This document shows, one piece after another, positions 1 to 64,000 of a stretch of 64,000 nucleotides of DNA. The stretch is from a virus. The position numbers and the translations under genes were made by a program. The stretch spans positions 1 to 64,000 of the IMG/VR virus record IMGVR_UViG_3300037807_000296; one strand, written 5' to 3'. How positions within the stretch are numbered: position 1 is the stretch's first letter; the number at the start of each line of letters is the position of its first letter. Under the pieces are notes generated by a model. The model worked only from the letters and a program-made list of their open reading frames with translations. It was not told the origin of the DNA and ran no database searches.

Positions 1-162
1 TCAACTGTTGATGATCCATAATAAGTATCCTCTTCAGGATCTATATTATTTTAATGTTTTTCGAGTAGCTGAGCCGATATAATACTTTTCAGTTCCTATA
101 GGATCGAGATCAGTAATGAGGTAGACGTAAAAGTTGAGGCCACTATAAATAGATGTATACAT
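1..162 (-). pseudogene. Frameshifted GIY-YIG homing endonuclease, 5' part (runs off left edge)
   Basis: Reading leftward from the ATG at 160-162, the protein matches the N-terminus of the three intact GIY-YIG endonucleases in this window (MYTSIYSG, then YVYLITDL and YYIGS). It stops at a TAA at 46-48 after 38 codons. The family sequence resumes in another frame (NNIDPEEDTYYGSSTV) up to the window edge, so one extra base or two missing bases near 48-54 break the frame. The RBS AAAGGAG precedes the ATG. It is probably an inactive relative of the endonucleases at 6999, 11516 and 21821. A sequencing error cannot be excluded. Confidence 0.8.
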
Positions 163-196
163 TATTAACTCCTTTGAAGTTAGTTGTGTTAGAAAG

Positions 197-226
197 GGAT
201 TAACGTTTCAGCGTTAATCCTTTTTG
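197..226 (+). terminator. Cassette terminator hairpin, copy 1
   Basis: The stem GGATTAACG pairs perfectly with CGTTAATCC and is followed by TTTTT. The same position relative to the endonuclease start is occupied by hairpins of different sequence in the other three cassettes. This supports a selected rho-independent terminator for rightward transcripts. Confidence 0.8.
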
Positions 227-238
227 TGTATCTATAGT

Positions 239-246
239 TATTTATC
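239..246 (-). promoter_or_regulatory. Late promoter (GATAAATA) for endonuclease copy 1
   Basis: The minus strand reads GATAAATA, one base from the T4 late consensus TATAAATA, about 80 bases upstream of the endonuclease ATG. All four cassettes have this octamer at the equivalent place. Confidence 0.55.
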
Positions 247-256
247 CTTTAGGAAG

Positions 257-285
257 TTAACAAAGTGATCTATATATGGTATAAT
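257..285 (+). promoter_or_regulatory. Early promoter for gene 55
   Basis: TTAACA (257-262) and TATAAT (280-285) are separated by 17 bases, a sigma70-type promoter. The start codon of gene 55 lies 29 bases downstream. Confidence 0.7.
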
Positions 286-314
286 GAAGAGAATTAAACT
301 ATGAGGATTACATT

Positions 315-857
315 ATGAGTGAAGATTTATCTGAAGCGAAACCGTTAACTAAACGTCAGTTGTCTATAGCAGCAGATAAAGAAAAAGGGCACTATGTAAA
401 TAATGTGGCGCTATCTATCCGATTAGAACAATACGCCGCTGAATGCATCGACGCGGCTGAAGCTGGTTTAGATAAACCTATTGTCCCTCACGATATAGCA
501 GAAGCAGTGATGAAGATTGTTGAGAAGATGTCACATAGACCGAATTTTTCAGGGTACAGAGTTGGGGGATGGCTCAGTGAGATGAAACTGGATGCAATTG
601 AAAATGTATTAAAATACATTCACAAGTATGATAAAGAGAAGGCACCTCAGAAGTATTCAGGGTACGCGTACATTAGCATTACTGTGTGGAGAGCGTTTCT
701 TCGTCGAATTGAGAAGGAGAAGAAGCATACCCGTATTAAGACGAAGATGTATGATACATTAACGGATAACACAATGTTCATGCACCTTGATGCTCATGAC
801 GCTGACGATATGCGGTTCCATACTGAGCATGATGCTATGGATAGACACGAAGAGTAA
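315..857 (+). CDS. 55: Late-transcription sigma factor gp55
   Basis: T4 gp55 is a minimal sigma factor that directs host RNA polymerase to the late promoter octamer together with gp33 and the sliding clamp. The 180-residue product matches the family around NFSGY (about residue 77) and the following helices (KLDAIENVLKYIHKYD), then GYAYISITVWRAF and a basic stretch near residues 125-142. The ATG follows ATGAGGATTAC with an AGGA ribosome site. Its place beside genes 47 and 46 matches T4 order. Its presence fits the GATAAATA late promoters in this window. T4 gp55 is about 185 residues, so length agrees. Confidence 0.88.
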   Translation: MSEDLSEAKPLTKRQLSIAADKEKGHYVNNVALSIRLEQYAAECIDAAEAGLDKPIVPHDIAEAVMKIVEKMSHRPNFSGYRVGGWLSEMKLDAIENVLKYIHKYDKEKAPQKYSGYAYISITVWRAFLRRIEKEKKHTRIKTKMYDTLTDNTMFMHLDAHDADDMRFHTEHDAMDRHEE

Positions 858-1006
858 TAATCGTAGAGTTAACACGTGTCATTTACCTTGTTTAGTAATT
901 CATCTTATGCAAGAAAATCATTTCTCTAGTCGATATGTTCCTGTGATGGTGTTGTTGGATTAACGTGGTGTTGATTAGGGTTTCATTTACTCCTAAGAAA
1001 TAATAA

Positions 1007-1034
1007 TTACATATAACATTTTATGTGGTATAAT
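1007..1034 (+). promoter_or_regulatory. Promoter for genes 47-46
   Basis: A TATAAT box at 1029-1034 has only a weak -35 (TTACAT, 1007-1012). The context GTGGTATAAT is shared with other early promoters here. The AAGGAG ribosome site of gene 47 follows. Confidence 0.55.
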
Positions 1035-1063
1035 CATATTAATAATATATTTAAGGAGAAAAT

Positions 1064-2071
1064 TTGAAGATAGCAATTCTAACTGATTCACATTTTGGGT
1101 TTAAAAAAGGTTCTGATATTTTCTCAGATCATTTTCAACGTTTCTATGAACAATTATTCTTCCCATATCTTGAAGAGCATAAAATAACTCATATACTTCA
1201 TCTTGGAGATCTTTTTGATAATCGAAGAAGTATCCATATAGCTGCTGTGAAACGAGCTCGTGATATGTTCTTTTCTAAGTTGGGTGGGTATGAGTGTAAA
1301 TTTATTATAGGCAATCATGATACATTCTTTAGGGATACATTATCAGTTAATTCCCCATCATTATTAATTGATAAAGATATGATAGTAGATGTACCACAAG
1401 AGTGGATGGGGATTGATTTAATTCCGTGGATCAACTCAGAGAATGAAGATAGTGTTGCGGAGTTTATCAAAAACTCGACTAACCGAATTGCAGGAGGTCA
1501 TTTTGATCTTGCTGGTTTCTATATGAATAAAGGTGTTAAGTCTCAGTACACAGCTAGATCCAGAGAATCGTTAAACAAATATGAGAAAATATTCTCAGGA
1601 CATTTTCACACTAGATCAGATGATGGTCACGTGTATTATATAGGGGCTCCGTATGAAATGACTTGGGCTGATTATGATGATCCTCGAGGTTTTGTAGTAT
1701 ATGATACAGAAACACAAGAACATGATTATATAGATAATCTTCATACAATATATGCTCAATGTTTATATAATAATGGATTAGAATATCTTCCTAAAGATAA
1801 AATAGTAAAACTTATTGTAGAGAGAAGAGAGAATTACAGCTCTTTTGAATTACTTACATATAAATTGATAGATCAATCGATTGATGTTAAGATCATTGAA
1901 GTGTTACCTGATGATGTAATAAGTGTAGATGTAGCTGATTTTGAAGTGATAGACACAGAAAAGTATTTGTTGGGATGGGTTGATAGATTAGAATCTGATA
2001 TACATACTATTGCAGATAAAAAATCCATTAAGAGGTTGTTGTCTAAAATGTATAAAGAGGCTATGACGTGA
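1064..2071 (+). CDS. 47: Recombination endonuclease subunit gp47 (Mre11/SbcD-like)
   Basis: This is a metallophosphoesterase nuclease subunit that works with gp46 in DNA end resection and recombination-dependent replication. Phosphoesterase motifs are visible in order: DSH at residues 8-10, GDLFDNR about 48-54, GNHD 83-86 and GHFH about 179. Its 335 residues match T4 gp47 (339). The start is a TTG preceded by AAGGAGAAAA, and no nearer ATG fits. The end overlaps gene 46 by 4 bases (GTGA), which implies translational coupling of the two subunits. Confidence 0.93.
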   Translation: MKIAILTDSHFGFKKGSDIFSDHFQRFYEQLFFPYLEEHKITHILHLGDLFDNRRSIHIAAVKRARDMFFSKLGGYECKFIIGNHDTFFRDTLSVNSPSLLIDKDMIVDVPQEWMGIDLIPWINSENEDSVAEFIKNSTNRIAGGHFDLAGFYMNKGVKSQYTARSRESLNKYEKIFSGHFHTRSDDGHVYYIGAPYEMTWADYDDPRGFVVYDTETQEHDYIDNLHTIYAQCLYNNGLEYLPKDKIVKLIVERRENYSSFELLTYKLIDQSIDVKIIEVLPDDVISVDVADFEVIDTEKYLLGWVDRLESDIHTIADKKSIKRLLSKMYKEAMT

Positions 2072-3726
2072 TTAAGTTTAAGAGTATAACATTCAAAAAT
2101 GTATTATCGTATGGCAATATTCCAACTACCATAGAATTAGATGTATGCGGAACTTCTCTAATAACGGGAGCTAATGGTTGTGGTAAATCATCAAGTTTAT
2201 TGGATACATTGTGTTATGGTTTATATGGTAAAGCGTTTAGAAAGATTAATAACATTGATTTGATTAATCGTATTAATAACAAAGCAGCTGAAGTTGAAAT
2301 TGTGTTTGATGTAAATGATCGTAATTATATCGTGCGGAGAGGAATGAAACCTACTAAGTTTGATATCACGGTTGATGGAAAACCTCGTAATAAAGATGCT
2401 GCTGTTCGTGATCAACAGGATTGGTTAGAGAGTGTTCTTGGTATGAATGAAAAGAGTTTTAGACAGATTGTTGTCTTAGGCTCAGGTAATTATATCCCAT
2501 TTATGCAGTTATCATCTAATGATAGAAGAAAGGTTATTGAACAGCTTCTTGATATAGAAATATTCTCTAGTATGAATGTTACGTTAAAAGAACATGTCCG
2601 TATTGTAAAAGATAGTGTAAAATCTACTCAACATGATTATGATATATTAGAAAGAGAAGTTGATGTTAATCGTAAACATATTAATGATAATGATGTGAAA
2701 CGATCTGTGTCATTACAGAAGCTAGATGAAGAAATTAATAAAATTGATGCTGATATTAAAAAACTCAACAACGAGAATAAAGAGTTGAGTTCAATTGATA
2801 CGTCAGATATCAAAGGTAAAATTCGGAAATTAACATCCATTAAAAGTGATGTGGATGCACGGATAAAATCAAATAAAAGTATGATTAAAATTATTAATAA
2901 CGCTAATGGAACTTGTCCTACATGCACCCAGTCTATAAGTGAATCATTTAAAAATAGTTATATATCTGGTAGTGAAAGTGTTATCGATAGGTTAGAGGAG
3001 GGGAAAGTTGAGATGGTTGATGTGCTTGATTCTATGAATGATATGTTAAGTGTCATGGAGTTGAATATGAAAAAGTTATCTGAAAATGAGACTATTATTG
3101 ATCAGAAGTTATCATTGATAACGATGTTAAAAGAATCAGATGCTATTACAGATGACTCTAAGCTTAAAGAGGATGTTAAGTTAAAGGAAGATGAGTTAAA
3201 ATTGTTTAGGAGATCATTGAGTAAATATAATAAAACTGCTAATCATTTAAGTGTTATTGAGATTATGTTAAAAGATTCAGGAATTAAGACTAGAATCATT
3301 AAAAAGTATCTTCCTGTACTTAATGGTATAATTAACAAATATTTACAAGTATTTGAATTTAATGTGATATTGAATTTAGATGAGACGTTTAACGAGACTA
3401 TAACACAGAATGGCAGAATAATTTCAGGTTATAATAATTTTAGTGAAGGAGAAAAGCTGAGAGTTGATCTTGCTATTCTATTTTCATTTAGAGAACTTGC
3501 ACGAGTTAAAAACAGCGCAAATACTAATATATTAATATTAGACGAGACTCTTGATAAGTCTATGGATAGTACTGGAGTTGAGCATTTTTTAAATATTATC
3601 AGAGAGCAAGATAAATCACATATATTTGTTATATCTCATAAAGATGATATGGCAGGTAATTTTAATAGAAATATCAACGTGACAAAAGATGGTCAATTTT
3701 CTGTTTTAACTGAAACGATGTTGTGA
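2068..3726 (+). CDS. 46: Recombination endonuclease subunit gp46 (Rad50/SbcC-like ATPase)
   Basis: The ABC-type ATPase partner of gp47. Walker A is GANGCGKS at residues 34-41. A coiled coil runs through roughly residues 165-380, with a zinc hook CPTC at 283-286 at its tip. The ABC signature FSEGEK and Walker B NILILDET lie near the C-terminus. The start is GTG, overlapping the gene 47 stop. At 552 residues it is close to T4 gp46 (560). The complex trims DNA ends to load UvsX. Confidence 0.94.
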   Translation: MIKFKSITFKNVLSYGNIPTTIELDVCGTSLITGANGCGKSSSLLDTLCYGLYGKAFRKINNIDLINRINNKAAEVEIVFDVNDRNYIVRRGMKPTKFDITVDGKPRNKDAAVRDQQDWLESVLGMNEKSFRQIVVLGSGNYIPFMQLSSNDRRKVIEQLLDIEIFSSMNVTLKEHVRIVKDSVKSTQHDYDILEREVDVNRKHINDNDVKRSVSLQKLDEEINKIDADIKKLNNENKELSSIDTSDIKGKIRKLTSIKSDVDARIKSNKSMIKIINNANGTCPTCTQSISESFKNSYISGSESVIDRLEEGKVEMVDVLDSMNDMLSVMELNMKKLSENETIIDQKLSLITMLKESDAITDDSKLKEDVKLKEDELKLFRRSLSKYNKTANHLSVIEIMLKDSGIKTRIIKKYLPVLNGIINKYLQVFEFNVILNLDETFNETITQNGRIISGYNNFSEGEKLRVDLAILFSFRELARVKNSANTNILILDETLDKSMDSTGVEHFLNIIREQDKSHIFVISHKDDMAGNFNRNINVTKDGQFSVLTETML

Positions 3727-3745
3727 TTTTAATGTAAAATAACAG

Positions 3746-3774
3746 TTAACATATATAGTAATGTGCTGTATGAT
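3746..3774 (+). promoter_or_regulatory. Promoter for gene 45
   Basis: TTAACA (3746-3751) and TATGAT (3769-3774) are 17 bases apart in the intergenic space after gene 46, about 30 bases before the gene 45 ATG. Confidence 0.5.
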
Positions 3775-3807
3775 TAATAATATAATATAACTAATGAGGA
3801 TTTTAAT

Positions 3808-4464
3808 ATGAAACTATGTAAAACAACCCAAGAAGCTATTAAGAACGTTTCTTCCATTAATCAAAGTATTATTTTTAAAACAGGGGAGAGTAGACTTAAT
3901 ACAATATCAGCTGAAAAAAATATATTAGCTTCTATCGCGATTGATGAGACATTCCCAGTTGATTGTGCTATATATGATTTGAATAGTTTCTTAGGAGCAA
4001 TTAACTTGTTTGATGATCCTGAATTAACATTTAATGATACTAATGTAATTATATCAGAAGGTAATAATAACTGTGTATTCTATTATACTGATCCAAGTAT
4101 AGTTATTTCTCCTCCGGAAAAAGATATTAAACTACCATCATTAGATGTAGAGTTTAATCTTAAAGAAGAATCAATCTACACTCTTCTAAAAGCATCAAGT
4201 GTTTTAGGAGTTGAGGATATAGTGATTAAAGGAGGAGATGGTAAAATTGTGATGCAAGCTGCTGATATTAAAACCTCTGGATCTAATTCTTTTACAATTG
4301 AACTCGGAGAATATTCTGGTGGTGTTTTTCAAGCTAGTATTAAAACTTATCATATTAAACTTCTTCCAGGAAGTTATAATATACAAGTATGTCGAGATGG
4401 TATTTCTAAATGGTCTAATGTCAATCGAGATGCTACATATCACGTTGCAATGAGTATGGTGTAA
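3808..4464 (+). CDS. 45: Sliding clamp gp45
   Basis: The product is the PCNA-like trimeric processivity clamp for DNA polymerase 43, and in T4 also the mobile enhancer for late transcription with gp55. The assignment rests on its size (218 residues; T4 228), the beta-rich sequence with SLDVEFNLKEE and a basic C-terminus, and its position directly before the clamp loader. The ATG is preceded by AATGAGGATTTTAAT. The stop overlaps the next ATG (TAATG). Confidence 0.88.
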   Translation: MKLCKTTQEAIKNVSSINQSIIFKTGESRLNTISAEKNILASIAIDETFPVDCAIYDLNSFLGAINLFDDPELTFNDTNVIISEGNNNCVFYYTDPSIVISPPEKDIKLPSLDVEFNLKEESIYTLLKASSVLGVEDIVIKGGDGKIVMQAADIKTSGSNSFTIELGEYSGGVFQASIKTYHIKLLPGSYNIQVCRDGISKWSNVNRDATYHVAMSMV

Positions 4465-4727
4465 TGTCGGATTCTAAAAGTAATTATGAAAATAGCAGTT
4501 ATGATTGTGAACACTTTATTTACGATTCGTTAATGCCTATGATTAGAAGTGTTGAGGAAAATCAATATCACCGTTATAGTGATGATATGCATGATGTGTT
4601 TTTAGATGTGTTTTGTATGGCGTATAGTGTAATGCGACATTCAGGTTGGTCTGAAGAGATGATAACTGAACAAATACATAATATAGATAGTAATGTTGAT
4701 TACAGTATTCAGGAAACTATACATTGA
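4464..4727 (+). CDS. Small protein between clamp and clamp loader, unknown
   Basis: This 87-residue acidic protein starts inside the gene 45 stop and ends overlapping the gene 44 start, so it is translated in the clamp operon. It is rich in Asp, Ser, Tyr and His and has no membrane segment. T4 has no gene at this place. I do not recognise the family; its position suggests an accessory replication role. Confidence 0.7.
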   Translation: MSDSKSNYENSSYDCEHFIYDSLMPMIRSVEENQYHRYSDDMHDVFLDVFCMAYSVMRHSGWSEEMITEQIHNIDSNVDYSIQETIH

Positions 4728-5668
4728 AAATGCAAATGATATGGGTTGAGAAGTATAGACCTCAAACGATTAAAGATTTAATTCTTCCTGATAAAGTAAA
4801 ATCTACTTTTGAAGATTATGTGAATAATGGAGATTTTACTCATTTAATGCTCACAAGTCCTAGTCCAGGAACTGGAAAAACTTCTTGTGCGAAAGCGTTG
4901 TGTCAAGATCTTGATTTTGATTATATAGTGATAAATGGTTCAAATGAAGGTCGTCAAATAGATGTTCTAAGAACATCTATGCTTAATTACGCTACTACTA
5001 TATCTCTCAATGGTAAACCTAAATGTATTATCATTGATGAAGCTGATCATCTTGGTCCTCAAGTACAGAAAGCGTTTCTTAATTTTCTTGAAGAACATTC
5101 AGATAAGGTTAGATTCATTCTAACCGCTAACAGTACTAATAAACTAATCGAGCCTATACATTCTAGAACTACAGAGATTAAATTTAATACTAGTAAAGCA
5201 GATAAACCTATGATGATGGCTACAATCATGAAACGATTGATGTTCATTCTCACAGAAGAAAAAATCGAACTTAAAGATCCTAAGATTTTAGCGACTCTTA
5301 TTGAGAAACATTATCCTGACAATAGACGGATTATTAATGAGCTTCAGAGATATTCGAGTTCAGGTGTGATAGATGTTGATGTACTTGAGATGTTATCTCA
5401 GGATCATATCAATGAGTTGGTTAATGCTTTAAAGAAGAAAGATTTTAATCAGATGCGAATTTGGGTTGGAGAGAATATGGATCATGATATTCAAGGAATG
5501 TTCAAAGTTGTATATGAATATATGCTCCCATTACTAAATCCTGCGAGTATCCCTGAAGCGGTTGTGATGATGAGTGAGTATATCCATAAATGTAATTTCG
5601 CAGTAGATTCAGAAATTCATTTAGTTGCTTTTTTTACAGAGTTGATGGTAACAGTTGAGTGGAAGTAA
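4724..5668 (+). CDS. 44: Clamp loader large subunit gp44
   Basis: This AAA+ ATPase opens and loads the gp45 clamp as a gp44/gp62 complex. Visible motifs are the N-terminal WVEKYRPQT signature, Walker A SPGTGKTS (about residues 47-54), Walker B IIIDEADHLG (about 99-108) and a sensor region around ILTANSTN. At 314 residues it matches T4 gp44 (319). The TTG start at 4724 has AGGAA eight bases upstream. ATG codons at 4730 and 4736 are alternatives that would shorten it by 2-4 residues. Confidence 0.94.
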   Translation: MKMQMIWVEKYRPQTIKDLILPDKVKSTFEDYVNNGDFTHLMLTSPSPGTGKTSCAKALCQDLDFDYIVINGSNEGRQIDVLRTSMLNYATTISLNGKPKCIIIDEADHLGPQVQKAFLNFLEEHSDKVRFILTANSTNKLIEPIHSRTTEIKFNTSKADKPMMMATIMKRLMFILTEEKIELKDPKILATLIEKHYPDNRRIINELQRYSSSGVIDVDVLEMLSQDHINELVNALKKKDFNQMRIWVGENMDHDIQGMFKVVYEYMLPLLNPASIPEAVVMMSEYIHKCNFAVDSEIHLVAFFTELMVTVEWK

Positions 5669-5669
5669 T

Positions 5670-6053
5670 ATGTCTAAAATAAATCCATTTGATTTTTTAA
5701 ACAAGATTAATAACAATGGGAATAATATTGTTAGAGATAATCCAGAACTAACATACCCAGAGTTTATGGTTAATAGAGGTATGTCACTTCACTCTGATAC
5801 AATCTTTCAAGCGTATCAGGCTGATCAAATGCACGATATACACGATGAAGCTAAAATGGATTATTATATCGGAAGTGTATCGAAAAGGAAACGATACAGT
5901 AAATGGCCAAAACAAGTTGCAGATGATGATGTAACGTTTATACAAGAGTTATATCAAGTTAATCGATATATAGCTGAAGATTATATTAAATTAATGCCTG
6001 ATAATGGTGTTGATATGCTTAGATCTAAGTATAATAAAGGAGGCATGGTTTAA
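5670..6053 (+). CDS. 62: Clamp loader small subunit gp62
   Basis: The non-ATPase subunit of the clamp loader. It has 127 residues from the ATG at 5670. It aligns with T4 gp62 across AKMDYYIGSVSKRKRYSKW and ELYQVN, the most conserved stretch of a poorly conserved family. It is shorter than T4 gp62 (187), losing mainly the C-terminal part. It follows gene 44 without a gap, the canonical 44-62-regA order. Confidence 0.8.
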   Translation: MSKINPFDFLNKINNNGNNIVRDNPELTYPEFMVNRGMSLHSDTIFQAYQADQMHDIHDEAKMDYYIGSVSKRKRYSKWPKQVADDDVTFIQELYQVNRYIAEDYIKLMPDNGVDMLRSKYNKGGMV

Positions 6054-6109
6054 CATTTTCTAGAATCATAAATAACTTGATATTAATGATTTACAGAGAA
6101 TATTGGATT

Positions 6110-6517
6110 ATGGAAATTGAAGAAGTTGTTAAATGGGATACCTCTCTTTTAATTAAAGTTGAGTTAATTGATACAGATAGTTTTCTAAAAATTAAAGAGA
6201 CATTGTCAAGGATAGGCATCAGTACAAAGGATAATGTATTATATCAAAGTTGTCATATACTACATAAACGTGGTGTATATTTCATAGTGCATTTTAAAGA
6301 GATGTTTGCTATGGATGGTAAACACGTGAATTTCACGTTGGAAGATATGACTAGACGGAATCGCATAACACTCTTATTAGAGGAATGGGGGTTATTGGAG
6401 ATAGTATCAGACAACTTCAATGAGCAACCAAGATCTGATTATAACAATTTTAAAGTTATACCTTATAAAGATAAACATAACTGGGAATTGATACCTAAAT
6501 ACAGTTTCGGGAGATAG
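6110..6517 (+). CDS. regA: Translational repressor RegA
   Basis: RegA binds ribosome-binding regions of early phage mRNAs and blocks their translation. The match to T4 RegA is strong: FLKIKETL, then VLYQSCHIL, YFIVHFKEM and a C-terminal HNWELIPKYSFG. From the ATG at 6110 it has 135 residues (T4 122). Upstream in-frame starts at 6077 (TTG) and 6086 (ATG) would add residues with no counterpart. Position between 62 and 43 is canonical. Confidence 0.92.
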   Translation: MEIEEVVKWDTSLLIKVELIDTDSFLKIKETLSRIGISTKDNVLYQSCHILHKRGVYFIVHFKEMFAMDGKHVNFTLEDMTRRNRITLLLEEWGLLEIVSDNFNEQPRSDYNNFKVIPYKDKHNWELIPKYSFGR

Positions 6518-6615
6518 ATGTTACCTGTGTATGAATGTATAGAGTTAAAATAAGCGGATAAACATACACAGTATTACTCCAGTTAATGACTAGTAATACA
6601 ACCAAAGGAATAATT

Positions 6616-7002
6616 ATGAGTACAAGTGAAGATATTTTTAAACAATTTGATGGCGAAAGTTTTGAATTTGGGATTGACTTCGTCGATAGCGTCAGCAAAG
6701 AACAAGAAGTTGATGACATTAAACAAGTAGTATCAGACAGCAATAGTAACCTAGAACATAAATTAGATGGACTAACATCTCACTTAGATCAATTAGCAGC
6801 TAAGATAGACTTTAGCGAATCTAAAGAATTAGTAGAAGCTAATGCGCAGCGCAAGGTGGTTGACATTGTGCAATTGATAGTACCTTTGCTTCGTAACCTA
6901 CAAAAATCTCCAGAATCAGATACCATTTATTGGCCTGGTTCTAAGAGGGTGCCGATGATCGATTCTCAGTTAAATAAGATGAAAGTGATATTAGATAGTT
7001 AA
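6616..7002 (+). CDS. Conserved T4-like phage protein of unknown function
   Basis: This 128-residue protein starts at ATG 6616 behind AAAGGAATAATT. It has an acidic N-terminal half, a helical middle (about residues 45-80) and a C-terminal motif TIYWPGSKRVPMID. I associate that motif with small conserved proteins of marine T4-like phages near gene 43. Its stop overlaps the convergent endonuclease stop at 6999. Function unknown. Confidence 0.75.
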   Translation: MSTSEDIFKQFDGESFEFGIDFVDSVSKEQEVDDIKQVVSDSNSNLEHKLDGLTSHLDQLAAKIDFSESKELVEANAQRKVVDIVQLIVPLLRNLQKSPESDTIYWPGSKRVPMIDSQLNKMKVILDS

Positions 7003-8297
7003 CTGTCTAGATAGAACCCTAGATCTTTCCACGTCAAACCAACAATATCATCCTCTGTTCCTAAATATTGAAGGTAGTTGTTACGAAGATAAGATAATTT
7101 GGTTATCACTTGGTTGAAATTTGTCCGTGCTAATCTTATGATCACAGATGGTGATAAGTGTGGTAATTGATCAGCCATTAATACTCCAGTTCTGAAACAC
7201 CCTAACTCAATATGACATATGTTACTATATCTAAATCCTTTAGTTTTGGTTGATTTTTTATGAGCTCTCTCAAATGAATTTAAACCAGTATCATCCACAT
7301 CGTTTAATTTTGTGCTAAGCATTTTAATACCAGCTCTCTTAAACGAATTTAAACCATTTTCATCTATATCATCTAATCTAGTGTTGAGGGTTTTGATACC
7401 AACTCTCTGAAACGTATTCAAACCATTTACATCTACATCATTTAATTTAGTCTCATTTCCTTTTCTTGTGTTTCGGATACAAGCATTCAAACCATTTTCG
7501 TCTATATCATTCAATTTAGTATTAAGCATTTTAACACCAACTCTCTGAAACGTATTCAAACCATTTTCGTCTATATCATTTAGTTTCGTATTAGATGCTT
7601 TAATACCAACCCTCTGAAATGTATTCAAACCATCTTCGTCTATGTTGTTTAGTTTAGACTCAATCATCCGTTTAGTTGATGGTATTTTAACATTATCAAT
7701 CCAATCAGGATCGTTGTAATGTGATTTAATTTTATCTACAGCTGCTACCCACACTGTAGATTTCCAATCAGGGTTATTGTGATACTTGCTGTTACTCTTA
7801 CCTATCTGGATGCATGCTGGTTTCCACACATCATTAACCCAATTTACATCTTCATGGTGTTTGGATATCTTCAAGCTAGTTCTGTTAAATTCATTTAACC
7901 CATTATCATCAATATTATTTCTTTTAGTTTCGAGTCCCTTATTAATACTTTCTACTGAATTCATAAACGAGTTAGCATACGATAGATTATAGAATAAAGG
8001 ATTTGAAGCTGCCTCATATTCTCTTTGTAACTTCTCCTCGTAATCTAAACAATCTTTCTTAAACGAAAATGTTTTAACGATAATGCGTTCTAATTGAGGG
8101 GATTGATTTTTTTGAAGGATCTTGAAATGCTCAACGGTAGAAGATCCAAAGTAAGTATCCTCTTCAGGATTAATATTTTTCTCAATGAGTTCTTTACGTG
8201 TTGAGGAACCAATATAATACTTCTCTGTTCCTATAGGATTGAGATCAGTAATAAGATAAACGTAAAAGTTGGGGCCGCTATAAATAGATGTATACAT
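6999..8297 (-). CDS. GIY-YIG homing endonuclease with DIDENGLN repeats
   Basis: Free-standing endonuclease of 432 residues, antisense between the preceding gene and gene 43. The N-terminal catalytic domain (about residues 1-95) has the GIY and YIG elements as YVYLI and KYYIGSS, an Arg just after, and a Glu in the CLDYEEKLQREY helix. About nine repeats of roughly 24 residues follow (core LNDIDENGLNTFQR), then a C-terminal segment ending WKDLGFYLDS. The RBS is TGGAG before ATG. Such enzymes cut intronless or inteinless alleles and spread by repair. The repeats probably form a DNA-binding linker. Confidence 0.9.
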   Translation of the reverse strand: MYTSIYSGPNFYVYLITDLNPIGTEKYYIGSSTRKELIEKNINPEEDTYFGSSTVEHFKILQKNQSPQLERIIVKTFSFKKDCLDYEEKLQREYEAASNPLFYNLSYANSFMNSVESINKGLETKRNNIDDNGLNEFNRTSLKISKHHEDVNWVNDVWKPACIQIGKSNSKYHNNPDWKSTVWVAAVDKIKSHYNDPDWIDNVKIPSTKRMIESKLNNIDEDGLNTFQRVGIKASNTKLNDIDENGLNTFQRVGVKMLNTKLNDIDENGLNACIRNTRKGNETKLNDVDVNGLNTFQRVGIKTLNTRLDDIDENGLNSFKRAGIKMLSTKLNDVDDTGLNSFERAHKKSTKTKGFRYSNICHIELGCFRTGVLMADQLPHLSPSVIIRLARTNFNQVITKLSYLRNNYLQYLGTEDDIVGLTWKDLGFYLDS

Positions 8298-8328
8298 GAT
8301 AATACTCCAGTATTGTTGTGTTAGAAAG

Positions 8329-8358
8329 GGATTGATGCTAAGAACATTAATCCTTTTT
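8329..8358 (+). terminator. Cassette terminator hairpin, copy 2
   Basis: GGATTGATG pairs with CATTAATCC (one G-U), followed by TTTTT. The stem differs from copy 1 but pairing is kept. It isolates gene 43 transcription from upstream read-through. Confidence 0.8.
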
Positions 8359-8371
8359 GTGTATCTATGAT

Positions 8372-8379
8372 TATTTATC
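8372..8379 (-). promoter_or_regulatory. Late promoter for endonuclease at 6999-8297
   Basis: Minus-strand GATAAATA lies 75 bases upstream of the endonuclease ATG, at the same place as in the sister cassettes. Confidence 0.55.
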
Positions 8380-8396
8380 GTTTAAAGAATCTCTCG

Positions 8397-8425
8397 TTCA
8401 CAATTATCGTTTTGTGTGGTATAAT
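8397..8425 (+). promoter_or_regulatory. Promoter for gene 43, leaderless arrangement
   Basis: TTCACA (8397-8402) and TATAAT (8420-8425) are 17 bases apart. The ATG at 8432 is where transcription is expected to begin, and there is no Shine-Dalgarno sequence. Confidence 0.65.
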
Positions 8426-8431
8426 TGTGTT

Positions 8432-10936
8432 ATGATTAAAAATAAAAACACGTATGTATCTGTTGCCAAGCAAGGTAACAAAATTCTTCACCGTTTCGTT
8501 GATGAGAACGGTAATAAACACAACGAGAAGGTCACCTATAAACCTACACTCTTCACTAAATCTAAAGATGAATATAAACACAAGGATCTGCACGGAAATT
8601 CTATGCAACCCCATAAGTTTGATAATATGTGGGAAGCATCTCAATTCATTAATCAATATAAAGATGTAGATGGGATTGAAGTTGGGGGAATGGATAATCA
8701 TGTTCTAGCGTATCTGGGTGATGTGTATCGTGATAGAGATCTTCAGAGACCTGATGGTATTAGTATCCTCATCTATGATATTGAGACTGAGTTTGTAGCA
8801 GGAAATGGGTTCCCTTTTCCGGATTTGGCAGCACATAGAATCAATGCTGTATCAGTATATTCATCATTGGAAGACAAATATTGGGTATTAGGTTTAGGAC
8901 CAGATACATGGGAGTCGGATGAGTGTGAGTATAGGGCGTTTGATACTGAAACCGCTCTTCTTGAGAATTTCATTGAGCTTTGGAGATCCATTGATCCTGA
9001 TATAATATCTGGATGGAATATTGACACATTTGATAATCCATACATCTACAATCGAATCACATCAATACTTGGGCAAGCGTATGCTGATAGTTTAAGTCCG
9101 TGGGGAATTGTTAAGAAGCGTATGATTAGGGATAAGTTTGGTAAGGATAAAGAGATTGTTGATTTCACGGGTATTGCATCTTTTGATTATATCCAGTTGT
9201 ATCAGAAGTTTACGTTTACCGTTAGAGAGAATTACAAATTAGATACTATAGCTCATATTGAGTTAGGGGATAATAAAATCTCTTATGATGAGCATGCAGA
9301 TTTAATGCAGTTGTATGAGAATGATTATCATAAGTTTCTTGAATATAATTTGAAAGATACTCAGTTGGTTAAGAGGTTAGATGATGCTTTAGGTCTTATG
9401 GATATTGGTATCAACTTCTCGTATATGGTTAAAGTTCCGTTTGATAAAGTGTTTGGAACTGTTACTCCTATAGATGCATGGATATATAATTACTGTTTAG
9501 CTAATGATATAATCGTTCCCCGAAATAGTCCATTTCAAGGAGATGCATCATTTATGGGAGGGTATGTATCAGATCCTGTAATAGGAAGACATGATTGGAT
9601 AATCAGTTCAGATTTAACATCGTTGTACCCGAGTATCATTAGAGCGTTAAATATTAGTCCTGAAATGAAGATTGGGCATCGAGATGGTATTAGTATAGAC
9701 GCTCTTTTAAATAAAGAGATTGATCTTCGGGGTATCGATTATACTATTAGTGCGTCAGGGGTAATGTATGATAGATCTAAACAAGGTATGATTCCGCATC
9801 TCATTGAAGGGTTATTTAAAGAACGGAAATGGAATAAAGGGAAGATGTTTGAAGCACAACGAGAGGTGGAGAAGTTAAAATCTGAGGGAAAGGATTACTC
9901 TGCTGCATCCAAACAAGTTGTCTTATATGATAATGCTCAGATGACAAGGAAGATTACGTTAAACTCTATTTTTGGTTCATTTGGATCTGTGTACTTCAGG
10001 TACTTTGATTTAGATGCAGCTAGATCGATTACTCATACAGGGCAGTTGATTGTTAAGTGGATGAGTGTTGGAATGGAACAATTCTTTCAAGGTATAGTAC
10101 CATCTAAGAAAAAGTATTGTTATTACATTGACACTGATTCCAATTATTTTGATGTCACTCCTTTGGTTAATAAGATGCTTCCTAATGAATCACTTGATCA
10201 GAGAGTTGAAGCTCTTGCTAGATTTAGCTCCGACAAAATGGAACCTAAGCTCAATGAAGTGTATGATGAGTTGATGGATTATCTTAATGTAGCTGATAGA
10301 TGTATCGCAGCTGATAGAGAGATTATTGGAACACAAGGAATTTGGGTATCAAAGAAGAGGTATGCTGTTAGAGTACATGATAATGAAGGGGTTAGATTAG
10401 ACACTCCCAAGCTAAAGATTATGGGTCTCGATATCATTAAATCAAGTACTCCATCTATCCTTCGTGATAAACTTAAAGGTGCTTTAGAGATGATGATGGA
10501 TTCTGATAACAATACTCTCATCTCATATATAGATAAAATTCGAGATGATTATAAGGATTATACGATTGAGGATATTGGTATGCCTAAATCAGTGTCTTAT
10601 GTTGATAAGTATATTGATCTAGATGGTGGGTTGATTAAAGGAACTCCGATTAATAGTAGAGCTGCTATCATACATAATAGATTGTTGATAGAAGGTGAAG
10701 CGTTAACAGAAATAGGAGATGGAGATAAGATGATATATGTATTTCTGAAAACTCCGAATCCGTATCATTCTAATGTAATTGCTTTTAAAGATGGCATTCC
10801 ATCAAAATTTGATTCTAAATGGATTGATAGAGATGTTCAATTTGAGAAATCGTTTATCAAACCTCTTCAGTTAATGTTAAAAGCAGTAAACTGGAATCAT
10901 GAGAAAAAAGCTGATTTGAGTGGTTTTTTTGGGTAA
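8432..10936 (+). CDS. 43: Family B replicative DNA polymerase gp43
   Basis: Replicative polymerase with 3'-5' proofreading, 834 residues from ATG 8432 (T4 898). Exonuclease motif I is YDIETEF (D116, E118). Polymerase motif A is SDLTSLYPSI (D394), motif B is around KITLNSIFGSFG, and motif C is YYIDTDS (about residue 566). The C-terminus LSGFFG resembles the clamp-binding tail of T4 gp43. An upstream in-frame ATG at 8357 lies within the preceding cassette and is rejected. There is no intein or intron, unlike uvsX and 41 nearby. Confidence 0.96.
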   Translation: MIKNKNTYVSVAKQGNKILHRFVDENGNKHNEKVTYKPTLFTKSKDEYKHKDLHGNSMQPHKFDNMWEASQFINQYKDVDGIEVGGMDNHVLAYLGDVYRDRDLQRPDGISILIYDIETEFVAGNGFPFPDLAAHRINAVSVYSSLEDKYWVLGLGPDTWESDECEYRAFDTETALLENFIELWRSIDPDIISGWNIDTFDNPYIYNRITSILGQAYADSLSPWGIVKKRMIRDKFGKDKEIVDFTGIASFDYIQLYQKFTFTVRENYKLDTIAHIELGDNKISYDEHADLMQLYENDYHKFLEYNLKDTQLVKRLDDALGLMDIGINFSYMVKVPFDKVFGTVTPIDAWIYNYCLANDIIVPRNSPFQGDASFMGGYVSDPVIGRHDWIISSDLTSLYPSIIRALNISPEMKIGHRDGISIDALLNKEIDLRGIDYTISASGVMYDRSKQGMIPHLIEGLFKERKWNKGKMFEAQREVEKLKSEGKDYSAASKQVVLYDNAQMTRKITLNSIFGSFGSVYFRYFDLDAARSITHTGQLIVKWMSVGMEQFFQGIVPSKKKYCYYIDTDSNYFDVTPLVNKMLPNESLDQRVEALARFSSDKMEPKLNEVYDELMDYLNVADRCIAADREIIGTQGIWVSKKRYAVRVHDNEGVRLDTPKLKIMGLDIIKSSTPSILRDKLKGALEMMMDSDNNTLISYIDKIRDDYKDYTIEDIGMPKSVSYVDKYIDLDGGLIKGTPINSRAAIIHNRLLIEGEALTEIGDGDKMIYVFLKTPNPYHSNVIAFKDGIPSKFDSKWIDRDVQFEKSFIKPLQLMLKAVNWNHEKKADLSGFFG

Positions 10937-10943
10937 TATAATA

Positions 10944-11198
10944 TTGGAAACACAAAATTTAATCTTATTGGGAGCCTCTTTTATTATGGTATTATTAAGA
11001 GGATTTCAACAACAAAATGTTATTCACTCATATTACTATTGGGCAGTGTTAACTACATGGGGATTATCTGTAGCTGAAGTTGCTATGTTGTTGTATGTGG
11101 TTAAGATTGGATGGGAAGCAGTTCCGTATATCGGATTAGGAGGTTCATTTGGAGTTGTATCAGCAATGTATATCCATAAACGCTTCATTAGAAAATAA
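10944..11198 (+). CDS. Small conserved membrane protein between 43 and uvsX
   Basis: About 84 residues. The only nearby starts are a TTG at 10944 and a GTG at 10920 that overlaps gene 43. Three hydrophobic segments are visible: LILLGASFIMVLL, WAVLTTWGLSVAEVAMLLYVV and YIGLGGSFGVVSAMYI. The RGFQQQNV loop and the position beside gene 43 fit a small membrane protein I recall from T4-like cyanophages. It probably sits in the inner membrane; function unknown. Confidence 0.7.
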   Translation: METQNLILLGASFIMVLLRGFQQQNVIHSYYYWAVLTTWGLSVAEVAMLLYVVKIGWEAVPYIGLGGSFGVVSAMYIHKRFIRK

Positions 11199-11211
11199 CG
11201 TTAAATAGTTG

Positions 11212-11240
11212 TTGACTTTTATCATTTTATATAGTATAAT
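11212..11240 (+). promoter_or_regulatory. Early promoter for uvsX N-part
   Basis: TTGACT (11212-11217) and TATAAT (11235-11240) with 17-base spacing, followed by AAGGAGATTATA before the ATG. Confidence 0.8.
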
Positions 11241-11270
11241 AATGATAGTATCAATGTAAGGAGATTATAA

Positions 11271-11510
11271 ATGAGTTTGTTAGATAAGTTAAAAAAAGCT
11301 AGTACGATTGAAGATGTTGAGGTTTTGAGTAATTCTGAATTTTTCACTGATAAAGATAATACAGTTACTGAATTACCTATTCTTAATATTGCGTGTTCAG
11401 GACAATTGGATAAAGGTTTCACTTCTGGATTGACTTTAGTCTGTGGGCCTTCAAAACATTTTAAATGTTGTGGACCTGATACACCTATTGTTGTTTACGT
11501 TGCTGATTAG
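11271..11510 (+). CDS. uvsX: UvsX recombinase N-part fused to a 14-residue split-intein N fragment
   Basis: Residues 1-65 match the UvsX N-terminus through the start of the Walker A loop (GPSKHFK). T4 UvsX continues with Ser; here residue 66 is Cys, followed by CGPDTPIVVYVAD and a TAG. This is an intein block A: Cys1 and a GPDTP turn. The rest of the intein and of UvsX lies at 12538-13752, beyond an antisense endonuclease gene. The N-intein of 14 residues is far shorter than the roughly 90-100 residues of usual split inteins. Full UvsX requires trans-splicing, because this part alone lacks the ATPase core. Confidence 0.9.
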   Translation: MSLLDKLKKASTIEDVEVLSNSEFFTDKDNTVTELPILNIACSGQLDKGFTSGLTLVCGPSKHFKCCGPDTPIVVYVAD

Positions 11511-11515
11511 ATTAA

Positions 11516-12400
11516 TTAATTAGCTATTTCATAATAATAAAATCCTAAACTTTTCCAAGTCTTATTTATAGGATTATTGGGGAGGTTTTGAAGGAATAAA
11601 CTTCGATTGATGCTGCCTTTACTGATTACAGCATTAAAATCTTGTTTACACAATCTTCGGATAGTTCTCGCTAGTACACTGTAAGTGTGTATCTCTTTAA
11701 TAGCGTTTACTAGAGCTTGAGCTGAGTGGAATTCTCCAACTCCCTTGAACCCGTAAAATTTGTAACCGTGTCTTGTCTCTACATGTTTTCGTATCTTATC
11801 CTTCCCGATAGTCGCTTTCCATTCAGGATCAGTAATAGTTTCAATGTGTTTAGCGGTACTATCCTTTCCTGTAGTTGCTTTCCACTCAGGATCGTTTCTG
11901 GTGTTTATCATTTTAGCTGATTGTTTTTTTCCTGTAGTTGCTTTCCATTCAGGATCAGTAATAGTTTCTAATCTTTTAGCTGATTGTTTTTTTCCTGTAG
12001 TTGCTTTCCATTCAGGATCAGTAATAGTTTCAATGTGTTTAGCGTTTGAATTAAATGATGGGGCAAATCCTTTATTAGCATATCCTTTGTTGTAGAATAA
12101 AGGATTAATAGCTGCTTTGTGTTCTCGTTGTAAATTCTCCTCATAATCTAAACATTCTTTGATGTTATCAAATGTTTCAATTATTACACGTTCTAATTGA
12201 GATGATTGGGTTTTTTGAAGGATCTTAAAATGCTCAACAGAGGATGATCCGTAATAAGTATCCTCTTCAGGATTAATGTTATTTTCTTGTAATTCTTTAC
12301 GATAAGAGGAACCAATATAATACTTCTCTGTTCCTATAGGATTGAGGTCAGTGATTAAGTAAACATAAAAGTTAGGGCCGCTATAAATAGATGTATACAT
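11516..12400 (-). CDS. GIY-YIG homing endonuclease inside the fractured uvsX gene
   Basis: Antisense gene of 294 residues filling the gap between the two uvsX ORFs. The N-terminal GIY-YIG domain is nearly identical to that of 6999-8297. The middle has four repeats of about 20 residues built on TITDPEWKATTGK. The C-terminal part has a predicted helical DNA-binding region and ends TWKSLGFYYYEIAN. Its stop lies 6 bases from the stop of the intein N fragment. It occupies the position a nested endonuclease domain would have in an intact intein, so it probably mobilises this intein allele. RBS AAGGA. Confidence 0.9.
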   Translation of the reverse strand: MYTSIYSGPNFYVYLITDLNPIGTEKYYIGSSYRKELQENNINPEEDTYYGSSSVEHFKILQKTQSSQLERVIIETFDNIKECLDYEENLQREHKAAINPLFYNKGYANKGFAPSFNSNAKHIETITDPEWKATTGKKQSAKRLETITDPEWKATTGKKQSAKMINTRNDPEWKATTGKDSTAKHIETITDPEWKATIGKDKIRKHVETRHGYKFYGFKGVGEFHSAQALVNAIKEIHTYSVLARTIRRLCKQDFNAVISKGSINRSLFLQNLPNNPINKTWKSLGFYYYEIAN

Positions 12401-12431
12401 TGCAATACGTCCTTATTGTTGTGTTAGAAAG

Positions 12432-12462
12432 GGATTAATGTTCGAATCATTAATCCTTTTTA
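12432..12462 (+). terminator. Cassette terminator hairpin, copy 3
   Basis: GGATTAATG pairs perfectly with CATTAATCC around a 7-base loop, then a T run. It separates the transcripts of the two uvsX parts. Confidence 0.8.
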
Positions 12463-12468
12463 TTTATC
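12461..12468 (-). promoter_or_regulatory. Late promoter for endonuclease at 11516-12400
   Basis: Minus-strand GATAAATA, 61 bases upstream of the endonuclease ATG, overlapping the end of the terminator T run. Confidence 0.55.
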
Positions 12469-12474
12469 TTTATG

Positions 12475-12503
12475 TTGACATTTATCGTTTAATGTTGTAT
12501 AAT
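12475..12503 (+). promoter_or_regulatory. Early promoter for uvsX C-part
   Basis: TTGACA (12475-12480) and TATAAT (12498-12503), 17-base spacing. It gives the second half of uvsX its own transcript. Confidence 0.8.
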
Positions 12504-12537
12504 TATATTAATGTTAATGATATTATGGAGAAAGTGA

Positions 12538-13752
12538 ATGAAGCGGTTAAAATTAACGTATAAAGAGTTGTATGAGTTGATTGAAAAAGATCAGATGATA
12601 GAATATCATGTTAAGGATCATAACGGAGAATTTACAAAGGTTATAGGTATCAATAAGAAACAATCTGATACATATGATATCGATATCTCAGATGGTGCTA
12701 TTAAGATGACTGTTGGTGATCGGCATGCTTTTATGAATTCAATCGGTAATGCTGTTGTTACAGAAGATTTAGTCCCAGGTGATCAATTAAAATCATTACA
12801 TGGAAATTTACTAGTCACATCTGTTGACAATTTCAAGAAAGATCAAGAAGTGTATGATATAGCTATATCAGATCCACATTGGTATACTAATGATGATAGT
12901 CATGGATTAATTCATCATAATAGTTTAGTTTCTTTACAATTCGTTTCTGCTTATATGGGTAAGCATAAAGATGCTGTATGTTTATTTTACGATTCAGAAT
13001 TCGGTATGCCTGAGAATTACTTCACATCTAATGATGTAGATGTTGATAGAGTTATACATCTTCCAGTCAAGAATATTGAGGAGTTGAAGTTTGATATCAT
13101 GCAACAGTTAGAAGCTATCAGCAAAGATGATAAGGTTATAATCTTTATTGATAGTATCGGTAATCTATCCAGTAAGAAGGAAATGGATGATGCTATTGAT
13201 GGAAAATCAGTTGCTGATATGTCAAGAGCTAAGATGTTGAAATCGTTATTCCGTATGGTTACTCCTTATCTAACAATGAAGGATATTCCTATGATTGCTG
13301 TTAATCATGTATATAATGAGATTGGTTTATATCCTAAAGCTATCGTTGGAGGAGGGCAGGGTGTGTACCTCTCAGCTGACACAATCTTCATCATGGGAAG
13401 ACGTCAGAATAAGAAGGGTACTGAGGTTAAGGGTTATGATTTTATCATGAACATTGAGAAAAGTCGATATGTTAGGGAGAAGTCTAAGTTACCTATAACA
13501 GTATCATGGGAAGGTGGTATTGATAAGTATTCAGGATTGCTTGAGATTGCTAGACAGTTGGAGTATGTTACCTCACCTAAGAATGGATGGTATACTAGAC
13601 CCATGATTGAGGGTGATAAGAACTGGAGAGCGGGAGATTCATCGTGTGCTGAGTTTTGGGATCCATTATTGTTGAGTGATGAATTTAAAACAGCTATTAC
13701 ACGTTCTTATGAAGTGGGTAGCTCTCCTATGGAAGGTGATATGGATGAGTGA
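12538..13752 (+). CDS. uvsX: Split-intein C fragment fused to UvsX recombinase C-part
   Basis: Residues 1-128 are the rest of the intein. Block B is MTVGDRHAF (Thr..His), block F is around VYDIAISDPHWYTND, and block G is HHN with Ser+1 at residue 129. From there SLVSLQFVSAYM rejoins UvsX exactly where T4 has SNFGLTMVSSYM. The recombinase core follows: DAVCLFYDSEFG, VIIFIDSIGNL (Walker B), AVNHVYN, GGGQG and NGWYTRP. The spliced protein would be 65 + 276 = 341 residues (T4 391). UvsX forms the filament for strand exchange and recombination-dependent replication. The start ATG follows GGAGAAAGTGA. Confidence 0.93.
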   Translation: MKRLKLTYKELYELIEKDQMIEYHVKDHNGEFTKVIGINKKQSDTYDIDISDGAIKMTVGDRHAFMNSIGNAVVTEDLVPGDQLKSLHGNLLVTSVDNFKKDQEVYDIAISDPHWYTNDDSHGLIHHNSLVSLQFVSAYMGKHKDAVCLFYDSEFGMPENYFTSNDVDVDRVIHLPVKNIEELKFDIMQQLEAISKDDKVIIFIDSIGNLSSKKEMDDAIDGKSVADMSRAKMLKSLFRMVTPYLTMKDIPMIAVNHVYNEIGLYPKAIVGGGQGVYLSADTIFIMGRRQNKKGTEVKGYDFIMNIEKSRYVREKSKLPITVSWEGGIDKYSGLLEIARQLEYVTSPKNGWYTRPMIEGDKNWRAGDSSCAEFWDPLLLSDEFKTAITRSYEVGSSPMEGDMDE

Positions 13753-14029
13753 GCTTGATGTAGATCTTAAAAGATATAAGTTGTGTGTAGATCAACATGG
13801 AGTTGATAGATATTCTGATATGAAGGGTATCTTCACCCAAGATGCTATTGTATTTATAAATGAGAATGATCTAGTTGATGTTAGTCTTGATGATGTTATA
13901 GATCACCATGGTATTATATTTTATGCACATGCTTTATCTAGGGATGACCCATCTATATACGGTACATATTATAATAAAGGAGAGCCAATGTTAATGTTAA
14001 AGTCAATGATGGAGATAGCAGATGAATAA
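13745..14029 (+). CDS. Small protein downstream of uvsX, unknown
   Basis: 94 residues from ATG 13745, overlapping the uvsX stop by 8 bases. Acidic with no membrane segment; contains DHHGIIFYAHAL and GTYYNKGEP. Translationally coupled to uvsX. Family not recognised. Confidence 0.7.
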   Translation: MSELDVDLKRYKLCVDQHGVDRYSDMKGIFTQDAIVFINENDLVDVSLDDVIDHHGIIFYAHALSRDDPSIYGTYYNKGEPMLMLKSMMEIADE

Positions 14030-14246
14030 TGATCAAGTTAATTTAGTTACAGAATCTGGATATCATATACAATTTAATCCTGATTCTGTTGAGATTTCGG
14101 AAGATGGAGAGGTGGTACTTGATATTGTAGTGTATAAAAATGACGTTCCTGTTAATGATTATGATAAAGATGAAGTTGATGGAGCTATATCAAGATTTAT
14201 AACAGATGTATTTAAACAAGCAATGGAGATTGATGAACATGAGTAA
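14022..14246 (+). CDS. Small acidic protein, unknown
   Basis: 74 residues, overlapping both neighbours (ATG at 14022 inside the previous stop region; stop beyond the next start at 14239). Very acidic (pattern VEISEDGEVVLDIVVY). It belongs to the uvsX-41 operon. Function unknown. Confidence 0.65.
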   Translation: MNNDQVNLVTESGYHIQFNPDSVEISEDGEVVLDIVVYKNDVPVNDYDKDEVDGAISRFITDVFKQAMEIDEHE

Positions 14247-14553
14247 AATTGTAGTAATGAAGTTGTTGTCAGGGGATGATATTGTAGCAAATGTTGTAGA
14301 TGCAGGTACTAATGAATCTGTTATTGAAATACGGGATGTGATAGCTCTACACCAAGTACCTATGGAACAAGGGGGTATTGGTGTAGCTGTTCATCCATTC
14401 TTACCTTATGTTACTGAAGGACATGTTTTTTCTATCGCTCTATCTCATGTTATTGTTATGGCTCCTCCATCAGAAGATATTCTGAAACAATATAATAATG
14501 TATATAAAGAGAAAGAGAAAGAGTTAATCAATCGTAAAGAATACAAACATTAA
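14239..14553 (+). CDS. Conserved small beta-rich phage protein
   Basis: 104 residues from ATG 14239. It begins MSKIVVMKLLSGDDIVANVV and ends with a charged helix (KQYNNVYKEKEKEL). Proteins of this form (LLSGDDIVANV at the N-terminus, a proline-rich middle, and SEDILKQYN at the end) are, as I recall, common in marine T4-like phages near gene 41. An Sm-like fold is possible. No enzymatic motif seen. Confidence 0.7.
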   Translation: MSKIVVMKLLSGDDIVANVVDAGTNESVIEIRDVIALHQVPMEQGGIGVAVHPFLPYVTEGHVFSIALSHVIVMAPPSEDILKQYNNVYKEKEKELINRKEYKH

Positions 14554-14562
14554 AGTATAGGG

Positions 14563-14568
14563 TATACT
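14563..14568 (+). promoter_or_regulatory. -10 box for gene 41, leaderless arrangement
   Basis: TATACT with six bases between it and the ATG at 14575, as for genes 43 and 61. No convincing -35 and no Shine-Dalgarno is visible. Confidence 0.5.
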
Positions 14569-14574
14569 GTATAT

Positions 14575-15933
14575 ATGATCACAACTGAAAATGTTATAAT
14601 ATCTGAGTTATTGACTAACGTTGATTATCTTCAAAGAGTGATCGCACATATTAGACCAGAATATTTTCATGATGCAGCAGAGAGAGTGGTTCTAGAAGAG
14701 ATTATAAAATATACAATTAAATATGGCAATGCTCCTAGTAAAGATGCTCTTGCTATTAATATTGATTCTCGAGATGATCTTAATGAGCAGCAATATATTA
14801 ATGTGATTGATGTATTGGAAAATTTATCTGAAGAATCTCATGATAATGATTGGCTTATAGATGCAACAGATCAGTTTATCAAAGATAAGAGTGTATATAA
14901 TGCTGTAATGGAAAGTATCTCTATTATTGATGATAATGAAAAGCCTAATACATCCCTCCCTGATATACTGAGTGATGCGTTATCTGTATCTTTAGATGAT
15001 CATGTTGGTCATGATTATTTGGATGATATTGAAGAACGATATGATTTTTATCATAACGTAGAGGAACGTATACCGTGTGATCTAAGCCGATTGAATGTGG
15101 CAATGAAAGGGGGAGCACCTAAAAAAACGTTAAACTGTGCTATGGCGGGTACAAACGTGGGGAAAACAGTATTTTTATGTTCATTAGCGGCATCTTATTT
15201 AAAACAACATAAAAATGTGTTGTATATTACGATGGAGATGGCTGAGGAACGTATTGCTGAACGTATTGATGCTAATATTCTAAAAACCCCAATGGATGAG
15301 TTGGAACATCTTGATAGAGATATGTACACCACAAAATTTAAGAATGCTATGAGTAATGTGAAAGGTAATCTTATTGTAAAGGAATACCCTACAGGTGCAG
15401 CATCTGCAGCAACGTTTAGAGGGTTGTTAAAGGAATTGAAAATAAAGAAGGATTTTACTCCGGATATTCTTTTAATTGATTATCTAGCGATCTGCTCTTC
15501 TACTAGATATAGTGGAGTGTCGGAGAATAGTTATCATTTCGTTAAAGCAGTCGCAGAAGAGTTGCGGGGATTAGCGATTGAATGTAATGTTCCAATATGG
15601 ACAGCAGCTCAAACGAATCGTGGTGCATTTAACGATTCTGATCCTGATATGACAAGTATTGCTGAATGTATATACGTAGAAGAGCAGGTTGAGTTAGTTA
15701 ATGGTGATTTCATTGCTATTAAAGATGTTGAAATTGGTGATAAGATTTTAGATAATGAGATGTATAAGACTGTGGTGACTACTCATCACGTGAAACCTAA
15801 AGATTGTGTTAAGATCACATTAAAATCGGGGAAAACTATCATTGTATCTAAGCAACACGTTTTCCCTACTAAGAGTGGTCGTAAATCGATAGATTTAGGG
15901 TTGTGTGTTGGGGATAGATTGAATACTAAATGA
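14575..15933 (+). CDS. 41: Replicative helicase gp41 N-part fused to split-intein N fragment
   Basis: Residues 1-364 match T4 gp41, the hexameric DnaB-like helicase. Walker A is AGTNVGKT, followed by VLYITMEMAEERIAERIDAN, ILLIDYLAICSS, and WTAAQTNRGAF up to SIAE. T4 continues SAGLPATADF. Here residue 365 is Cys, starting an 88-residue N-intein (IKDVEIGDKI, LKSGKTIIVSKQHVFPTK) that resembles the known phage gp41-8 split intein. The ORF then stops. The C-half starts 53 bases downstream. No endonuclease lies in the gap. Confidence 0.93.
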   Translation: MITTENVIISELLTNVDYLQRVIAHIRPEYFHDAAERVVLEEIIKYTIKYGNAPSKDALAINIDSRDDLNEQQYINVIDVLENLSEESHDNDWLIDATDQFIKDKSVYNAVMESISIIDDNEKPNTSLPDILSDALSVSLDDHVGHDYLDDIEERYDFYHNVEERIPCDLSRLNVAMKGGAPKKTLNCAMAGTNVGKTVFLCSLAASYLKQHKNVLYITMEMAEERIAERIDANILKTPMDELEHLDRDMYTTKFKNAMSNVKGNLIVKEYPTGAASAATFRGLLKELKIKKDFTPDILLIDYLAICSSTRYSGVSENSYHFVKAVAEELRGLAIECNVPIWTAAQTNRGAFNDSDPDMTSIAECIYVEEQVELVNGDFIAIKDVEIGDKILDNEMYKTVVTTHHVKPKDCVKITLKSGKTIIVSKQHVFPTKSGRKSIDLGLCVGDRLNTK

Positions 15934-15986
15934 TCTGTTGTTGATGTGGTTATATAAAGATAGGATTACCAGAAACGGAGATTGGA

Positions 15987-16538
15987 ATGACACAAAAAGA
16001 GTTTGAGCAGGATTGTTATGAAAAAGCGCAAAAATATATACAAGGTGGATTGGTACACGCTGGTACTGATTTATTAAACCTCACTGAAGTGTTTATATCT
16101 ATGGGTCAAGAGCATTTGGATAGAATGTTATTATCTGACTCTAAAATAGATTATAATGATGAGATAGTTGCTATTGAAGAGGTGGGAGTTAAGGATACTG
16201 TGGATATTTCAGTTACTGGAGATCATCTTTTCTATTGTAATGGCATATTAACGAAAAATTCATTTGGACTTGCTGCCACTCTCGATTTCCTCATTTCATT
16301 AACGACTAATGATGAGTTATCTGAGATGGGTCAAATTAAATTCAAAACTATTAAAAATAGGTATACTGAGGATAAAAAATCATTTATGGTGAATGTTGAT
16401 TTCCCTCGAATGACATTCTCTGATGTTGATGATATATCTACTAACTATTCAGTATCACCCCAAACTCAAGATTTGATGTCTAATAAACCTACATTTAACT
16501 CTAGAGTTAGTAAATTTGATAGTATCGTTGTTAATTGA
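15987..16538 (+). CDS. 41: Split-intein C fragment fused to gp41 helicase C-part
   Basis: The C-intein ends ...HLFYCNGILTKN at residue 91, with Ser+1 at 92. SFGLAATLDF then rejoins gp41 exactly at the T4 counterpart SAGLPATADF. The remaining 92 residues include the arginine-finger region (FKTIKNRYTEDKK). The recognisable C-intein core is only about the last 40 residues (from IDYNDEIVAIEEVGV). About 50 residues in front of it have no counterpart in known C-inteins. The spliced helicase would be 456 residues (T4 475). RBS CGGAGATTGGA before ATG. Confidence 0.92.
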   Translation: MTQKEFEQDCYEKAQKYIQGGLVHAGTDLLNLTEVFISMGQEHLDRMLLSDSKIDYNDEIVAIEEVGVKDTVDISVTGDHLFYCNGILTKNSFGLAATLDFLISLTTNDELSEMGQIKFKTIKNRYTEDKKSFMVNVDFPRMTFSDVDDISTNYSVSPQTQDLMSNKPTFNSRVSKFDSIVVN

Positions 16539-16541
16539 ACT

Positions 16542-16549
16542 GATAAATA
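16542..16549 (+). promoter_or_regulatory. GATAAATA octamer
   Basis: Late-promoter-like octamer 5 bases before the ATG of the next small gene. Too close for that start, but it could serve the 16.8 kb block. Confidence 0.3.
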
Positions 16550-16554
16550 ATGAG

Positions 16555-16770
16555 ATGAATGAAGAACATAAAAATAGATTGATATCTAAAACGATATCAG
16601 ATGATATCCGGACATTAGAGAGATTCGTTAAATTATACTCAAGAAAATCATCAATAATCCGTAAATTATCATCTGGTAATAACGTTGATTATGGACAAGA
16701 TTCTGATGTGATTTTACATGGAATTTCTTTGATATCTCAAACACTAACTAAATTAAAGAGTGTAACATGA
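16555..16770 (+). CDS. Small helical protein, unknown
   Basis: 71 residues from ATG 16555, overlapping the next gene by 4 bases. Helical and charged (KTISDDIRTLERFVKLYSRK). No recognisable family. An upstream in-frame start inside the helicase C-part is possible. Confidence 0.6.
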   Translation: MNEEHKNRLISKTISDDIRTLERFVKLYSRKSSIIRKLSSGNNVDYGQDSDVILHGISLISQTLTKLKSVT

Positions 16771-18185
16771 AAAGTTTCTTAGATCATTTGGATGAGGTTA
16801 AATTCAGCTCTAAACGTATTAACTCAGTGTTAACTTTACTAGCATCTCTAGCTAGTAAAAAAGTTGGAAGTGAGTTTAAGAGACTTGAGGGATCCATCTT
16901 CCTTGATGTGCAATTTAAGAAAGCTGATGGTATAAAAGGATCTGGTGCCTTATATATGAATGAAAAAGGTCAGATGCTTCGTATAGGAGTTAGCAAAGGT
17001 AAGGGTTTCGAGAATAAGAGTAATGAGCTTAATACTTTTGATTTCTGGGAAGCGGGGATGGATTGGTCGAAGCCTTCTCGATCAGCTATAGCATACCCTC
17101 ATTATAATATCATAGATGTAGTGAATGATGTACTTCTTTATGTTATTAAAGGTAATTATCCTATTAAAGAGAGTTTAGATGAAGCAGCGACTCAAGTTAA
17201 ATCAGGGTCAAAATTATTCCTCTACGCATTATCTAAAGGGTGGGAAGCAGAGGATGCTGTAGCATTAACACAGCATAGTCTCAAATCCCGATTGAATAAA
17301 TCTGGTGATTGGGATAATGATGAGTTTAGAGGATATAAGAAGATAAGCTCATCAGAAGTTAATAGCGTTAAAGTTAATATGAAAAAAGCTGATAAAATAT
17401 TAGCAGATCGTAAGTATGCTGATCCCGATTTAGTATTTAATGATATTGAGGATTTAGCTAAAGTGGTTGCATCAGGTGCTCAGAATAGTATGATTGTGGC
17501 TGGGATGGCTGGAATTGGTAAAACGTATCACATCGAAAAAACTCTAGAATCTATGTTTGGATCTCCTGACGGTCCAAACGCGAGATGGAGACATTATAAA
17601 GGGGCTAAGTTATCAGTCTTTGGTTTATATAATGCTCTATATCAAAATAGAACTGATATGACTATAGTATTTGATGACTCTGATAGTGTGTGGAAGGATG
17701 CTGATGCAGTTAACATCCTCAAATCTGCTTTAGATACTTATGAGAAGAGAAAATTATCGTGGACTAGTAAAGCGACGTTCCCTGTTCAAAATCTAACTCC
17801 AGAAGAGAGATTGGAATATGAGATGAAGGTTGATGGAGAGTTATTGGATCCTGATTCACTTTCTGCTGTTAAACTTCCATCAGAGTTTATCTTCACGTCT
17901 AGAGTTATATTTATTAGTAATCTCCCTCCTAATAAGATTGACTCTGCTATTCAATCAAGATCACTGTTTATTGATGTAAACTTAACAAGAGAGAGTGTAA
18001 TCCTCCGAATCAAATCAATCCTTAAAGTTATTCATTTAGATGTATCAGATGAGGAGAAGTTTGCTATTGTGGATGCGTTATCAGAAAACTCTTCGACTCT
18101 AACTATGAGAGCTGTTGAGGCTGCTATGGCTATTAAAAAGGCAGGAATCAATGATTGGGAAAGACTTGTTTCACAGTACGTCTAA
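16767..18185 (+). CDS. AAA ATPase with capsid-targeting-like leader
   Basis: 472 residues. The N-terminus MKSFLDHLDE resembles the T4 capsid-targeting sequence MKTYQEFIAE, with a possible gp21 cleavage after L-D-E. A novel region of about 240 residues follows. Then a P-loop AGMAGIGKT (about 245-253), a Walker B TIVFDDSD (about 294) and a sensor-like VIFISNLPP near 393 mark an AAA ATPase. Substrate unknown. Its stop overlaps the stop of an endonuclease fossil on the other strand. It heads a block of similarly led proteins. Confidence 0.8.
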   Translation: MKSFLDHLDEVKFSSKRINSVLTLLASLASKKVGSEFKRLEGSIFLDVQFKKADGIKGSGALYMNEKGQMLRIGVSKGKGFENKSNELNTFDFWEAGMDWSKPSRSAIAYPHYNIIDVVNDVLLYVIKGNYPIKESLDEAATQVKSGSKLFLYALSKGWEAEDAVALTQHSLKSRLNKSGDWDNDEFRGYKKISSSEVNSVKVNMKKADKILADRKYADPDLVFNDIEDLAKVVASGAQNSMIVAGMAGIGKTYHIEKTLESMFGSPDGPNARWRHYKGAKLSVFGLYNALYQNRTDMTIVFDDSDSVWKDADAVNILKSALDTYEKRKLSWTSKATFPVQNLTPEERLEYEMKVDGELLDPDSLSAVKLPSEFIFTSRVIFISNLPPNKIDSAIQSRSLFIDVNLTRESVILRIKSILKVIHLDVSDEEKFAIVDALSENSSTLTMRAVEAAMAIKKAGINDWERLVSQYV

Positions 18186-18238
18186 ACATCCTCGTAATAG
18201 TAAAATCCTAAATCTTGATGGGATGTTGCGATGGACGT
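18182..18238 (-). pseudogene. C-terminal fossil of a GIY-YIG homing endonuclease
   Basis: Read leftward this strand encodes ATSHQDLGFYYYEDV followed by TAG. The last ten residues are identical to the end region of the endonuclease at 21821 (HDLGFYYYEDVKL). Nothing of the catalytic part remains. Its stop overlaps the stop of the ATPase gene by 3 bases, the same convergent geometry as the intact endonuclease insertions at 6999 and 21821. Confidence 0.8.
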
Positions 18239-18283
18239 GAACAGTATACAAACGGAAACTACAGTTATTGGAGAGTGTATCAA

Positions 18284-19237
18284 ATGAAAACATTTGAGAT
18301 GTATATCAGTGAGCGGAGACGGAATCCAGATCAGAATCCTAGAATATCAGCATATGATGCTCTATTAAAGTATAAAGATGATTCTGATATGTATATCAGT
18401 TTTACCTCAAAACGAAAGATTGGGATTAATCCAGCGTCTGATTACAATACTCCCTTATCTATATACACTTACCCTTTAAAAGAGATTTGGAAGGGATTTG
18501 ATCATAAACATAAACGAATTGTAGTACCGTTTGCAGGTCAATATAAACATATATGGGTGTTGAAGCAAACTGGGACTAAATTTATAAAAAACATGAATCA
18601 GGATTACTTATCGAGTGATTATGATCGAGATATGATGAAGTTGAGAGATTTATATGAAAAGGAATCGATGGCCTCTGTAACTAAAGACGCTATACTATTC
18701 TCAGCTAAAAAGATAACCCGAGCTATTATAGGTATTAACTCTAATCAAGATTCTAAGCATCTTGTATTTGGATCTATGATTGAAAATGTTTATGATGTTA
18801 TTAAGATTGGAGTTATTAGCTGGGATGAGTTTAAGTTGAAGGTAAATGCATTTCAATCCCTTGATAAAGATTATACACAAGTTGAAGTTGAGCTTAAAAA
18901 ACACAATGATATGTTCATTGCTAATAGTATATCATTTATAGAGAAGCAGGGAGCACAAAACGCTCGTTTTAAATCGCCTATTGGAATATTTTGGTATGTT
19001 ACTATGAAGCTTGCTGAGAAGCTTGCTACTGGAGGACAGTTTAAACCAAGAGGTGTCAAAATTGGAAATAAGACTTCAAGAAAATGGAATAGTGTATTAC
19101 GATCCTTAGGTTATGCGGGTTTCGCTGATAAAGATGGAAAGGGAATTATACACTCTTCAGAACCAATGCAGGCAATATTCTTAGATAAGAAGAGTTTTAA
19201 AGTCATTGAACTGATATACAATGAGATTGATAAATAA
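18284..19237 (+). CDS. Unknown protein with capsid-targeting-like leader
   Basis: 317 residues from ATG 18284, RBS GGAGAG. It begins MKTFEMYISE with a possible I-S-E cleavage, then a basic RRRN stretch. Rich in Lys and Tyr. The C-terminal part IIHSSEPMQAIFLDKKSF may be ligand-binding, but I recognise no domain. It ends Asp-Lys-stop, whose codons create a GATAAATAA late-promoter octamer. Confidence 0.75.
   Translation: MKTFEMYISERRRNPDQNPRISAYDALLKYKDDSDMYISFTSKRKIGINPASDYNTPLSIYTYPLKEIWKGFDHKHKRIVVPFAGQYKHIWVLKQTGTKFIKNMNQDYLSSDYDRDMMKLRDLYEKESMASVTKDAILFSAKKITRAIIGINSNQDSKHLVFGSMIENVYDVIKIGVISWDEFKLKVNAFQSLDKDYTQVEVELKKHNDMFIANSISFIEKQGAQNARFKSPIGIFWYVTMKLAEKLATGGQFKPRGVKIGNKTSRKWNSVLRSLGYAGFADKDGKGIIHSSEPMQAIFLDKKSFKVIELIYNEIDK
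19229..19236 (+). promoter_or_regulatory. Late promoter octamer GATAAATA
   Basis: Formed by the Asp-Lys-stop end of the preceding gene, six bases before the next ATG. Too close to give that gene a leader, so its role is uncertain. Confidence 0.4.
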
Positions 19238-19241
19238 TAAT

Positions 19242-20606
19242 ATGAAAACATTTACCCAATACATCTTTGAAGGAAAAGCGTCTCTAAGTAGATCGAATTT
19301 CTCGGATAATCCAATTAGATTTGAGAAGTTTAAAGAGTTGATTTCTCAAGGATTTGAATTTGAATTAGTAGATAAACATGGATCTAAGAAGGTTGTTATA
19401 GATAAAGCGGTATTATCAGTGTTATCTGATGATCCTTCGTCCATTCCTGCATCTATTGATACAACGGACGGTCCTCATACAATTGGGCACTTCTTCAAAA
19501 TCCCAGAACTTGGAGGGGGCAAGGGATCAGGAGGAGGGGCAGCGTCAACTAGATTGATGGAATCACTTCAATGTTTGTACTGTTCTTTAGCGTTTAATGT
19601 AGTTAAAGGGAATATATCAACACTCCACCTCCTCTCAGATAATTTAAAATCTGCGGCAAAGTACATTGATGTGGATGAGCAGTTTGATAATCTCTTAAAC
19701 GTTAATCAACAAGATTGGATTGATGGGACTATATTAGCAGCGAATAAAATATACAACTATCTAGGTAATCACAAGTATACAATGCATCGTGGATCTAAAT
19801 TCATGAAGAAGATATACCAAAATAAAACTGATTTAATGAAAAAGGAATTGGGAACAGACTTGAATCCAGATAAATGGAATCCAGGGGATGTCTGGTTCGT
19901 AACATCTGAAGGGGAGAAGCAGATTAATAGAGGAAGTGGATCTATTGATGATTATAATCTATTGATTAAACGGTTATTCCAGAGTAGAGATTTAGTCGGT
20001 ATATCCTTAAAGAAGATTGGGGGATCGGTAGCTATAGATGCTTATAATATAGAAGTTGAAGTTGTTGATGATAAATTCTCTTCATTTATAACTTCATCTA
20101 AACGAAATGATTTTTTTAATTCAATTGATGTGTATCTATTCTCAGATAAAAATACTACAATTCAATTGAGAGCATTTGGTAAGATTACGGGATGGCAGGC
20201 TGAGATTAAAGAGAAGTTAGCTAGTGGGGGTAAGATGAGTTTAGGCCCGATTAACATGCTCCTAAGAAGATTGAAGCATAGAATTCTCCCTGATAGTAAA
20301 CGAGTATCAAAAGCAGCTAAGGAACCTAATAACGTGTTCTGGAAAGAGTTTCATAGACTGTATGAGAAATATTCCGATGAACAATCTATGTCACTAGAAG
20401 ATTTTATCCTTAAAGCTACTTCTGGGAAGATGTCAAATCCTCAAAAAGCACACTCCTTCCGTTATAGTAAGTTTTTAGGATTGAAGTTCATTGATATTTT
20501 AAACGGAACATCTAAAAGATCTGATAAAGATGATATAATTAAAGGTATGATAAGGTATGCTAGATCATCAACAGATCTCTCTTCTGTTTATATTAAAGTT
20601 CATTAA
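19242..20606 (+). CDS. Unknown protein with capsid-targeting-like leader
   Basis: 454 residues from ATG 19242. The leader MKTFTQYIFE has a possible cleavage after I-F-E. The middle has a glycine patch (LGGGKGSGGGAASTR) and the segment WNPGDVWFVTSEG followed by LVGISLKKIGG. These faintly recall PD-(D/E)xK-type nuclease cores, but the ExK position reads SLK, so this is not asserted. No clear family. Confidence 0.75.
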   Translation: MKTFTQYIFEGKASLSRSNFSDNPIRFEKFKELISQGFEFELVDKHGSKKVVIDKAVLSVLSDDPSSIPASIDTTDGPHTIGHFFKIPELGGGKGSGGGAASTRLMESLQCLYCSLAFNVVKGNISTLHLLSDNLKSAAKYIDVDEQFDNLLNVNQQDWIDGTILAANKIYNYLGNHKYTMHRGSKFMKKIYQNKTDLMKKELGTDLNPDKWNPGDVWFVTSEGEKQINRGSGSIDDYNLLIKRLFQSRDLVGISLKKIGGSVAIDAYNIEVEVVDDKFSSFITSSKRNDFFNSIDVYLFSDKNTTIQLRAFGKITGWQAEIKEKLASGGKMSLGPINMLLRRLKHRILPDSKRVSKAAKEPNNVFWKEFHRLYEKYSDEQSMSLEDFILKATSGKMSNPQKAHSFRYSKFLGLKFIDILNGTSKRSDKDDIIKGMIRYARSSTDLSSVYIKVH

Positions 20607-20626
20607 TCAAATAAAAAGGTACACTA

Positions 20627-21826
20627 ATGTATACGTTTAAAGAATATATAGATCTGAATGAAGGGGGTAATATAACAATCCCTGATATACATGGAGTTGA
20701 GCATGATGCAGCTCGTATCCCATTAGAGGATATTGGCCGTAAAACATTTGTTGAATCTTTCCAAAAATTTTTCTTAAAGCTTAATACTATATTCGAGAAA
20801 GAGTATAATTATCCTCTATGGCCGGATACTGGGGAAATCACTAATGCTGGTATCTTTAACGGCTCCACTAGTTTCATTATGAGTGCTGATTACTCTGATG
20901 AAGAAGTGCTTAAATATAAAAAAACTGCTGGTGATATTGATGTTGCATTCCCTCGAGAATATGGTCCTGATCTATATAACTTACTTCTTAAACTTAGAGG
21001 AAAGGAGTTGGTTCCGGGATTAGAGTATATAGGGAATAACGCTAAAACTCAAGATAAATTAGGCAATACTATAATATGTATAGTGAAAGCTCGTTATGGT
21101 GATATAGAAGTATCTGCTCAAGTAGATATGGAATTATCAGAATTCGTACAAGGTAAACAAACCGATTGGAGTGCTCATATACACTCGAGTAGCTTTGAAG
21201 ACGCTAAGGCAGGAATTAAAGGAGCAGCATCAAAATTCTTATGGAGAGCGTTGATTGGGATCACTTCACAAGTAACAGATAACTTCTTAGAAGCGACACC
21301 ATCTAGTACACCTGATAAGATAACAATCAAAAAGAAACAGCCTGCTTACTTGAGTCTTATAGTGTATGGAGGAGAAGCAGGTGTTGGTACGAATCCTGCA
21401 TATGAGTTAATGGTTGATTCAAAGAATAAACCTATCTTAGTAAATGGGAAGAGGGTGTTCCGTAAGCTGAAGCCTAAAGAGAGGACTTATGATAGAAATC
21501 TAGGAAACCTCATTAAGATAGCATTTGGGGGCAAGATTGATTCTAAGAAGATACCTAAGAAGGAGTTAGATAGTTTTGTTAAGACATTAGCGATAGCTAA
21601 TAAGTATCTTGATAAAAAGAGTAAGGAAGATGTGAATTATAGGTTCATGTTAATATTGTTTGGAGAAGATGGAAGGACACAAACTATTGAGCCTAAAAAT
21701 CCAAGAGAGGATTTAGAGATTAAGATGGCTATGTATAATAAACTAATTGAACTCTTGAAAATTAAAGCACATCCGCAATTAGAGGCTAAGGTTAATATGT
21801 ACATGAAGGTTATGCATAAGTCATAA
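20627..21826 (+). CDS. Putative nucleotidyltransferase with capsid-targeting-like leader
   Basis: 399 residues. The leader is MYTFKEYIDLNE (possible cleavage after L-N-E). A pol-beta-like nucleotidyltransferase signature is visible: FNGSTSFIM (about residues 80-88) and TAGDIDVAFP (about 103-112), the GS...DxD pattern. QVDMEL (about 167) could give the third acidic residue. Substrate unknown. Its stop overlaps the stop of the convergent endonuclease gene. Confidence 0.65.
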   Translation: MYTFKEYIDLNEGGNITIPDIHGVEHDAARIPLEDIGRKTFVESFQKFFLKLNTIFEKEYNYPLWPDTGEITNAGIFNGSTSFIMSADYSDEEVLKYKKTAGDIDVAFPREYGPDLYNLLLKLRGKELVPGLEYIGNNAKTQDKLGNTIICIVKARYGDIEVSAQVDMELSEFVQGKQTDWSAHIHSSSFEDAKAGIKGAASKFLWRALIGITSQVTDNFLEATPSSTPDKITIKKKQPAYLSLIVYGGEAGVGTNPAYELMVDSKNKPILVNGKRVFRKLKPKERTYDRNLGNLIKIAFGGKIDSKKIPKKELDSFVKTLAIANKYLDKKSKEDVNYRFMLILFGEDGRTQTIEPKNPREDLEIKMAMYNKLIELLKIKAHPQLEAKVNMYMKVMHKS

Positions 21827-23131
21827 TTTAACATCTTCGTAATAATAAAACCCTAAATCGTGATATGATTTACCAGTAGGATCATCTTCTAGGGACTGGA
21901 GAAATGGACTATTCCCTCTTCTCGTGATGATTGTTTTGAAATTACTTTTAGCTAATTCATGAATACGAGATGAGCTCAAACTACATCCGTAATGTTTTTT
22001 AATAGCAGCAGCGAGTGCTTTAGGAGTGTGAACAACCTCCACTCCTTTAAATCCGTAACACTTGTGACCACATAACGTTTTACTTCTCTTCTGTGCAGCG
22101 TCTTTTCCGGTAGTATTTTTCCATTTTACATTATTTACAGTTTTGATGTGTTTAATAGCACCTCGTTCATGAGAATTCAATCCACTATCGTCTATATCAT
22201 TTAATTTAGTGTATTTAGTTTTAATAGCACCTCGTTCATGAGAATTCAATCCACTATCGTCTATATCATTTAATTTAGTGTATTTAGTTTTAATAACACC
22301 TCGTTCATAAGAATTCAATCCATTATCATCTATATTATTTAATTTAGTTTCACTTATTTTAAATACACTTCTTTGGTATGAATTTAATCCATCATCATCT
22401 ATATTATTTAATCGAGATGCACAAGTTTTAGCACCAGCTCTTTGATAAGAGTTCAATCCATCGTTGATATCATTTAATCTAGTTTCTTTTACTTTAAATG
22501 CACTTCTTTGATTTGTATTCAATCCGTCATCATCGATGTCATTTAATTTAGTTTCTTTTACTTTAAATGCACTTCTTTGATAAGAGTTTAATCCATCATC
22601 ATCGATATCATTTAATCTAGTTTCTTTTGCTTTAACTCCAACTCTTTGATAAGAGTTCAATCCGTTACTATCTATATCTTTTAATCTCGTTGTGTTAGAT
22701 TTAAGGATAGCTCTTTCAAATACATTTAATCCATTCTCATCCACATTAGTGAGTTTTGTTTTTACTGTTTTCAGTTGCGATTCAGCAGTTGTTGAGAATC
22801 CACGATTAGCATAACATTTGTTGTAGAATAAAGGATTGGAAGCGGCATCATGATCTCTTTGTATCTTCTCCTCATAATCTAAACATCTTTTCTTAGAAGA
22901 AAATGTTTTAATAATAATGCGTTCTAATTGAGGTGATTTGGATTTTTGAAGAGCTCTAAAATGTTTAACAGAAGAAGACCCAAAATAAGTATCTAGTTCT
23001 GGATTTATGTTATTCTCTTGTAGCTCTTTACGATGTGATGACCCAATATAATACATCTCTGTTCCTATAGGATTGAGATCAGTAATAAGATAAACGTAAA
23101 AGTTGAGGCCGTTATAAATAGATGTATGCAT
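21821..23131 (-). CDS. GIY-YIG homing endonuclease with ten-fold DIDDDGLNSYQR repeats
   Basis: 436 residues, antisense between two late-type genes. The N-terminal GIY-YIG domain is nearly the same as in the other cassettes (YVYLITDLNPIG, MYYIGSS). About ten 23-24 residue repeats (core LNDIDDDGLNSYQR) occupy residues 115-340. A C-terminal domain with KCYGFKGVEVVHTPKALAAAIKK and a helix-turn-helix-like tail ends DLGFYYYEDVKL. Some repeats are nearly identical in DNA (22175-22310), which suggests recent expansion. RBS GGGAG before ATG. Confidence 0.9.
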   Translation of the reverse strand: MHTSIYNGLNFYVYLITDLNPIGTEMYYIGSSHRKELQENNINPELDTYFGSSSVKHFRALQKSKSPQLERIIIKTFSSKKRCLDYEEKIQRDHDAASNPLFYNKCYANRGFSTTAESQLKTVKTKLTNVDENGLNVFERAILKSNTTRLKDIDSNGLNSYQRVGVKAKETRLNDIDDDGLNSYQRSAFKVKETKLNDIDDDGLNTNQRSAFKVKETRLNDINDGLNSYQRAGAKTCASRLNNIDDDGLNSYQRSVFKISETKLNNIDDNGLNSYERGVIKTKYTKLNDIDDSGLNSHERGAIKTKYTKLNDIDDSGLNSHERGAIKHIKTVNNVKWKNTTGKDAAQKRSKTLCGHKCYGFKGVEVVHTPKALAAAIKKHYGCSLSSSRIHELAKSNFKTIITRRGNSPFLQSLEDDPTGKSYHDLGFYYYEDVKL

Positions 23132-23162
23132 GATAATACTCCCGTATTGTTATGTTAGAAAG

Positions 23163-23192
23163 GGAATGGTGATTGGTTCATCATTCCTTTTC
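23163..23192 (+). terminator. Cassette terminator hairpin, copy 4
   Basis: GGAATGGTG pairs with CATCATTCC (one G-U), followed by TTTT. The arms differ from the other copies at several paired positions while keeping the fold. Confidence 0.75.
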
Positions 23193-23195
23193 GTA

Positions 23196-23203
23196 TATTT
23201 ATC
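23196..23203 (-). promoter_or_regulatory. Late promoter for endonuclease at 21821-23131
   Basis: Minus-strand GATAAATA, 65 bases upstream of the endonuclease ATG. Confidence 0.55.
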
Positions 23204-23207
23204 AGAT

Positions 23208-23215
23208 GATAAATA
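23208..23215 (+). promoter_or_regulatory. Late promoter octamer GATAAATA
   Basis: Plus-strand octamer five bases before the ATG at 23221. It forms an imperfect palindrome with the minus-strand octamer at 23196. Confidence 0.4.
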
Positions 23216-23220
23216 TTAAT

Positions 23221-24369
23221 ATGAAAACATTTAAAAGTTACCTTAATGAATTAGTGCACTTCTCTGAAATACTCACGAAGAAGGGTGAGTCTTTTGTTGA
23301 TAAGTTACTCTCACAATACATCATAGTGAACTTTAAGATTGATGTAAGTGCATTCGTTTTTGGTAAAGAGAATGGTGAACTTGTCTTTTATGGAAGAGAA
23401 GGTAAAGTCGAGATTGATAAAGTTAAACGAGCTGGTATGGATCTTTTTGAGCCATTCATTGAGCGTATAGAACAATCCGATTGGCAACAGATGCCAGATG
23501 GTATTAGAATATATGCTGAAATGTTTACTGGTAAATTTGAGCCTATCATTAAACATCCTGTAACACCTAAGAATGGATTGATCATATCTTACAGTGAACT
23601 CAATGGTAAAAGGTTGTTGCCTAATAATCCTATTAATATAGAGATGGCTAAGTTATTTGATATAGCTCCCCCTCCTATTATGTTTGAAGGTAAGTTGAAT
23701 AATAAACAGAAAGGTATGATCAAAGACTTCTTGAATAATCCAGAAGATTATAAACAAGTTGATTTTACCAAATTCATCTTAGGCTTATTCTTACCACCTA
23801 AGAGTGTTAGTGGATTAATTGATGATCTAATTGAAGGTATTGTGATATACTTTGATGATGGATCAATGAGTAAGATTGTAGATCCAGGCTTTACTGATAC
23901 AGTTAAGATGAAAAAAGTGAAGATGAATGATAATACTTATAATGACACTTTGAAAGATGTTATCTTCAAGAATATAAAGTCTTCATATGATGCTATTATG
24001 ACTAATAAGACTACATTAAAGAAGATTAATAAAGAGAAGAGTTTGGATGATAAGTATATTAGATTAGCTGCTGCATTAACTGGTTCATTGATGCATAAAG
24101 TGTCTAAGCAGTTTAAAGATATTGATATGTATAAAGATAGTGCACTAGAGAATAGATTCTCTTCTGTAACACATAAGATGTTGCCTGTTGGATTTAGTCA
24201 GATGATAAAGATTAAGAGTTGGTGGGCTGAAGATGTATTCCGAGTTGTATTGTTTGCATTGCCTAGAGAAAAGAAGAGAGTGCATAAAGCATCAGGATTA
24301 ACACGAGAACGGAAAGAGTTGATTAATAACATAGTTGCTGATTTAAGAGTTAGAGGAATAGTAGAATGA
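23221..24369 (+). CDS. Putative polynucleotide ligase-like nucleotidyltransferase with capsid-targeting-like leader
   Basis: 382 residues from ATG 23221. The leader is MKTFKSYLNE (possible L-N-E cleavage). Weak ligase-superfamily landmarks occur in order: FKIDVSAFVFG (motif I-like, but KxDV rather than KxDG), FYGREGK, RIYAEMF (motif III-like) and EGIVIYF (motif IV-like). An RNA or DNA ligase-like enzyme is plausible but motif I is degenerate, so it may be inactive. It overlaps the next gene by 4 bases. Confidence 0.6.
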   Translation: MKTFKSYLNELVHFSEILTKKGESFVDKLLSQYIIVNFKIDVSAFVFGKENGELVFYGREGKVEIDKVKRAGMDLFEPFIERIEQSDWQQMPDGIRIYAEMFTGKFEPIIKHPVTPKNGLIISYSELNGKRLLPNNPINIEMAKLFDIAPPPIMFEGKLNNKQKGMIKDFLNNPEDYKQVDFTKFILGLFLPPKSVSGLIDDLIEGIVIYFDDGSMSKIVDPGFTDTVKMKKVKMNDNTYNDTLKDVIFKNIKSSYDAIMTNKTTLKKINKEKSLDDKYIRLAAALTGSLMHKVSKQFKDIDMYKDSALENRFSSVTHKMLPVGFSQMIKIKSWWAEDVFRVVLFALPREKKRVHKASGLTRERKELINNIVADLRVRGIVE

Positions 24370-24926
24370 AATTGTTTAAAGATTTTGTGAATGAAGGTAA
24401 GGAGATATTACCTCGAGATGATAACGCTCCTAAAGTATCATTATTTTTAGGTCGTATGGCACCGTTACATATAGGTCATCTTGCGATAATAAAGGAGATG
24501 GGTGATAATCCTATTATATTATTAGTGAAGGGTAAAGATTCATCTAATGATAAGAAAAAGAATCCATTTGACGCTAAAACACAGACTAAGTGGATCAAGA
24601 TGGTAGCGCCACATGCGGAAGTAAGAGAGATCAGTTCTGGATTTTTACCTAAGATTGCCGCAGAGTTGAGATATGAAGGTAAAGAATTGACTGCAGTATT
24701 CGCTGGTGAAGATAGGTTAGCTTCATACGAGAAGCAATTCAAGCGTATGACATTAGAACCTGAATTTGAGTATAACATAGACTTTAAATTGACGAAGCGT
24801 ATTGCGAGTGCTACTGATGTTAGACAAGCTATTATTGATGATGACTATAATGCATATAAGAAGTTAATGCCGAGTAAGTTACACTCTGAGTATAAATTAA
24901 TGCAAACGTTGATGACTGATAAATAA
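24366..24926 (+). CDS. Nucleotidyltransferase of the NMNAT/cytidylyltransferase superfamily
   Basis: 186 residues. After the leader MKLFKDFVNE (possible V-N-E cleavage), the core is VSLFLGRMAPLHIGHLAII: the GRxxPxHxGH nucleotide-binding motif of adenylyl- and cytidylyltransferases. RIASATDVRQAI near the C-terminus matches the ISSTxIR-type motif. Candidate reactions are NMN or phosphopantetheine adenylylation; the sequence does not decide. It ends Asp-Lys-stop, creating a late promoter octamer. Confidence 0.8.
   Translation: MKLFKDFVNEGKEILPRDDNAPKVSLFLGRMAPLHIGHLAIIKEMGDNPIILLVKGKDSSNDKKKNPFDAKTQTKWIKMVAPHAEVREISSGFLPKIAAELRYEGKELTAVFAGEDRLASYEKQFKRMTLEPEFEYNIDFKLTKRIASATDVRQAIIDDDYNAYKKLMPSKLHSEYKLMQTLMTDK
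24918..24925 (+). promoter_or_regulatory. Late promoter octamer GATAAATA
   Basis: Formed by the Asp-Lys-stop end of the previous gene, 28 bases before the ATG at 24954, a typical late-promoter distance. Confidence 0.55.
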
Positions 24927-24953
24927 GATTATTAATTAAAAGGATATAAAAAT

Positions 24954-25151
24954 ATGTTTAAGAAAACTAAGAAAAATGAAAATAAACGAGAAAAATCAAA
25001 TGTAGAAGTGTTGGTTGAGTCACCTGATAGATCAGCCTCTAAAGGAGATTCTCTTCTTAGAGATGCGTCCACAGGTGTATTTTATCGTGGCCCAGCTCAA
25101 ACTGGTTCTGCTACTGGTACTAATGCAGGTGAGAAGTTCTGGGAAGTGTAA
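24954..25151 (+). CDS. Small basic protein, unknown
   Basis: 65 residues. Lys-rich N-terminus (MFKKTKKNENKREK), then GVFYRGPAQTGSATGTNAGE. RBS AAAAGG. The stop overlaps the next ATG (TAATG). No known family. The late promoter suggests a structural or packaged protein. Confidence 0.65.
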   Translation: MFKKTKKNENKREKSNVEVLVESPDRSASKGDSLLRDASTGVFYRGPAQTGSATGTNAGEKFWEV

Positions 25152-25378
25152 TGTCTAAACCAACGATTATAATCAAAACCGTTGAGGATATGTATCGTTC
25201 TATTGAAGAAATGATAAATCAGATACATTCCCAGTATGATAATGATGTTCAAGCTTCCAGTTCAATTAGAAGAAGTGTTATTGAAGGGTTAATTATGGGG
25301 GCAGGAGGATCGTTAAAGAATAATATTGGAATATTCTCTGCTGCAATGGCTAATAATAAATTCAAGAAGGCTTTATGA
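25151..25378 (+). CDS. Small helical protein, unknown
   Basis: 75 residues, starting in the previous stop and overlapping the next gene by 4 bases. Predicted helical, with a glycine-rich turn (IMGAGGSLKNN). Function unknown. Confidence 0.65.
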   Translation: MSKPTIIIKTVEDMYRSIEEMINQIHSQYDNDVQASSSIRRSVIEGLIMGAGGSLKNNIGIFSAAMANNKFKKAL

Positions 25379-25704
25379 CTGAAAGTGAGATTAAATCATA
25401 TGCTGCTCGATTTTATAATGATGTGGCATCTGATACTAGAATCTTCTTACAAGATTTTAGTAAGATAAGACATCTTATTAGATATCTTGGGGAAGAAGAT
25501 AAACGTTGTAGACTTATTCTTAATACTGTTATAATATTAAATAATGTATTTGATCCAAGAGCGTTATCAGTTATTTTGTTCCATAGCGTTCCGGAATCGA
25601 CTCATCTTGAATTGAATACATATTTAAAATATCTTAATATCAATGTTCAAGAGATAACAGATTATGATACTGTTTTATATGATAAACTAATATTTGATAT
25701 CTGA
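25375..25704 (+). CDS. Conserved T4-like phage protein, unknown
   Basis: 109 residues. The helical segment RCRLILNTVIILNNVFDPRAL resembles a motif of small proteins I recall from marine T4-like phages. Last gene of a three-gene overlapping run under a late octamer. Confidence 0.65.
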   Translation: MTESEIKSYAARFYNDVASDTRIFLQDFSKIRHLIRYLGEEDKRCRLILNTVIILNNVFDPRALSVILFHSVPESTHLELNTYLKYLNINVQEITDYDTVLYDKLIFDI

Positions 25705-25710
25705 TGTGTT

Positions 25711-25718
25711 GATAAATA
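25711..25718 (+). promoter_or_regulatory. Late promoter octamer GATAAATA
   Basis: Intergenic GATAAATAATATT, 46 bases upstream of the next start and not made by a gene end. Confidence 0.6.
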
Positions 25719-25764
25719 ATATTGTTAATTAAGGAAATAATGGAGTTTAATATGTGGATATCTA

Positions 25765-26484
25765 ATGCCGATTAAATCTGAAGGAAAACGATCTAAATTT
25801 GGAAGATTAGGAGATCTATATTACTCTTATAGATTCATTAAACTTATAAGTTTACCCTGGGAAGAGTGGGAAGCTTTCAAGTTAGGTATTATTGATGATG
25901 ATGGTAAAGTTATTAAGAAGCATAGAATCGGTAATGAAGAAAAGAATGCATATACCCCTTTCCACCGATTAACGAGAAATTTAAAAAGACTTTTACATAA
26001 ACTACCCCTAGGATCCCGTATGATTTCTAAAGCTGCTGCTGCATATTTTCTATTAAGAGAAGAGTTGGTGAATCAAGGTGGTAAATCTGATGTTATAGAT
26101 GAAGCGTTCCTCGATTACATTAATAAAGATGATACAGTTGATTTGAATGAGGAGATTGCATTGAAGATCCTTGTGAATGAATCAGCTGTCATGTCTGCAG
26201 ATGTTGCATCATCTCCATCCCCTTTAATATCAGATCCTGATGGATATGCAATGGGAATGCCGTATTATACTTGCTCTCTTGATGTTTATCACAAATGTGT
26301 AAATGGAAAAAGGAAAACGGGCCGTTGGCAATCACATTTGGATGGGGATGAAAGAGCAGAAGGTATTAAGAATTGGGCTAAACTTAATGCTAAAGAGGGT
26401 TTAATGATACAAAATGAGAAAACTAATGCATATACGGTTTTGAGAAGACCATCAGGTCCAGGGAGATGGAACCCTCATACATAA
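25765..26484 (+). CDS. Conserved phage protein (FGRLGDLYYSYRFI family)
   Basis: 239 residues. N-terminal FGRLGDLYYSYRFIKLI and PWEEWEAFKLGIID, then AYTPFHRLTRNLKRLLHK. This pattern recurs, as I recall, in many myoviruses without assigned function. The late promoter suggests a virion or morphogenesis role. The start could be TTG or ATG; ATG 25765 is used here although the ribosome site is weak. Confidence 0.75.
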   Translation: MPIKSEGKRSKFGRLGDLYYSYRFIKLISLPWEEWEAFKLGIIDDDGKVIKKHRIGNEEKNAYTPFHRLTRNLKRLLHKLPLGSRMISKAAAAYFLLREELVNQGGKSDVIDEAFLDYINKDDTVDLNEEIALKILVNESAVMSADVASSPSPLISDPDGYAMGMPYYTCSLDVYHKCVNGKRKTGRWQSHLDGDERAEGIKNWAKLNAKEGLMIQNEKTNAYTVLRRPSGPGRWNPHT

Positions 26485-26494
26485 TGGAGTTATA

Positions 26495-26680
26495 ATGAGA
26501 TATTTTTGTGATAGTGTTAAACGGCCGTATTCATGTGGATATGCCGCGTATAAACCAGTGGTGTGTTGTTTTCATTGTGATAAGAAAGATCATTGTTGGC
26601 AAGAGCAGATTAATGAAAAGTCAGAAGCTAAAATCCCTTGTTTGAATACAGATGTGACTCAATGCGACTTCAATTTCTGA
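26495..26680 (+). CDS. Small cysteine-rich protein
   Basis: 61 residues with nine Cys (CGYAAYKPVVCCFHCDKKDHC). A CxxC and CxxxxxC arrangement could bind zinc. RBS TGGAG. Function unknown. Confidence 0.6.
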   Translation: MRYFCDSVKRPYSCGYAAYKPVVCCFHCDKKDHCWQEQINEKSEAKIPCLNTDVTQCDFNF

Positions 26681-26716
26681 GTGCCTTATCAATAGAATAT
26701 ATGATTTAATTGATGT

Positions 26717-26724
26717 GATAAATA
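26717..26724 (+). promoter_or_regulatory. Late promoter for the tail-fibre block
   Basis: GATAAATAATATC, 25 bases before the ATG at 26749, with AACGGAG in between. Confidence 0.65.
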
Positions 26725-26748
26725 ATATCATAATTAACGGAGAATATA

Positions 26749-27699
26749 ATGGGAAGTAGAAAAATATCTAGTTTACCAGTAGCATCTATTGATGGTACGG
26801 AAGAGTTACTAGTCAATGACTCAGGTACATCTAAAAAAGTAACGATTTCTAATGCAGTCAACTCAGTAGTAGACGTATCAGGCGCTACTGTGGGTGGTGA
26901 TCTGAGCGGAACAGTCTCAAATGCCCAACTAACAGCTAATTCCGTGGGAACATCAGAAATTGTAGATGGATCGGTTACAGCAGCTAAATTAGATACTACA
27001 TATGAATCTGCTGATGCTGACATTCAAACTCACATCACAGCAAGTCATGCACCTTCTGATGCTAACAATTACACATTACCAAGTTCGGTTGTACATGATA
27101 GTGAGTTGAGTTCTTCTACATCAAGTACATCCACCTCAACAGGTGCTAACAGTGCTGCTGTTAAAGCTGCTTACGATAAAGGTAATCATAGTCACTCTTA
27201 TTTAGGTGACTCAGACTCTAGAATTTCTGGTTGGGATGATGCAGCTGCATTTGCTAACGGTGTAGATGATGGTGATAATGTATTAAATAAAGCACATGAA
27301 TTTATCGATGCATTTAATACACTACCAGAATCTTTAAATCTTGCAAATGAACTAGCTGGAAAGGTAGATGATTCACAAGTTCTTACTGATGTACCTACTG
27401 GTGCTGTATTCTCTGATACTACTTATAGTGTTGGTGATAATGGGTTATCTCAGAAGAACTTTACAACTACACTTAAATCTAAGTTAGATGGTATTGAGAC
27501 TGGTGCTACAGCAGACCAAACACAATCAGATATAAATGCTTTAGGCATTACAGCAACAGGAGTTGACCTAGGTAACTGGACATTAACTGAGTCAGCTGGT
27601 GTACTATACTTTGCTACAGGTGGGACTAACAAGATGAAGCTAGATGCTTCAGGTAATCTAACAGTAGTTGGAGACGTTACAGCGTTTGGTACAATTTAA
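26749..27699 (+). CDS. Tail-fibre-like structural protein
   Basis: 316 residues, Ser/Thr/Ala/Asp-rich and low in Cys. It begins RKISSLPVASIDGTEELLVND, a pattern typical of phage fibre N-termini, followed by TVGGDLSGTVSNAQL and GSVTAAKLD repeats. It ends in ADQTQSDINALG and a beta-rich tail. Codon use is less A/T-biased than in the replication genes, suggesting exchange with other phages. First gene of the late fibre operon. Confidence 0.75.
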   Translation: MGSRKISSLPVASIDGTEELLVNDSGTSKKVTISNAVNSVVDVSGATVGGDLSGTVSNAQLTANSVGTSEIVDGSVTAAKLDTTYESADADIQTHITASHAPSDANNYTLPSSVVHDSELSSSTSSTSTSTGANSAAVKAAYDKGNHSHSYLGDSDSRISGWDDAAAFANGVDDGDNVLNKAHEFIDAFNTLPESLNLANELAGKVDDSQVLTDVPTGAVFSDTTYSVGDNGLSQKNFTTTLKSKLDGIETGATADQTQSDINALGITATGVDLGNWTLTESAGVLYFATGGTNKMKLDASGNLTVVGDVTAFGTI

Positions 27700-27709
27700 G
27701 GAGTAATCT

Positions 27710-28672
27710 ATGGCTTTACAGTCTTCGGGAGCAATATCACTAGCTAACACTCAAACAGAGTTTGGAGGTTCTCATCCTATCAGCCTTAGTGAATATTATG
27801 GTGTAGATACTGTACCTTCTTCAGGTGCTATTAGTTTGAGTGACTTCTATGGTACAAGTAATATTGTATATACCGTCGCCACAGGTGGTACAGTTACCAC
27901 TGATGGGGATTATAAGATACATACCTTTACAGGCTCTAGTTCATTTAATGTTTCACAAGTAGGTACTGATGGTACTGTTGAATACTTAGTTGTAGCTGGT
28001 GGTGGTGCAGGTACTCAAGCTGGCGCTGGTGGCGGCGGTGGAGGAGCAGGGGGTTTTAGGAATGGAAACCTTACGATTTCTACTACAGGAAGCAATACCG
28101 TAACTATTGGTGCTGGTGGTACAGACGGTAACGGGTCATCTCAATGGGCAACTAACGGCTCTAATTCGGTATTTAGTTCTATCACCTCAACAGGTGGTGG
28201 CGCTGGTGGTGGTAGACTAACAACACAAGGCTGTAATGGAGTTAACGGTGGTTCAGGTGGCGGTGGCGGCGGACGTGTAGCTTGTTCAGGTGGAACTGGA
28301 GTAAGCGGACAAGGTAAAAATGGCGGAAACGGTTATGGTTACTCAGGTATGTTCCACCCAGGTGGTGGCGGTGGTGGCGCAGGTCAAGCAGGAGTAGGGG
28401 GTAACTCTAGTAATGGAGGTAACGGTGGTAATGGTAAACAGTTCTATGGTACTTACTACGCTGGCGGTGGTGGCGGTGGTAAAGAATACGCAGGTTCAAA
28501 TGGTACTGGCGGCTTAGGTGGCGGTGGTGGTCCTACTGGAAATGATGCAGGAGATATTAACACAGGCTCAGGTGGAGTAGGTGGTGGTGGCTCAGGTTGG
28601 GGCAGCTACCCTAACCAACCATCAGGGGCAGGCGGTTCAGGCGTTATAATTATTCGTTACAAGTACCAATAA
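27710..28672 (+). CDS. Glycine-rich tail-fibre adhesin
   Basis: 320 residues. The N-terminal part has two copies of a GAISLxD/N...EYYG or FYG module (residues 5-50). Next is a beta region (VEYLVVAGGGAG), then about 200 residues with long Gly runs that end in SGVIIIRY. Glycine-rich tips of this kind form receptor-binding polyglycine bundles in phage adhesins. GC content (GGT/GGC codons) is far above the surrounding genes. RBS AAGGAG. Confidence 0.75.
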   Translation: MALQSSGAISLANTQTEFGGSHPISLSEYYGVDTVPSSGAISLSDFYGTSNIVYTVATGGTVTTDGDYKIHTFTGSSSFNVSQVGTDGTVEYLVVAGGGAGTQAGAGGGGGGAGGFRNGNLTISTTGSNTVTIGAGGTDGNGSSQWATNGSNSVFSSITSTGGGAGGGRLTTQGCNGVNGGSGGGGGGRVACSGGTGVSGQGKNGGNGYGYSGMFHPGGGGGGAGQAGVGGNSSNGGNGGNGKQFYGTYYAGGGGGGKEYAGSNGTGGLGGGGGPTGNDAGDINTGSGGVGGGGSGWGSYPNQPSGAGGSGVIIIRYKYQ

Positions 28673-28681
28673 GGAGATAAT

Positions 28682-29056
28682 ATGGCACATTTTGCACAAA
28701 TAGAAAACAACATAGTAACTCAAGTAATTGTTGTAGATAATAACGATATACTTGACGCACAAGGTAATGAATCAGAAGCTATAGGTACTCAGTTTTGTAC
28801 TGACCTATTAGGTGGCACATGGGTACAAACATCTTATAATAATTCTTTTAGAAAGAATTACGCGGGTACTGGTTTTACTTTCGACGACAATAGAGATGCG
28901 TTTATTGCTCCTCAACCTTATCCATCATGGGTATTAGTTGAAGATATTTGCATTTGGGAAGCACCTGTACCATATCCAGAAGATGTTGGTACAGAAGATG
29001 ATCCGATAAGGTATATTTGGAATGAAGCATCAGTTTCTTGGGTAGAAACTGATTAA
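28682..29056 (+). CDS. Fibre-associated protein (MAHFAQIENNIV family)
   Basis: 124 residues. It opens MAHFAQIENNIVTQVIVVDN and contains GTWVQTSYNNSFRKNYAG, followed by PQPYPSW. Proteins with this layout, as I recall, follow fibre genes in marine phages and may be fibre components or chaperones. RBS AAGGAG. Same codon style as the two genes before it. Confidence 0.7.
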   Translation: MAHFAQIENNIVTQVIVVDNNDILDAQGNESEAIGTQFCTDLLGGTWVQTSYNNSFRKNYAGTGFTFDDNRDAFIAPQPYPSWVLVEDICIWEAPVPYPEDVGTEDDPIRYIWNEASVSWVETD

Positions 29057-29154
29057 CATGATATAATTATTATCAACATTCTTAACACTACTGAGATTAT
29101 TGATATTAAAGATTATTTTACCTTTGATGAAATAAAGAGTTAAATTTGGAACAG

Positions 29155-29325
29155 ATGAGCGATAATACCAAACCTCCTCTGTTTGTAAGGTTTATCAGAT
29201 TCATTCTTAGGTATAAAAAGTATAAACCTAGAGAGCACAGATTCATCGATTATAAGTTGACGAACTTGGATAAGTTTATGCTGGATATGCCACATAATGG
29301 ACATATAAATGTAACCTTTCACTAA
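29155..29325 (+). CDS. Small basic protein, unknown
   Basis: 56 residues from ATG 29155 (a TTG at 29146 would add three). Basic aromatic segment PPLFVRFIRFILRYKKYKPR, then a polar tail ending NVTFH. It could associate with membranes. The ribosome site is weak, so the call is tentative. Confidence 0.45.
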   Translation: MSDNTKPPLFVRFIRFILRYKKYKPREHRFIDYKLTNLDKFMLDMPHNGHINVTFH

Positions 29326-29419
29326 TTAAAATTACAATAGTTAAAGAACATAAATACTATCTAAATGGATATAAAATTTAGCTTCTTATGATAGCTTGAG
29401 AATGTATTAAGGAGTAGTA

Positions 29420-29710
29420 ATGAGTCAAGATTTAGAGGATCGTGTTACTGCTCTTGAAAAAGAGGTAGCAGGTATTCAAGGGCAGTTAAAGTCTGATATG
29501 AAGCATATTGATAGACGATTTGATGAGCTTGAATCTGATATGCGGAGATTATTGGAGAAGTTGGATACTGTTAATGATAGTATATCAATTGCGAATACAA
29601 CAGGTCAATTAGCAACTCAGAAAGCATCAGGTAATGAGAAATTATTAGCTACTGTTATTGCAGTTATAGCGGCGTTGATTGGTTATTTTGGTGAGAGGGT
29701 GATGCTATAA
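29420..29710 (+). CDS. Coiled-coil protein with C-terminal membrane anchor
   Basis: 96 residues. A coiled coil spans about residues 3-60 (DLEDRVTALEKEVAGIQGQL). A single hydrophobic segment LLATVIAVIAALIGYF comes near the end. This resembles XhlA-type and spanin-like partners in lysis modules. RBS AAGGAGTAGT. The stop overlaps the next ATG. Confidence 0.65.
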   Translation: MSQDLEDRVTALEKEVAGIQGQLKSDMKHIDRRFDELESDMRRLLEKLDTVNDSISIANTTGQLATQKASGNEKLLATVIAVIAALIGYFGERVML

Positions 29711-30045
29711 TGGATACATCAATATTTCTTACAATTTCTCAAGCTGCTATGGTAGGTATCACATTCACAGTCTTAGTCTATTTATTCTGTCATCGTAATA
29801 TATACAGTATCCATGACTTTGGGATAGTAATAGCGATATTTATCTCATTGATGACTAGATATAGCCTCCCTATGCCCCCTGCTTCACATGTCGGAGGCAT
29901 TACGCTGCTTAACATTATATTTGTTGCAGTGTTGGCGATGGTTTGGTCAAGACCTTCTAATATACCTTTTATAGATAAATTTAATGATTGTGGATGGAAA
30001 CGATTAGCTTGTAAATTATTCGGAGGAAAAATTTGCTATGACTAG
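29710..30045 (+). CDS. Membrane protein, holin candidate
   Basis: 111 residues with three hydrophobic segments (about residues 12-27, 37-48 and 64-82) and a short charged tail. Size and context, next to a coiled-coil anchor and a lipoprotein, fit a holin or antiholin. No specific family motif. Confidence 0.5.
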   Translation: MDTSIFLTISQAAMVGITFTVLVYLFCHRNIYSIHDFGIVIAIFISLMTRYSLPMPPASHVGGITLLNIIFVAVLAMVWSRPSNIPFIDKFNDCGWKRLACKLFGGKICYD

Positions 30046-30262
30046 AGAAGATAAGTTTTGGAATATAGCTGCAATCATTTCCACTGTGATTGCTTGTATT
30101 ATTATAATTTCATCATTATCAGGCTGCAACACTGGTATTAGATATGAACACCCTAAACAATTTAATCCAGTATTATACAAAGAAAGAATTATACAAGTAA
30201 GCGTTGATATAGATGGTAATTGTAGAACTGAAGATGAGGATTGGGTATGCCAGATGAATTAG
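30038..30262 (+). CDS. Small lipoprotein, outer-spanin candidate
   Basis: 74 residues. A hydrophobic stretch IAAIISTVIACIIIISS leads into the lipobox LSGC at about residues 27-30. About 45 residues of periplasmic tail follow. Overlaps both neighbours. Fits an Rz1-like outer-membrane spanin subunit. Confidence 0.55.
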   Translation: MTREDKFWNIAAIISTVIACIIIISSLSGCNTGIRYEHPKQFNPVLYKERIIQVSVDIDGNCRTEDEDWVCQMN

Positions 30263-30339
30263 TAGTATTCCTTTTAATAGTAACAATAGCTATTGGTATT
30301 GGTTGTATATATAGCAATTGTGGTGAAGATAAACAATGA
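30247..30339 (+). CDS. 30-residue membrane microprotein
   Basis: ATG 30247 lies inside the end of the lipoprotein gene and the TGA overlaps the next ATG. One hydrophobic segment (LVVFLLIVTIAIGIGCIY). The double overlap argues for real, coupled translation. Confidence 0.5.
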   Translation: MPDELVVFLLIVTIAIGIGCIYSNCGEDKQ

Positions 30340-30584
30340 ATATTGAAGCGGAATGGCTGTTGGCGTTGATAGCATTTCCTGTAATAGGGTTTTTCTTTAA
30401 GATGTTCCTGACGAACTTCGATAAGCACGATGCAAGAATGGACTTGATGGAAAAGGAACTAGTTAGTCGAGTGGAGTGGCAGAGAGAGTTAGACAGAACT
30501 AATCGAATTGTAGGAGAACTCTTTAATCAAAAAGCAGATAAAGAGTTGGTTGAAGCTATAACAGGAAAATCAAATGAAACTTAG
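30336..30584 (+). CDS. Membrane-anchored coiled-coil protein
   Basis: 82 residues. An N-terminal membrane segment (WLLALIAFPVIGFFFKMFL) precedes a charged helix (MDLMEKELVSRVEWQREL). The layout of an inner-membrane spanin subunit or lysis accessory. Confidence 0.55.
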   Translation: MNIEAEWLLALIAFPVIGFFFKMFLTNFDKHDARMDLMEKELVSRVEWQRELDRTNRIVGELFNQKADKELVEAITGKSNET

Positions 30585-30954
30585 TATAGAGAAATTAGGA
30601 ACCTTTTTAGGTATCGCAACTGCACTAAGTGCATCAGTCGGTGGTTACTTTGTGATGGAAGATAGACAAAACACTCTAATCAATACTGTTGAGACGTTAT
30701 CTCAAGAGATGAAAGAAGTTAGAGAGAGTGGTGATCTGATATTGAGAGTCGGGATATTAGAGACTAAAATTGAGTTAACGGAATCTTACGATGATGCTTG
30801 GATTAGAAAGTTATCTGATGATAATATGAACAAAATCATACTAATAAATGAGCGTACACGTAAAATCAAAGATATCGAGAAAATTATTAATGATGAGATA
30901 ATACCATCAATTGATGATATATTCGATGATATAGATAAATTTACAGGAAGATAG
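30574..30954 (+). CDS. Membrane-anchored coiled-coil protein, inner-spanin candidate
   Basis: 126 residues. A membrane segment at about residues 9-25 (FLGIATALSASVGGYF) is followed by about 95 residues of charged helix. Overlaps the previous gene by 11 bases. With the lipoprotein at 30038 it could form a spanin pair. Confidence 0.5.
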   Translation: MKLSIEKLGTFLGIATALSASVGGYFVMEDRQNTLINTVETLSQEMKEVRESGDLILRVGILETKIELTESYDDAWIRKLSDDNMNKIILINERTRKIKDIEKIINDEIIPSIDDIFDDIDKFTGR

Positions 30955-30956
30955 AT

Positions 30957-31265
30957 ATGAAATTAATAATGATGCTTATGGTTATGGTTACCTTTACTGC
31001 TAATGGCGCAGAGCTTTTGGAATGTAAAGACGGAGAATTGAGTTTTGGTATAGATAGAGCTCAAGCAGTTAATGAGAACACTTTTAGACTGGGATGGATA
31101 ATGCCTATTAACTCTAATTGTAAACAAATCAATAGAGATCAAGCTAGAGCCAATCGAATCAAAGATGAAACTAACTTACTAGCAGCATGTGCTGATTACA
31201 GAAGTTTAACAGTTGATCCAACTAAATTCCCGACACTTGAAGCGGCTTGTAAATTAAGTAAATAA
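30957..31265 (+). CDS. Secreted periplasmic protein, unknown
   Basis: 102 residues with a signal peptide (LIMMLMVMVTFTANGAE, cleavage near residue 19) and four Cys in the mature part (LLECKD, NCKQ, AACAD, AACKL), likely two disulfides. Last gene of the lysis-like run. Function unknown. Confidence 0.6.
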   Translation: MKLIMMLMVMVTFTANGAELLECKDGELSFGIDRAQAVNENTFRLGWIMPINSNCKQINRDQARANRIKDETNLLAACADYRSLTVDPTKFPTLEAACKLSK

Positions 31266-31273
31266 CTAATATA

Positions 31274-31281
31274 GATAAATA
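31274..31281 (+). promoter_or_regulatory. Late promoter octamer GATAAATA
   Basis: Intergenic GATAAATATC, 25 bases before the ATG at 31306, with ACGAGGA between. Confidence 0.6.
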
Positions 31282-31305
31282 TCTCTATTAATACGAGGAA
31301 TTATC

Positions 31306-31683
31306 ATGCACATGTCGAATTACTTAGAGGATGGTCTACTTAACCATCTCTTGTCTAATATACCACTTGAATTTACAATACCATATCTAGCCTTATACAC
31401 ATCTGATCCTACTGATGCTGAAATTGGTATTGAATGTTCTGACGTTAATTATAGTAGACAATCAATAACATTTGATACATCTTTGAATGGTGAAACTTCT
31501 AATACTGACTACATTACATTCCTTCCATTTACAGGTGATGTTACAATCACTCATATTGGTATCATGAATGCTCCTATTGGAGGGAATTTGATGTTTCACG
31601 TGGACTTATCTACATCTAAAATAATGCATGATACAGATGAGTTAAGATTTCATCCAGGAAGTCTTACTATAAGATTATCATAA
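31306..31683 (+). CDS. Tail-fibre or tail-associated structural protein
   Basis: 125 residues. It begins SNYLEDGLLNHLLSN, then YLALYTSDPTDAEIGIE and THIGIMNAPIGGNLMFH, ending FHPGSLTIRLS. This layout is widespread in phage tail-fibre-linked proteins. An ATG two codons downstream (MSNYLED) is an alternative start. Confidence 0.75.
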   Translation: MHMSNYLEDGLLNHLLSNIPLEFTIPYLALYTSDPTDAEIGIECSDVNYSRQSITFDTSLNGETSNTDYITFLPFTGDVTITHIGIMNAPIGGNLMFHVDLSTSKIMHDTDELRFHPGSLTIRLS

Positions 31684-32117
31684 TGGGTGCTAAGTTAGCC
31701 CCTAACTCATTTCATGAACGTGTTATATTAGTCCATAACTGGGCTTATGAGAAGTTATCGGAGTATAAAAGTTGTCACGAAAAGATATCAGTTGAGTGTA
31801 AAGAGCATGGAGTTTTTGAAATAGAGCCTCATAGTCTATTAAGTGGCCATGGGTGTCCTAAGTGTGCTAGAGAAGAACGGAGACGTAGTTTAACTATGTT
31901 CCTTGAAAAAGCTAAGATGGTCCATAAGAATACATATTCATATACTATGATTAAACCAGGATGGATAACCGGGAAGATTGAAGTTACATGTATAGATCAC
32001 GGAGGTTTCATGGTGGATGCAGACTATTTCCTTAAAACTAATAAAGATGGGAGCCCTAAGACTGGCTGCCCTAAATGTAACAAAAGACAGAAAATAGGTA
32101 ATACATTATTAGGTTGA
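31683..32117 (+). CDS. Tandem zinc-finger protein related to endonuclease DNA-binding domains
   Basis: 144 residues containing two copies of one module: (F.E.)...VECKEHGVFEI...GHGCPKC and VTCIDHGGFMV...TGCPKC. Each has a C-x-x-H-G-x-F and C-P-x-C zinc site. Such modules (DUF723-type, as I recall) are attached to phage homing endonucleases. No nuclease domain is present, so it may be a remnant or a stand-alone DNA-binding protein. It starts within the stop of the tail gene. Confidence 0.6.
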   Translation: MGAKLAPNSFHERVILVHNWAYEKLSEYKSCHEKISVECKEHGVFEIEPHSLLSGHGCPKCAREERRRSLTMFLEKAKMVHKNTYSYTMIKPGWITGKIEVTCIDHGGFMVDADYFLKTNKDGSPKTGCPKCNKRQKIGNTLLG

Positions 32118-32158
32118 CAACGCACTCAGAATGTTATTAAAAATAACATTAATTGAGA

Positions 32159-32166
32159 GATAAATA
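32159..32166 (+). promoter_or_regulatory. Late promoter octamer GATAAATA
   Basis: Intergenic GATAAATAAATA, 28 bases before the ATG at 32195, with AACGGAG between. Confidence 0.65.
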
Positions 32167-32194
32167 AATACACAATCAAATAACGGAGATGTAA

Positions 32195-32710
32195 ATGGGT
32201 ATCAAATTTTCAAATAATGCTGGAACAATAATATCAGCAGATGTAACTAGTGACGCAACAAGTATACTTGTCGATGATGCATCAGAATTTCCTACTTTAG
32301 GAGCAGGTGATTGGTGTTATGCTACGATTATAGGTTCTTTTGGAATTGAAATAGTGAAAGTTACTGCTATAACGGGTAATAATATGGTCGTTGAGCGAGC
32401 AAAAGATAATACTAGCGCTCTCACGTTCACATCAAGTGATAGATTCGAATTACGTAATAATGCGGCAATGTTTGAAGATATTACAGCAGCTGCTGTAATA
32501 TCCCTAAACCATAGTGCTATAACCACAGTCACAGATGCTGGTATATCAACATATAACTTTACATACAACCCAAACTTTGTCACTGTTTACATTAATAGAC
32601 AGATATTGAGAGAAGCGGAATACACAGCAACCAACGGAACAAGCATCACATTTATTGTTTCGTTGAATGTTGGGGATGATATCGAAACCACTACTACAAC
32701 AGGAGCATAA
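32195..32710 (+). CDS. Tail-fibre-like structural protein
   Basis: 171 residues, Thr/Ala/Asn-rich. It begins [19 protein letters not shown] and has [12 protein letters not shown], typical of fibre-type beta domains. It ends in a Thr run (ETTTTTGA). Next to the collagen-like gene, so probably part of the fibre complex. Confidence 0.7.
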
Positions 32711-32711
32711 C

Positions 32712-33293
32712 ATGGGTAAATTCAGACAAATATATAATAAAGCAGGTGTTGTGCAGAGTATTGATAAGGATAAGTTTTACACTCTTGATATATCAGGTAA
32801 TGTAACTGAGCATGTTGATAAAACTGCCGCTGAAGCTGCAAGTGCACCTGAAGACACTTTAAACATAACTGGTAACCCAGCTGATATTAGACGTACTGAT
32901 AACCTTGAGGAGAATATTAGTGTATTAGCTCGTAAGAAAGCTAATGCTGATATGAGCAACGTTGATAGTCTTCCACCATCTGTAGTTGCTACATTGAAGG
33001 GTGATACTGGTAATACTGGCCCTGCTGGTTCTAATGGAGCTACTGGTAATACTGGCCCTGCTGGTTCTAAGGGTGATACTGGTAATACTGGCCCTGCTGG
33101 AGCTACTGGTAATACTGGCCCTGCTGGTTCTAATGGAGCTACTGGTAATACTGGCCCTGCTGGTTCTAATGGAGCTACTGGTAATACTGGCCCTGCTGGT
33201 TCTAATGGAGCTACTGGCCCTGCTGGAGCTAAAGGAGATGTTGGTGCAACTTTTGTGATGAATGGCTCAACTTTAGCAATTACGACCCCATAA
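32712..33293 (+). CDS. Collagen-like tail-fibre protein
   Basis: 193 residues from ATG 32712. About 95 residues are followed by an uninterrupted Gly-X-Y tract ([20 protein letters not shown] and onward) of about 75 residues and a short C-terminal cap. Collagen tracts trimerise phage fibres. The tract is made of near-identical DNA repeats at about 33000-33230, prone to length change. Confidence 0.8.
33000..33230 (+). repeat. Tandem repeats encoding the collagen tract
   Basis: The blocks GGTAATACTGGCCCTGCTGG and TCTAATGGAGCTACT recur in near-exact tandem with 36-39 base periodicity. The repeat is coding and in frame. Confidence 0.8.
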
Positions 33294-33297
33294 CACT

Positions 33298-33837
33298 ATG
33301 GCTACTCAGTTAATAGATTTTTCGATTGTTCGTGACTTCATTTACAACGGTGTTAATCAAGGGTACAGTTGTATCTACCTCAATGGTACTCGTCTATGGG
33401 AACGCTATCAAATAGAAGAGGTGTATCAAGAGTGGGTGAATTCAGGGTATGAAGAGGATGTATTAGAGTGGGTGAATGTATATCGAGACTCTAGCGGTAC
33501 ATACGTTTTACCTAGTTCCATATTAGGTGAGAGCTGGATTGGCGCGAGTTATTTTTATACTATTTTTAAGGAGGGTATAGCTGTTGAACTCACAGATACT
33601 GGAAATCACGGCAACAAAGGTCAACATACCTATGGAGCGGGTGGACGGGGTGCCTTCTCGACAGGTCGTGGGTATCAACTTAAAAACACACAACCCGGCG
33701 GACAGATTCACAGTATTGTGCATTCAGGTGCCACTCCCGCATGGAATAACAGTTACCAACAAGTCGTAGGTACGCAGTGGGTAGACACTAGTATTTATGT
33801 ATATAAAACTAAATTAACAGATATGTGGTATTACTAG
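33298..33837 (+). CDS. Putative fibre tip or adhesin, unknown
   Basis: 179 residues, aromatic-rich (Tyr and Trp) with GNHGNKGQHTYGAGGRGAFS near residues 101-120. Follows the collagen gene directly. Codon use is less AT-biased than average. I do not recognise a family. A receptor-binding or chaperone role is inferred from place. Confidence 0.6.
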   Translation: MATQLIDFSIVRDFIYNGVNQGYSCIYLNGTRLWERYQIEEVYQEWVNSGYEEDVLEWVNVYRDSSGTYVLPSSILGESWIGASYFYTIFKEGIAVELTDTGNHGNKGQHTYGAGGRGAFSTGRGYQLKNTQPGGQIHSIVHSGATPAWNNSYQQVVGTQWVDTSIYVYKTKLTDMWYY

Positions 33838-33849
33838 GAGATATATAAG

Positions 33850-34257
33850 ATGAGCATTTTAATTTATAACGGAGTCACTTCGTTAATTGAAAAGGATAAC
33901 AAACAACTACTGTCTAAGCAGAAGCCAAAGTTTACTTTTGAATATGAGACAATTCAGTTCACGGAGCATACTAAATCTTTTGTTTTTGCTGACAAAGTCG
34001 TAGAGTTAAGTGAAGAGCAAAGCATAGAGGTGTTGGATTTTATAGGGGGCGTGTCTGAAGATAAAGAAACTGCTAGTCAGATCGCATCAAATTTAGAGAG
34101 TTTGCGATATCTCACAGACACTGATTGGGTAAATAGTAAGTACACTGATGAAGTTGTATTGTTAAAGAACATGACTAGAGTTGAGTTTCTGGCCAAATAT
34201 CGTGAGGTTTTGGAAGCGAGAGTAATAGCAAGGAAAAATGTAGTTGAAATAGAGTAA
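33850..34257 (+). CDS. Tail-fibre-assembly-like protein
   Basis: 135 residues. The C-terminal part has LRYLTDTDWVNSKYTDEV followed by a helix with REVLEARV, resembling tail-fibre assembly and DUF4376-type fibre chaperones in layout. Last gene of the fibre operon. Confidence 0.6.
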   Translation: MSILIYNGVTSLIEKDNKQLLSKQKPKFTFEYETIQFTEHTKSFVFADKVVELSEEQSIEVLDFIGGVSEDKETASQIASNLESLRYLTDTDWVNSKYTDEVVLLKNMTRVEFLAKYREVLEARVIARKNVVEIE

Positions 34258-34353
34258 TGAAATTAGAATTGATAATTCAATAACACTTCATGGTGTAGAT
34301 GTTGTTTCAGTTAAGTACTCTAGATAATTGTAAGTATTAATTCATGTTCATTA

Positions 34354-34382
34354 TTACCATCTAGCATTTTATGTGGTATAAT
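34354..34382 (+). promoter_or_regulatory. Promoter for primase gene, leaderless arrangement
   Basis: TTACCA (34354-34359) and TATAAT (34377-34382), 17 bases apart. The ATG at 34389 begins seven bases after the last base of the box, with no Shine-Dalgarno. Confidence 0.65.
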
Positions 34383-34388
34383 ATAATC

Positions 34389-35384
34389 ATGGATTATATT
34401 GATATATCATACATTAGACAGTTATCTCCTCAGCTCAATAAGTTCAAGGATAAAGGTAACAACACATTTAATGCTAGATGTCCTGTATGTGGTGATTCAA
34501 GTCTAAATCCCAACAAAGCTCGATTCTGGTTCTTTCCTGAAAAAGTTAAGACTAGAGTTCATTGTTTCAATTGTGGGTACTCATCAGAGTTATCATGGTT
34601 TCTGAAAGATTATTATCCCAATTTATATAAAGAGTATCAGCGAGAGCGTTTTGGGTCCAGATCAATCAAGTCTAAGGAAGTTAGGCTTCCGAGTGTTCCG
34701 AAGCCGATATTCAAGCCAAAGCCTTTGAATCTCAAGAGTATTAAAGATTTATCAGTAGATCATCCAGCGAGGTTATATGTAACCAATCGGTTCATACCAG
34801 AGGATAAGTTACATCTTTTATACATAGCTCCCAAGTTTAAAGCTTGGTCACATGAGATGATGCCTGAGAAGTATACATACATTAAACAAGATGAACCTCG
34901 TCTTATTATACCATTCTTTGATAGAGATCATAATTTAATAGCATTTCAGGGAAGGAGTTTTGATCCCAGAGCAGATGTTAAATATATCACGATAAAAATT
35001 CAAGATACTGTTAAGCTTTTTGGACAAGAGCGGATAAATAATGATACAGATATAATTATCGTTGAAGGTCCTCTTGATAGTTTATTCCTTGACAATTCAT
35101 TAGCTATGGCTGGATCAGCAGTTAAAGATGTACCATATGATAAGGATAAGGTTATATTTGCATTCGATAGAGAGCCTCGTAATAAAGAAATCGTTAAAGC
35201 GATGCATAAAAAGATCAAACAAGGTTATAGGGTTTGTATAGCTGATAATCTCGAAGGTGGTAAAGATATTAATGATTGGATTAAGGCGAGACACACACCA
35301 AAACAGATACAATGTGATATAATAGAACATACGTATCAAGGAATGGAAGCTGAATTGAAATTAACCGAATGGAGAAAGTGTTGA
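34389..35384 (+). CDS. 61: DNA primase gp61
   Basis: Makes RNA primers for lagging-strand synthesis within the gp41-gp61 primosome. 331 residues (T4 342). The zinc ribbon is CPVCGDSS...HCFNCG (about residues 31-63). The TOPRIM-type catalytic core shows IIIVEGPLDSLF (about 217-228) and VIFAFDREPRN. Ends 4 bases into the phosphoribosyltransferase gene. Confidence 0.9.
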   Translation: MDYIDISYIRQLSPQLNKFKDKGNNTFNARCPVCGDSSLNPNKARFWFFPEKVKTRVHCFNCGYSSELSWFLKDYYPNLYKEYQRERFGSRSIKSKEVRLPSVPKPIFKPKPLNLKSIKDLSVDHPARLYVTNRFIPEDKLHLLYIAPKFKAWSHEMMPEKYTYIKQDEPRLIIPFFDRDHNLIAFQGRSFDPRADVKYITIKIQDTVKLFGQERINNDTDIIIVEGPLDSLFLDNSLAMAGSAVKDVPYDKDKVIFAFDREPRNKEIVKAMHKKIKQGYRVCIADNLEGGKDINDWIKARHTPKQIQCDIIEHTYQGMEAELKLTEWRKC

Positions 35385-36109
35385 AATCTTTTAAAGAATA
35401 TGTGAATGAATCTTTTATCATTAAAGATGATGTGTTATCATTTGATTATAGCAATACTGAATCAACTAAGATGGGTAAACGAATTGTGATGGAACCTTAT
35501 AAGAAAAGGGGGAAGTCGACTGGTGGTATTGATGTGTATAGTGTATATAATGTTCATAATCAGACAGATGTTATTAAAAGTATCAAAGGTAAAGGACCGT
35601 ACACGATCAGTTCAGAAGATTATCAGCAATTCTTAAAACGGACTGATTTATATATATCATCTAAGATTATAAAGTCTCATAAAATATCAACGATCATCAC
35701 TCCTAAATCTAGTAGTGGTATATTAAACGATCTTATAGTCTTATTGAAGAAACGTAATCCTCATATTAAGTTTTTACCGGAGACGTTGATTAAAGTGATT
35801 GATCCGAATCAGATTAAGATAGATTATGATCACCCTAAGATCACAGATAAAATTTCCAAAAGACTTGAGGGTATAATTAGAGCAGCTGTTAAAAATAAAT
35901 ATTTTGAGATAAAAAAGGTAGATAAGAGATTCGCTCAATTTGTTTCTGGTTATTTTGAATCCAAGGATAATGTCAAATTCGAAGATGATGATAATATTAT
36001 GATCCTTGATGATGTAGTTAGCTCAGGTTCCACATTCACTGAAATACACAATATCATTAAAGGTTACAGATATAATAATGTCATTGGCACGACAATTTTT
36101 AAGACATGA
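35381..36109 (+). CDS. Phosphoribosyltransferase-like protein with capsid-targeting-like leader
   Basis: 242 residues from a TTG at 35381 with GGAGA upstream. This start gives MKSFKEYVNE, matching the leader of the 16.8-24.9 kb block (possible V-N-E cleavage). An ATG at 35369 would add four residues. The C-terminal part has MILDDVVSSGSTFTEI (about residues 207-222), the PRPP-binding loop of type I phosphoribosyltransferases. Substrate unknown. It is coupled to primase and followed by a SLOG protein. Confidence 0.75.
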   Translation: MKSFKEYVNESFIIKDDVLSFDYSNTESTKMGKRIVMEPYKKRGKSTGGIDVYSVYNVHNQTDVIKSIKGKGPYTISSEDYQQFLKRTDLYISSKIIKSHKISTIITPKSSSGILNDLIVLLKKRNPHIKFLPETLIKVIDPNQIKIDYDHPKITDKISKRLEGIIRAAVKNKYFEIKKVDKRFAQFVSGYFESKDNVKFEDDDNIMILDDVVSSGSTFTEIHNIIKGYRYNNVIGTTIFKT

Positions 36110-36450
36110 CGATTTTCGCTATAATAGGAAGTCGGACCTTCGATGATATTGAGTATGCTGCTAATAAATTAGATGAGATAATAAGTCAGTATGATTCTAT
36201 TGTATCGGGTGGAGCTAAAGGTGCTGATAGTATCGGAGCCGCGTACGCTGATATAAATGGATTACCATTAACAGTGTATAAGCCAGATTGGAAGAAGTAT
36301 GGAAAAGGTGCTGGATTTATAAGGAATAAGTTAATAATAGATGAGTGTGATGTTGTGATTGCGTTTTGGGATGGTTCATCTAAAGGAACCAAACATAGTA
36401 TAAATTTAGCTAGAAAGAGTGGTAAAGAAGTAATAATATTGAAACCTTGA
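36106..36450 (+). CDS. SLOG-fold protein (DUF2493/YspA-like)
   Basis: 114 residues: IIGSRTFDD at the start, IVSGGAKGADSIGAAYA, KPDWKKYGKGAGFIRNKLII, and VIAFWDGSSKGTKHSI. This is the nucleotide-binding SLOG/Rossmann family seen in DprA- and YspA-type proteins. Reaction unknown; nucleotide or NAD-derivative sensing is typical of the superfamily. Overlaps the phosphoribosyltransferase by 4 bases. Confidence 0.85.
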   Translation: MTIFAIIGSRTFDDIEYAANKLDEIISQYDSIVSGGAKGADSIGAAYADINGLPLTVYKPDWKKYGKGAGFIRNKLIIDECDVVIAFWDGSSKGTKHSINLARKSGKEVIILKP

Positions 36451-36460
36451 GGAATATAAA

Positions 36461-36667
36461 ATGCCTGTATTTGATGTGAGATGTAAGAGTTGTGATAGAA
36501 CCAAAGAGATACTAACCTTAAAGATTAACACTGAAATCAAAGCATCTGACTGCTTATGTGGTGTTAATGACTGGGAGAAGATTGTTAGTGTATCTCATTC
36601 AAAAAATAAAGAACTTGATAGTGAAACACGACAAACAGAAGATATGTGTGATTCACGCTGGACATAA
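36461..36667 (+). CDS. Small zinc-ribbon protein
   Basis: 68 residues. N-terminal CKSCDRTKEI and DCLCG give a CxxC...CxC ribbon of FmdB-like type. RBS TTGAGGAATATAAA. Function unknown; located just before ribonucleotide reductase. Confidence 0.65.
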   Translation: MPVFDVRCKSCDRTKEILTLKINTEIKASDCLCGVNDWEKIVSVSHSKNKELDSETRQTEDMCDSRWT

Positions 36668-36680
36668 TGGAGAGTAAATA

Positions 36681-38366
36681 ATGAACGATTATCAAAAATT
36701 TATAGCATTATCAAGATATGCTAGATGGTTACCTGAAGAGAAACGGAGAGAGCACTGGAGTGAGACAGTTGCTCGATATTTTGATTTTTTCACAAATCAT
36801 TTAAAAGAAATTCATGAATATGATCTCACATCAAATGATCGTGAAGTATTAGAGGTTGCTATTAACAATCTTGATGTGATGCCATCAATGCGTTGTATGA
36901 TGACAGCTGGAGATGCTCTCAAAAAGAATAATATAGCTGGATACAATTGCTCATATGTTGCTATTGATCACCCAAAAGCATTTGATGAAATTTTGTTCAT
37001 TTTGATGCATGGAACTGGTGTGGGATTTTCTGTAGAGCGTCAGTTTATCCAGAAGCTCCATGAAATCCCGGAATTAGAATTAACAGGCTCCGTTATTCAG
37101 GTAGCTGATAGTAAAGAAGGGTGGCAGAAGGGTTTGAGGAGATTGTTTCAACATTTGTGGGATGGGGAGATTCCTACATGGGATCTATCCAAGATTAGAG
37201 AGAAGGGAGCGAGACTTAAAACGTTTGGGGGAAGAGCTAGTGGTCCTCAGCCATTAGAAGACCTTTTTCAGTTCACTGTACAGATGTTTAAAGGTGCTCA
37301 AAATCGTAAGTTGACATCTGTTGAGTGTCATCGGATTGCTTGTAAGATCGCAGAGGTTGTTGTGGTTGGGGGAGTTAGAAGAAGTGCTTTGATATCCCTT
37401 TCCAATTTGAGTGATGAACGGATGAGACATGCTAAGTCAGGGCAATGGTGGGTTGACACACCAGAAATGGGTTTAGCTAATAATAGTGTATGTTACACAG
37501 AGAAGCCTGATATCGGTATTTTTATGATTGAGTGGACTAGTTTATACGAATCTAAGTCAGGGGAACGTGGTATCTTTAACCGTGAAGCAGCGTATAAACA
37601 TCTCCCAGCTCGACGCAGAGAGCAATATGATGGTAAAGATCTACCTTTATACGGGACAAACCCCTGCAGCGAGATAGTTTTGCAAGATGGTCAATTTTGT
37701 AATCTATCTGAGGTAGTATTAAGGACTAATGATACATTAGATGACATCCGATCTAAAGTTAAGCTTGCTGCTATATTAGGTACTATGCAAGCAACATTAA
37801 CAAATATTAAAGGTCTCCGTGCTAAATGGAAACAAGCTACTGTAGAGGAAGCTCTTCTAGGAGTTTCATTGACCGGTATTATGGATCACACATTCATGAA
37901 TGGATCTAAAAAAACGGTGGAAGGTTTATCATTGCCTGATTTTTTGTCTGAGATAAAAGATATTGCAGTTTCTGTTAATGAGGAGTGGGCTAATAAGTTT
38001 GGTATTAATCCTGCTATGGCTGCTACAGCAATCAAACCCAGTGGATGTACAACGTTAAACACTAAAATCAAAACAACTTCTGGTGATATGAGTATGGCAG
38101 ATATATTCATAGCTAATAAAGTTGAAGATGTTTTCAGTTTAAAACCTAATACATGGATTGAACCAATTATCGATGTTAAAGTTTATGATGAAAATAATGA
38201 TGAGCAATTGATAACAAAACTTTTTATTAATGGTTTATCAGATGTATATGAAGTAGAGTTTAATAATGAAAAATATAAATTTACAGGAAATCATAAACTA
38301 AAGACGGTTGATGGATGGAAAAGAGTTGATGAAATAACTATAGATGATGATGTTATACAGTTGTAA
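36681..38366 (+). CDS. nrdJ: Class II ribonucleotide reductase NrdJ N-part fused to split-intein N fragment
   Basis: Adenosylcobalamin-dependent reductase making deoxynucleotides. Residues 1-455 match the monomeric class II family: SRYARWLPEEKRREHW, YNCSYVAI, HGTGVGFSVE and GTNPCSEIVLQDGQFC (radical-site Cys), up to AIKPSG. The family continues TVSQLVDSASG. Here residue 456 is Cys, starting a 106-residue N-intein (CTTLNTKIKT; block B FTGNHKLKT) that ends in a stop. The C-half lies at 39002, past a decayed endonuclease gene. Confidence 0.93.
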   Translation: MNDYQKFIALSRYARWLPEEKRREHWSETVARYFDFFTNHLKEIHEYDLTSNDREVLEVAINNLDVMPSMRCMMTAGDALKKNNIAGYNCSYVAIDHPKAFDEILFILMHGTGVGFSVERQFIQKLHEIPELELTGSVIQVADSKEGWQKGLRRLFQHLWDGEIPTWDLSKIREKGARLKTFGGRASGPQPLEDLFQFTVQMFKGAQNRKLTSVECHRIACKIAEVVVVGGVRRSALISLSNLSDERMRHAKSGQWWVDTPEMGLANNSVCYTEKPDIGIFMIEWTSLYESKSGERGIFNREAAYKHLPARRREQYDGKDLPLYGTNPCSEIVLQDGQFCNLSEVVLRTNDTLDDIRSKVKLAAILGTMQATLTNIKGLRAKWKQATVEEALLGVSLTGIMDHTFMNGSKKTVEGLSLPDFLSEIKDIAVSVNEEWANKFGINPAMAATAIKPSGCTTLNTKIKTTSGDMSMADIFIANKVEDVFSLKPNTWIEPIIDVKVYDENNDEQLITKLFINGLSDVYEVEFNNEKYKFTGNHKLKTVDGWKRVDEITIDDDVIQL

Positions 38367-38422
38367 TTTGATGGTTATGTCAGTGCCTGGTGGATTGATA
38401 TAACTATTTACGGAGAAGTGTA

Positions 38423-38964
38423 ATGGAGTATGTACCGTATGTTTACATTATAAAGAATATAACAACTCAATTAAAATATATCGGAGTTCGGTATGCTCTG
38501 ATTATTTGAATATGTGTTTTAGTTCAGGACTTCAAGATTTGAGAATAAACTCTAAAGCGGGAAAGGTAGGAGGGGCGATAGTTAAGGCTAAGGGTGTTGG
38601 AATTTTTAGAGATTATAGTGAAAGACTTGAATGGGCTAAGATGGGTGGAAAAGCAAGCATGAAAGCTGGGAAGCTTGAATATGAAGAAACAGGAAAAAAG
38701 AATTTTTATTGTTGGTCAACTGTTGCTGGAAGGAAAGAAAGATCTAGTTTAGGTGGAAAGAATGGAGCTTTTTCAGTTAATTATATTATGAAAACACATA
38801 ATTGCTCTGAAAAAACAGCAATAGAAATTTTAAAAGAAGAGCAATCTATTAGAGGGACAATAGGTGGTAAAGGAAATAAAGGTTTTATTTGGATAACTGA
38901 TGGTATAAAAACATTCAAATACACTAAAAATATTAAAATGAAAAACACATTGACGTTTTTCTAG
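38423..38964 (+). pseudogene. Decayed GIY-YIG homing endonuclease in the nrdJ intein gap
   Basis: From ATG 38423, MEYVPYVYIIKNI and LKYIGVRYA form the GIY and YIG motifs, but the frame stops at 38509 after 28 residues. The rest (SDYLNMCFSSG to a stop at 38964) is in another frame. It ends with a GFIWITDGIKTFKY tail like DNA-binding ends of Seg-type endonucleases. The catalytic helix region also looks shortened. It lies sense to nrdJ, unlike the antisense enzyme in uvsX. Confidence 0.75.
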
Positions 38965-39001
38965 ATGAAAATTCAAACTATAAAAAAGGTAGAATACTTA
39001 A

Positions 39002-39688
39002 ATGAAAATAACAGCTATTACAAAATTAGATGTGCAAGAATTTACAGTTGATGTTGAAGTGGACAATACCCATTCGTATCAATTAAACAACGGTTGTGTG
39101 TCACATAATACGGTCAGTCAATTAGTTGACTCTGCATCTGGTATCCACGCTAGACATAATCCTTATTACATCCGTAGAGTTAGAGCTGATGCTAAAGACC
39201 CTCTTGCAGAGTTGATGGTAGATGCTGGTGTTCCAATGGAATCAGATGTGATGGCAAAGGGTAATGTTAATGTATTCTCGTTCCCTATGAAAGCTCCTAA
39301 AAATGCTGTATTTAGAGAAGATCGGACAGCTATTGAGCAGTTAGAGTTATGGTTGACATATCAGCAAAATTGGACAGAGCATAAACCATCTATTACAGTA
39401 TCAGTAAAGGAACATGAGTGGATGGATGTTGGAGCGTGGGTGTATAAGCATTTTGATGATTGTTCTGGTGTATCATTCTTACCATTCTCAGAACATTCTT
39501 ATGCTCAAGCACCGTATGAGGATATTGATAAAGAGACTTATGATGAGCTATTAAGTAAAATGCCGAAGAGTATTGATTGGACTCAAATTGTTAAGTATGA
39601 ATCTGATGATTCAGCATTGAAGAATACCAAAGAGCTTGCTTGTAGTGCTGGTGTTTGTGAAGTAGTTGACTTAGTTGCTGATGAATGA
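39002..39688 (+). CDS. nrdJ: Split-intein C fragment fused to NrdJ C-part
   Basis: Residues 1-36 are a complete C-intein (TVDVEVDNTHSYQLNNGCV, then SHN) with Thr+1 at 37. TVSQLVDSASGIHARHNPYY then rejoins the reductase. The remaining 192 residues include FSFPMKAP and the C-terminal redox pair ACSAGVC. The spliced enzyme would be 647 residues. No strong ribosome site precedes the ATG (AGGTAGAATACTTAA). Confidence 0.92.
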   Translation: MKITAITKLDVQEFTVDVEVDNTHSYQLNNGCVSHNTVSQLVDSASGIHARHNPYYIRRVRADAKDPLAELMVDAGVPMESDVMAKGNVNVFSFPMKAPKNAVFREDRTAIEQLELWLTYQQNWTEHKPSITVSVKEHEWMDVGAWVYKHFDDCSGVSFLPFSEHSYAQAPYEDIDKETYDELLSKMPKSIDWTQIVKYESDDSALKNTKELACSAGVCEVVDLVADE

Positions 39689-40121
39689 TTGGTTGTATGA
39701 TGATGTAAAATTCACAACAGATGATATTGGTGATGCTATAGGGTTTGTCTATAGGATCACTAATACGCAGAATGGGATGGATTACATCGGTAAGAAGAAT
39801 TTCTGGCGGAAGGTGACTAAGCCTCCTCTTAAAGGAAAGAAACGAAAGCGACGATCTATAGTGGAATCTGATTGGCAGGTATATCATGGTTCATCTAACA
39901 AATTGTTATCTGATATAGATGGATATGGTTACGATGCATTTAATCGGGAGATTTTGTGTCTGTGTACATCTAAATCAATGATGAGTTATATCGAGTTATG
40001 GTATCAAATGAAAGAAGGTGTGTTGTTTAGTGATATGTCGTATAATGGTATCATCAACATTAGGATTAATTCTTCAGCTATTAAAAAGGATAAAGAGTTT
40101 ATATTAAATGAGACAAAATAA
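39681..40121 (+). CDS. GIY-YIG-type nuclease conserved in T4-like phages
   Basis: 146 residues from ATG 39681, overlapping the nrdJ end. GFVYRIT and DYIGKKNFWR form GIY-YIG motifs. ESDWQVYHGSSNKLL, REILCLCTSKSMMSYIELWYQ and YNGIINIRI complete a layout I recall in marine T4-like phages as a Seg-like nuclease. No DNA-binding repeats. It may be a non-homing nuclease. Confidence 0.75.
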   Translation: MNDWLYDDVKFTTDDIGDAIGFVYRITNTQNGMDYIGKKNFWRKVTKPPLKGKKRKRRSIVESDWQVYHGSSNKLLSDIDGYGYDAFNREILCLCTSKSMMSYIELWYQMKEGVLFSDMSYNGIINIRINSSAIKKDKEFILNETK

Positions 40122-40134
40122 TTTGAAATTTTAG

Positions 40135-40163
40135 TTGACAGGTATCTAAATATATGGTATACT
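40135..40163 (+). promoter_or_regulatory. Early promoter for the topoisomerase operon
   Basis: TTGACA (40135-40140) and TATACT (40158-40163), 17-base spacing, about 50 bases before the ATG at 40212. Confidence 0.75.
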
Positions 40164-40211
40164 GGTACTATCAATTGAATTATTCTTTTGATACTAATTA
40201 TGGGATTTAAT

Positions 40212-40469
40212 ATGAATAAAGATGAATTAAAACAAGCATTACATGAAGGGGCAGTTCGTATCACTTTTACAAAGAAAGATGGCTCAGAACGAACTGGTTG
40301 GTTTACTCTTCAAGCTGATGTATTAGCAGAAATTGTAGGAACAGGAAAATCAAAGACTATCAATAACCCTGATCTTATTGTTGCTACTGAGATTGCTGTA
40401 GATGGGAATAATCAATGGAGATCATTTAATTTCGATCAAATAACTGATATTAAAACAGAGAGATCATAA
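40212..40469 (+). CDS. Small conserved protein (DUF2693/WYL_2-like)
   Basis: 85 residues from ATG 40212. VRITFTKKDGSERTGWFTL, then KTINNPDLIVATEIAVD and NQWRSFNFDQI match an SH3-like family that, as I recall, is frequent in T4-like phages. Probably nucleic-acid binding. The stop overlaps the next ATG. Confidence 0.7.
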   Translation: MNKDELKQALHEGAVRITFTKKDGSERTGWFTLQADVLAEIVGTGKSKTINNPDLIVATEIAVDGNNQWRSFNFDQITDIKTERS

Positions 40470-40675
40470 TGAAGGTTAATCTAACACAAGAATATTATAC
40501 TAGCCGAGTTCAGTTCGGAAATTATCACTCAATCACAACTCCATTTGCATCTGATACAGATAAAGCTGCAGGAAGAGAGTGGACACTTCCTGGAACGAAA
40601 AAACTTTTCCTTGCATCTGAGATTCAAACGTTTGCAACTAAACTCGGTTACGGTGGTATATTTGAGAGTGTATGA
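40469..40675 (+). CDS. Small protein, unknown
   Basis: 68 residues between two overlaps (TAATG at the start, ATGA at the end), so coupled to gene 39. Contains AAGREWTLPGTKKLFLASEI. No family recognised. Confidence 0.6.
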   Translation: MKVNLTQEYYTSRVQFGNYHSITTPFASDTDKAAGREWTLPGTKKLFLASEIQTFATKLGYGGIFESV

Positions 40676-42495
40676 AAGATAATCAAATTAAAGTGTTGAG
40701 TGATAGAGATCACGTACTATTGCGACCAGCGATGTATTTGGGATCGGTTAACACTAAACTCCACGAAGACTTTTTTCTTGAGGATGATTCTATATCACAT
40801 CAAGGTAAAGAGTATGTCCCTGCATTGGTTAAGATGTTTGGGGAGGTATTTGATAATGCTGTGGATGAAGCTATTCGTACCAACTTTGAATACGCTACGG
40901 ATATCCGTGTAAAGATAACTTCTGATAGTATCACTATCAAGGATACTGGAAGAGGTATACCAGTTGAATTAGAAGAATCTACAGGAGAATATGGTCCAGT
41001 ATTAGCTTGGGGACAAATGAAAGCTGGTTCTAACTTTGAAGATGATGATACTAGAATGACAGCTGGTATGAATGGTGTTGGGGCGTCTGTTGTAAATATA
41101 TTCTCAACCAAATTTAAAGGTGAAACTTCAGATGGTCAACAGAAATTAGTTTACACCTCAAAAGATAATATGGATAGTAATTATGTAAAGGTTACTAATT
41201 CATCTCTCAATTACACTCAAGTTACATTCCATCCAGATTTTTCTAGATTGGAGTGTGATGTTATAGATGATGTAACGTTGAATGTTATGAAACAGAGAGT
41301 ATTAATAGCATCTATTATGTTTCCTGATATCTCTTTCAGATTTAATAATAAAAAAATACATTCTAAGAGTCCTAAACATTTTATCAATTTATTTGGGAAA
41401 GGAGCAGACGTTTTAACTGGAGGGGATGGTAAGTGGTTTGTTGGTGTTATTCCTAATGATAATGATGATTTCAGATTCTTCTCTTATGTTAACGCTCTAC
41501 ATATGAAGGATGGAGGAACTCATATTGATAATATTTCATATAATATAGTAAACCGTCTTAAAGATAAACTCATTAGAAAGCATAAAGGTATTAAACCAGG
41601 AGACATTAGAAATAAGATGCAATTAGTTGTATTCTTTAGAGATTTTCCTAAATTTGAAACAAACTCACAGACCAAAGAGAGTTTGAGTAACTCAGCATCA
41701 TTCATTAGGGAGTATATGGGAGATGTTGATTGGGATAGTTTTGTATATAAGTTAGCGAAGAATAAATTATTAATTGATCCTATCACAGAAGTGTTTAGAA
41801 TTAAGGAAGAGTTTAAGAAAAGGCAAGAGCTTAAAAAATTAGATAAAGTCACTAAAAGGATTAAGTCAGAGAAATATTTTCCTGCTATTGGGGGAGTTGA
41901 TAAGTTATATATCTGTGAAGGGACAAGTGCTCGAGTTGGTTTAATGAAAATACTCGGGAGGAGAGGAAATTCCTTTTATGAACTTAAAGGGGTACCGTTG
42001 AATGCAGTGAACGCGTCGCAACAAAAATTCACAGCAAATAAAGAGTTATCAGAATTGTATAAAATTATTAATAATGTAGATTTTAATCGGATTGTGATTG
42101 CAACAGATGCTGATCTTGACGGTAATAAAATTACTGGTCTTTTGTTTGGATTCTTTATAACATACATGCCTGATGTAAGTGTATCAAGATTAAGAACTCC
42201 ATTGATGGTCCTTAAAAAAGGAGATAAGGTTATTAAGTGGGCTTATGATATGACAGAAATTAATTCATGGACTGAAGTAGATATGAAGGGTTGTGAAGCT
42301 TTTTACGTAAAAGGATTAGGATCTTGGAGAGCAGATCAATTAAGACATGTTATTAATATTGATGGTCTAGATAATATGATTGATAATGTAATTTTTGATG
42401 ATAACACTATTATCACTAGTTGGCTATCATCTAATACATCTGACATCAGAAAAGAATATGTATTAGCTAATGAATTTTCTATTGCTAAATTGTAA
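40672..42495 (+). CDS. 39: DNA topoisomerase II large subunit gp39 (39/60 fused form)
   Basis: The ATPase and TOPRIM subunit of the phage type II topoisomerase. GHKL ATPase motifs: EVFDNAVDEA, IKDTGRGIPVE and AGMNGVGASVVN. The TOPRIM part has LYICEGTSAR and IATDADLDGNK. At 607 continuous residues it contains what T4 splits into gp39 and gp60. Overlaps the preceding gene by 4 bases. Confidence 0.94.
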   Translation: MKDNQIKVLSDRDHVLLRPAMYLGSVNTKLHEDFFLEDDSISHQGKEYVPALVKMFGEVFDNAVDEAIRTNFEYATDIRVKITSDSITIKDTGRGIPVELEESTGEYGPVLAWGQMKAGSNFEDDDTRMTAGMNGVGASVVNIFSTKFKGETSDGQQKLVYTSKDNMDSNYVKVTNSSLNYTQVTFHPDFSRLECDVIDDVTLNVMKQRVLIASIMFPDISFRFNNKKIHSKSPKHFINLFGKGADVLTGGDGKWFVGVIPNDNDDFRFFSYVNALHMKDGGTHIDNISYNIVNRLKDKLIRKHKGIKPGDIRNKMQLVVFFRDFPKFETNSQTKESLSNSASFIREYMGDVDWDSFVYKLAKNKLLIDPITEVFRIKEEFKKRQELKKLDKVTKRIKSEKYFPAIGGVDKLYICEGTSARVGLMKILGRRGNSFYELKGVPLNAVNASQQKFTANKELSELYKIINNVDFNRIVIATDADLDGNKITGLLFGFFITYMPDVSVSRLRTPLMVLKKGDKVIKWAYDMTEINSWTEVDMKGCEAFYVKGLGSWRADQLRHVINIDGLDNMIDNVIFDDNTIITSWLSSNTSDIRKEYVLANEFSIAKL

Positions 42496-42504
42496 AGGTA
42501 TATT

Positions 42505-43821
42505 ATGACAACAACGACTGAATTCTTCTCAACTGATTATGTTGATTATGCATCATATGACAATTTACGTAAAATCTGTAGTTATGTTGATGGATTAAAA
42601 AACACATCTCGGAAGATTATTGCTACAATCATTCGAAATAATATTAATAAAGAACATAAAGTGTTACAGCTTGCTAGTAAGATGTCTGAGCAATATCAAT
42701 ACTTACACGGGGATGCAAGTGGTGTGATTGTTACATTAGCTCAACATCACATCGGTTCAAATAATCTACCACTGTTAAAAGATGCAGGAGAATTTGGATC
42801 TCGTTTCGAGCCTATTGCAGCAGCTCCAAGATACATATTTACTCACAAGGAGAGTTATTTCAACTCTTTATTCAATGATGATGATTCACCTGTATTGAAA
42901 CATCAAACATTTGAAGGAGAGGTTATTGAACCTATATTCTTTATACCAACACTACCTCTTATATTAGTTAATGGATCTGAAGGTATATCACCTGGATTTG
43001 CTCAGAAAATACTTCCTCGGAAGGTAGATGGAATTAAGAAGTCTTTGATTAATTTTATTAATGGAAAGAGTATCCGAGCCCAGAAACCACATTACAACGG
43101 CTTCAGAGGAACTATCTCTAAAGGGGATGGAGATAGTAAGTGGTTAATTTCAGGGAGTATTAAGTTACTGTCTATGAATAAAGTAGAGATTACTGAATTA
43201 CCTATTGGATATACTCTTAAATCATATGTTAACATTCTTAATGGTCTTGAAGATAGTAAAGTGTTAAAATCATTTGAAGATCGAAGTGACAATGATCAAT
43301 TTAATTTTATTGTAGATTTCTCTAGAGGGGTTATCAGAGATCGAGATGAGGGTTTTATTCTCGATACGTTAAAATTGGTTAAGAAAGTGTCGGAGAACTT
43401 CACTACAATAGATCAAGATAATAAAATTAAAGTGTTTAATAATGATGTTGATCTGCTGAAAGCGTGGGTTGATATTAAACTTACATATACTTTGAAACGA
43501 AAAAAATATATGTTATCACAAATGCAACATGAAGGAGAACTGTTGACATCGAGATATATCTTCATTAAATCTGTAATAGATGGAGATATAATAGTTACAA
43601 ACACTAAAAAATGTGATATAATAAAACAAATTAAAAAAGTCAATGGGGTAATCGAGAAAGATGGGTTATATGATTACTTATTGAATATGCCGATTCACTC
43701 CCTAACAAAAGAGAAGGTTACTATGTTGAAAAGTAAAATTAAAGTGTTGATGGTTGATATAAAATCACTGAAACGTAAGACTGAACAAGAGTTGTATATG
43801 GAGGATCTGGATCAATTATGA
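42505..43821 (+). CDS. 52: DNA topoisomerase II medium subunit gp52
   Basis: The DNA-cleaving (GyrA/ParC-like) subunit. 438 residues (T4 441). The active-site tyrosine is Y110 in AAAPRYIF. ILVNGSEGISPGFAQKILPR and the coiled-coil end of the family are present. Starts 10 bases after gene 39 and overlaps RNase H by 4 bases. Confidence 0.94.
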   Translation: MTTTTEFFSTDYVDYASYDNLRKICSYVDGLKNTSRKIIATIIRNNINKEHKVLQLASKMSEQYQYLHGDASGVIVTLAQHHIGSNNLPLLKDAGEFGSRFEPIAAAPRYIFTHKESYFNSLFNDDDSPVLKHQTFEGEVIEPIFFIPTLPLILVNGSEGISPGFAQKILPRKVDGIKKSLINFINGKSIRAQKPHYNGFRGTISKGDGDSKWLISGSIKLLSMNKVEITELPIGYTLKSYVNILNGLEDSKVLKSFEDRSDNDQFNFIVDFSRGVIRDRDEGFILDTLKLVKKVSENFTTIDQDNKIKVFNNDVDLLKAWVDIKLTYTLKRKKYMLSQMQHEGELLTSRYIFIKSVIDGDIIVTNTKKCDIIKQIKKVNGVIEKDGLYDYLLNMPIHSLTKEKVTMLKSKIKVLMVDIKSLKRKTEQELYMEDLDQL

Positions 43822-44666
43822 GTACGTTAATGCTAGTTGATCAGAATCAGATTCTGCTTGGAGCTATATTTGCTACTACTAGAAAACAAGATGATGTTGA
43901 TATAAGTCTCATTCGTCATGTGTTTTTTAGATCTATTATTGCATTAAATAAAAAGTTTAAACCAGATGATATTGTGATATGTGGGGAGGGACGATCTTGG
44001 CGGAAGGATGTGTATCCTCATTACAAAGCTCATCGTAAGAAGGGTAGAGATAAATCACCTTATGATTTTGATAAGATATTTCCAATGATCAATCAAATTA
44101 TAGATGAGATTAATGAGTTTATGCCGTGGAAAGCTGTTAGTCATAAAAGGGCAGAGGCTGATGATATTATAGGTCAGTTAGGGCGACGACATGCTATGAG
44201 TGGAGGTAAAGTTGTTATCGTAAGTTCAGATCATGATTTCAAACAGCTTCACGAGTTTGGGAATGTAGTGCAATGGAATCCAACTATGAAGAAGTTGGTT
44301 AGAGGGGAACCCGGATATCTGAAGACTCATATCATCAAAGGAGATTCAGGTGACGGTATCGAGAATATATTGACTGATGGAGGAACGCTTATAACCGAAG
44401 GGAAGAGACAGACTCCGATCAGAAAGATGTTCTTAGATGCGTGTATGGCTATGCATGAGGATGAGTTAATTGCTCATCCAGATTTATCAGAAAATTATCA
44501 ACGGAATAGGGAATTGATTGATTTGAGTTACACTCCTCAAGATATTAAATTAGATATCAATAAGATGTATGATGAATATGATGGACAAGGGGATCGGAAA
44601 AAAGTGTTTAACTATTTCATTAAGAATAAGTTGAAGAATTTAATGGGAGATATTAATAATGTGTGA
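43818..44666 (+). CDS. rnh: RNase H (5'-3' exonuclease, FEN-1 family)
   Basis: Removes RNA primers and flaps on the lagging strand. 282 residues (T4 305). Metal-site acids are visible in MLVDQNQ, YKAHRKKGR, RAEADDIIGQL, VVIVSSDHDF and IIKGDSGDGI, the FEN-1 nuclease order. Overlaps gene 52. Confidence 0.93.
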   Translation: MSTLMLVDQNQILLGAIFATTRKQDDVDISLIRHVFFRSIIALNKKFKPDDIVICGEGRSWRKDVYPHYKAHRKKGRDKSPYDFDKIFPMINQIIDEINEFMPWKAVSHKRAEADDIIGQLGRRHAMSGGKVVIVSSDHDFKQLHEFGNVVQWNPTMKKLVRGEPGYLKTHIIKGDSGDGIENILTDGGTLITEGKRQTPIRKMFLDACMAMHEDELIAHPDLSENYQRNRELIDLSYTPQDIKLDINKMYDEYDGQGDRKKVFNYFIKNKLKNLMGDINNV

Positions 44667-44672
44667 TTACCG

Positions 44673-44867
44673 ATGAATATGTACTCTCCTTGCTTAGAAT
44701 GTTTATTCAAGCAACGTTATCAGTATGGGTTAATATATTGTACCCATCAGAATACAGATTCAATGAGAGTAGAGGTTAAGGTTGATGAGAAACATTGGCC
44801 TAACATGTACGATCAATATAATATAATTGAATGTCGAGAAGGTCGATATTCTATAAAAAAGGATTAA
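44673..44867 (+). CDS. Small cysteine-containing protein, unknown
   Basis: 64 residues. SPCLECLFKQRYQYGLIYCTH has a CxxC and a distal Cys-Thr-His, a possible zinc site. Another ATG two codons in is possible. Operonic with RNase H and the exonuclease. Confidence 0.55.
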   Translation: MNMYSPCLECLFKQRYQYGLIYCTHQNTDSMRVEVKVDEKHWPNMYDQYNIIECREGRYSIKKD

Positions 44868-44868
44868 T

Positions 44869-45435
44869 ATGAAAAGTTTTTTAATTATAGATTTCGAGAC
44901 CTTAGATACTCGTCCATCAGCCGTTGTGTTATCTTTAGGAGCTTACTACGTGGATCTAGATAAAGATTTACCTAGTTATCAAGATATCATTGATACTGGA
45001 TATTACAAAACGTTTGATGTTGAGGAGCAAGTACAGGATGGTCGCACCATCAGCAAAGATACATTAGATTGGTGGAAAGATGTTGGAGAAGAAGCTCAGC
45101 ATATTCTTAAACCGTCAAATGATGATGTATCATATAAGAGTTTGATTCCATCACTTCGTGAATATATATCAGATTATTCTGATTTTTTTGTATTCGCTCG
45201 ATCTCCGTCATTTGATTTTAGTATCATTGATGATATTATATACTCTCAAAAAGAAGAGGTATTGTACCCTCAGTGGATGCAGAGAGATACCCGTACTTGG
45301 ATTGAATGTATGTCTGATTATAAGATTTATAACGGATTTAATATACCAGATCAAGGAGTTTCTATTATAAAACATCACGCTCTCCATGATATTGCTATAG
45401 ATATTATTAGAATGAAAATGATAGTGGAGGCTTAA
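44869..45435 (+). CDS. DexA-like 3'-5' exonuclease (DEDDh)
   Basis: 188 residues (T4 DexA 227). Exo I is IIDFETLD, Exo II is around RSPSFDFSIID, and Exo III is HHALHDIAID, the DEDDh arrangement of DnaQ-fold exonucleases. DTLDWWKD fits the DexA subgroup. It starts one base after the previous stop. Confidence 0.82.
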   Translation: MKSFLIIDFETLDTRPSAVVLSLGAYYVDLDKDLPSYQDIIDTGYYKTFDVEEQVQDGRTISKDTLDWWKDVGEEAQHILKPSNDDVSYKSLIPSLREYISDYSDFFVFARSPSFDFSIIDDIIYSQKEEVLYPQWMQRDTRTWIECMSDYKIYNGFNIPDQGVSIIKHHALHDIAIDIIRMKMIVEA

Positions 45436-45436
45436 T

Positions 45437-45748
45437 ATGGAAATTGAAAATATAACCAATCCTATTAACTATATCATCACTTATTGTTTAGATGAAGATA
45501 AAGAATCATGTGTTGAGTATGATATTGTAGTTGATGGAGAGATTTCTAATAAACCAGCAATGGTATTTGAACATTTGGAATCCATCCCTTATATAGTGGA
45601 GATGCCTGACGGAACTATGATTAATCTTAAACAATTTAAATATGCTTATATTGATACTGTTTCTAATGAGATTCCTAAACCTGATATTAATAATTCTACT
45701 TCTGGTGGTAATGTTGTAAATATATTTAGTAGATTGAAACCTGAATGA
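45437..45748 (+). CDS. Acidic small protein, unknown
   Basis: 103 residues, acidic, beginning two bases after the exonuclease stop. It ends NVVNIFSRLKPE. No known family. Confidence 0.6.
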   Translation: MEIENITNPINYIITYCLDEDKESCVEYDIVVDGEISNKPAMVFEHLESIPYIVEMPDGTMINLKQFKYAYIDTVSNEIPKPDINNSTSGGNVVNIFSRLKPE

Positions 45749-46014
45749 TACATTTACAACATTCCAATAACTTGTCTTGTGTAGAATACTTTCAGCTGAT
45801 TGTGTAATTTTAATCCAGATATCATAACTTTCATTAATAAGCGTGTTTTTTGATTTGAGGTGGAAGTTAGGTATGAGAGTACAGTAACCTTAATAAACAC
45901 GGTTATTTAAACATTTCTTGTATTTTGGGCACTTAAACCCCCTGTGTTTATGTGGTTTATATTTTAAGGGATATGTGTATATTTGCTGATTATTAAATTT
46001 TATTAAAATAACTG
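45749..46014. other. Intergenic region with one long-range hairpin
   Basis: No convincing gene. TAAACACGG (about 45893) can pair with CTGTGTTTA (about 45945) around a loop near 40 bases. The rest is AT-rich. It ends at a strong early promoter. Confidence 0.4.
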
Positions 46015-46042
46015 TTGACTTTTTTTTCAAATCCTGTATAAT
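46015..46042 (+). promoter_or_regulatory. Early promoter, duplicated type A
   Basis: TTGACT (46015-46020) and TATAAT (46037-46042), 16-base spacing. The promoter plus 5' leader (about 66 bases to the ATG) is nearly identical to that at 49712. Confidence 0.8.
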
Positions 46043-46073
46043 AGACCTCACTGAAGCAAGAAAGGAAAGTAAT

Positions 46074-46163
46074 ATGAGTATAATTGAATTGATGTTTGTA
46101 GGGTTAGTTGCTGGACCTGTTATAGGTCGTTTAATTGAATTATGGGAGAATTATAATGTTTAA
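46074..46163 (+). CDS. 29-residue membrane microprotein
   Basis: ATG 46074 behind AAAGGAAAGTAAT. Encodes MSIIELMFVGLVAGPVIGRL and ten more residues: one hydrophobic helix. It overlaps the next start. First gene after a strong early promoter, so likely expressed early. Confidence 0.55.
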   Translation: MSIIELMFVGLVAGPVIGRLIELWENYNV

Positions 46164-46323
46164 AGTATTCACAATTGATGCGTATCATTCATGTATTGTT
46201 GATGTCGCTGATGATCTCAAATTAATGATTACCGAAGCAAGGGAGCTATTTAAGATGGGGTTTCCTGATACAGAGGTAATGGTATTGGATCAGGATGATA
46301 ATATATTATGGTCGGGGGGTTAG
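46156..46323 (+). CDS. Small early protein, unknown
   Basis: 55 residues from ATG 46156. Contains LKLMITEARELFKMGFPDTEVMVLD. Overlaps the microprotein stop and abuts the next ATG. The pattern of a short early host-takeover gene; function unknown. Confidence 0.6.
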   Translation: MFKVFTIDAYHSCIVDVADDLKLMITEARELFKMGFPDTEVMVLDQDDNILWSGG

Positions 46324-46599
46324 ATGGTTAAGCAAGATGGGTATAAGGGGTTGGGATTTAATCCTGCAATGAGTCTCAGAGAAGTAGCAGAGCAACTTCA
46401 ATTTGAAGAAGGAGCTGAAAAACCTCTTACAATTCAACGAATTCTCGCTATTGAAAAGTCAGCGCTCGCTAAGTTATCTAAGAATCCTACATTAAAGAAG
46501 ATGTTTGATACATATGTAACCGGAAATTCATCAGATGAGTATTTCGGTGAAGGTCAAGGGGCGGGTGGTAATATTAGACCAGATAAAACAATGATGTAG
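46324..46599 (+). CDS. Sigma region 4-like helix-turn-helix protein
   Basis: 91 residues. MSLREVAEQLQF and TIQRILAIEKSALAKLSKNP match the helix-turn-helix of sigma70 region 4, in which a recognition helix is followed by an (I/L)EKxALxKL segment. There is no region 2. It could bind DNA or RNA polymerase as a small transcription modifier. Starts directly after the previous stop. Confidence 0.65.
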   Translation: MVKQDGYKGLGFNPAMSLREVAEQLQFEEGAEKPLTIQRILAIEKSALAKLSKNPTLKKMFDTYVTGNSSDEYFGEGQGAGGNIRPDKTMM

Positions 46600-46613
46600 A
46601 TTTGGAGATCAAC

Positions 46614-46829
46614 GTGTTTAAACGTGCAGAAATTGAAGGTGGATGGGAATTCATCGATAAAACCCCTGCTGGTGGAATGACTTATTATGATCTAAATTTA
46701 GATCAAGTTGCAGTGGTTTATGACGACATCATCAAAGTGTTTAATAGGAAACGAAGATTACCTATTGAGCACTCGAATGGAAAATATCCTTGTGCTTATG
46801 ATGTAGATGGTCAGGATTTTTTGCTTTGA
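46614..46829 (+). CDS. Small protein, unknown
   Basis: 71 residues from a GTG at 46614 with GGAGA five bases upstream. A TTG at 46602 is an alternative. Contains EIEGGWEFIDKTPAGGMTYY. Last gene of the early run. Function unknown. Confidence 0.55.
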   Translation: MFKRAEIEGGWEFIDKTPAGGMTYYDLNLDQVAVVYDDIIKVFNRKRRLPIEHSNGKYPCAYDVDGQDFLL

Positions 46830-46931
46830 ATATTTGTAATATGAACTGGAGTTACTAATTGAAATTATATATAATAATCACCAGGAAGTCTTGATAGCAG
46901 ATGGTAAATAGGTTATCAAGAAAAAAAATGA

Positions 46932-47003
46932 ACAAAAGAGATAAATAATAGTATAATATAGAAATATACAAAAGAGATAAATAATAGTATAATATAGAAA
47001 TAT
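46932..47003 (+). repeat. Exact 36-base direct repeat (2 copies) with promoter-like boxes
   Basis: Units 46932-46967 and 46968-47003 are identical. Each carries a GATAAATA late octamer and a TATAAT. The downstream copy lies 40 bases before the leader ORF at 47021. Confidence 0.85.
46940..46983 (+). promoter_or_regulatory. Twin late promoter octamers
   Basis: GATAAATA at 46940-46947 and again at 46976-46983, one per repeat unit. A duplicated promoter may raise transcription of the tRNA region. Confidence 0.5.
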
Positions 47004-47020
47004 ACAAACAAAAGGATTTT

Positions 47021-47143
47021 ATGAAAACATTTACACAACCACTTAGACAGGAACAAGATCACGGCACAATTACGCCCGTGTTCAGTCCTGCCATAGTATG
47101 TTGGTTAAATGGATCGAATTATAAGGGAGGGGTCCCTGAATGA
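47021..47143 (+). CDS. Leader ORF, 40 residues
   Basis: ATG 47021 has AAAGG eight bases upstream. The product begins MKTFTQPLRQEQ, like the capsid-targeting-type leaders elsewhere, and ends GGVPE at a TGA at 47141-47143. Its 3' end lies inside a long RNA hairpin (47125-47179), so its translation could affect folding of the downstream ribosome site. It may be a leader peptide rather than a functional protein. Confidence 0.5.
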   Translation: MKTFTQPLRQEQDHGTITPVFSPAIVCWLNGSNYKGGVPE

Positions 47144-47197
47144 AGTAGCTCAATACACTCATTCAAGAAGGACCCTCCCAGTATGAACTTGGAGGGT
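47125..47197 (+). promoter_or_regulatory. Mutually exclusive hairpins over a ribosome site
   Basis: Hairpin 1: 47125-47135 pairs with 47170-47179, extended by TGAATGA/TCATTCA (47137-47143 with 47159-47165). Hairpin 2: ACCCTCC (47172-47178) pairs with GGAGGGT (47191-47197), which is the Shine-Dalgarno sequence of the gene at 47204 and is followed by a T run. The two share 47172-47178, so only one can form. Either an SD-sequestering switch or a terminator/antiterminator is implied. Confidence 0.6.
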
Positions 47198-47203
47198 TTT
47201 TTT

Positions 47204-47347
47204 ATGCAAACAATTAAACAAGAGAAAAAGAATGTGTCTCGTAATTTTGTTGCGAAACATTCAAGTGAATATAATCATTCTCGAGTCTTTCGAGATAGGA
47301 AGAATGATTATAAACGGAAGTCTAAACACGTAACAACTGTTTATTGA
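47204..47347 (+). CDS. Small basic protein (DUF7230-like)
   Basis: 47 residues, very basic. NFVAKHSSEYNHSRVFRDRK and NDYKRKSKH match a family of short basic proteins (NPxAKHxxxxNxxxVHRDRK type) found in bacteria and phages. SD GGAGGG seven bases before the ATG is the 3' arm of a hairpin. Function unknown; nucleic-acid binding is likely from charge. Confidence 0.65.
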   Translation: MQTIKQEKKNVSRNFVAKHSSEYNHSRVFRDRKNDYKRKSKHVTTVY

Positions 47348-47435
47348 TATATAGGATACCTAGATCCATAAGCTAGGGTATTGTAGAGGGAACAAGTCTT
47401 TTAAGATGGTAACCAACACAATTGCATAGAGACAT

Positions 47436-47462
47436 GAGGAATTTTGTATTCCTCGTTTCTTT
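47436..47462 (+). terminator. Hairpin with T-rich tail before the tRNA genes
   Basis: GAGGAAT pairs with ATTCCTC around a 5-base loop, followed by GTTTCTTT. It could terminate, or act as a processing stem before the tRNAs. Confidence 0.5.
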
Positions 47463-47498
47463 AAGGGTATTCGTTAGAGTATCTTTAAAGAAATTTTT

Positions 47499-47573
47499 GC
47501 CTTGGTCGTATAATGGTTAGTACAGAAGATTGTCGATCTTCATATAGGGTTTCGATTACCCTCCAAGGCGCCA
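47499..47573 (+). tRNA. tRNA-Asp (GTC)
   Basis: Acceptor GCCTTGG/CCAAGGC, anticodon stem GAAGA/TCTTC with loop TTGTCGA, T-arm AGGGT TTCGATT ACCCT, encoded CCA. Canonical fold. Confidence 0.9.
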
Positions 47574-47851
47574 AATAACCGATTGATGTGAAATGAAGAT
47601 ATTTCACTAAGTCTAGCGCTGCGGTATCGTTAATACATTAGCAAGTATAATTTGGAACCTTAGTTGAGATGTATATTATCATATTCAGTAATAGCAGTGA
47701 TTAAATCACTATATGATATTGTTGATTTTGTTTTCTTGGTATTGTTCTCTGTTTGTAACATTAATTCACAATTTAACATGTGTTTAATAGTAAAACATCT
47801 CTCTTACAAAGAGGAGCCAAAGGAGCGTTACCTTTATTGGATACCAAAAAT
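47574..47851. other. Spacer within tRNA cluster
   Basis: About 280 bases without a complete tRNA or credible gene. A perfect hairpin GTGAAAT/ATTTCAC occurs near 47585-47605. A 65-residue open frame at 47664 lacks a ribosome site and is not called. Confidence 0.4.
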
Positions 47852-47925
47852 GTCGTGTTAGCTCCAATTGGCAGAGCAGGAGTTTCCAACACTCATGGTT
47901 CGGGGTTCGAATCCCTGGCACGGCG
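47852..47925 (+). tRNA. tRNA-Trp (CCA)
   Basis: Acceptor GTCGTGT/GCACGGC (two G-U), D-stem GCTC/GAGC, anticodon loop TTCCAAC, T-arm CGGGG TTCGAAT CCCTG. The 3' CCA is not encoded (CCC). It abuts the next tRNA-like element. Confidence 0.85.
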
Positions 47926-47927
47926 CC

Positions 47928-47999
47928 CGTAATCGATCAAGAGATCATTCATCTTTCATAAAGAAGAATAGCTTGGGGCAGTACCAAGGATTACGACCA
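47928..47999 (+). tRNA. Aberrant tRNA-Met-like element (CAT)
   Basis: Acceptor CGTAATC/GATTACG, seven perfect pairs, with ACCA encoded. Anticodon arm CATCT/AGAAG (one mismatch) with loop TTCATAA. The T-arm CTTGG/CCAAG has loop GGCAGTA instead of TTCGAAT. The D-arm is a GATC/GATC hairpin with a 4-base loop. The acceptor, CCA and anticodon loop look genuine, while the elbow-forming loops are missing. Confidence 0.6.
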
Positions 48000-48016
48000 T
48001 ATAATGTTATAAAATA

Positions 48017-48092
48017 GGGGAATGGGCTTGGGTACCCAGGATTCTTTTGCAAGGAGTCAGCTTGATCAGTTCAATTCTGATATTCTCTACCA
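48017..48092 (+). tRNA. tRNA-Ala (TGC)
   Basis: Acceptor GGGGAAT/ATTCTCT (two G-U), anticodon stem ATTCT/GGAGT with loop TTTGCAA, T-arm ATCAG TTCAATT CTGAT, encoded CCA. The D-region CTTGG/CCAGG forms a tight hairpin rather than a normal D-loop. Confidence 0.8.
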
Positions 48093-48099
48093 GTTATAT

Positions 48100-48172
48100 G
48101 CCTGTGAGCTAATGGATAGACGCCAGCCTTCCAAGCTGTGCTGAGAGGTTTCGATCACCTCCACAGGCTCCA
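48100..48172 (+). tRNA. tRNA-Gly (TCC)
   Basis: Acceptor GCCTGTG/CACAGGC, anticodon loop CTTCCAA, T-arm GAGGT TTCGATC ACCTC, encoded CCA. Confidence 0.85.
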
Positions 48173-48197
48173 TTTAATGATTGATGTAATATATTTA

Positions 48198-48281
48198 GTC
48201 TTTTGTTCCTGACATCAGTCTTCTAAACTGATCCAAGAGTTAGGTGGATGGCGTGAGGTTCGATTCCTCCAGAGGACACCA
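48198..48281 (+). tRNA. tRNA-Arg (TCT), atypical
   Basis: Acceptor GTCTTTT/AGAGGAC, perfect anticodon stem TCAGT/ACTGA with loop CTTCTAA, T-arm TGAGG TTCGATT CCTCC, encoded CCA. Only about 10 bases lie between acceptor and anticodon stem, too few for a D-arm. About 22 bases lie between anticodon stem and T-arm. Degenerate or rearranged. Confidence 0.6.
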
Positions 48282-48287
48282 ACAAAC

Positions 48288-48373
48288 GGAAGATAAACTA
48301 GTCAGGGACTAGACTTGTTTGCTAAACAATGTGAACCGCAAGGTTTGAATTTCGAATATTCTGTCTTCCACCA
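48288..48373 (+). tRNA. tRNA-Ser (GCT)
   Basis: Acceptor GGAAGAT/GTCTTCC, anticodon loop TTGCTAA, long variable arm GAACC/GGTTT, T-arm GAAT TTCGAAT ATTC, encoded CCA. The D-arm is a 6-pair hairpin CTAGTC/GACTAG with only a 3-base loop. Confidence 0.82.
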
Positions 48374-48378
48374 ATAAA

Positions 48379-48453
48379 GGGCCTTTAGCTTAAAGGTAAA
48401 GCACTCCACTCATAATGGATTGAGTCTAGGTTCGATTCCTGGAAGGCCCACCA
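48379..48453 (+). tRNA. tRNA-Met or tRNA-Ile2 (CAT)
   Basis: Acceptor GGGCCTT/AAGGCCC, anticodon loop CTCATAA, T-arm CTAGG TTCGATT CCTGG, encoded CCA. If C34 is lysidine-modified it would read ATA (Ile); the sequence alone does not decide. Confidence 0.85.
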
Positions 48454-48464
48454 TGTTACATAAT

Positions 48465-48536
48465 GCCCTTGTAGTCTAATGGAAAGGCTACAGTCTTCGA
48501 AACTGTTATATAGAGGTTCGAATCCTCTCAAGGGTA
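48465..48536 (+). tRNA. tRNA-Arg (TCG)
   Basis: Acceptor GCCCTTG/CAAGGGT, anticodon stem ACAGT/ACTGT with loop CTTCGAA, T-arm AGAGG TTCGAAT CCTCT. The 3' CCA is not encoded. Confidence 0.85.
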
Positions 48537-48543
48537 CTAAATT

Positions 48544-48636
48544 GGAAGTCCCATCCGATGGTTGGCGACGGATGCTGTCTTGAAAACAGTTAGCTCTGAA
48601 ACGGGCGTTAGGGTTCGATCCCCTAGGCTTCCGCCA
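48544..48636 (+). tRNA. tRNA-Ser (TGA)
   Basis: Acceptor GGAAGTC/GGCTTCC, anticodon loop CTTGAAA, long variable arm, T-arm TAGGG TTCGATC CCCTA, encoded CCA. Class II tRNA of 93 bases. Confidence 0.87.
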
Positions 48637-48666
48637 TTTTATATACAGTTGAATAGTTATTCGCTA

Positions 48667-48695
48667 TTGACTTTCATTATTTTATATGGTATACT
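48667..48695 (+). promoter_or_regulatory. Early promoter
   Basis: TTGACT (48667-48672) and TATACT (48690-48695), 17-base spacing, directly after the tRNA-Ser. Confidence 0.75.
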
Positions 48696-48773
48696 AAAGT
48701 TAAATACTATTTCATGAAATGTTATAGTGTAATATTAATAACTGTGGTAATTAATTTCAGGAGAAATGTAGAT

Positions 48774-49031
48774 ATGACAGAAGCAGAATACGATTTATTT
48801 GAACAGTTAACGGTAGTTGATGATCAACAAGCTAAACGAATTACTGAATTAGAAGCTAGATTGGAAGAATTAGAGAATAATAACAATATACCTCTGTATT
48901 ATCCGACTCCACCAACTTTTAAATCTGAATCCCCAGTGTGCAATCTATGTGGAATGGATTTTAACGGCACTACTGGATATGTATGTACTAATATGAATTG
49001 TCCAATGGGTCGTGGGCCAATAATATCCTAA
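48774..49031 (+). CDS. Coiled-coil zinc-finger small protein
   Basis: 85 residues from ATG 48774 (GGAG upstream). The N-terminal helix RITELEARLEELEN is a short coiled coil. The C-terminal CNLCGMDF...CTNMNCP forms a four-Cys zinc site. Function unknown. Confidence 0.6.
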   Translation: MTEAEYDLFEQLTVVDDQQAKRITELEARLEELENNNNIPLYYPTPPTFKSESPVCNLCGMDFNGTTGYVCTNMNCPMGRGPIIS

Positions 49032-49046
49032 CAATAGAGAAATAAA

Positions 49047-49487
49047 ATGAAAATACAAAATGTTTCATATGCTGATATTGTTACAGGAGTTCACGTGAAT
49101 CCAGGAACAAACTCAATGCTTATACAGATTGTTGATCCTGGTATGGAATTTCCGTTGCCTAATCATCAGTTCAAAAGTATGCATCAGTTTGAATTTACAG
49201 ATGTTGAATGTTCTGATGATGTTGGTTGGGAGTCTAGAATAACAAAAGCACAAACACGAGACATCGCAAATTTAATTAGAAAAGCGAAGCACGGTGATAT
49301 GAATATAGTAGTTCATTGTGTTGCAGGCGTATGCCGTTCTGGTGCTGTGGTTGAAGTAGCAACGATGGCAGGTTTTGATGATATTCCTGGAATATTCAGA
49401 CTTCCAAATATATATGTTAAAAGGATGTTGATGGAAGAATTTGGATATTATGTAACAAAATCTGACTTTGATAATATATTTAAATAA
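49047..49487 (+). CDS. Dual-specificity phosphatase-like protein
   Basis: 146 residues. VVHCVAGVCRSGAV (about residues 89-102) is the HCX5R(S) active-site loop of cysteine phosphatases. Upstream ITKAQTRDIANLI and a downstream LPNIYVKRML helix fit a small DSP fold. It may dephosphorylate host proteins, RNA or nucleotides. Ends five bases before tRNA-Gln. Confidence 0.72.
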   Translation: MKIQNVSYADIVTGVHVNPGTNSMLIQIVDPGMEFPLPNHQFKSMHQFEFTDVECSDDVGWESRITKAQTRDIANLIRKAKHGDMNIVVHCVAGVCRSGAVVEVATMAGFDDIPGIFRLPNIYVKRMLMEEFGYYVTKSDFDNIFK

Positions 49488-49491
49488 CATT

Positions 49492-49565
49492 TCTCCTGTC
49501 GTCTAATGGTCGGACAATAGACTTTGAATCTGTTTATGAAGGTTCGAATCCTTCCAGGAGATCCA
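49492..49565 (+). tRNA. tRNA-Gln (TTG)
   Basis: Acceptor TCTCCTG/CAGGAGA, anticodon stem ATAGA/TCTGT with loop CTTTGAA, T-arm GAAGG TTCGAAT CCTTC, encoded CCA. Confidence 0.9.
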
Positions 49566-49571
49566 ATTAAT

Positions 49572-49649
49572 GCACATGTACCAAAGTGGTTTAATGGAAC
49601 AGATTGCAAATCTGTATAGTCGTTGGTTCGAATCCAATCATGTGCTCCA
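49572..49649 (+). tRNA. tRNA-Cys (GCA)
   Basis: Acceptor GCACATG/CATGTGC, anticodon stem ACAGA/TCTGT with loop TTGCAAA, T-arm TTGG TTCGAAT CCAA, encoded CCA. Confidence 0.88.
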
Positions 49650-49711
49650 AACATCTAGAATTTAATTTAACATTTTATTTAAATTCAAAGAGTTAAATGA
49701 GTAAATAACTG

Positions 49712-49739
49712 TTGACTTTTTCTTCAAATCCTGTATAAT
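49712..49739 (+). promoter_or_regulatory. Early promoter, duplicated type A (second copy)
   Basis: TTGACT (49712-49717) and TATAAT (49734-49739). The leader to the ATG is nearly identical to 46015-46076, including GCAAGAAAGGAAA. Confidence 0.8.
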
Positions 49740-49770
49740 AGACCTTACTAAAGCAAGAAAGGAAACTAAA

Positions 49771-49965
49771 ATGAATATAATATACGAAGAGATGTTACAT
49801 AATATTAAAGAGCATATTGATATTAATTATGACTCAACGGAAGTTGATCCAGAAACTGCGTATGATTTAATTAGAGGAGTTGCTATTGCTATAGCAATGG
49901 ATCAAGATGATATTTATGATGATTACATTGAATTGTGTAAAGAGGAGAATTGTTACAATGATTAA
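49771..49965 (+). CDS. Small acidic early protein
   Basis: 64 residues, strongly acidic (YDSTEVDPETAYDLI; DQDDIYDDYIEL). Strong promoter and AAGGAAA ribosome site. Small acidic early proteins often mimic DNA or bind host enzymes; here that is only a possibility. Confidence 0.65.
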   Translation: MNIIYEEMLHNIKEHIDINYDSTEVDPETAYDLIRGVAIAIAMDQDDIYDDYIELCKEENCYND

Positions 49966-50146
49966 ATTTTTTGATGAACGTGATTTTAGAGAAATGTTAG
50001 GTCCAGAGGTGGTTAGAAAATTAACAATCACTGGTACTGATGTATCAGAGTTGTACGAGTCTTTTAGAGAATGTAAACACTCTCCAGTGAGTATGGATTA
50101 TCATAATCTAAGCTTAGTTTTCAGATTGTTGGAACCAGAAGAATAA
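49958..50146 (+). CDS. Small protein, unknown
   Basis: 62 residues from ATG 49958, overlapping the previous stop by 8 bases. MIKFFDERDFREMLGPEVVR then a polar middle. Function unknown. Confidence 0.6.
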   Translation: MIKFFDERDFREMLGPEVVRKLTITGTDVSELYESFRECKHSPVSMDYHNLSLVFRLLEPEE

Positions 50147-50164
50147 TTAAATAGGAGAAGTAAA

Positions 50165-50332
50165 ATGAATGAAGTAAAAAATTACAATTACAATTATAAT
50201 AATGTTGGTTGGGTTATTGTTTTTTTGGTGTTATTATTTCAAAATTTTGAAGATAGTAATGGAGTGGAGACAGAAAAAGATTTATACGACCATATCTATC
50301 TAATCGTGGATAATACAGTGACAGGTAAGTAA
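50165..50332 (+). CDS. Small membrane protein
   Basis: 55 residues from ATG 50165 behind AGGAG. A Tyr/Asn-rich start (KNYNYNYNNV), one membrane segment (GWVIVFLVLLF) and a charged tail. Function unknown. Confidence 0.55.
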   Translation: MNEVKNYNYNYNNVGWVIVFLVLLFQNFEDSNGVETEKDLYDHIYLIVDNTVTGK

Positions 50333-50365
50333 TATGATAACGGAGTTATCGATATATCCGCTGAT

Positions 50366-50548
50366 ATGCGCCTAATGAAAGAAGAGCATCCAAAATTTGA
50401 ATTTGAGGGTAATGCTAAGAAAGTGGATATTGAAGTATTGCTATGGAACGCTATTGCTATAGCTGATAACTTGTCTATTGCTGATGGTATTTCTTTTATG
50501 AGAGAAGTTATTATTATTGCATCAGCATATGCTCACAATAAAAAATAA
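50366..50548 (+). CDS. Small protein, unknown
   Basis: 60 residues. VDIEVLLWNAIAIADNLSIA is helical and amphipathic. The ribosome site is weak (ACGGAG about 20 bases upstream), so the start is uncertain. Confidence 0.5.
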   Translation: MRLMKEEHPKFEFEGNAKKVDIEVLLWNAIAIADNLSIADGISFMREVIIIASAYAHNKK

Positions 50549-50569
50549 ATTTATTAAAAAAGGTAAAAT

Positions 50570-50752
50570 ATGAAATTACTAATTAAACGGCTGTTAACAC
50601 CTATATTATTTTTAGGATTTCCTTTCTTCTTTGTTATAAAGTGGTTATTCTGGGATGAATTTGATTCTAAATTTTATAAAGATCCTTGGGAATGTACTTG
50701 GTATACGTTTTTAATGGTTAGTGGATGGAAAAGTGACAGTTGTATATTATAG
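50570..50752 (+). CDS. Small membrane protein
   Basis: 60 residues with one or two hydrophobic segments (LLTPILFLGFPFFFVIKWLF). RBS AAGG. Function unknown. Confidence 0.55.
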   Translation: MKLLIKRLLTPILFLGFPFFFVIKWLFWDEFDSKFYKDPWECTWYTFLMVSGWKSDSCIL

Positions 50753-51005
50753 ATTAGTAGATGAATGTGAAGATAGTTACTACAAGCTGGAAACACTGTG
50801 AGATGTTACATCTCAACAAGATTATATTGCAGGAGACTCTGCTGAAAATTACTTTAAGTATTACGATGGCATTGAACATACTGAAGCAGGTGATAGCTTA
50901 TTAATTTCACTGCATACTGCAAAAACTGAGGAATCGGAGATAGGAATGTTAATATGTTCAGTAAGTCTAGCTACACTTGTTTTAGTATATTATTTGTCCT
51001 TGTAA
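50733..51005 (+). pseudogene. Small membrane-anchored ORF interrupted by one in-frame TGA
   Basis: From GTG 50733 the frame reads 22 codons to a TGA (50799-50801), then stays open for 67 more codons to a TAA at 51003-51005. The second part ends in a clear membrane helix (MLICSVSLATLVLVYYLSL). No other start suits the second part until an ATG near its end. Either a recent nonsense mutation or stop-codon read-through. Confidence 0.45.
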
Positions 51006-51318
51006 ATTCCCTTCATAACCATTGAAGTAAAATAGTGGTCTGATCTTAGAGTATAAGGTGCTTAGCGAGGATAATGACGTTACGGTTTATCTACGATAAT
51101 TGATACGAGCAGAGCATACTGCTATGTTAGTAAATAAAACACTCACGCTATCTCATCTAATTGGAACTAGGTGGTGGAAAACCTTAATGGTTTGAAGTAG
51201 CCTTGTTATGCTATACGATAGATAGTTCGAATCTATCCGGGGGAAAGGGCACGCGAATAAGACCCTGTGCCCCGAGGTCATAAGGGGTCAATGCGACAAT
51301 GACATGTATAGTATTTGA
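51006..51318. other. Region with degenerate tRNA-like pieces
   Basis: No credible gene. A T-arm-like GATAG TTCGAAT CTATC occurs at about 51222-51238 without a matching acceptor. GGGCAC/GTGCCC and GACCC/GGGTC hairpins occupy 51246-51290. The stretch looks like decayed tRNA genes. Confidence 0.4.
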
Positions 51319-51375
51319 CTCCCTGAGTGTGTGGTCACAAATGCATATTGGCGGTTCAATTCCGTTGCAGGGAGG
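51319..51375 (+). tRNA. Truncated tRNA-like element
   Basis: A perfect 7-pair acceptor CTCCCTG/CAGGGAG and a T-arm GGCGG TTCAATT CCGTT are present, but only about 24 bases lie between them, enough for one arm. CCA is not encoded (CGC). Probably a tRNA relic missing one arm. Confidence 0.45.
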
Positions 51376-51424
51376 CGCATTTGAAGTATTAAGCATGTTA
51401 ACTTGTTACTGGAGGAGAATATCA

Positions 51425-51760
51425 ATGACATATGATGTTAAATATAACTCGATTGATGAAAACAGTCAAATAGAAGTTTTAAGGGTGTATATAGATATTG
51501 AATTCTTATCTGATGTACCAGTGATAATAAATATAATAGACGAGTCTGGTAAAAAATATGGTTCATTAAGTCATATTAACCATCCTAGTTTTGAAGCAAC
51601 TAGAACTCTACTAGAGGAAAAAGGATATTTGCTAGTAGAAAGGGGATGGTGTAATGGTGATGTAATATTAAGAGATTTTTATTTCAATGATAAGTTACTT
51701 AAAGCAGGCACGAGTTTTTATTCAGCAGTTGCTATGGGTATACGCTCTCAGTTTAATTGA
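51425..51760 (+). CDS. Unknown protein, 111 residues
   Basis: ATG 51425 follows GGAGGAGAATATCA, a strong ribosome site. Beta-rich (IEFLSDVPVIINIIDE). An upstream in-frame extension would run through tRNA-like sequence and is rejected. Its end overlaps the convergent capsid-like gene by 8 bases. Function unknown. Confidence 0.65.
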   Translation: MTYDVKYNSIDENSQIEVLRVYIDIEFLSDVPVIINIIDESGKKYGSLSHINHPSFEATRTLLEEKGYLLVERGWCNGDVILRDFYFNDKLLKAGTSFYSAVAMGIRSQFN

Positions 51761-52610
51761 TATCAAATTTCATTAACATTTCGGAACCGACAGAAGATAA
51801 TGGATTCATTGCTAAAGCATATCTATTGATGATTCCGATGTTATCTTGCATAGATTTGGAGAATGTGCTTGTTACAATTTCTTGTTGATAAGTTCCCATT
51901 ATTAAAGATGAAGAAGCACCGAATTCATCATTTTCCTCTTTAAGTCCTATGAACGCTTTAGTTGCACTAATGTCTGGATTTACATAGTATAGAGTTTTAC
52001 CTACACGTCCAACTATTAATCTTTTGCTTCTAGATGTTACATATTCACTTCCTCCAATATACGCATTCAATGCTGATATACTAGCAGCTGCTTTATATGG
52101 AAGGATAACAAAGGCATCATACGTTCGGAAATTAGGTGTATTCATTTTCATCACTAATTCTTGTACCCTCTGAGTGATCTCGAATAATGATGTTTCAGAG
52201 CTTCCTTTATCTGATAATGTTAAAACTGGTGTAGATAATGAGTTATTATCGAGATAATTTAGTAACGTATAATCTTCATTTGATTCTACTATACTCTTCA
52301 ATAATTTACTTGCATAATTTTGTCCTGTATCTCCATATTGAATAGATATATCTTTAATAGCTTCTGTAGATAAACCAGTTTGTAGTGGGTTAGATGTATC
52401 GGTATTTACTTGAAGAACACTTTCAACTGCTTCATAAGCATTTGAACCAGTTTGTTTCTTAATGTTTATTATCTTACCACTTGGTAATTTCATTGGTACT
52501 ATAGTAGCAATTTCACGCATTAATGATAAAGTTGGAAGCTCCTGAAAATTTGTGATTACATCATTAAAATTATATTGAGCTGCATTGTTTACTATTGTAT
52601 TTTCGTTCAT
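51753..52610 (-). CDS. Stand-alone capsid-like protein (gp23/gp24 fold suspected)
   Basis: 285 residues on the minus strand. The N-terminal LPTLSLMREIATIVPMKLPSGK resembles the P-domain entry of T4-type capsid proteins. The C-terminal VGRVGKTLYYVNPDISATKAFIGLK, followed by a long loop and INRYALAMNPLSS, resembles the gp23 end region. It is much shorter than gp23 (about 520). A minus-strand GATAAATA lies 25 bases upstream, with AAGGAAT as ribosome site, so late expression is expected. Could be a minor vertex or decoration paralogue. Similarity judged by eye. Confidence 0.5.
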   Translation of the reverse strand: MNENTIVNNAAQYNFNDVITNFQELPTLSLMREIATIVPMKLPSGKIINIKKQTGSNAYEAVESVLQVNTDTSNPLQTGLSTEAIKDISIQYGDTGQNYASKLLKSIVESNEDYTLLNYLDNNSLSTPVLTLSDKGSSETSLFEITQRVQELVMKMNTPNFRTYDAFVILPYKAAASISALNAYIGGSEYVTSRSKRLIVGRVGKTLYYVNPDISATKAFIGLKEENDEFGASSSLIMGTYQQEIVTSTFSKSMQDNIGIINRYALAMNPLSSVGSEMLMKFDIN

Positions 52611-52634
52611 GTTATTCCTTGTTAATATTGATTA

Positions 52635-52642
52635 TATTTATC
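52635..52642 (-). promoter_or_regulatory. Late promoter for the capsid-like gene
   Basis: Minus-strand GATAAATATAATC, 25 bases before the ATG at 52610. Confidence 0.6.
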
Positions 52643-52675
52643 TATAATATATGTTAAGATAAATTAAAATAATCG

Positions 52676-52704
52676 TTGACTTTTATCATTATTTAGAGTA
52701 TAAT
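52676..52704 (+). promoter_or_regulatory. Early promoter
   Basis: TTGACT (52676-52681) and TATAAT (52699-52704), 17-base spacing, divergent from the capsid-like gene. Confidence 0.78.
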
Positions 52705-52808
52705 ATACATATAGAAAAGGTTGTAAATAAATGATAACGCCTAATCAGCAGTAAGTTAATTGCTACCTTACCGAAAGTTAGTTCTAAGTAAATTGGATAG
52801 ATTACTAA

Positions 52809-53039
52809 TTGAACAGACTAGTTAGTAGTGTTAAATACATAGAAGATAACGGGTATCAGAGATTCTATCGGATTAATGTTAATAGCGAAAATGTATTTGA
52901 AGTGTATGAAGGTGGAGACAATAATCTTGGCTGGAATTTCAATGATGTGTACTTGATTCCAACATTAATGCAAATAGCATATCACGCTGGTAAGAATGGT
53001 GAAGAATTCAAGATATCTAATGCTGAAAGTGATAAATAA
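52809..53039 (+). CDS. Small protein, unknown
   Basis: 76 residues from a TTG at 52809 without a clear ribosome site. Contains YQRFYRINVNSENVFEVYEG and ends Asp-Lys-stop, making a GATAAATA octamer. About 105 bases of leader separate it from the early promoter. Function unknown. Confidence 0.5.
   Translation: MNRLVSSVKYIEDNGYQRFYRINVNSENVFEVYEGGDNNLGWNFNDVYLIPTLMQIAYHAGKNGEEFKISNAESDK
53031..53038 (+). promoter_or_regulatory. Late promoter octamer GATAAATA
   Basis: Formed by an Asp-Lys-stop gene end, seven bases before the tRNA-like element at 53045. Confidence 0.45.
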
Positions 53040-53044
53040 TCAAT

Positions 53045-53115
53045 AGCGAGTTAGTCAAGGACTGGATTGGGTTCATATCCCTTTTAGCATGGAGCGTTAC
53101 CATGGCTCGCTACCA
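53045..53115 (+). tRNA. Second aberrant tRNA-Met-like element (CAT)
   Basis: Acceptor AGCGAGT/GCTCGCT (one G-U) with ACCA encoded. The anticodon arm is GGG TTCATAT CCC. The T-arm CATGG/CCATG has loop AGCGTTA, not TTCGAAT. The D-region is a short AGTC/GACT hairpin with a 3-base loop. It shares its oddities with 47928-47999 but not its stem sequences. Confidence 0.55.
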
Positions 53116-53119
53116 AAAT

Positions 53120-53261
53120 TCAACGTAGACATCTCTAAATGGAATGTTTCTATAGTATGAGTGTTATGTTCAAAGGCAGTAAAATTCCAGCAGATTATAT
53201 TAAGAAACAGTTACCGTACAAAAGAGTAGAGTACGAATATACAAGGATGTTAGATTTATGA
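53120..53261 (+). pseudogene. Remnant copy of the BspA-like repeat gene
   Basis: FNVDISKWNVS, then a break at a TGA, then in another frame MFKGSKIPADYIKKQLPYKR to RMLDL and a stop. This matches the end of the intact gene at 53258 (MFKGNKIPAD, KKQLPFKR, LDL). A duplicated copy reduced to one repeat plus the C-terminus. Confidence 0.7.
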
Positions 53262-53905
53262 TTAAAATCAGCGACAAGGCACATCTAAAGAGTATTATTA
53301 ATGAAAGATTAGATGATGCAGATTTAAATGATCTTGATGTTTCTAAAGTGACTGATATGGATTCTGTGTTTTATGAGTCTCAATTCAATGGGGATATCTC
53401 TAAATGGAATGTCTCTAAAGTAACTAATATGAGTTATATGTTCTATAATTCTCAATTCAATGGGGACATCTCTAAATGGAATGTTTCTAAAGTAACTGAT
53501 ATGTCTAGTATGTTCCAAGATTCTCAATTCAATGGGGATATATCTAAATGGAATGCTTCTAAAGTGAAAAATATGAGTTATATGTTTTATAATTCTCCGT
53601 TCAACAGGGACATCTCTAAATGGAAGACTTCTAATGTGACTAGTACATACTCAATGTTTATAAATTCTCCGTTCAACGGAGATATCTCTAAATGGGATAC
53701 TTCTAAAGTAACTAATATGAGTTATATGTTCTATAATTCTCAATTCAATGGAGATATTTCTAAGTGGAATACTTCTAAAGTGATGTATACAACCTCTATG
53801 TTCAAAGGTAATAAAATTCCAGCAGATTCAATAGAAGATTATATTAAGAAACAACTGCCATTTAAAAGAATCGGTAGGAAATTTATGAAGGTGTTAGATT
53901 TGTAA
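53258..53905 (+). CDS. BspA-like repeat protein (DUF285)
   Basis: 215 residues. After a 30-residue start (MIKISDKAHLKSIINERLDD), six repeats of about 25 residues follow (core FNGDISKWNVSKVTNMSYMF). This is the DUF285/BspA leucine-rich-like family of bacterial surface proteins, linked elsewhere to adhesion. No signal peptide. Function in a phage unknown; protein binding is likely. Confidence 0.82.
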   Translation: MIKISDKAHLKSIINERLDDADLNDLDVSKVTDMDSVFYESQFNGDISKWNVSKVTNMSYMFYNSQFNGDISKWNVSKVTDMSSMFQDSQFNGDISKWNASKVKNMSYMFYNSPFNRDISKWKTSNVTSTYSMFINSPFNGDISKWDTSKVTNMSYMFYNSQFNGDISKWNTSKVMYTTSMFKGNKIPADSIEDYIKKQLPFKRIGRKFMKVLDL

Positions 53906-53947
53906 AATAATTATTAAAAATTGATTACCAAACTCCTCTTTTCGTGG

Positions 53948-53953
53948 TATAAT
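53948..53953 (+). promoter_or_regulatory. -10 box before the lipoprotein gene
   Basis: GTGGTATAAT as in other promoters here. The nearest -35-like TTGATT (53921) is 21 bases away, too far. Confidence 0.5.
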
Positions 53954-53985
53954 TAAATTACAGACAACATAACGGGAGATATATT

Positions 53986-54552
53986 ATGATACACACTAAA
54001 CTATTATTAGCGGGAGCGATTACTGCATCATTATCTGGATGTGTAACGAATCCACTAACATCAAATGATTCTGATTTATCTACTATGGGACCAGAAACAC
54101 AAGTACCGAGTTGGTACTTAAATTTTCCAGAGGATGATGATGTGATTTATGCATCAGGTACAGGTATCTCAGATGACCTTCAATTCAGTATGAAAAAGGC
54201 TACTCACTCTGCTAAAGTGTCATTAGGAGATAAGATTGCTTCTGATGTAGGTGCTCAGTTCAAATCTTATACTGCTGATAATAGTTCAGGTGGACAAGGT
54301 CGAACAACATCAGAAAGTGAGAGTGTATCGAAATCTGGATTTAAAGATGTATCGATTCGTGGATATGATATTATAGAGAAGGCTGCATTCAAAGACTCAA
54401 CTGGATTTTATAGAACTTACGTTCTTGTATCTCTATCATTAGATGGTCCTCAATTCACTGAAGGTGATTATAATAAACCACAAGTGATTGAGATTAACAC
54501 TTATAGTGAAGGGGATCATAATAAAGCTTCTGAAGCGTTTAAGAGATTTTAA
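53986..54552 (+). CDS. Lipoprotein (LPP20-like)
   Basis: 188 residues. Signal peptide with lipobox LSGC (Cys about residue 19). VPSWYLNFPEDDDVIYASGTG, the alanine-rich helix ATHSAKVSLGDKIA and YRTYVLVSLSL match LPP20-type outer-membrane lipoproteins. A phage copy could modify the host envelope or aid exclusion. RBS GGGAGAT. Confidence 0.75.
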   Translation: MIHTKLLLAGAITASLSGCVTNPLTSNDSDLSTMGPETQVPSWYLNFPEDDDVIYASGTGISDDLQFSMKKATHSAKVSLGDKIASDVGAQFKSYTADNSSGGQGRTTSESESVSKSGFKDVSIRGYDIIEKAAFKDSTGFYRTYVLVSLSLDGPQFTEGDYNKPQVIEINTYSEGDHNKASEAFKRF

Positions 54553-54810
54553 GTGAAAAACGTCATCTTTATGATGTTGGTTGTTGGGAACACACCCGTA
54601 TATTCATTTGGATTCGGGGATGTTGTGATGGAATTAACTTATATCATATCACCTGCTTATAAAGAGTTGTATGGACCTATTGAGGTTGTTAAATCACCTA
54701 GATCTGATACATCGATTAAAAGTAACGAAATTGAGTATTGTGTTGATAATAAGTGTGTTACAGTATTGAGGGTGGAGACTATAAAAGAAGAACGAGAGAT
54801 CATAGAATGA
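54553..54810 (+). CDS. Secreted small protein, unknown
   Basis: 85 residues from a GTG directly after the lipoprotein stop. A signal peptide (IFMMLVVGNTPVYSFG) and two Cys in EYCVDNKCVTV suggest a periplasmic disulfide protein acting with the lipoprotein. Confidence 0.55.
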   Translation: MKNVIFMMLVVGNTPVYSFGFGDVVMELTYIISPAYKELYGPIEVVKSPRSDTSIKSNEIEYCVDNKCVTVLRVETIKEEREIIE

Positions 54811-54831
54811 TCCGAATATCCTGGGCATATG

Positions 54832-54890
54832 ATGTAATCTCCTTGCATCGCTTAGCGCTGGGGGATTATTGTGATCCGCGCCAGCTCTAA
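54832..54890 (+). other. Structured RNA element, unassigned
   Basis: TAATCTCC pairs with GGGGATTA, and GCTGG pairs with CCAGC in a competing fold. GATG/CATC adds a third helix. GC content exceeds the surroundings. Could be a tRNA relic or regulatory RNA. Confidence 0.35.
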
Positions 54891-54933
54891 ATTAGGTATA
54901 ATATGTTAAAAATGTGCAATTTTAACGTTTTAA

Positions 54934-54941
54934 GATAAATA
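54934..54941 (+). promoter_or_regulatory. Late promoter octamer GATAAATA
   Basis: Intergenic GATAAATAAAG about 155 bases upstream of the flagellin-like gene. Confidence 0.45.
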
Positions 54942-55096
54942 AAGATAGGGATTGATCGGATTCCCTTAAAATAACCGGCAGAATAGATGTTGAGTTGTAT
55001 AGTATACTGTCAAAGAACAGATCTTGCAAACTCCTAAAATAGTAAAACAAAGGCCACTTTGGTCATTATTTAATTACAATTCTTAGGAGAATTATT

Positions 55097-55336
55097 ATGT
55101 TTGGAATTTCCAATCTACAAAGCCCTGTTATGGGTTCTATTGACCGTACAGATACTCGTATGAGTCAAGTTGGTAAAATGTTATCAACTGGTAAAAATGA
55201 TTTAAACGCTGCTCAAACGGGTATGGTGACACGTCTTAATGCATCTATTGCTGGATTTGATGCAGCACAAGATAATATTACAAATCTATACACATTCTTA
55301 ACTCTGCTATCAAAACACGTGACTTCAAAAAATTGA
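55097..55336 (+). CDS. Flagellin N-terminal-like protein, frame broken before C-terminal part
   Basis: 79 residues. SIDRTDTRMSQVGKMLSTGK, then VTRLNASIAGFDAAQDNI, resemble the N-terminal D0/D1 helices of flagellins. After that the frame gives LYTFLTLLSKHV and stops. A -1 shift near 55290 gives ILNSAIKTRDFKKLMIVQST to a stop at about 55381, which resembles a flagellin C-terminal helix. A mini-flagellin lacking the variable domain is implied, either frameshifted or disabled. The FlaG-like gene next door supports the call. RBS AGGAGA. Confidence 0.55.
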   Translation: MFGISNLQSPVMGSIDRTDTRMSQVGKMLSTGKNDLNAAQTGMVTRLNASIAGFDAAQDNITNLYTFLTLLSKHVTSKN

Positions 55337-55383
55337 TGATCGTTCAAAGCACTATAGGCACGTTACTAAACGGATGGTAAATA

Positions 55384-55749
55384 ATGGATACTTCAGTAAT
55401 ACAAACTAACATTTCATCATCAATTTCTATTCCAGGAGCAATGGTACCAGATCGAGATAATTCTAGAGTTATTGAAGTAGATGCATTAGATCTTAAAGCA
55501 ACTGAGACTGTTGCTAATGTTACTGAAACTGATATCATTAACGTGAACAAAGCGTTATATAATCAGAATCACTCAGTTCGATTTGAGATGGTTGAAGATC
55601 ACTCGGTAATAAAAATAACAGATACTACTACTGATAAAGTCATTCGAGAAATTCCATCCGAAACATCTAGAGCAATTATCGATGCAATCAAAGAAAAATT
55701 AGCTAATAATGAAGATGTTATAGGAACATTAATCAATGAAATTGTCTAA
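55384..55749 (+). CDS. FlaG-like protein
   Basis: 121 residues. The C-terminal NHSVRFEMVEDHSVIKITD, then TDKVIREIPSETSRAI match the FlaG family (beta-rich segment, V(I/V)REIPPE motif, terminal helix). FlaG sits next to flagellin in bacterial flagellar operons and affects filament length. No ribosome site stronger than ACGGATGG. Overlaps the HNH gene. Confidence 0.72.
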   Translation: MDTSVIQTNISSSISIPGAMVPDRDNSRVIEVDALDLKATETVANVTETDIINVNKALYNQNHSVRFEMVEDHSVIKITDTTTDKVIREIPSETSRAIIDAIKEKLANNEDVIGTLINEIV

Positions 55750-56047
55750 GTGTGAATTGTGTGATAGAGATATACCTGATAATGAAATCTCTATGCACCA
55801 TCTGATACCTAAAACATTTAAAGGTAAACGAGATGATTCTAATTTATTAACTTTACATAAAGTGTGTCATATGAAGTTACATTCACTTTTCTCTGAGAGA
55901 GATATGTTACATTTATACAATACTTTGGATATGATTAAAACTGATAAGAATATAGAGAAATTTGTAAAATGGATAATCAAGAAGCCGATTGAATTCAATG
56001 ATAGCAGTAAAGACTCTATATCAAGAAAAGGTAAACGAAGGTATTAA
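55736..56047 (+). CDS. HNH endonuclease-like protein
   Basis: 103 residues. CELCDRDIPDNEISMHHLIP, then NLLTLHKVCHMKLH give the two-Cys plus HH...N...H HNH fold. A basic C-terminus (SRKGKRRY). Could be a homing or host-DNA nuclease. Overlaps the FlaG-like gene by 14 bases. Confidence 0.8.
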   Translation: MKLSKCELCDRDIPDNEISMHHLIPKTFKGKRDDSNLLTLHKVCHMKLHSLFSERDMLHLYNTLDMIKTDKNIEKFVKWIIKKPIEFNDSSKDSISRKGKRRY

Positions 56048-56334
56048 TTGAATTCTTCTGGGTGAATAGGTTGATCTAAAAACAACTTTAACGCTACTAG
56101 AATCTCATGTAATGTAACTTCTTTGAACCACTCACCTTTTAACCGTTTATTTGAGAATTTTTGGTGAAGATATTTTTCCGCTTTTTCAGGTTTGTAGCGT
56201 TCTTCAATGTGAATGACATTGATTTCATGAGCATTACCAGTTTGTAACGATTTCAATCTATTTGTGATATTATTCGTTATTCCTATTTTATAATACCCGT
56301 TGCATTCTAATACATATAGTTGATCACTTTTCAT
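56044..56334 (-). CDS. GIY-YIG superfamily protein (T5orf172/MUG113 type)
   Basis: 96 residues, minus strand, overlapping the HNH stop by 4 bases. LYVLECNGYYKIGITNNITN (GIY and YIG-like), NRLKSLQTGN, EKYLHQKF and GEWFK are the T5orf172 signature. Unrelated in detail to the large cassette endonucleases. Function unknown. Confidence 0.82.
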   Translation of the reverse strand: MKSDQLYVLECNGYYKIGITNNITNRLKSLQTGNAHEINVIHIEERYKPEKAEKYLHQKFSNKRLKGEWFKEVTLHEILVALKLFLDQPIHPEEFN

Positions 56335-56352
56335 ATGTTTATTTATTAGCTA

Positions 56353-56381
56353 TTAACATTATCAGATATTCGTGATATACT
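56353..56381 (+). promoter_or_regulatory. Early promoter
   Basis: TTAACA (56353-56358) and TATACT (56376-56381), 17-base spacing, then AAAGGAAAATAAT before the ATG at 56406. Confidence 0.7.
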
Positions 56382-56405
56382 ATACATTCACGAAAGGAAA
56401 ATAAT

Positions 56406-56708
56406 ATGAAATATAGAGATTGTTTTGATGATAACACACTACTCAACCAACTTGAGATTTATAATCTTGAATTTGATGTAAATGATAGAGAATTTCAGAT
56501 GAGAATACTTGATGTGTATAACACTTTAATTGATGATATTGTAAAATTAAAAGAATTGGTTGAAATAAATAACGTTGAATCTTATGACAACGGGTTTTAT
56601 GATGCAGTCGATAATATGACTAGAGATTTTGATGTAACATTAGCAGGAACTGATTTTGATGATACTGTTATTGAACTTATTGATGATGTTATTAGCAAGT
56701 ACAAATGA
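56406..56708 (+). CDS. Acidic small protein, unknown
   Basis: 100 residues, about a quarter Asp and Glu (DFDDTVIELIDDVISKYK at the end). Helical. Overlaps the metalloprotease-like gene by 4 bases. Function unknown. Confidence 0.65.
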   Translation: MKYRDCFDDNTLLNQLEIYNLEFDVNDREFQMRILDVYNTLIDDIVKLKELVEINNVESYDNGFYDAVDNMTRDFDVTLAGTDFDDTVIELIDDVISKYK

Positions 56709-57229
56709 ATATTAATGAGCTTGAGGGTTGGTTGGTATCATCATACCTAGATTCAGATGTGGTGTTTTATGATTCACCTGAATCTGAAATAGGGGTTACT
56801 ATTATAGGGGGATTTTTTGATGGATCTCAGATGATTTGGGATGATGAACCAGAAATCACATTCGCAGTTTATATAAATCCTGATACATATGAGATAACTA
56901 CACCTCATCACCTTATCGAAGAAGATGCGCATACAACTTATCATCATGAAATGCGTCATGTATATCAATATTCTCGAAAACCTGTTGATATTATACAAAA
57001 AGAAATGGGAAGAAGTTTAAAGCAGGGGATTGAGTATAGACAAGATCTTGATGAAATTGATGCATTTGGGTCGGTTGATTTACCTGTATTCATTCAGATA
57101 TATGGATGGGATCAAGCTTGGCTTGATGAATTCTCTCCATTGAAACAATATGTAGATATATTTGGTAAAGGAAGTGTGGAGGTTAAACGTTTGATTAAAA
57201 AAGCAGTTAAAGTTTTGGATAGTGTATGA
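56705..57229 (+). CDS. Putative zinc metallopeptidase
   Basis: 174 residues. TTYHHEMRHVYQY (about residues 78-90) contains HEMRH, the HExxH zincin motif, in a helix. A downstream Glu-rich segment (DLDEIDAFG) may give the third ligand. No signal peptide, so it would act in the host cytoplasm. Overlaps both neighbours by 4 bases. Confidence 0.6.
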   Translation: MNINELEGWLVSSYLDSDVVFYDSPESEIGVTIIGGFFDGSQMIWDDEPEITFAVYINPDTYEITTPHHLIEEDAHTTYHHEMRHVYQYSRKPVDIIQKEMGRSLKQGIEYRQDLDEIDAFGSVDLPVFIQIYGWDQAWLDEFSPLKQYVDIFGKGSVEVKRLIKKAVKVLDSV

Positions 57230-57468
57230 TGGAATTTTTGACATATATTGATATTTTGTTTTTTATTTTAGGTTGTATTATTGGTACAGCTACTGGTTAT
57301 ATTTTCACAGAATTAGAGAACTGGTATTATAGAATAATGTTTATGGTATTAAGCTCTTTAGTTGGGGGAATTGTAGGTGTTATTTTGTTGTATAGCTTAC
57401 TGTTTATTATGATAATGTTGGGTGGTATTATCATTTTTACGATTATTTTGAGTATATTTAATAGATGA
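57226..57468 (+). CDS. Small membrane protein
   Basis: 80 residues with two or three membrane segments (LFFILGCIIGTATGYIF; FMVLSSLVGGIVGVILLYSL; a third at the end). Coupled to the metallopeptidase gene by a 4-base overlap, so it may be its partner. Function unknown. Confidence 0.6.
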   Translation: MMEFLTYIDILFFILGCIIGTATGYIFTELENWYYRIMFMVLSSLVGGIVGVILLYSLLFIMIMLGGIIIFTIILSIFNR

Positions 57469-57575
57469 GTGTTAACATCAAGAAGTTACGATGGATGAAG
57501 CTTCTCTGTGATTCTAATCATTATTATACCACATTACTCCACTAGAAAGAAAATATTTTAAGTTGAAAATAACTG

Positions 57576-57604
57576 TTGTCTTTTATCATTTTCTAGTGTA
57601 TAAT
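57576..57604 (+). promoter_or_regulatory. Early promoter for the ligase operon
   Basis: TTGTCT (57576-57581) and TATAAT (57599-57604), 17-base spacing. Confidence 0.75.
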
Positions 57605-57631
57605 AGACATACAATAAATGGAGATATTAAT

Positions 57632-57739
57632 ATGTATGATTTTATGGCGGTGTTTTTAGGTTTGATAATTTTCACTAGTGTTATAGTTATTAGTTTGAAG
57701 AGTATTGGTTTCAATAAAATATTAGGAGTACAATTATGA
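57632..57739 (+). CDS. 35-residue membrane microprotein
   Basis: ATG 57632 behind TGGAGATATTAAT. One hydrophobic helix (AVFLGLIIFTSVIVISL). The TGA overlaps the next ATG. Confidence 0.55.
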   Translation: MYDFMAVFLGLIIFTSVIVISLKSIGFNKILGVQL

Positions 57740-58206
57740 GTACAAATGCTTTAGTTGGTATTTTGAATGAAGATGGAACTATTGAATCGATATACAATCA
57801 TTGTGATGGTGATTCACTGTTAGATGTATTAAAAGATGATTATACTGATGAAGATAGTGTTCGAAGTATGTTAGCACGAGGAGATGCATCTAGTTTATAT
57901 GAAACTAAAAGAGGTTGGTTTGATTGGAATAATTATGTTTACTTCTACCTTTTTGAACCAGAAGAATGTGAATGGACTATGTATGATTCGCATGGTATCG
58001 TTATAAAGTCTATATGGGTTGGTGATTTATCAAAAGAGAGGATATTTTCAGATGATATATCTTGTAACGTAAATGAAACATTGAAAGAACAGATGATCAT
58101 CAAAGCAATGGAAGCATTAATTGTTAAAAGTGGGTATTATTGTGATATTGGTATAGATGCTGTTAATGCAGTTAATAGAACTTTAGAGGCGATGGCTGAT
58201 GATTAA
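57736..58206 (+). CDS. Conserved phage protein, unknown
   Basis: 156 residues. STNALVGILNEDGTIESIYNHCDG is a recurrent phage N-terminal pattern. The C-terminal half is helical. RBS TAGGAG. Flanked by microproteins with overlapping ends. Function unknown. Confidence 0.65.
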   Translation: MSTNALVGILNEDGTIESIYNHCDGDSLLDVLKDDYTDEDSVRSMLARGDASSLYETKRGWFDWNNYVYFYLFEPEECEWTMYDSHGIVIKSIWVGDLSKERIFSDDISCNVNETLKEQMIIKAMEALIVKSGYYCDIGIDAVNAVNRTLEAMADD

Positions 58207-58342
58207 ATTGATGGGATGGTCACTCGTTGTTATGTTTTTAATCGCTGGACTTACTAATTATGGGTTTGTTGATTTATCTAATGGAATTTTTAGATTGGAG
58301 GTTGATTTTAATTTTATGATGGAGATTTATAATGATATTTGA
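58199..58342 (+). CDS. 47-residue membrane microprotein
   Basis: ATG 58199 lies inside the previous stop region. Hydrophobic helix GWSLVVMFLIAGL, then a polar tail. Its stop overlaps the next microprotein by 11 bases. Confidence 0.5.
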   Translation: MIKLMGWSLVVMFLIAGLTNYGFVDLSNGIFRLEVDFNFMMEIYNDI

Positions 58343-58418
58343 TATGCTTATATTTGTAATAGTTATGTTGATTATCACTTGGGTATTTCTAGGTTCAAAT
58401 GGAGGAGGTACAGTATGA
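58332..58418 (+). CDS. 28-residue membrane microprotein
   Basis: ATG 58332. MIFDMLIFVIVMLIITWVFL is one membrane helix. GGAGG in its last codons is the ribosome site of the ligase gene, whose ATG overlaps the TGA. Confidence 0.5.
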   Translation: MIFDMLIFVIVMLIITWVFLGSNGGGTV

Positions 58419-59710
58419 ATATTAAAGATATACTAAATGCGTTGACAGTAACAAGTAAGAAAACTGAGAAACTTGCTATTCTAAATGAACACAAAGATAA
58501 TGAGTTACTTAAACAAGTTTTTAAGTATGCACTCGATCCTATGATTACATTCGGCATTAAAAAAATTCCGTCTTATCTAAATGCAGAAGAATCATATAAT
58601 CTTGAAGATTCATTTATTACACTCGAATTACTTATTAGTAGAGAGCTTACTGGTAATGCTGCTATTGATGCATTGAGTAAAGAGTTATCTGAACAATCTT
58701 CTTTAAATGCTCCGATTCTTGAAATGATTATTAAGAAGGATCTTAGATGTGGTGTATCATATAAAACAGTAAACAAGGTATGGGGAAATGATTTCATTAA
58801 GGAATTCCCTGTTATGTTAGCTTCATCATTTAATGAGAAGAATCTAGCTAGAATTGATTTTGAAAGGGGTATATTAGCGCAAACGAAAATGGATGGAGGG
58901 CGTTTAGAAGTTATCGTAGATGGAGGTGATATAACTTGTTACACTCGTAATGGTCGTGTTATTGATATAACATCACAATTCTCTGATCTACCTTTTGGAC
59001 GATACGTTATAGATGGAGAGTTGTTAGCTTACGAAGATAATATAATTCTTGATAGGAAGACTGGTAATGGTATCATGAATAGTTGTATAGCTTTCACAGC
59101 TTCTGATAAAGATAAATTGAAAATGAAAATGGTTGCTTGGGATATTGTTCCTTTGGATGATTTTTGGAAAGGGAAGTATAATAAAGGAGCAGAGGAACGT
59201 CTTGATGATCTAAAGGGTATGGTTGAAGAATGTGTGAATGTATCTACAATTGATAATATTATTATTTACACTCATGAACAAGCTCAAGAATTATATAAGA
59301 TTAAAGTTGCTGAGGGAGAAGAAGGTATAATACTCAAAAATCGAGATTCTATTTGGGAGAATCGACGAAGTCGTGATTGTGTGAAAATGAAAGAAGTGTT
59401 AGATATTGATTTGAAAATTACAGGTCTAAATGAAGGTTCTGGGCGGCATAAAGGGCGTTTGGGATCAATATCTGTGACTGATGCTTCTGATACGCTTAGA
59501 GTGGATGTTGGAACTGGATTATCAGATGCTCAACGAACGTTATTCTGGGATCGAAGGGATGAGTTGATTGGGAGTATAATTGAGGTTCAGTATAATGCTA
59601 TCATCAATAGTAAAGGTAAAAAAGCACCTTCTCTATTCCTTCCAGTGTTTGTAGAATTGCGAAAGGATAAGAGTTTACCTAATAATATTGGATATAATAG
59701 CGATAAATAA
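58415..59710 (+). CDS. 30: ATP-dependent DNA ligase gp30
   Basis: Seals nicks in replication and repair. 431 residues from ATG 58415 (T4 487). Motif I is KMDG with the adenylated Lys at K158. Others are YTRNGR (Ia), YVIDGELL (III), EGIILKN (IV) and CVKMKE (V), with the OB-fold domain after. N-terminal ALDPMITFGIKKIP and LRCGVS are ligase-specific. Strong ribosome site GGAGG. Ends Asp-Lys-stop. Confidence 0.95.
   Translation: MNIKDILNALTVTSKKTEKLAILNEHKDNELLKQVFKYALDPMITFGIKKIPSYLNAEESYNLEDSFITLELLISRELTGNAAIDALSKELSEQSSLNAPILEMIIKKDLRCGVSYKTVNKVWGNDFIKEFPVMLASSFNEKNLARIDFERGILAQTKMDGGRLEVIVDGGDITCYTRNGRVIDITSQFSDLPFGRYVIDGELLAYEDNIILDRKTGNGIMNSCIAFTASDKDKLKMKMVAWDIVPLDDFWKGKYNKGAEERLDDLKGMVEECVNVSTIDNIIIYTHEQAQELYKIKVAEGEEGIILKNRDSIWENRRSRDCVKMKEVLDIDLKITGLNEGSGRHKGRLGSISVTDASDTLRVDVGTGLSDAQRTLFWDRRDELIGSIIEVQYNAIINSKGKKAPSLFLPVFVELRKDKSLPNNIGYNSDK
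59702..59709 (+). promoter_or_regulatory. Late promoter octamer GATAAATA
   Basis: Formed by the Asp-Lys-stop end of the ligase gene, 35 bases before the ATG at 59745. Confidence 0.55.
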
Positions 59711-59744
59711 AAGGGTAATATATTAATAACTAAGGATACTATTC

Positions 59745-59981
59745 ATGCACAATTTCAGTAACATTATAGACAAAATATTAGAAGATTCAACTGATATTCA
59801 AACATTTTCATCACAATCTGATGACTATTACTGGGAGCAATTAGATCCTACAACAGAACAACGGTTTAGAATTCCGATGCTTAGCACTGATAATTTTGAA
59901 TATTATGATACTTATATCAAATATATGAAGCTAAGAGAAGCGAATCCAGAACAATTTGAAAGATTGATGGCGTGGAGTTAA
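59745..59981 (+). CDS. Small protein, unknown
   Basis: 78 residues, starting behind TAAGGATACT. Acidic N-terminal helix and YDTYIKYMKLREANPEQFER. One base separates its stop from the ATPase gene. Function unknown. Confidence 0.6.
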   Translation: MHNFSNIIDKILEDSTDIQTFSSQSDDYYWEQLDPTTEQRFRIPMLSTDNFEYYDTYIKYMKLREANPEQFERLMAWS

Positions 59982-59982
59982 A

Positions 59983-62871
59983 ATGAAAAAATTTAGAGAT
60001 TTTAATTCTGCGGATGAAGTATCAGTAAACGAAGTTGTAGTTAAAGGAATTTTCAAAAGAAAAAATACAGGACTTAATATAAATAGTAAAAATTTAGTTA
60101 AATTCTTCCATTCTATTGCTGGAAAAGAGTTTAGAAGTTTCAGAGATCCTGAGTTCCATAACGTATTTAATGATTATTTTAAATTAGATCCTAGAATCAA
60201 GACATTTTATAAAGATGAAGTTGCTTACTTCTTTAAGCATTTCGCTACAAAAATTCATAATAAAAAAATCTCTATTAATGTTATTCCCAGTAAAGTGGAT
60301 GACAATGTCAAAGTGAAGGTATCACAGTTATCTAAAGGTAAAGTTAAGAAACTAAAGATCCCATCAGCAATCAAAGGAGATAAAATAGAGAAGTTCGCTA
60401 AAACAGTCCTTAAAAATATGATGGGTACCAGCAAAGGTAGATTATTATTAACTGGTGATCCTGGCACAGGTAAAACGAGTTCAGTTCAAACTGTTATGTC
60501 GTTGTTGCGTATGAATGTGATTACAATTGAAGCTCCTCATGTATCAGAAGAGCACATCATTAACGTTCCTTATCTCGTTAAACGTGGTGTAGCTGATACT
60601 AAACATGAATCATCATTTGAGGAAATTGGGTCATCATTTGAAGTTGTTAATGCTGATTCAAATCTAATCACAACACTTAGAAAAGCAAAACCAATCAAAG
60701 ATGTTGAATATGAAAAATTCCTTAAAGCTAATAGAGCATTAGCTCCTTTAGCAGCACAGTTAAAAAATGTAATTGCTTCGTTAAATTATACTAATGTATT
60801 GTTCATTGATGAGTTCTTCCGTTCAGGATCCACTAGGATTCAGAATTTATTCAGAACTATATTGAATGGTAAGATTGGTACTACTGCGATCCCAGCTAAT
60901 ACATATATCATTTACTCATCTAATATGGATGATTCTGATGGTTCCTTGGACGGTATAGCATTAAACCAGCAATTCCAAGAGGTTGAGTTTGATAAACCTG
61001 AAGCTGCTGGTTTCATGACATATATGGCTGATAAGTTCACTAATATTGATCCAATAACCGGTGAAGAAATAGGTGATAAACAGGATCCCATTACACCTGA
61101 AGTGTATAATGCGTTTATTGATGCACTCAAAGATGAAGAAATGGGTGTTAAAGATAAATCTACAGAAGCTGAAATTAGAGTGTCACCGAGACGTTGGGAA
61201 GAAATTATCAAATATGTGAATGCTAATATACCAGCATCAAGTAATATAGCAGCTAATAGACTGTTGACGTATATTAGAGATAATATGAAAGATTATGAGA
61301 CTGGAGAATTATCTAGTTTATATCCTAAATATGCTGATCTAGTTAAGAAATTGATTACTGATTCATCTGATATTAATGCTGAAGATATCGTTGTTATAGA
61401 AGATGAAGATTGGAGAGATAATCTTTCTGGTCAGATTGAATCTAAGTTGAAGATGGGTAACGATCGTAAATATGTTCCTATCATATCTGGAAAACCAGGC
61501 TTAGGTAAGACAACGATTATTGATAATATATGTGAAACATACTCACTCAAGAAGATTGATATTGATTGCTCTGTATTAAATTCAGAAGATGTAATCGGAT
61601 TAACTACTCCATCAACTAATGGGGGTGTAACAACAACAGAGTTTACAACACCTCCTCTACATGCTCAAATCATGGCTGATTATGATGAATCAATAGAGCC
61701 TGTAAACGGTTATAAGTATACTCATATACTATTCTTAGATGAGATTACTCGTGTTGCTACTCCATCAGTCTTTAATGGTATCAGAGCTTTGATACTAGAT
61801 AAGAAAGTAGGTCAAGTTGAAATCCCTAAAGATATTATGATTGTAGGAGCTATGAATCCAGTAGATGTAGGTGCGGAAACCTTAACTGATCATATGAAAG
61901 ATGTAGTGGATATCGTAACAGCTGAAGCTAATTACATTAAATTATTTCAATATTTCAAAAGTGTAACTGTATACAAGAATAACAAAGATACAATTGGATT
62001 TGATATTAGTCCCGTTGTATCAGAAGTATTCGATGGTATCGTTGATACATTTAAATCAGATGTTGATCCAGATGGAAATACTTTGAATGTTAATGATGGA
62101 CATTTCTATTGGACTGATGGTTTCAATGTTGTATATGTATCACCTCGTGAATTTGATGATATGATGATCGGTAGTATTGAGAATGTTGTAAGTGCTTTGA
62201 TCATTGATGGGTATGATAGCGATGTTAATTACAGTGACGTTGAATCTGATGAATATATCAATGTTATAATCGATGCTGTTAAAGAAACAATGGTTGGTGC
62301 ATTTAAGTTTATTATCAGCAAACACAATTTAGTGGATACTGAGTTTATGAGTAAATTTGATTTGTATATTCAAACCACTTTATCTAGTCAATATACTGTT
62401 ATAGAGGAATTGATGAATAGTATTCAATCTGAAGCTATTGTATCAATGAGAGGTATATTCAATGATTCTGAGTCTATTGAGGAGTTGCTTAATTATGACG
62501 GTGTTAAAGATATTTTAGAGACTATAATCGATACTAATGATGTTGATATTATCATCAATGAGATTAGTGATGTTCTCATAGAGAAATCACAAACCAATGA
62601 TATTGCTGTTATATTTGATAATCTACTCGATATTAGAAAGTTGCTGATGAAGGTTGATTGGTCGAAATATAGTGGAGAGATTACAAATGGATTGAGTAAT
62701 AAATTCATTGAGATGATCTTAAAACCGTTAATGAATAAGATCCTTAAAAATGATGGTATGTATAATGATATACCGTTCATTGATTATATGACGAATATAT
62801 ACACTCGATACGATGAATTGATATCGATGATTGATATGGCAAAAGAAAATAAAAATAATATGTTTATATAA
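59983..62871 (+). CDS. Double AAA+ ATPase (MoxR-like)
   Basis: 962 residues with two AAA+ modules. Module 1 has Walker A GDPGTGKTS (161-169) and Walker B VLFIDEFFR. Module 2 has GKPGLGKTT (503-511), ILFLDEITR and the sensor MIVGAMNPVD. The second is MoxR-like. An acidic helical tail of about 260 residues follows. The N-terminus MKKFRDF only partly fits the capsid-targeting-type leader. The next gene is a metallopeptidase/VWA-like candidate, a typical MoxR partner. Remodelling of a target protein is likely. Confidence 0.8.
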   Translation: MKKFRDFNSADEVSVNEVVVKGIFKRKNTGLNINSKNLVKFFHSIAGKEFRSFRDPEFHNVFNDYFKLDPRIKTFYKDEVAYFFKHFATKIHNKKISINVIPSKVDDNVKVKVSQLSKGKVKKLKIPSAIKGDKIEKFAKTVLKNMMGTSKGRLLLTGDPGTGKTSSVQTVMSLLRMNVITIEAPHVSEEHIINVPYLVKRGVADTKHESSFEEIGSSFEVVNADSNLITTLRKAKPIKDVEYEKFLKANRALAPLAAQLKNVIASLNYTNVLFIDEFFRSGSTRIQNLFRTILNGKIGTTAIPANTYIIYSSNMDDSDGSLDGIALNQQFQEVEFDKPEAAGFMTYMADKFTNIDPITGEEIGDKQDPITPEVYNAFIDALKDEEMGVKDKSTEAEIRVSPRRWEEIIKYVNANIPASSNIAANRLLTYIRDNMKDYETGELSSLYPKYADLVKKLITDSSDINAEDIVVIEDEDWRDNLSGQIESKLKMGNDRKYVPIISGKPGLGKTTIIDNICETYSLKKIDIDCSVLNSEDVIGLTTPSTNGGVTTTEFTTPPLHAQIMADYDESIEPVNGYKYTHILFLDEITRVATPSVFNGIRALILDKKVGQVEIPKDIMIVGAMNPVDVGAETLTDHMKDVVDIVTAEANYIKLFQYFKSVTVYKNNKDTIGFDISPVVSEVFDGIVDTFKSDVDPDGNTLNVNDGHFYWTDGFNVVYVSPREFDDMMIGSIENVVSALIIDGYDSDVNYSDVESDEYINVIIDAVKETMVGAFKFIISKHNLVDTEFMSKFDLYIQTTLSSQYTVIEELMNSIQSEAIVSMRGIFNDSESIEELLNYDGVKDILETIIDTNDVDIIINEISDVLIEKSQTNDIAVIFDNLLDIRKLLMKVDWSKYSGEITNGLSNKFIEMILKPLMNKILKNDGMYNDIPFIDYMTNIYTRYDELISMIDMAKENKNNMFI

Positions 62872-62885
62872 CACACACGATGCGG

Positions 62886-62891
62886 TATAAT
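62886..62891 (+). promoter_or_regulatory. -10 box before the last gene
   Basis: GCGGTATAAT, with only a poor -35. AAAGG follows before the ATG at 62915. Confidence 0.45.
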
Positions 62892-62914
62892 TAAATGATA
62901 ATTAAAGGTATTAT

Positions 62915-64000
62915 ATGAAGAATTTTTTAAGTGAGATTGCTGGAAGTGGTATTAAATCTCAGAAAGGTGTTACATTTTCAACATCAACAATGAGTACACC
63001 TTTCGTAGTCAATTTGATCAACAAAATATCAGACACGTCTGGTAAATCAGTTGCTACGATTAAAGCAGATGTACAATTTCAAAGTGAAATAGCTTTAGAA
63101 AAAATGAAAGATGGACCTGATAGATTCTATGCAGATGCTAGAAAGAATGTTATTGAAAGCATATTGTTTAGTATGATTAAAGAGATTGATCATACAGAAA
63201 AATTCAATGTCGAAGAGTTTAAAATACTCTTTAATTATATTCTAGTTAAGAATAAGAATTTCCTCAAAATCAAAGATCCTATGACAGGTAAACGTGTTAA
63301 ACTTAATATCATGTACACTCCTATGCCGTCCTTTGTGAAACAACCTGATTGGGTTAAAAACGTTGATACTGCATCAGCGTCTCCTGAGGGTGATATTGTA
63401 TTTAATATTAACTTTATTAATCAATTAATCACATACGCTTCTTATAAAGAGATAAAACCGAAAGGTAGCATATACAAATCTAATGGTGGTTTAGTATCAG
63501 ATAATTTAGCGTACATTGAGTTTCTAATTCTACATGAAATATATCATATCATACACGGAGATCATTTCTTTCAATCAAAGAAAGAAGGTATGACACCAAT
63601 TGTCCAGAATTATTTAGGTGATTTCATCAGCAATGCTAATCTAGTTAAAGCTGGGTATGAGCAATTACCAATTGGATTATATTCATCTAATTATAACTAT
63701 GATAATTATACTACAATGAATGATATGCAGGATGATATTATAGAAGATATAGAATCTATGACTGATGTTCAGAAACAGAATGCTGACGATCAGATGGATC
63801 ATCATATGGATGATAATCATGAGAAGTTAGATTCTACATCTGATGGTCAAGATGGTCAAGATGGTCAAGATGGTCAAGATGGTCAAGATGGAGAATCGCG
63901 AGATGATTTGTTGGATGATGCTATGAAAAAATCATCAGATGATATTGTTGATGCAGCTGATGAAATGACTGCTGATGAAATTGAAAATGCTATTAAGAAA
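62915..64000 (+). CDS. Metallopeptidase-like partner of the AAA+ ATPase (runs off right edge)
   Basis: At least 362 residues, open to the window end. MKNFLSEIAG at the start resembles the short leader with a possible L-S-E site. LHEIYHIIHGDHFF (about residues 207-220) has HExxH and a further His, as in the putative metallopeptidase domain (DUF2201) that precedes VWA domains in MoxR partner proteins. A Gly-Gln-Asp tract (five DGQ units) and acidic helices follow. The expected VWA domain would lie beyond the window. Confidence 0.65.
   Translation, partial: MKNFLSEIAGSGIKSQKGVTFSTSTMSTPFVVNLINKISDTSGKSVATIKADVQFQSEIALEKMKDGPDRFYADARKNVIESILFSMIKEIDHTEKFNVEEFKILFNYILVKNKNFLKIKDPMTGKRVKLNIMYTPMPSFVKQPDWVKNVDTASASPEGDIVFNINFINQLITYASYKEIKPKGSIYKSNGGLVSDNLAYIEFLILHEIYHIIHGDHFFQSKKEGMTPIVQNYLGDFISNANLVKAGYEQLPIGLYSSNYNYDNYTTMNDMQDDIIEDIESMTDVQKQNADDQMDHHMDDNHEKLDSTSDGQDGQDGQDGQDGQDGESRDDLLDDAMKKSSDDIVDAADEMTADEIENAIKK
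63842..63891 (+). repeat. Nine-base tandem repeat (GATGGTCAA, five units)
   Basis: In-frame microsatellite encoding Asp-Gly-Gln five times in the last gene, likely a flexible acidic linker of variable length. Confidence 0.85.

What the first reader, a model, noticed from the sequence alone, without database searches (positions are those of the whole stretch)
11271..13752. Fractured uvsX: 14-residue N-intein, antisense endonuclease in the gap, independent promoters for each half
UvsX is split inside Walker A (GPSKHFK | S). The N-ORF ends after CCGPDTPIVVYVAD, and the C-ORF begins with the remaining 128 intein residues ending HHN|S. N-inteins this short are known only from a few atypically split phage inteins (AceL-TerL type). 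A uvsX example from metagenomes may have been reported, as I recall. Here the gap is filled by an intact antisense GIY-YIG gene with its own terminator and promoters, so the two halves are separate transcription units. Recombination competence therefore depends on trans-splicing.
Basis: partly seen in the sequence, partly recalled or inferred. Interest (0 to 1): 0.88.

Follow-up and report, generated by a model that had tools for sequence, protein, structure and literature searches.

The report
Phage recombinase split by endonuclease insertion
In this T4-like virus of bacteria the gene for a DNA-recombination protein has been cut in two by an inserted DNA-cutting gene, and the two protein pieces almost certainly weld themselves back together through a self-splicing intein whose first piece is only 14 amino acids long; it is a fine new example of a known kind of broken gene.

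Summary
uvsX of a T4-like phage is broken inside Walker A (GPSKHFK|S): the N-half (11271-11510) carries a 14-residue N-intein, the C-half (12538-13752) a 128-residue C-intein, and the 1,027-bp gap an intact antisense GIY-YIG endonuclease gene (12400-11516). The joined exteins match T4 UvsX (E 7e-106). A related contig (L066) has an uninterrupted 141-residue mini-intein at the same site, collinear with 14+128, so the split is best explained by insertion of the endonuclease cassette into a cis mini-intein. Four paralogous cassettes in the contig, all antisense, share a terminator hairpin; behind it stands a promoter of the phage's own early family, giving the C-half its own transcript. A cultured Vibrio phage has uvsX and gp41 only as fractured pieces, so such breaks are viable. 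Other contigs show a 13-residue N-intein split with only a remnant of the gap gene. This is a 'fractured gene' (Dassa 2009) with an S1-type atypical split (like VidaL, PolB16), one residue shorter than the shortest characterised N-intein. Trans-splicing is inferred, not shown.

The parts
11212..11240 (+). Promoter of the N-half: TTGACT-17-TATAAT, best member of the phage's early promoter family
11271..11465 (+). UvsX N-extein, 65 aa, ends in Walker A ...CGPSKHFK; Shine-Dalgarno AAGGAG upstream
11466..11510 (+). N-intein, 14 aa CCGPDTPIVVYVAD (nucleophile Cys66 of the ORF) plus stop TAG
11516..12400 (-). Antisense GIY-YIG homing endonuclease gene, 294 aa, repeat-rich DNA-binding part
12427..12461 (+). 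Intrinsic terminator hairpin, conserved with compensatory changes in all four endonuclease cassettes; also lies in the 5' leader of the antisense gene
12475..12503 (+). Promoter of the C-half: TTGACA-17-TATAAT, 12 of 12; held-out member of the phage's early promoter family (rank 6 of 127,944 positions)
12538..12921 (+). C-intein, 128 aa, block-B His, block-F Asp/His, ends ...LIHHN
12922..13752 (+). UvsX C-extein, 276 aa, begins with Ser+1, which is also the Walker A Ser
6999..8425 (-). Paralogous cassette before the DNA polymerase gene: endonuclease 8297-6999 (-), hairpin about 8324-8358, + strand promoter 8397-8425
21821..23192 (-). Third paralogous cassette: antisense endonuclease 23131-21821, hairpin at about 23158-23192

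Best explanation
uvsX once carried a contiguous class-1 mini-intein of about 142 residues in its Walker A motif. A mobile antisense GIY-YIG endonuclease cassette inserted after intein codon 14, in the loop after the first long strand. It brought or acquired a stop codon for the N-half, a terminator that ends the N-half transcript, and an early-type promoter, ribosome site and ATG for the C-half. The two halves are made from separate messages with the same promoter class, bind each other through the 14-residue strand docking into the otherwise complete C-intein, and splice in trans (Cys1 acyl shift, transfer to Ser+1, Asn cyclisation) to give a 341-residue UvsX with an intact P-loop. Before splicing neither half has a complete ATPase site. 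Shown: anatomy, collinear cis relative, cassette copies, promoter and terminator sequences, viability of such breaks in a cultured phage. Inferred: insertion order, transcript boundaries, splicing, endonuclease activity and target.
For: Exact 14+128 fit to the 141-aa cis intein at the same site in L066, 49% identity, catalytic residues kept; intein and extein diverge at the same pace (pN 0.325 and 0.313), so the split intein is still constrained; profile of six such inteins finds CatC 6e-8, gp41-1 7e-8 and VidaL 2.5e-7 in the PDB; spliced product matches T4 UvsX 3io5 at 7e-106; intein-free uvsX homologues align without a break across the junction; terminator and promoter; four cassettes share nuclease domain and hairpin; endonuclease domain under purifying selection, dN/dS 0.17-0.27 between window paralogues; cultured Vibrio phage vB_VmeM-32 has uvsX and gp41 only as fractured pieces with C-inteins ending in HN (PMC6483233); no intron family in the gap.
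Against: No splicing data. The AlphaFold model of the intein is poor beyond residue 66 (mean pLDDT 50) and Foldseek gives only a weak best hit, the NrdJ-1 split intein (E 0.036). The block-B Thr is Gly here. The contig is a fragment, so a second uvsX elsewhere cannot be excluded. L066 and the window lie in different uvsX clades with intein-free relatives between, so L066 shows the pre-insertion state but is not the direct ancestor.
Confidence: 0.86

Rival explanations
1. The gene is a dead remnant: the insertion destroyed uvsX, and the phage lives on host RecA or on another recombinase.
For: Host RecA can stand in for UvsX in T4 homing (PMC2988022); the record is partial.
Against: Both halves are open, keep all intein catalytic residues and the Walker A Ser, and each has a strong early promoter and a Shine-Dalgarno site; intein and extein diverge at the same rate; identical in several assemblies.
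Confidence: 0.06
2. The two halves are not spliced but assemble non-covalently into a working recombinase, as for the split NrdA of Aeh1 or gp43 of phage 25.
For: Such gene-in-pieces enzymes exist in T4-like phages (PMC2988022).
Against: The break is between Lys and Ser of the P-loop, and both edges carry complete intein motifs collinear with a cis intein; a non-covalent P-loop with intein parts attached is implausible.
Confidence: 0.03
3. The gap is removed at the RNA level (group I or II intron) or bypassed in translation, leaving a contiguous cis intein.
For: Endonuclease genes often sit in phage introns (PMC2988022).
Against: No Rfam intron in 11271-13000 even at E 5; a strong terminator and a promoter lie in the gap; stop directly after intein codon 14 and stop directly before the ATG of the C-half.
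Confidence: 0.02
4. Chimeric assembly joining two uvsX alleles around an endonuclease repeat.
For: Four endonuclease copies about 80% alike could mislead an assembler.
Against: Identical 13.2-kb stretch in contigs of two other samples, third contig with the left junction; N- and C-halves together make one complete UvsX with no overlap or loss.
Confidence: 0.02

Closest known systems
'Fractured genes' (Dassa et al. 2009, NAR 37:2560; content recalled from memory, paper not held; cited in PMC10448857, PMC7090010, PMC11766414)
   Same: DNA-metabolism enzyme gene, mostly of phages, broken by a split intein with a free-standing endonuclease gene in the break; control elements near the endonuclease
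   Different: Here the endonuclease is antisense GIY-YIG with a shared terminator hairpin, and the split is at the far N-terminal S1 site; whether any published locus has this combination could not be checked
VidaL (16-aa IntN) and PolB16 OarG (15-aa IntN) atypically split inteins (PMC13014065, PMC10189870)
   Same: Split right after the second strand (S1), short IntN, long IntC; same family of folds by profile (VidaL 2.5e-7)
   Different: 14-aa IntN, one residue below the shortest characterised; not detectably close to VidaL by single-sequence search; PolB16 is Ser1/Ser+1, this one Cys1/Ser+1
Vibrio phage vB_VmeM-32 uvsX and gp41 (KU160494)
   Same: uvsX and gp41 of a cultured T4-like phage, each only as two pieces with split inteins; SegG-like endonuclease in the uvsX gap
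   Different: uvsX there is split at the canonical intein position and at another place in UvsX; the gap genes are in sense orientation; gp41 IntN is 27 aa
T4 segD and segA; seg43(25) of Aeromonas phage 25 (PMC2988022)
   Same: Free-standing GIY-YIG genes; segD is antisense, segA sits by uvsX and cuts it, seg43(25) has a strong hairpin before its RBS and lies in a split gene 43
   Different: Not inside an intein-coding sequence as far as that review says
Cis mini-intein of L066 uvsX (IMGVR_UViG_3300010885_023196)
   Same: Same site, 49% identical, collinear
   Different: Not split; no endonuclease

Membership tests
Class-1 split intein | Cys/Ser at position 1, block-B His, C-terminal His-Asn, Cys/Ser/Thr at +1 | tested here: met
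   C1...GDRHAF...LIHHN|S, all shared with L066; the usual block-B Thr is Gly in both
Class-1 split intein | HINT fold | tested here: inconclusive
   Profile hits three solved inteins at about 1e-7; AlphaFold model poor past residue 66, Foldseek best hit NrdJ-1 split intein E 0.036
Class-1 split intein | Two separately encoded fragments that splice in trans | not testable with these tools
   Separate ORFs shown; splicing needs an experiment
S1-type atypical split (VidaL, PolB16) | Break just after the first long strand, IntN about 15-16 aa | tested here: met
   14 aa; strands predicted at 7-12 and 16-21 of the cis relative, pLDDT 65-81 in this part; literature range 15-37 (PMC13014065)
Fractured gene (Dassa type) | Conserved enzyme gene broken by a split intein with a free-standing endonuclease gene in the break | tested here: met
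GIY-YIG homing endonuclease, Seg-like | GIY-YIG domain above curated Pfam cut-off | tested here: not met
   SegE_GIY-YIG 17 bits against cut-off 25; so filed only as GIY-YIG-like by motif and PHROG
GIY-YIG homing endonuclease, Seg-like | GIY-YIG core residues and relation to homing-endonuclease families | tested here: met
   YVYL...YYIGSS...R...E invariant in four homologues; phrog_314 homing endonuclease 2.6e-13
GIY-YIG homing endonuclease, Seg-like | Site-specific cleavage and gene conversion | not testable with these tools
   Target site unknown
Self-splicing intron | Group I or II core in the gap | tested here: not met
   No Rfam intron up to E 5
UvsX recombinase | RecA core with Walker A and UvsX C-terminal domain, restored on joining | tested here: met
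   RecA and T4_UVSX_C Pfam over cut-off; T4 UvsX 3io5 7e-106

The most novel reading that the evidence does not exclude
A mobile antisense endonuclease cassette that carries a terminator and an early promoter turns any mini-intein it enters into a viable two-transcript split gene, so S1-split inteins with 13-14-residue N-fragments arise by one insertion and persist after the endonuclease is lost. The split would then also place the recombinase needed for homing under the joint control of two promoters and of fragment assembly.
Probability: 0.3. Interest if true: 0.7.

Novelty: new member of a known kind. Interest (0 to 1): 0.52.

Why it matters
It supplies, from related phages, each stage of split-intein birth: intein-free uvsX, cis mini-intein at the same codon, split with the endonuclease present, and (in a second gene) split with only a remnant of the gap gene left. 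That makes the proposed origin of atypical split inteins directly testable. If the 14-residue (and the 13-residue) N-inteins splice, they would be the shortest natural ones, useful for attaching synthetic peptides to proteins. The cassette's shared terminator, followed by an early-family promoter, explains how an antisense insertion inside a replication gene can be tolerated.

Tried and rejected
No close relative of the window intein in genome contigs or in cultured phages (only gp41 of vB_VmeM-32, one uncultured phage and TerL inteins at 28-31% identity). The window endonuclease has no match among cultured phages. Single-sequence PDB searches with the intein gave nothing significant; only the six-member profile did. 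Both AlphaFold jobs were of low confidence. A late-promoter motif TATAAATA occurs at the same place in all four cassettes but is depleted in the window as a whole (7 against 15.7 expected) and lies in coding sequence, so I draw nothing from it. I looked for evidence that the promoter of the C-half is part of the mobile cassette: the ones at 257, 8397 and 12475 follow the hairpin, but promoters of the same family elsewhere are about as similar, so cassette origin is not proven. Charge of the fragments was looked at (N-intein -2 against +1 in L066) but rests on one pair. Dassa 2009 and the GOS-TerL paper were not held.

Full report
What is there. The window lies in an IMG/VR viral record of 65,294 bases that carries T4-type replication genes: gp55-type sigma, SbcD/SbcC-type nuclease, clamp, clamp loader, DNA polymerase, uvsX, gp41-type helicase. 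uvsX is in two pieces. ORF 11271-11510 encodes 65 residues of UvsX up to GPSKHFK and then CCGPDTPIVVYVAD and a stop. ORF 12538-13752 encodes 128 residues ending LIHHN, then SLVSLQF... of UvsX. The break falls between Lys and Ser of the Walker A motif, so Ser+1 is both the second splicing nucleophile and the P-loop Ser. Joining the exteins gives 341 residues that match T4 UvsX (3io5) across the junction, E 7e-106. Intein-free homologues from IMG/VR align to the joined sequence without a break, and many read CGPSKHFKS at this place.

The cis relative. A scan of IMG/VR with the C-intein found, apart from copies of this phage, one contig, L066. Its uvsX is one ORF of 497 aa with a contiguous 141-residue mini-intein between the same two codons: GESKHFK|CLGPNTPITIYKKE...IIHHN|T. 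It aligns to the window's 14+128 residues with 49% identity and a single one-residue gap far from the break. Nothing is lost or gained at the break: a TGA stop stands right before the ATG of the C-half. So the window allele is what one gets by putting about 1,027 bp after intein codon 14 of an L066-like gene. Intein and extein have diverged at the same pace between the two phages (pN 0.325 and 0.313, synonymous sites saturated). The UvsX tree puts the two phages in different clades with intein-free relatives between them, so L066 shows the pre-insertion state but is not the direct ancestor, and the intein's distribution is patchy.

Where the split is. In the model of the L066 intein the usable part (residues 1-66, pLDDT mostly 65-81) has strands at 7-12 and 16-21; the break after residue 14 is the loop between them. 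This is the S1 position, which the literature assigns to VidaL (16 aa) and PolB16 OarG (15 aa), whereas AceL and GOS TerL split later, after the first helix (PMC13014065, PMC10189870). Fourteen residues would be the shortest natural N-intein by one; the literature range is 15-37.

Is it an intein. Single-sequence searches are too weak, but a profile of six inteins of this sort (window, L066, vB_VmeM-32 gp41, Menlow TerL, two AAA-gene inteins) finds CatC, gp41-1 and VidaL at 6e-8 to 2.5e-7 and further inteins below. Cys1, block-B His, final His-Asn and Ser+1 are present; block-B Thr is Gly in both window and L066.

The gap. The antisense ORF 12400-11516 is intact. It has the GIY-YIG core (YVYL, YYIGSS, Arg, Glu) and a repeat-rich tail, hits a homing-endonuclease PHROG at 2.6e-13 but stays below the Pfam cut-off. 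Four paralogues lie in this contig, all antisense: one cut off by the contig start (about 1-163), 6999-8297, 11516-12400, 21821-23131. A relative in another phage, L071, sits between other genes, and more distant ones in L073 and L074 are again antisense to their neighbours. In T4 only segD is antisense (PMC2988022). Among the three complete window copies the nuclease domain has dN/dS 0.17-0.27. All four cassettes share a hairpin followed by a T-run on the + strand: 14 pairs, all cells paired, three pairs with changes on both sides, z-scores -5.6, -5.1 and -7.6 for the three that were folded. With four sequences the covariation is modest (19 of 500 shuffles reach it), but the slid controls do not come near.

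Expression of the halves. Before the N-half stands TTGACT-17-TATAAT and, 14 bases after the hairpin, before the C-half, TTGACA-17-TATAAT. A weight matrix built from the other members of this promoter family, without the C-half site, ranks that site 6th of 127,944 positions, behind only training sites. So both halves appear to use the phage's own early-type promoter, and the terminator separates their messages; calling the family 'early' is an inference from its sigma-70 form. As with T4 segD, its expression is an open question. Whether the C-half promoter came with the cassette or arose later is not settled.

Are such breaks viable. The cultured, plaque-purified Vibrio phage vB_VmeM-32 (PMC6483233; KU160494, 199,912 bp) has uvsX only as two pieces, with a canonically split intein and a SegG-like endonuclease gene in between, and gp41 only as two pieces, with a 27-aa N-intein in Walker A and an unassigned ORF in between. 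The text of that paper does not mention inteins. That a plaque-forming phage carries only fractured copies supports, without proving, that trans-splicing restores these enzymes.

After the break. L066 has a second gene, an AAA ATPase (phrog_1250), split in Walker A with a 13-aa N-intein (CLSADTAIVATQD) and a sense ORF of unassigned family in the gap. In four other contigs (L083-L086) the same gene has a 13-aa N-intein (CLSADTEINATME) and a gap of only 144 bp, which in L085 still holds a 68-nt remnant of the 3' end of that ORF (72% identity, E 1e-6). So a split can outlive the inserted gene.

Judgement. The finding is real and well read; it belongs to the known fractured-gene kind with a known, rare split type. 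Its value is the short N-intein, the series of stages, and the cassette with terminator and downstream promoter. Homing in T4 needs UvsX or host RecA (PMC2988022), so an endonuclease that sits inside uvsX has a stake in keeping UvsX working; that is a thought, not a result. Against the claim: no splicing data, an incomplete genome, and the 2009 paper that defines the kind could not be opened here, so I cannot say how many of its loci already show an antisense endonuclease.

Noticed in passing
14575-15933 and 15987-16538 (+): The gp41-type helicase next to uvsX is also in two ORFs with a gp41-1-like split intein (88-aa N-part, 91-aa C-part, PDB 6qaz 6e-17), gap 53 bp and no endonuclease; a second putatively trans-spliced replication protein in the same phage.
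   Followed up: partly
L066:9021-12266; L085:4972-7074; L083, L084, L086: An AAA ATPase gene (phrog_1250) split in Walker A with a 13-residue N-intein; L066 has an ORF in the gap, L083-L086 only a 144-bp gap, with a remnant of that ORF in L085.
   Followed up: yes
window 1-163, 6999-8297, 11516-12400, 21821-23131 (-): Four paralogous antisense GIY-YIG genes with divergent repeat tails and a shared hairpin.
   Followed up: yes
window 144, 8279, 12382, 23113 (+): TATAAATA, the T4 late-promoter motif, at the same place in all four cassettes, although the motif is rarer than chance in the window.
   Followed up: partly
KU160494.1 71058-75374: DNA polymerase gene of Vibrio phage vB_VmeM-32 is annotated in several pieces with other genes, one endonuclease-like, between them.
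   Followed up: no
MG428990.1 47437-49653 (L076:3006-5222): Klebsiella phage Menlow TerL carries a contiguous mini-intein in its Walker A motif, annotated only as terminase.
   Followed up: partly
window 47499-49649 (+): Cluster of seven tRNA genes.
   Followed up: no

Follow-up and report, generated by a model that had tools for sequence, protein, structure and literature searches.

A T4-superfamily phage carries a gene for FlaG, and our analysis suggests that the phage protein turns down host flagellum building. In the explanation that we favor, which we put slightly short of an even chance, a captured flaG throttles flagellin export in the host and the short reading frame in front of it (ORF1) is a remnant. 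The original prediction had read this locus as encoding a mini-flagellin that could poison or cap host filaments; an effect on host flagella is still the best reading, via FlaG rather than via a capping mini-flagellin.

A FlaG-domain protein in a T4-superfamily phage

The window that we analyzed covers 64,000 bases of the IMG/VR virus record IMGVR_UViG_3300037807_000296, which is 65,294 bases long. Both reading frames named in the original prediction are present, with a further gene on either side:

53986..54552, plus strand: lipoprotein-like phage gene upstream of ORF1 and flaG, with homologues in other T4-like phages
55097..55336, plus strand: ORF1, 79 aa, a possible truncated flagellin N-terminus with a sub-threshold PF00669 match and a predicted single long helix
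55384..55749, plus strand: flaG (ORF2), FlaG-domain protein of 121 aa, domain at approximately residues 42-117 (PF03646)
55736..56047, plus strand: HNH endonuclease gene (PF01844, E=1.4e-8), its start overlapping the end of flaG by 14 nt

ORF2 is a real FlaG. It matches Pfam PF03646 with 43.5 bits (E=3.7e-11), well above the curated cut-off of 23.8, with weaker matches to the NCBIfam FlaG models, and an alignment of FlaG proteins shows that it retains the family's invariant columns. With bacterial FlaG proteins carrying this domain (Thiomicrorhabdus FlaG1, Campylobacter jejuni FlaG, Helicobacter FlaG 6jsx and Bacillus YvyC 2hc5) it shares a D-x-x-T-x-x-VIR-x-IP motif and a predicted alpha-beta-beta-beta-alpha core. 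An AlphaFold2 model, built on an 11-row alignment and of modest confidence (core pLDDT ~72-79), consists of a helix, three strands and a helix, and its only confident fold matches in the PDB were 2hc5 and 6jsx, at probabilities of 1.00 and 0.98 but with E-values of only 0.03; these are the two solved FlaG structures and the top two matches of the model. The proposal of a convincing FlaG domain was thus borne out by profile and fold, as well as by the gene's context and its occurrence in three identical contigs.

The virus carrying flaG is a T4-superfamily phage, having both the replication and the structural genes of that group. By PHROGs, its genome encodes a DNA polymerase, SbcC/D-like proteins, UvsX, a DnaB-like helicase, ribonucleotide reductase and topoisomerase II, to which a DNA ligase gene and seven tRNAs are added, and genes for the gp20 portal and gp23 capsid proteins lie on an overlapping contig (L138). 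Its DNA polymerase is at most ~37% identical to those of the best-ranked INPHARED phages, and INPHARED contains no DNA-level relative of the flaG region. The T4 late promoter motif occurred in the window less often than expected by chance.

Several other features of this genome deserve mention. A second gp23-like gene (window 51753-52610, minus strand, 285 aa; phrog_24114, weak Gp23) is separate from the true gp23 on L138, and the tRNA region contains a gene resembling dual-specificity or tyrosine phosphatases (window 49047-49487; PF00782/PF00102). DUF285 repeat genes with 72-nt repeats are found at window 53117-53905 and at 1422-4495 of L137, a 16.7 kb stretch of contig 3300037842_000443 that runs from near window position 63.4 kb past the window end; a decayed partial DUF285 copy just upstream, and several similar-looking genes beyond the window, suggest local expansion. 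L137 also encodes, at 4574-7267, an 897-aa subtilase of the same phage (Peptidase_S8, E=2.3e-49) with a signal-peptide-like start, a secreted protease being unusual in a T4-like phage.

flaG as an old resident of the phage genome

That FlaG was found in no other phage or virus record searched, save one unannotated faecal contig, might be put down to host contamination or a chimeric assembly. This explanation is largely refuted, and we regard it as very improbable: two further IMG/VR contigs are 100% identical across 12 kb at the flaG locus, such that three contigs (assemblies that may represent the same virus population) are continuous there, phage genes occupy both flanks, and codon usage is phage-like. 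The upstream lipoprotein, presumably LPP20-like, has tblastn matches in phages of Methylophilales (E=6e-12) and Pelagibacter (E=6e-8) and is found at 42% identity in other IMG/VR contigs; its occurrence in further T4-like phages shows that the locus belongs to the phage. The T4-like contigs with a homologue of this gene are without FlaG.

Codon usage in flaG scores 0.45 per codon, compared with a phage gene mean of 0.39, and DNA similarity to bacterial flaG is confined to short pieces of at most 54 nt. Since the codon usage is phage-like and so little DNA similarity is left, flaG is not a recent insert but an old resident of the phage, whose frame stayed open. These observations bear on whether FlaG is merely baggage of a recent host capture, with no role of its own. 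The decayed look of the adjoining ORF1, and the absence of the gene from the other phages searched, are in keeping with passive carriage; however, flaG is intact over 121 codons with phage codon usage and conserved invariant columns, even though hardly any similarity to bacterial flaG is left at the DNA level, which is not what a recent unselected insert would look like. We consider passive carriage rather improbable.

In its immediate surroundings, flaG differs from its bacterial counterparts, in that no fliD or fliS adjoins it and the HNH endonuclease gene follows instead. A flagellin-flaG-fliD-fliS cluster is in any case a matter of context and does not define a FlaG by sequence. The HNH gene is one of two nuclease genes beside flaG (window 55736-56334), the other being convergent and T5orf172/MUG113 nuclease-like. 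On the other side of the pair, 286 nt without a long ORF (window 54811-55096) stand out in a dense region, with a small hairpin at their end, just before the ribosome-binding site of ORF1; Rfam matched no RNA element in the region, this stretch included.

The phage might also have recruited FlaG for another job, such as a secreted extracellular role or a part of the virion. The FlaG of Campylobacter is a secreted protein whose effects extend past length control to biofilm formation (PMC12445086), but around phage flaG we saw neither a secretion signal nor a neighbourhood of structural genes; the gene sits between small early-type genes and nucleases. Such a recruitment appears distinctly unlikely to us.

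Distribution and nearest relatives of the phage FlaG

The collections searched contain no second clear example of a phage-carried FlaG. Pattern scans for the FlaG motif across 2.9 million viral contigs of IMG/VR returned 22 and 50 candidate stretches, of which only this phage was confirmed. Neither the phage FlaG nor Thiomicrorhabdus FlaG, used as tblastn queries against INPHARED, found a counterpart in isolated phages, and a FlaG consensus matched only the unannotated faecal contig; both approaches depend on short conserved stretches, which diverged copies can escape. FlaG was not found in plasmids, nor in divergent phage relatives among the records searched, and literature searches on phage-encoded FlaG returned no paper. 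INPHARED does list phage 'flagellins', yet these are full flagellins on short or unannotated records and are probably host DNA.

When 39 FlaG proteins were placed in a tree, that of the phage fell, on a long branch (2.43), into a group whose other members are all Thiomicrospiraceae (NCBI Piscirickettsiaceae; Thiomicrorhabdus), with support of 91/88. Its C-terminus, GTLINEIV, matches the Thiomicrospiraceae TG-x-L-x-NEII, a G-x-L-x-NEI ending that is common to the first FlaG of that family. An alternative tree in which the Thiomicrospiraceae are held together without the phage was equally good (p-AU 0.49). The nearest relatives of the phage FlaG thus appear to be those of Thiomicrospiraceae, with tree support that is not decisive, and, judging by the FlaG tree alone, the host is probably a polar-flagellated gammaproteobacterium related to that family. 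FlaG is present in 57/63 Thiomicrospiraceae genomes and flagellin in 62/63.

The resemblance of ORF1 to flagellin

In Thiomicrorhabdus, two flagellin genes are followed by flaG1 and then flaG2, flagellin and flaG1 being 45 nt apart, and the proposal that the phage pair mirrors the order of bacterial operons was confirmed to this extent: phage flaG is likewise placed directly after a flagellin-like ORF. ORF1 itself is preceded by TTAGGAG, a strong ribosome-binding site. Its resemblance to the N-terminal helices of flagellin, on which the original prediction relied, proved suggestive only. Against PF00669, ORF1 scores 15.9 bits (E=0.014), below the cut-off of 26.6, and this E-value alone is at noise level, because unrelated families reach E=0.0097-0.06 in the same Pfam scans of other proteins. 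Profile searches of the two ORFs therefore supported half of the proposed pair, with FlaG above its cut-off and flagellin below.

ORF1 could instead be a short helical protein of the phage that has no relation to flagellin and precedes flaG by chance, leaving FlaG as the only flagellar element, and we give this possibility a chance not far below even. Apart from the sub-threshold profile match, hhalign assigned ORF1 a probability of only 0.8%, and a search of 399 proteobacterial genomes yielded 28 matches, mostly by chance, of which ~13 are proteins that we take to be carbamoyl-phosphate synthase, while flagellins account for 2, both in one genome. The structure model is one straight helix (residues 8-78, pLDDT 87.6), a prediction that would fit flagellin but also much else, and is not specific. 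On the other side, the PF00669 match is in the right register (ORF1 residues 11-62 to profile positions 10-65), and with a custom HMM of 77 flagellin N-termini ORF1 scores 8.6 bits, a value reached by 11/5000 shuffles (0.2%), and ranks first among 732 phage ORFs, though only 1 bit above a chance match. The position of ORF1 before flaG further raises the odds of a flagellin origin, which we consider about even and not statistically secure. ORF1 is probably, then, either what remains of a decaying flagellin gene or a helical protein of other origin.

Relatives of ORF1 in IMG/VR were found in the same phage only. A similarity to a Campylobacter phage 'endolysin' (E=0.7-0.9; phrog_38472, E=0.006) was dismissed as resemblance at the coiled-coil level. 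The pair of ORF1 and flaG, which the original prediction proposed to look for in related phages, was present in no other phage searched, so that recurrence cannot support it.

A frame break and apparent decay at the 3' end of ORF1

Codon usage is coding-like in frame 0 of ORF1 until ~55275, whereas frame -1, which is open from ~55264 until the stop codon 55378-55380 that lies three bases ahead of the ORF2 ATG, is favored after ~55290. The -1 frame falls into two parts:

55294..55329, plus strand: -1 frame stretch ILNSAIKTRDFK, 12 codons, with a coding-like score; ORF1 probably continues here after losing its frame near 55280-55304
55330..55380, plus strand: -1 frame tail KLMIVQSTIGTLLNGW ending in a stop; open, yet without coding character, the degenerate rest of the 3' end

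The codon-usage score of the first part equals the median of real phage genes and is reached by only 0.2% of open off-frame windows. The 16 codons after 55330 resemble off-frame sequence in their score, with 47.5% of the open off-frame windows doing at least as well and just 0.2% of in-frame windows as poorly. The frame break is real as to coding potential, and is identical in the three assemblies, possibly of the same virus population.

A C-terminal flagellin helix had been suspected in this frame. The tail does not look like a flagellin C-terminus (its score is matched by 465/2000 shuffles) and has no Pfam match, including to the flagellin C-terminal helical domain (PF00700). We therefore rejected a programmed frameshift into such a helix, as the tail is neither flagellin-like nor, past 55330, coding-like, and we read the 3' end of ORF1 as having lost its frame and then decayed, not as shifting by program to a second helix.

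This pattern argues against a functional mini-flagellin, that is, an ORF1 product, perhaps extended with a C-terminal helix by a -1 frameshift, that is exported and poisons or caps host filaments. The strong ribosome-binding site, the coding scores of frame 0 and then of ~12 codons of frame -1, and an A-rich slip-like stretch just before the frame-0 stop are what such a protein would call for; but inspection revealed no slippery site near 55290, where the coding frame changes, the flagellin signal is below threshold, the tail has no C-terminal flagellin signal, and ORF1 is kept in no relatives. A mini-flagellin at work is unlikely, and we rate this explanation as quite improbable. Compared with the N-terminal region of bacterial flagellin, ORF1 has in its favor the weak match in register, the helical prediction and its place before flaG, but it also has no D1-D3 region.

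A proposed model for phage control of flagellin export

Recent work has shown that, in polar flagellates, FlaG controls how long the filament becomes, through competition at FlhA with the delivery of flagellin. In Campylobacter jejuni, FlaG vies with FliS, the chaperone of flagellin, for adjacent sites on FlhA in the export gate, and FlaG lowers flagellin delivery, resulting in shorter filaments (PMC12445086, which cites the original work, doi 10.1073/pnas.2414393121). By analogy, we chart the following model. A T4-superfamily phage would have captured a host flaG, probably along with the adjoining flagellin gene, and its domain, fold, context and phage-like codon usage show that flaG was then retained intact. 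In the infected cell, phage FlaG would compete with the FliS-flagellin complex for binding to FlhA, a protein of the export gate, so that the filament would receive less flagellin and grow more slowly or not at all. Speculatively, the phage might thereby save protein synthesis or admit fewer flagellum-dependent rival phages. ORF1 would, most likely though tentatively, be what is left of a flagellin gene, truncated and decaying, and would have no function itself. At ~25-47% identity to any bacterial FlaG, the phage protein may not retain the FlhA-binding surface. A complete shutdown of filament assembly at the FlhA gate in infection, by FlaG and perhaps also by an N-terminal piece of flagellin that is exported with it, seems doubtful to us.

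As a single host gene among small phage genes, with phage codon usage, flaG resembles the host-derived auxiliary genes (morons) of T4-like phages, but no flagellar-length regulator is known among these from the other phage records or the literature searched. Such a shutdown, if it occurs, would mean that a phage has taken over the type III export switch of the flagellum, something not found in the other phage records searched. The Thiomicrospiraceae provide a testable guess at the host of this T4-like virus, a FlaG-carrying phage offers a natural experiment on the FlhA switch, and phage flaG would point to flagellum control as a target in lytic infection.
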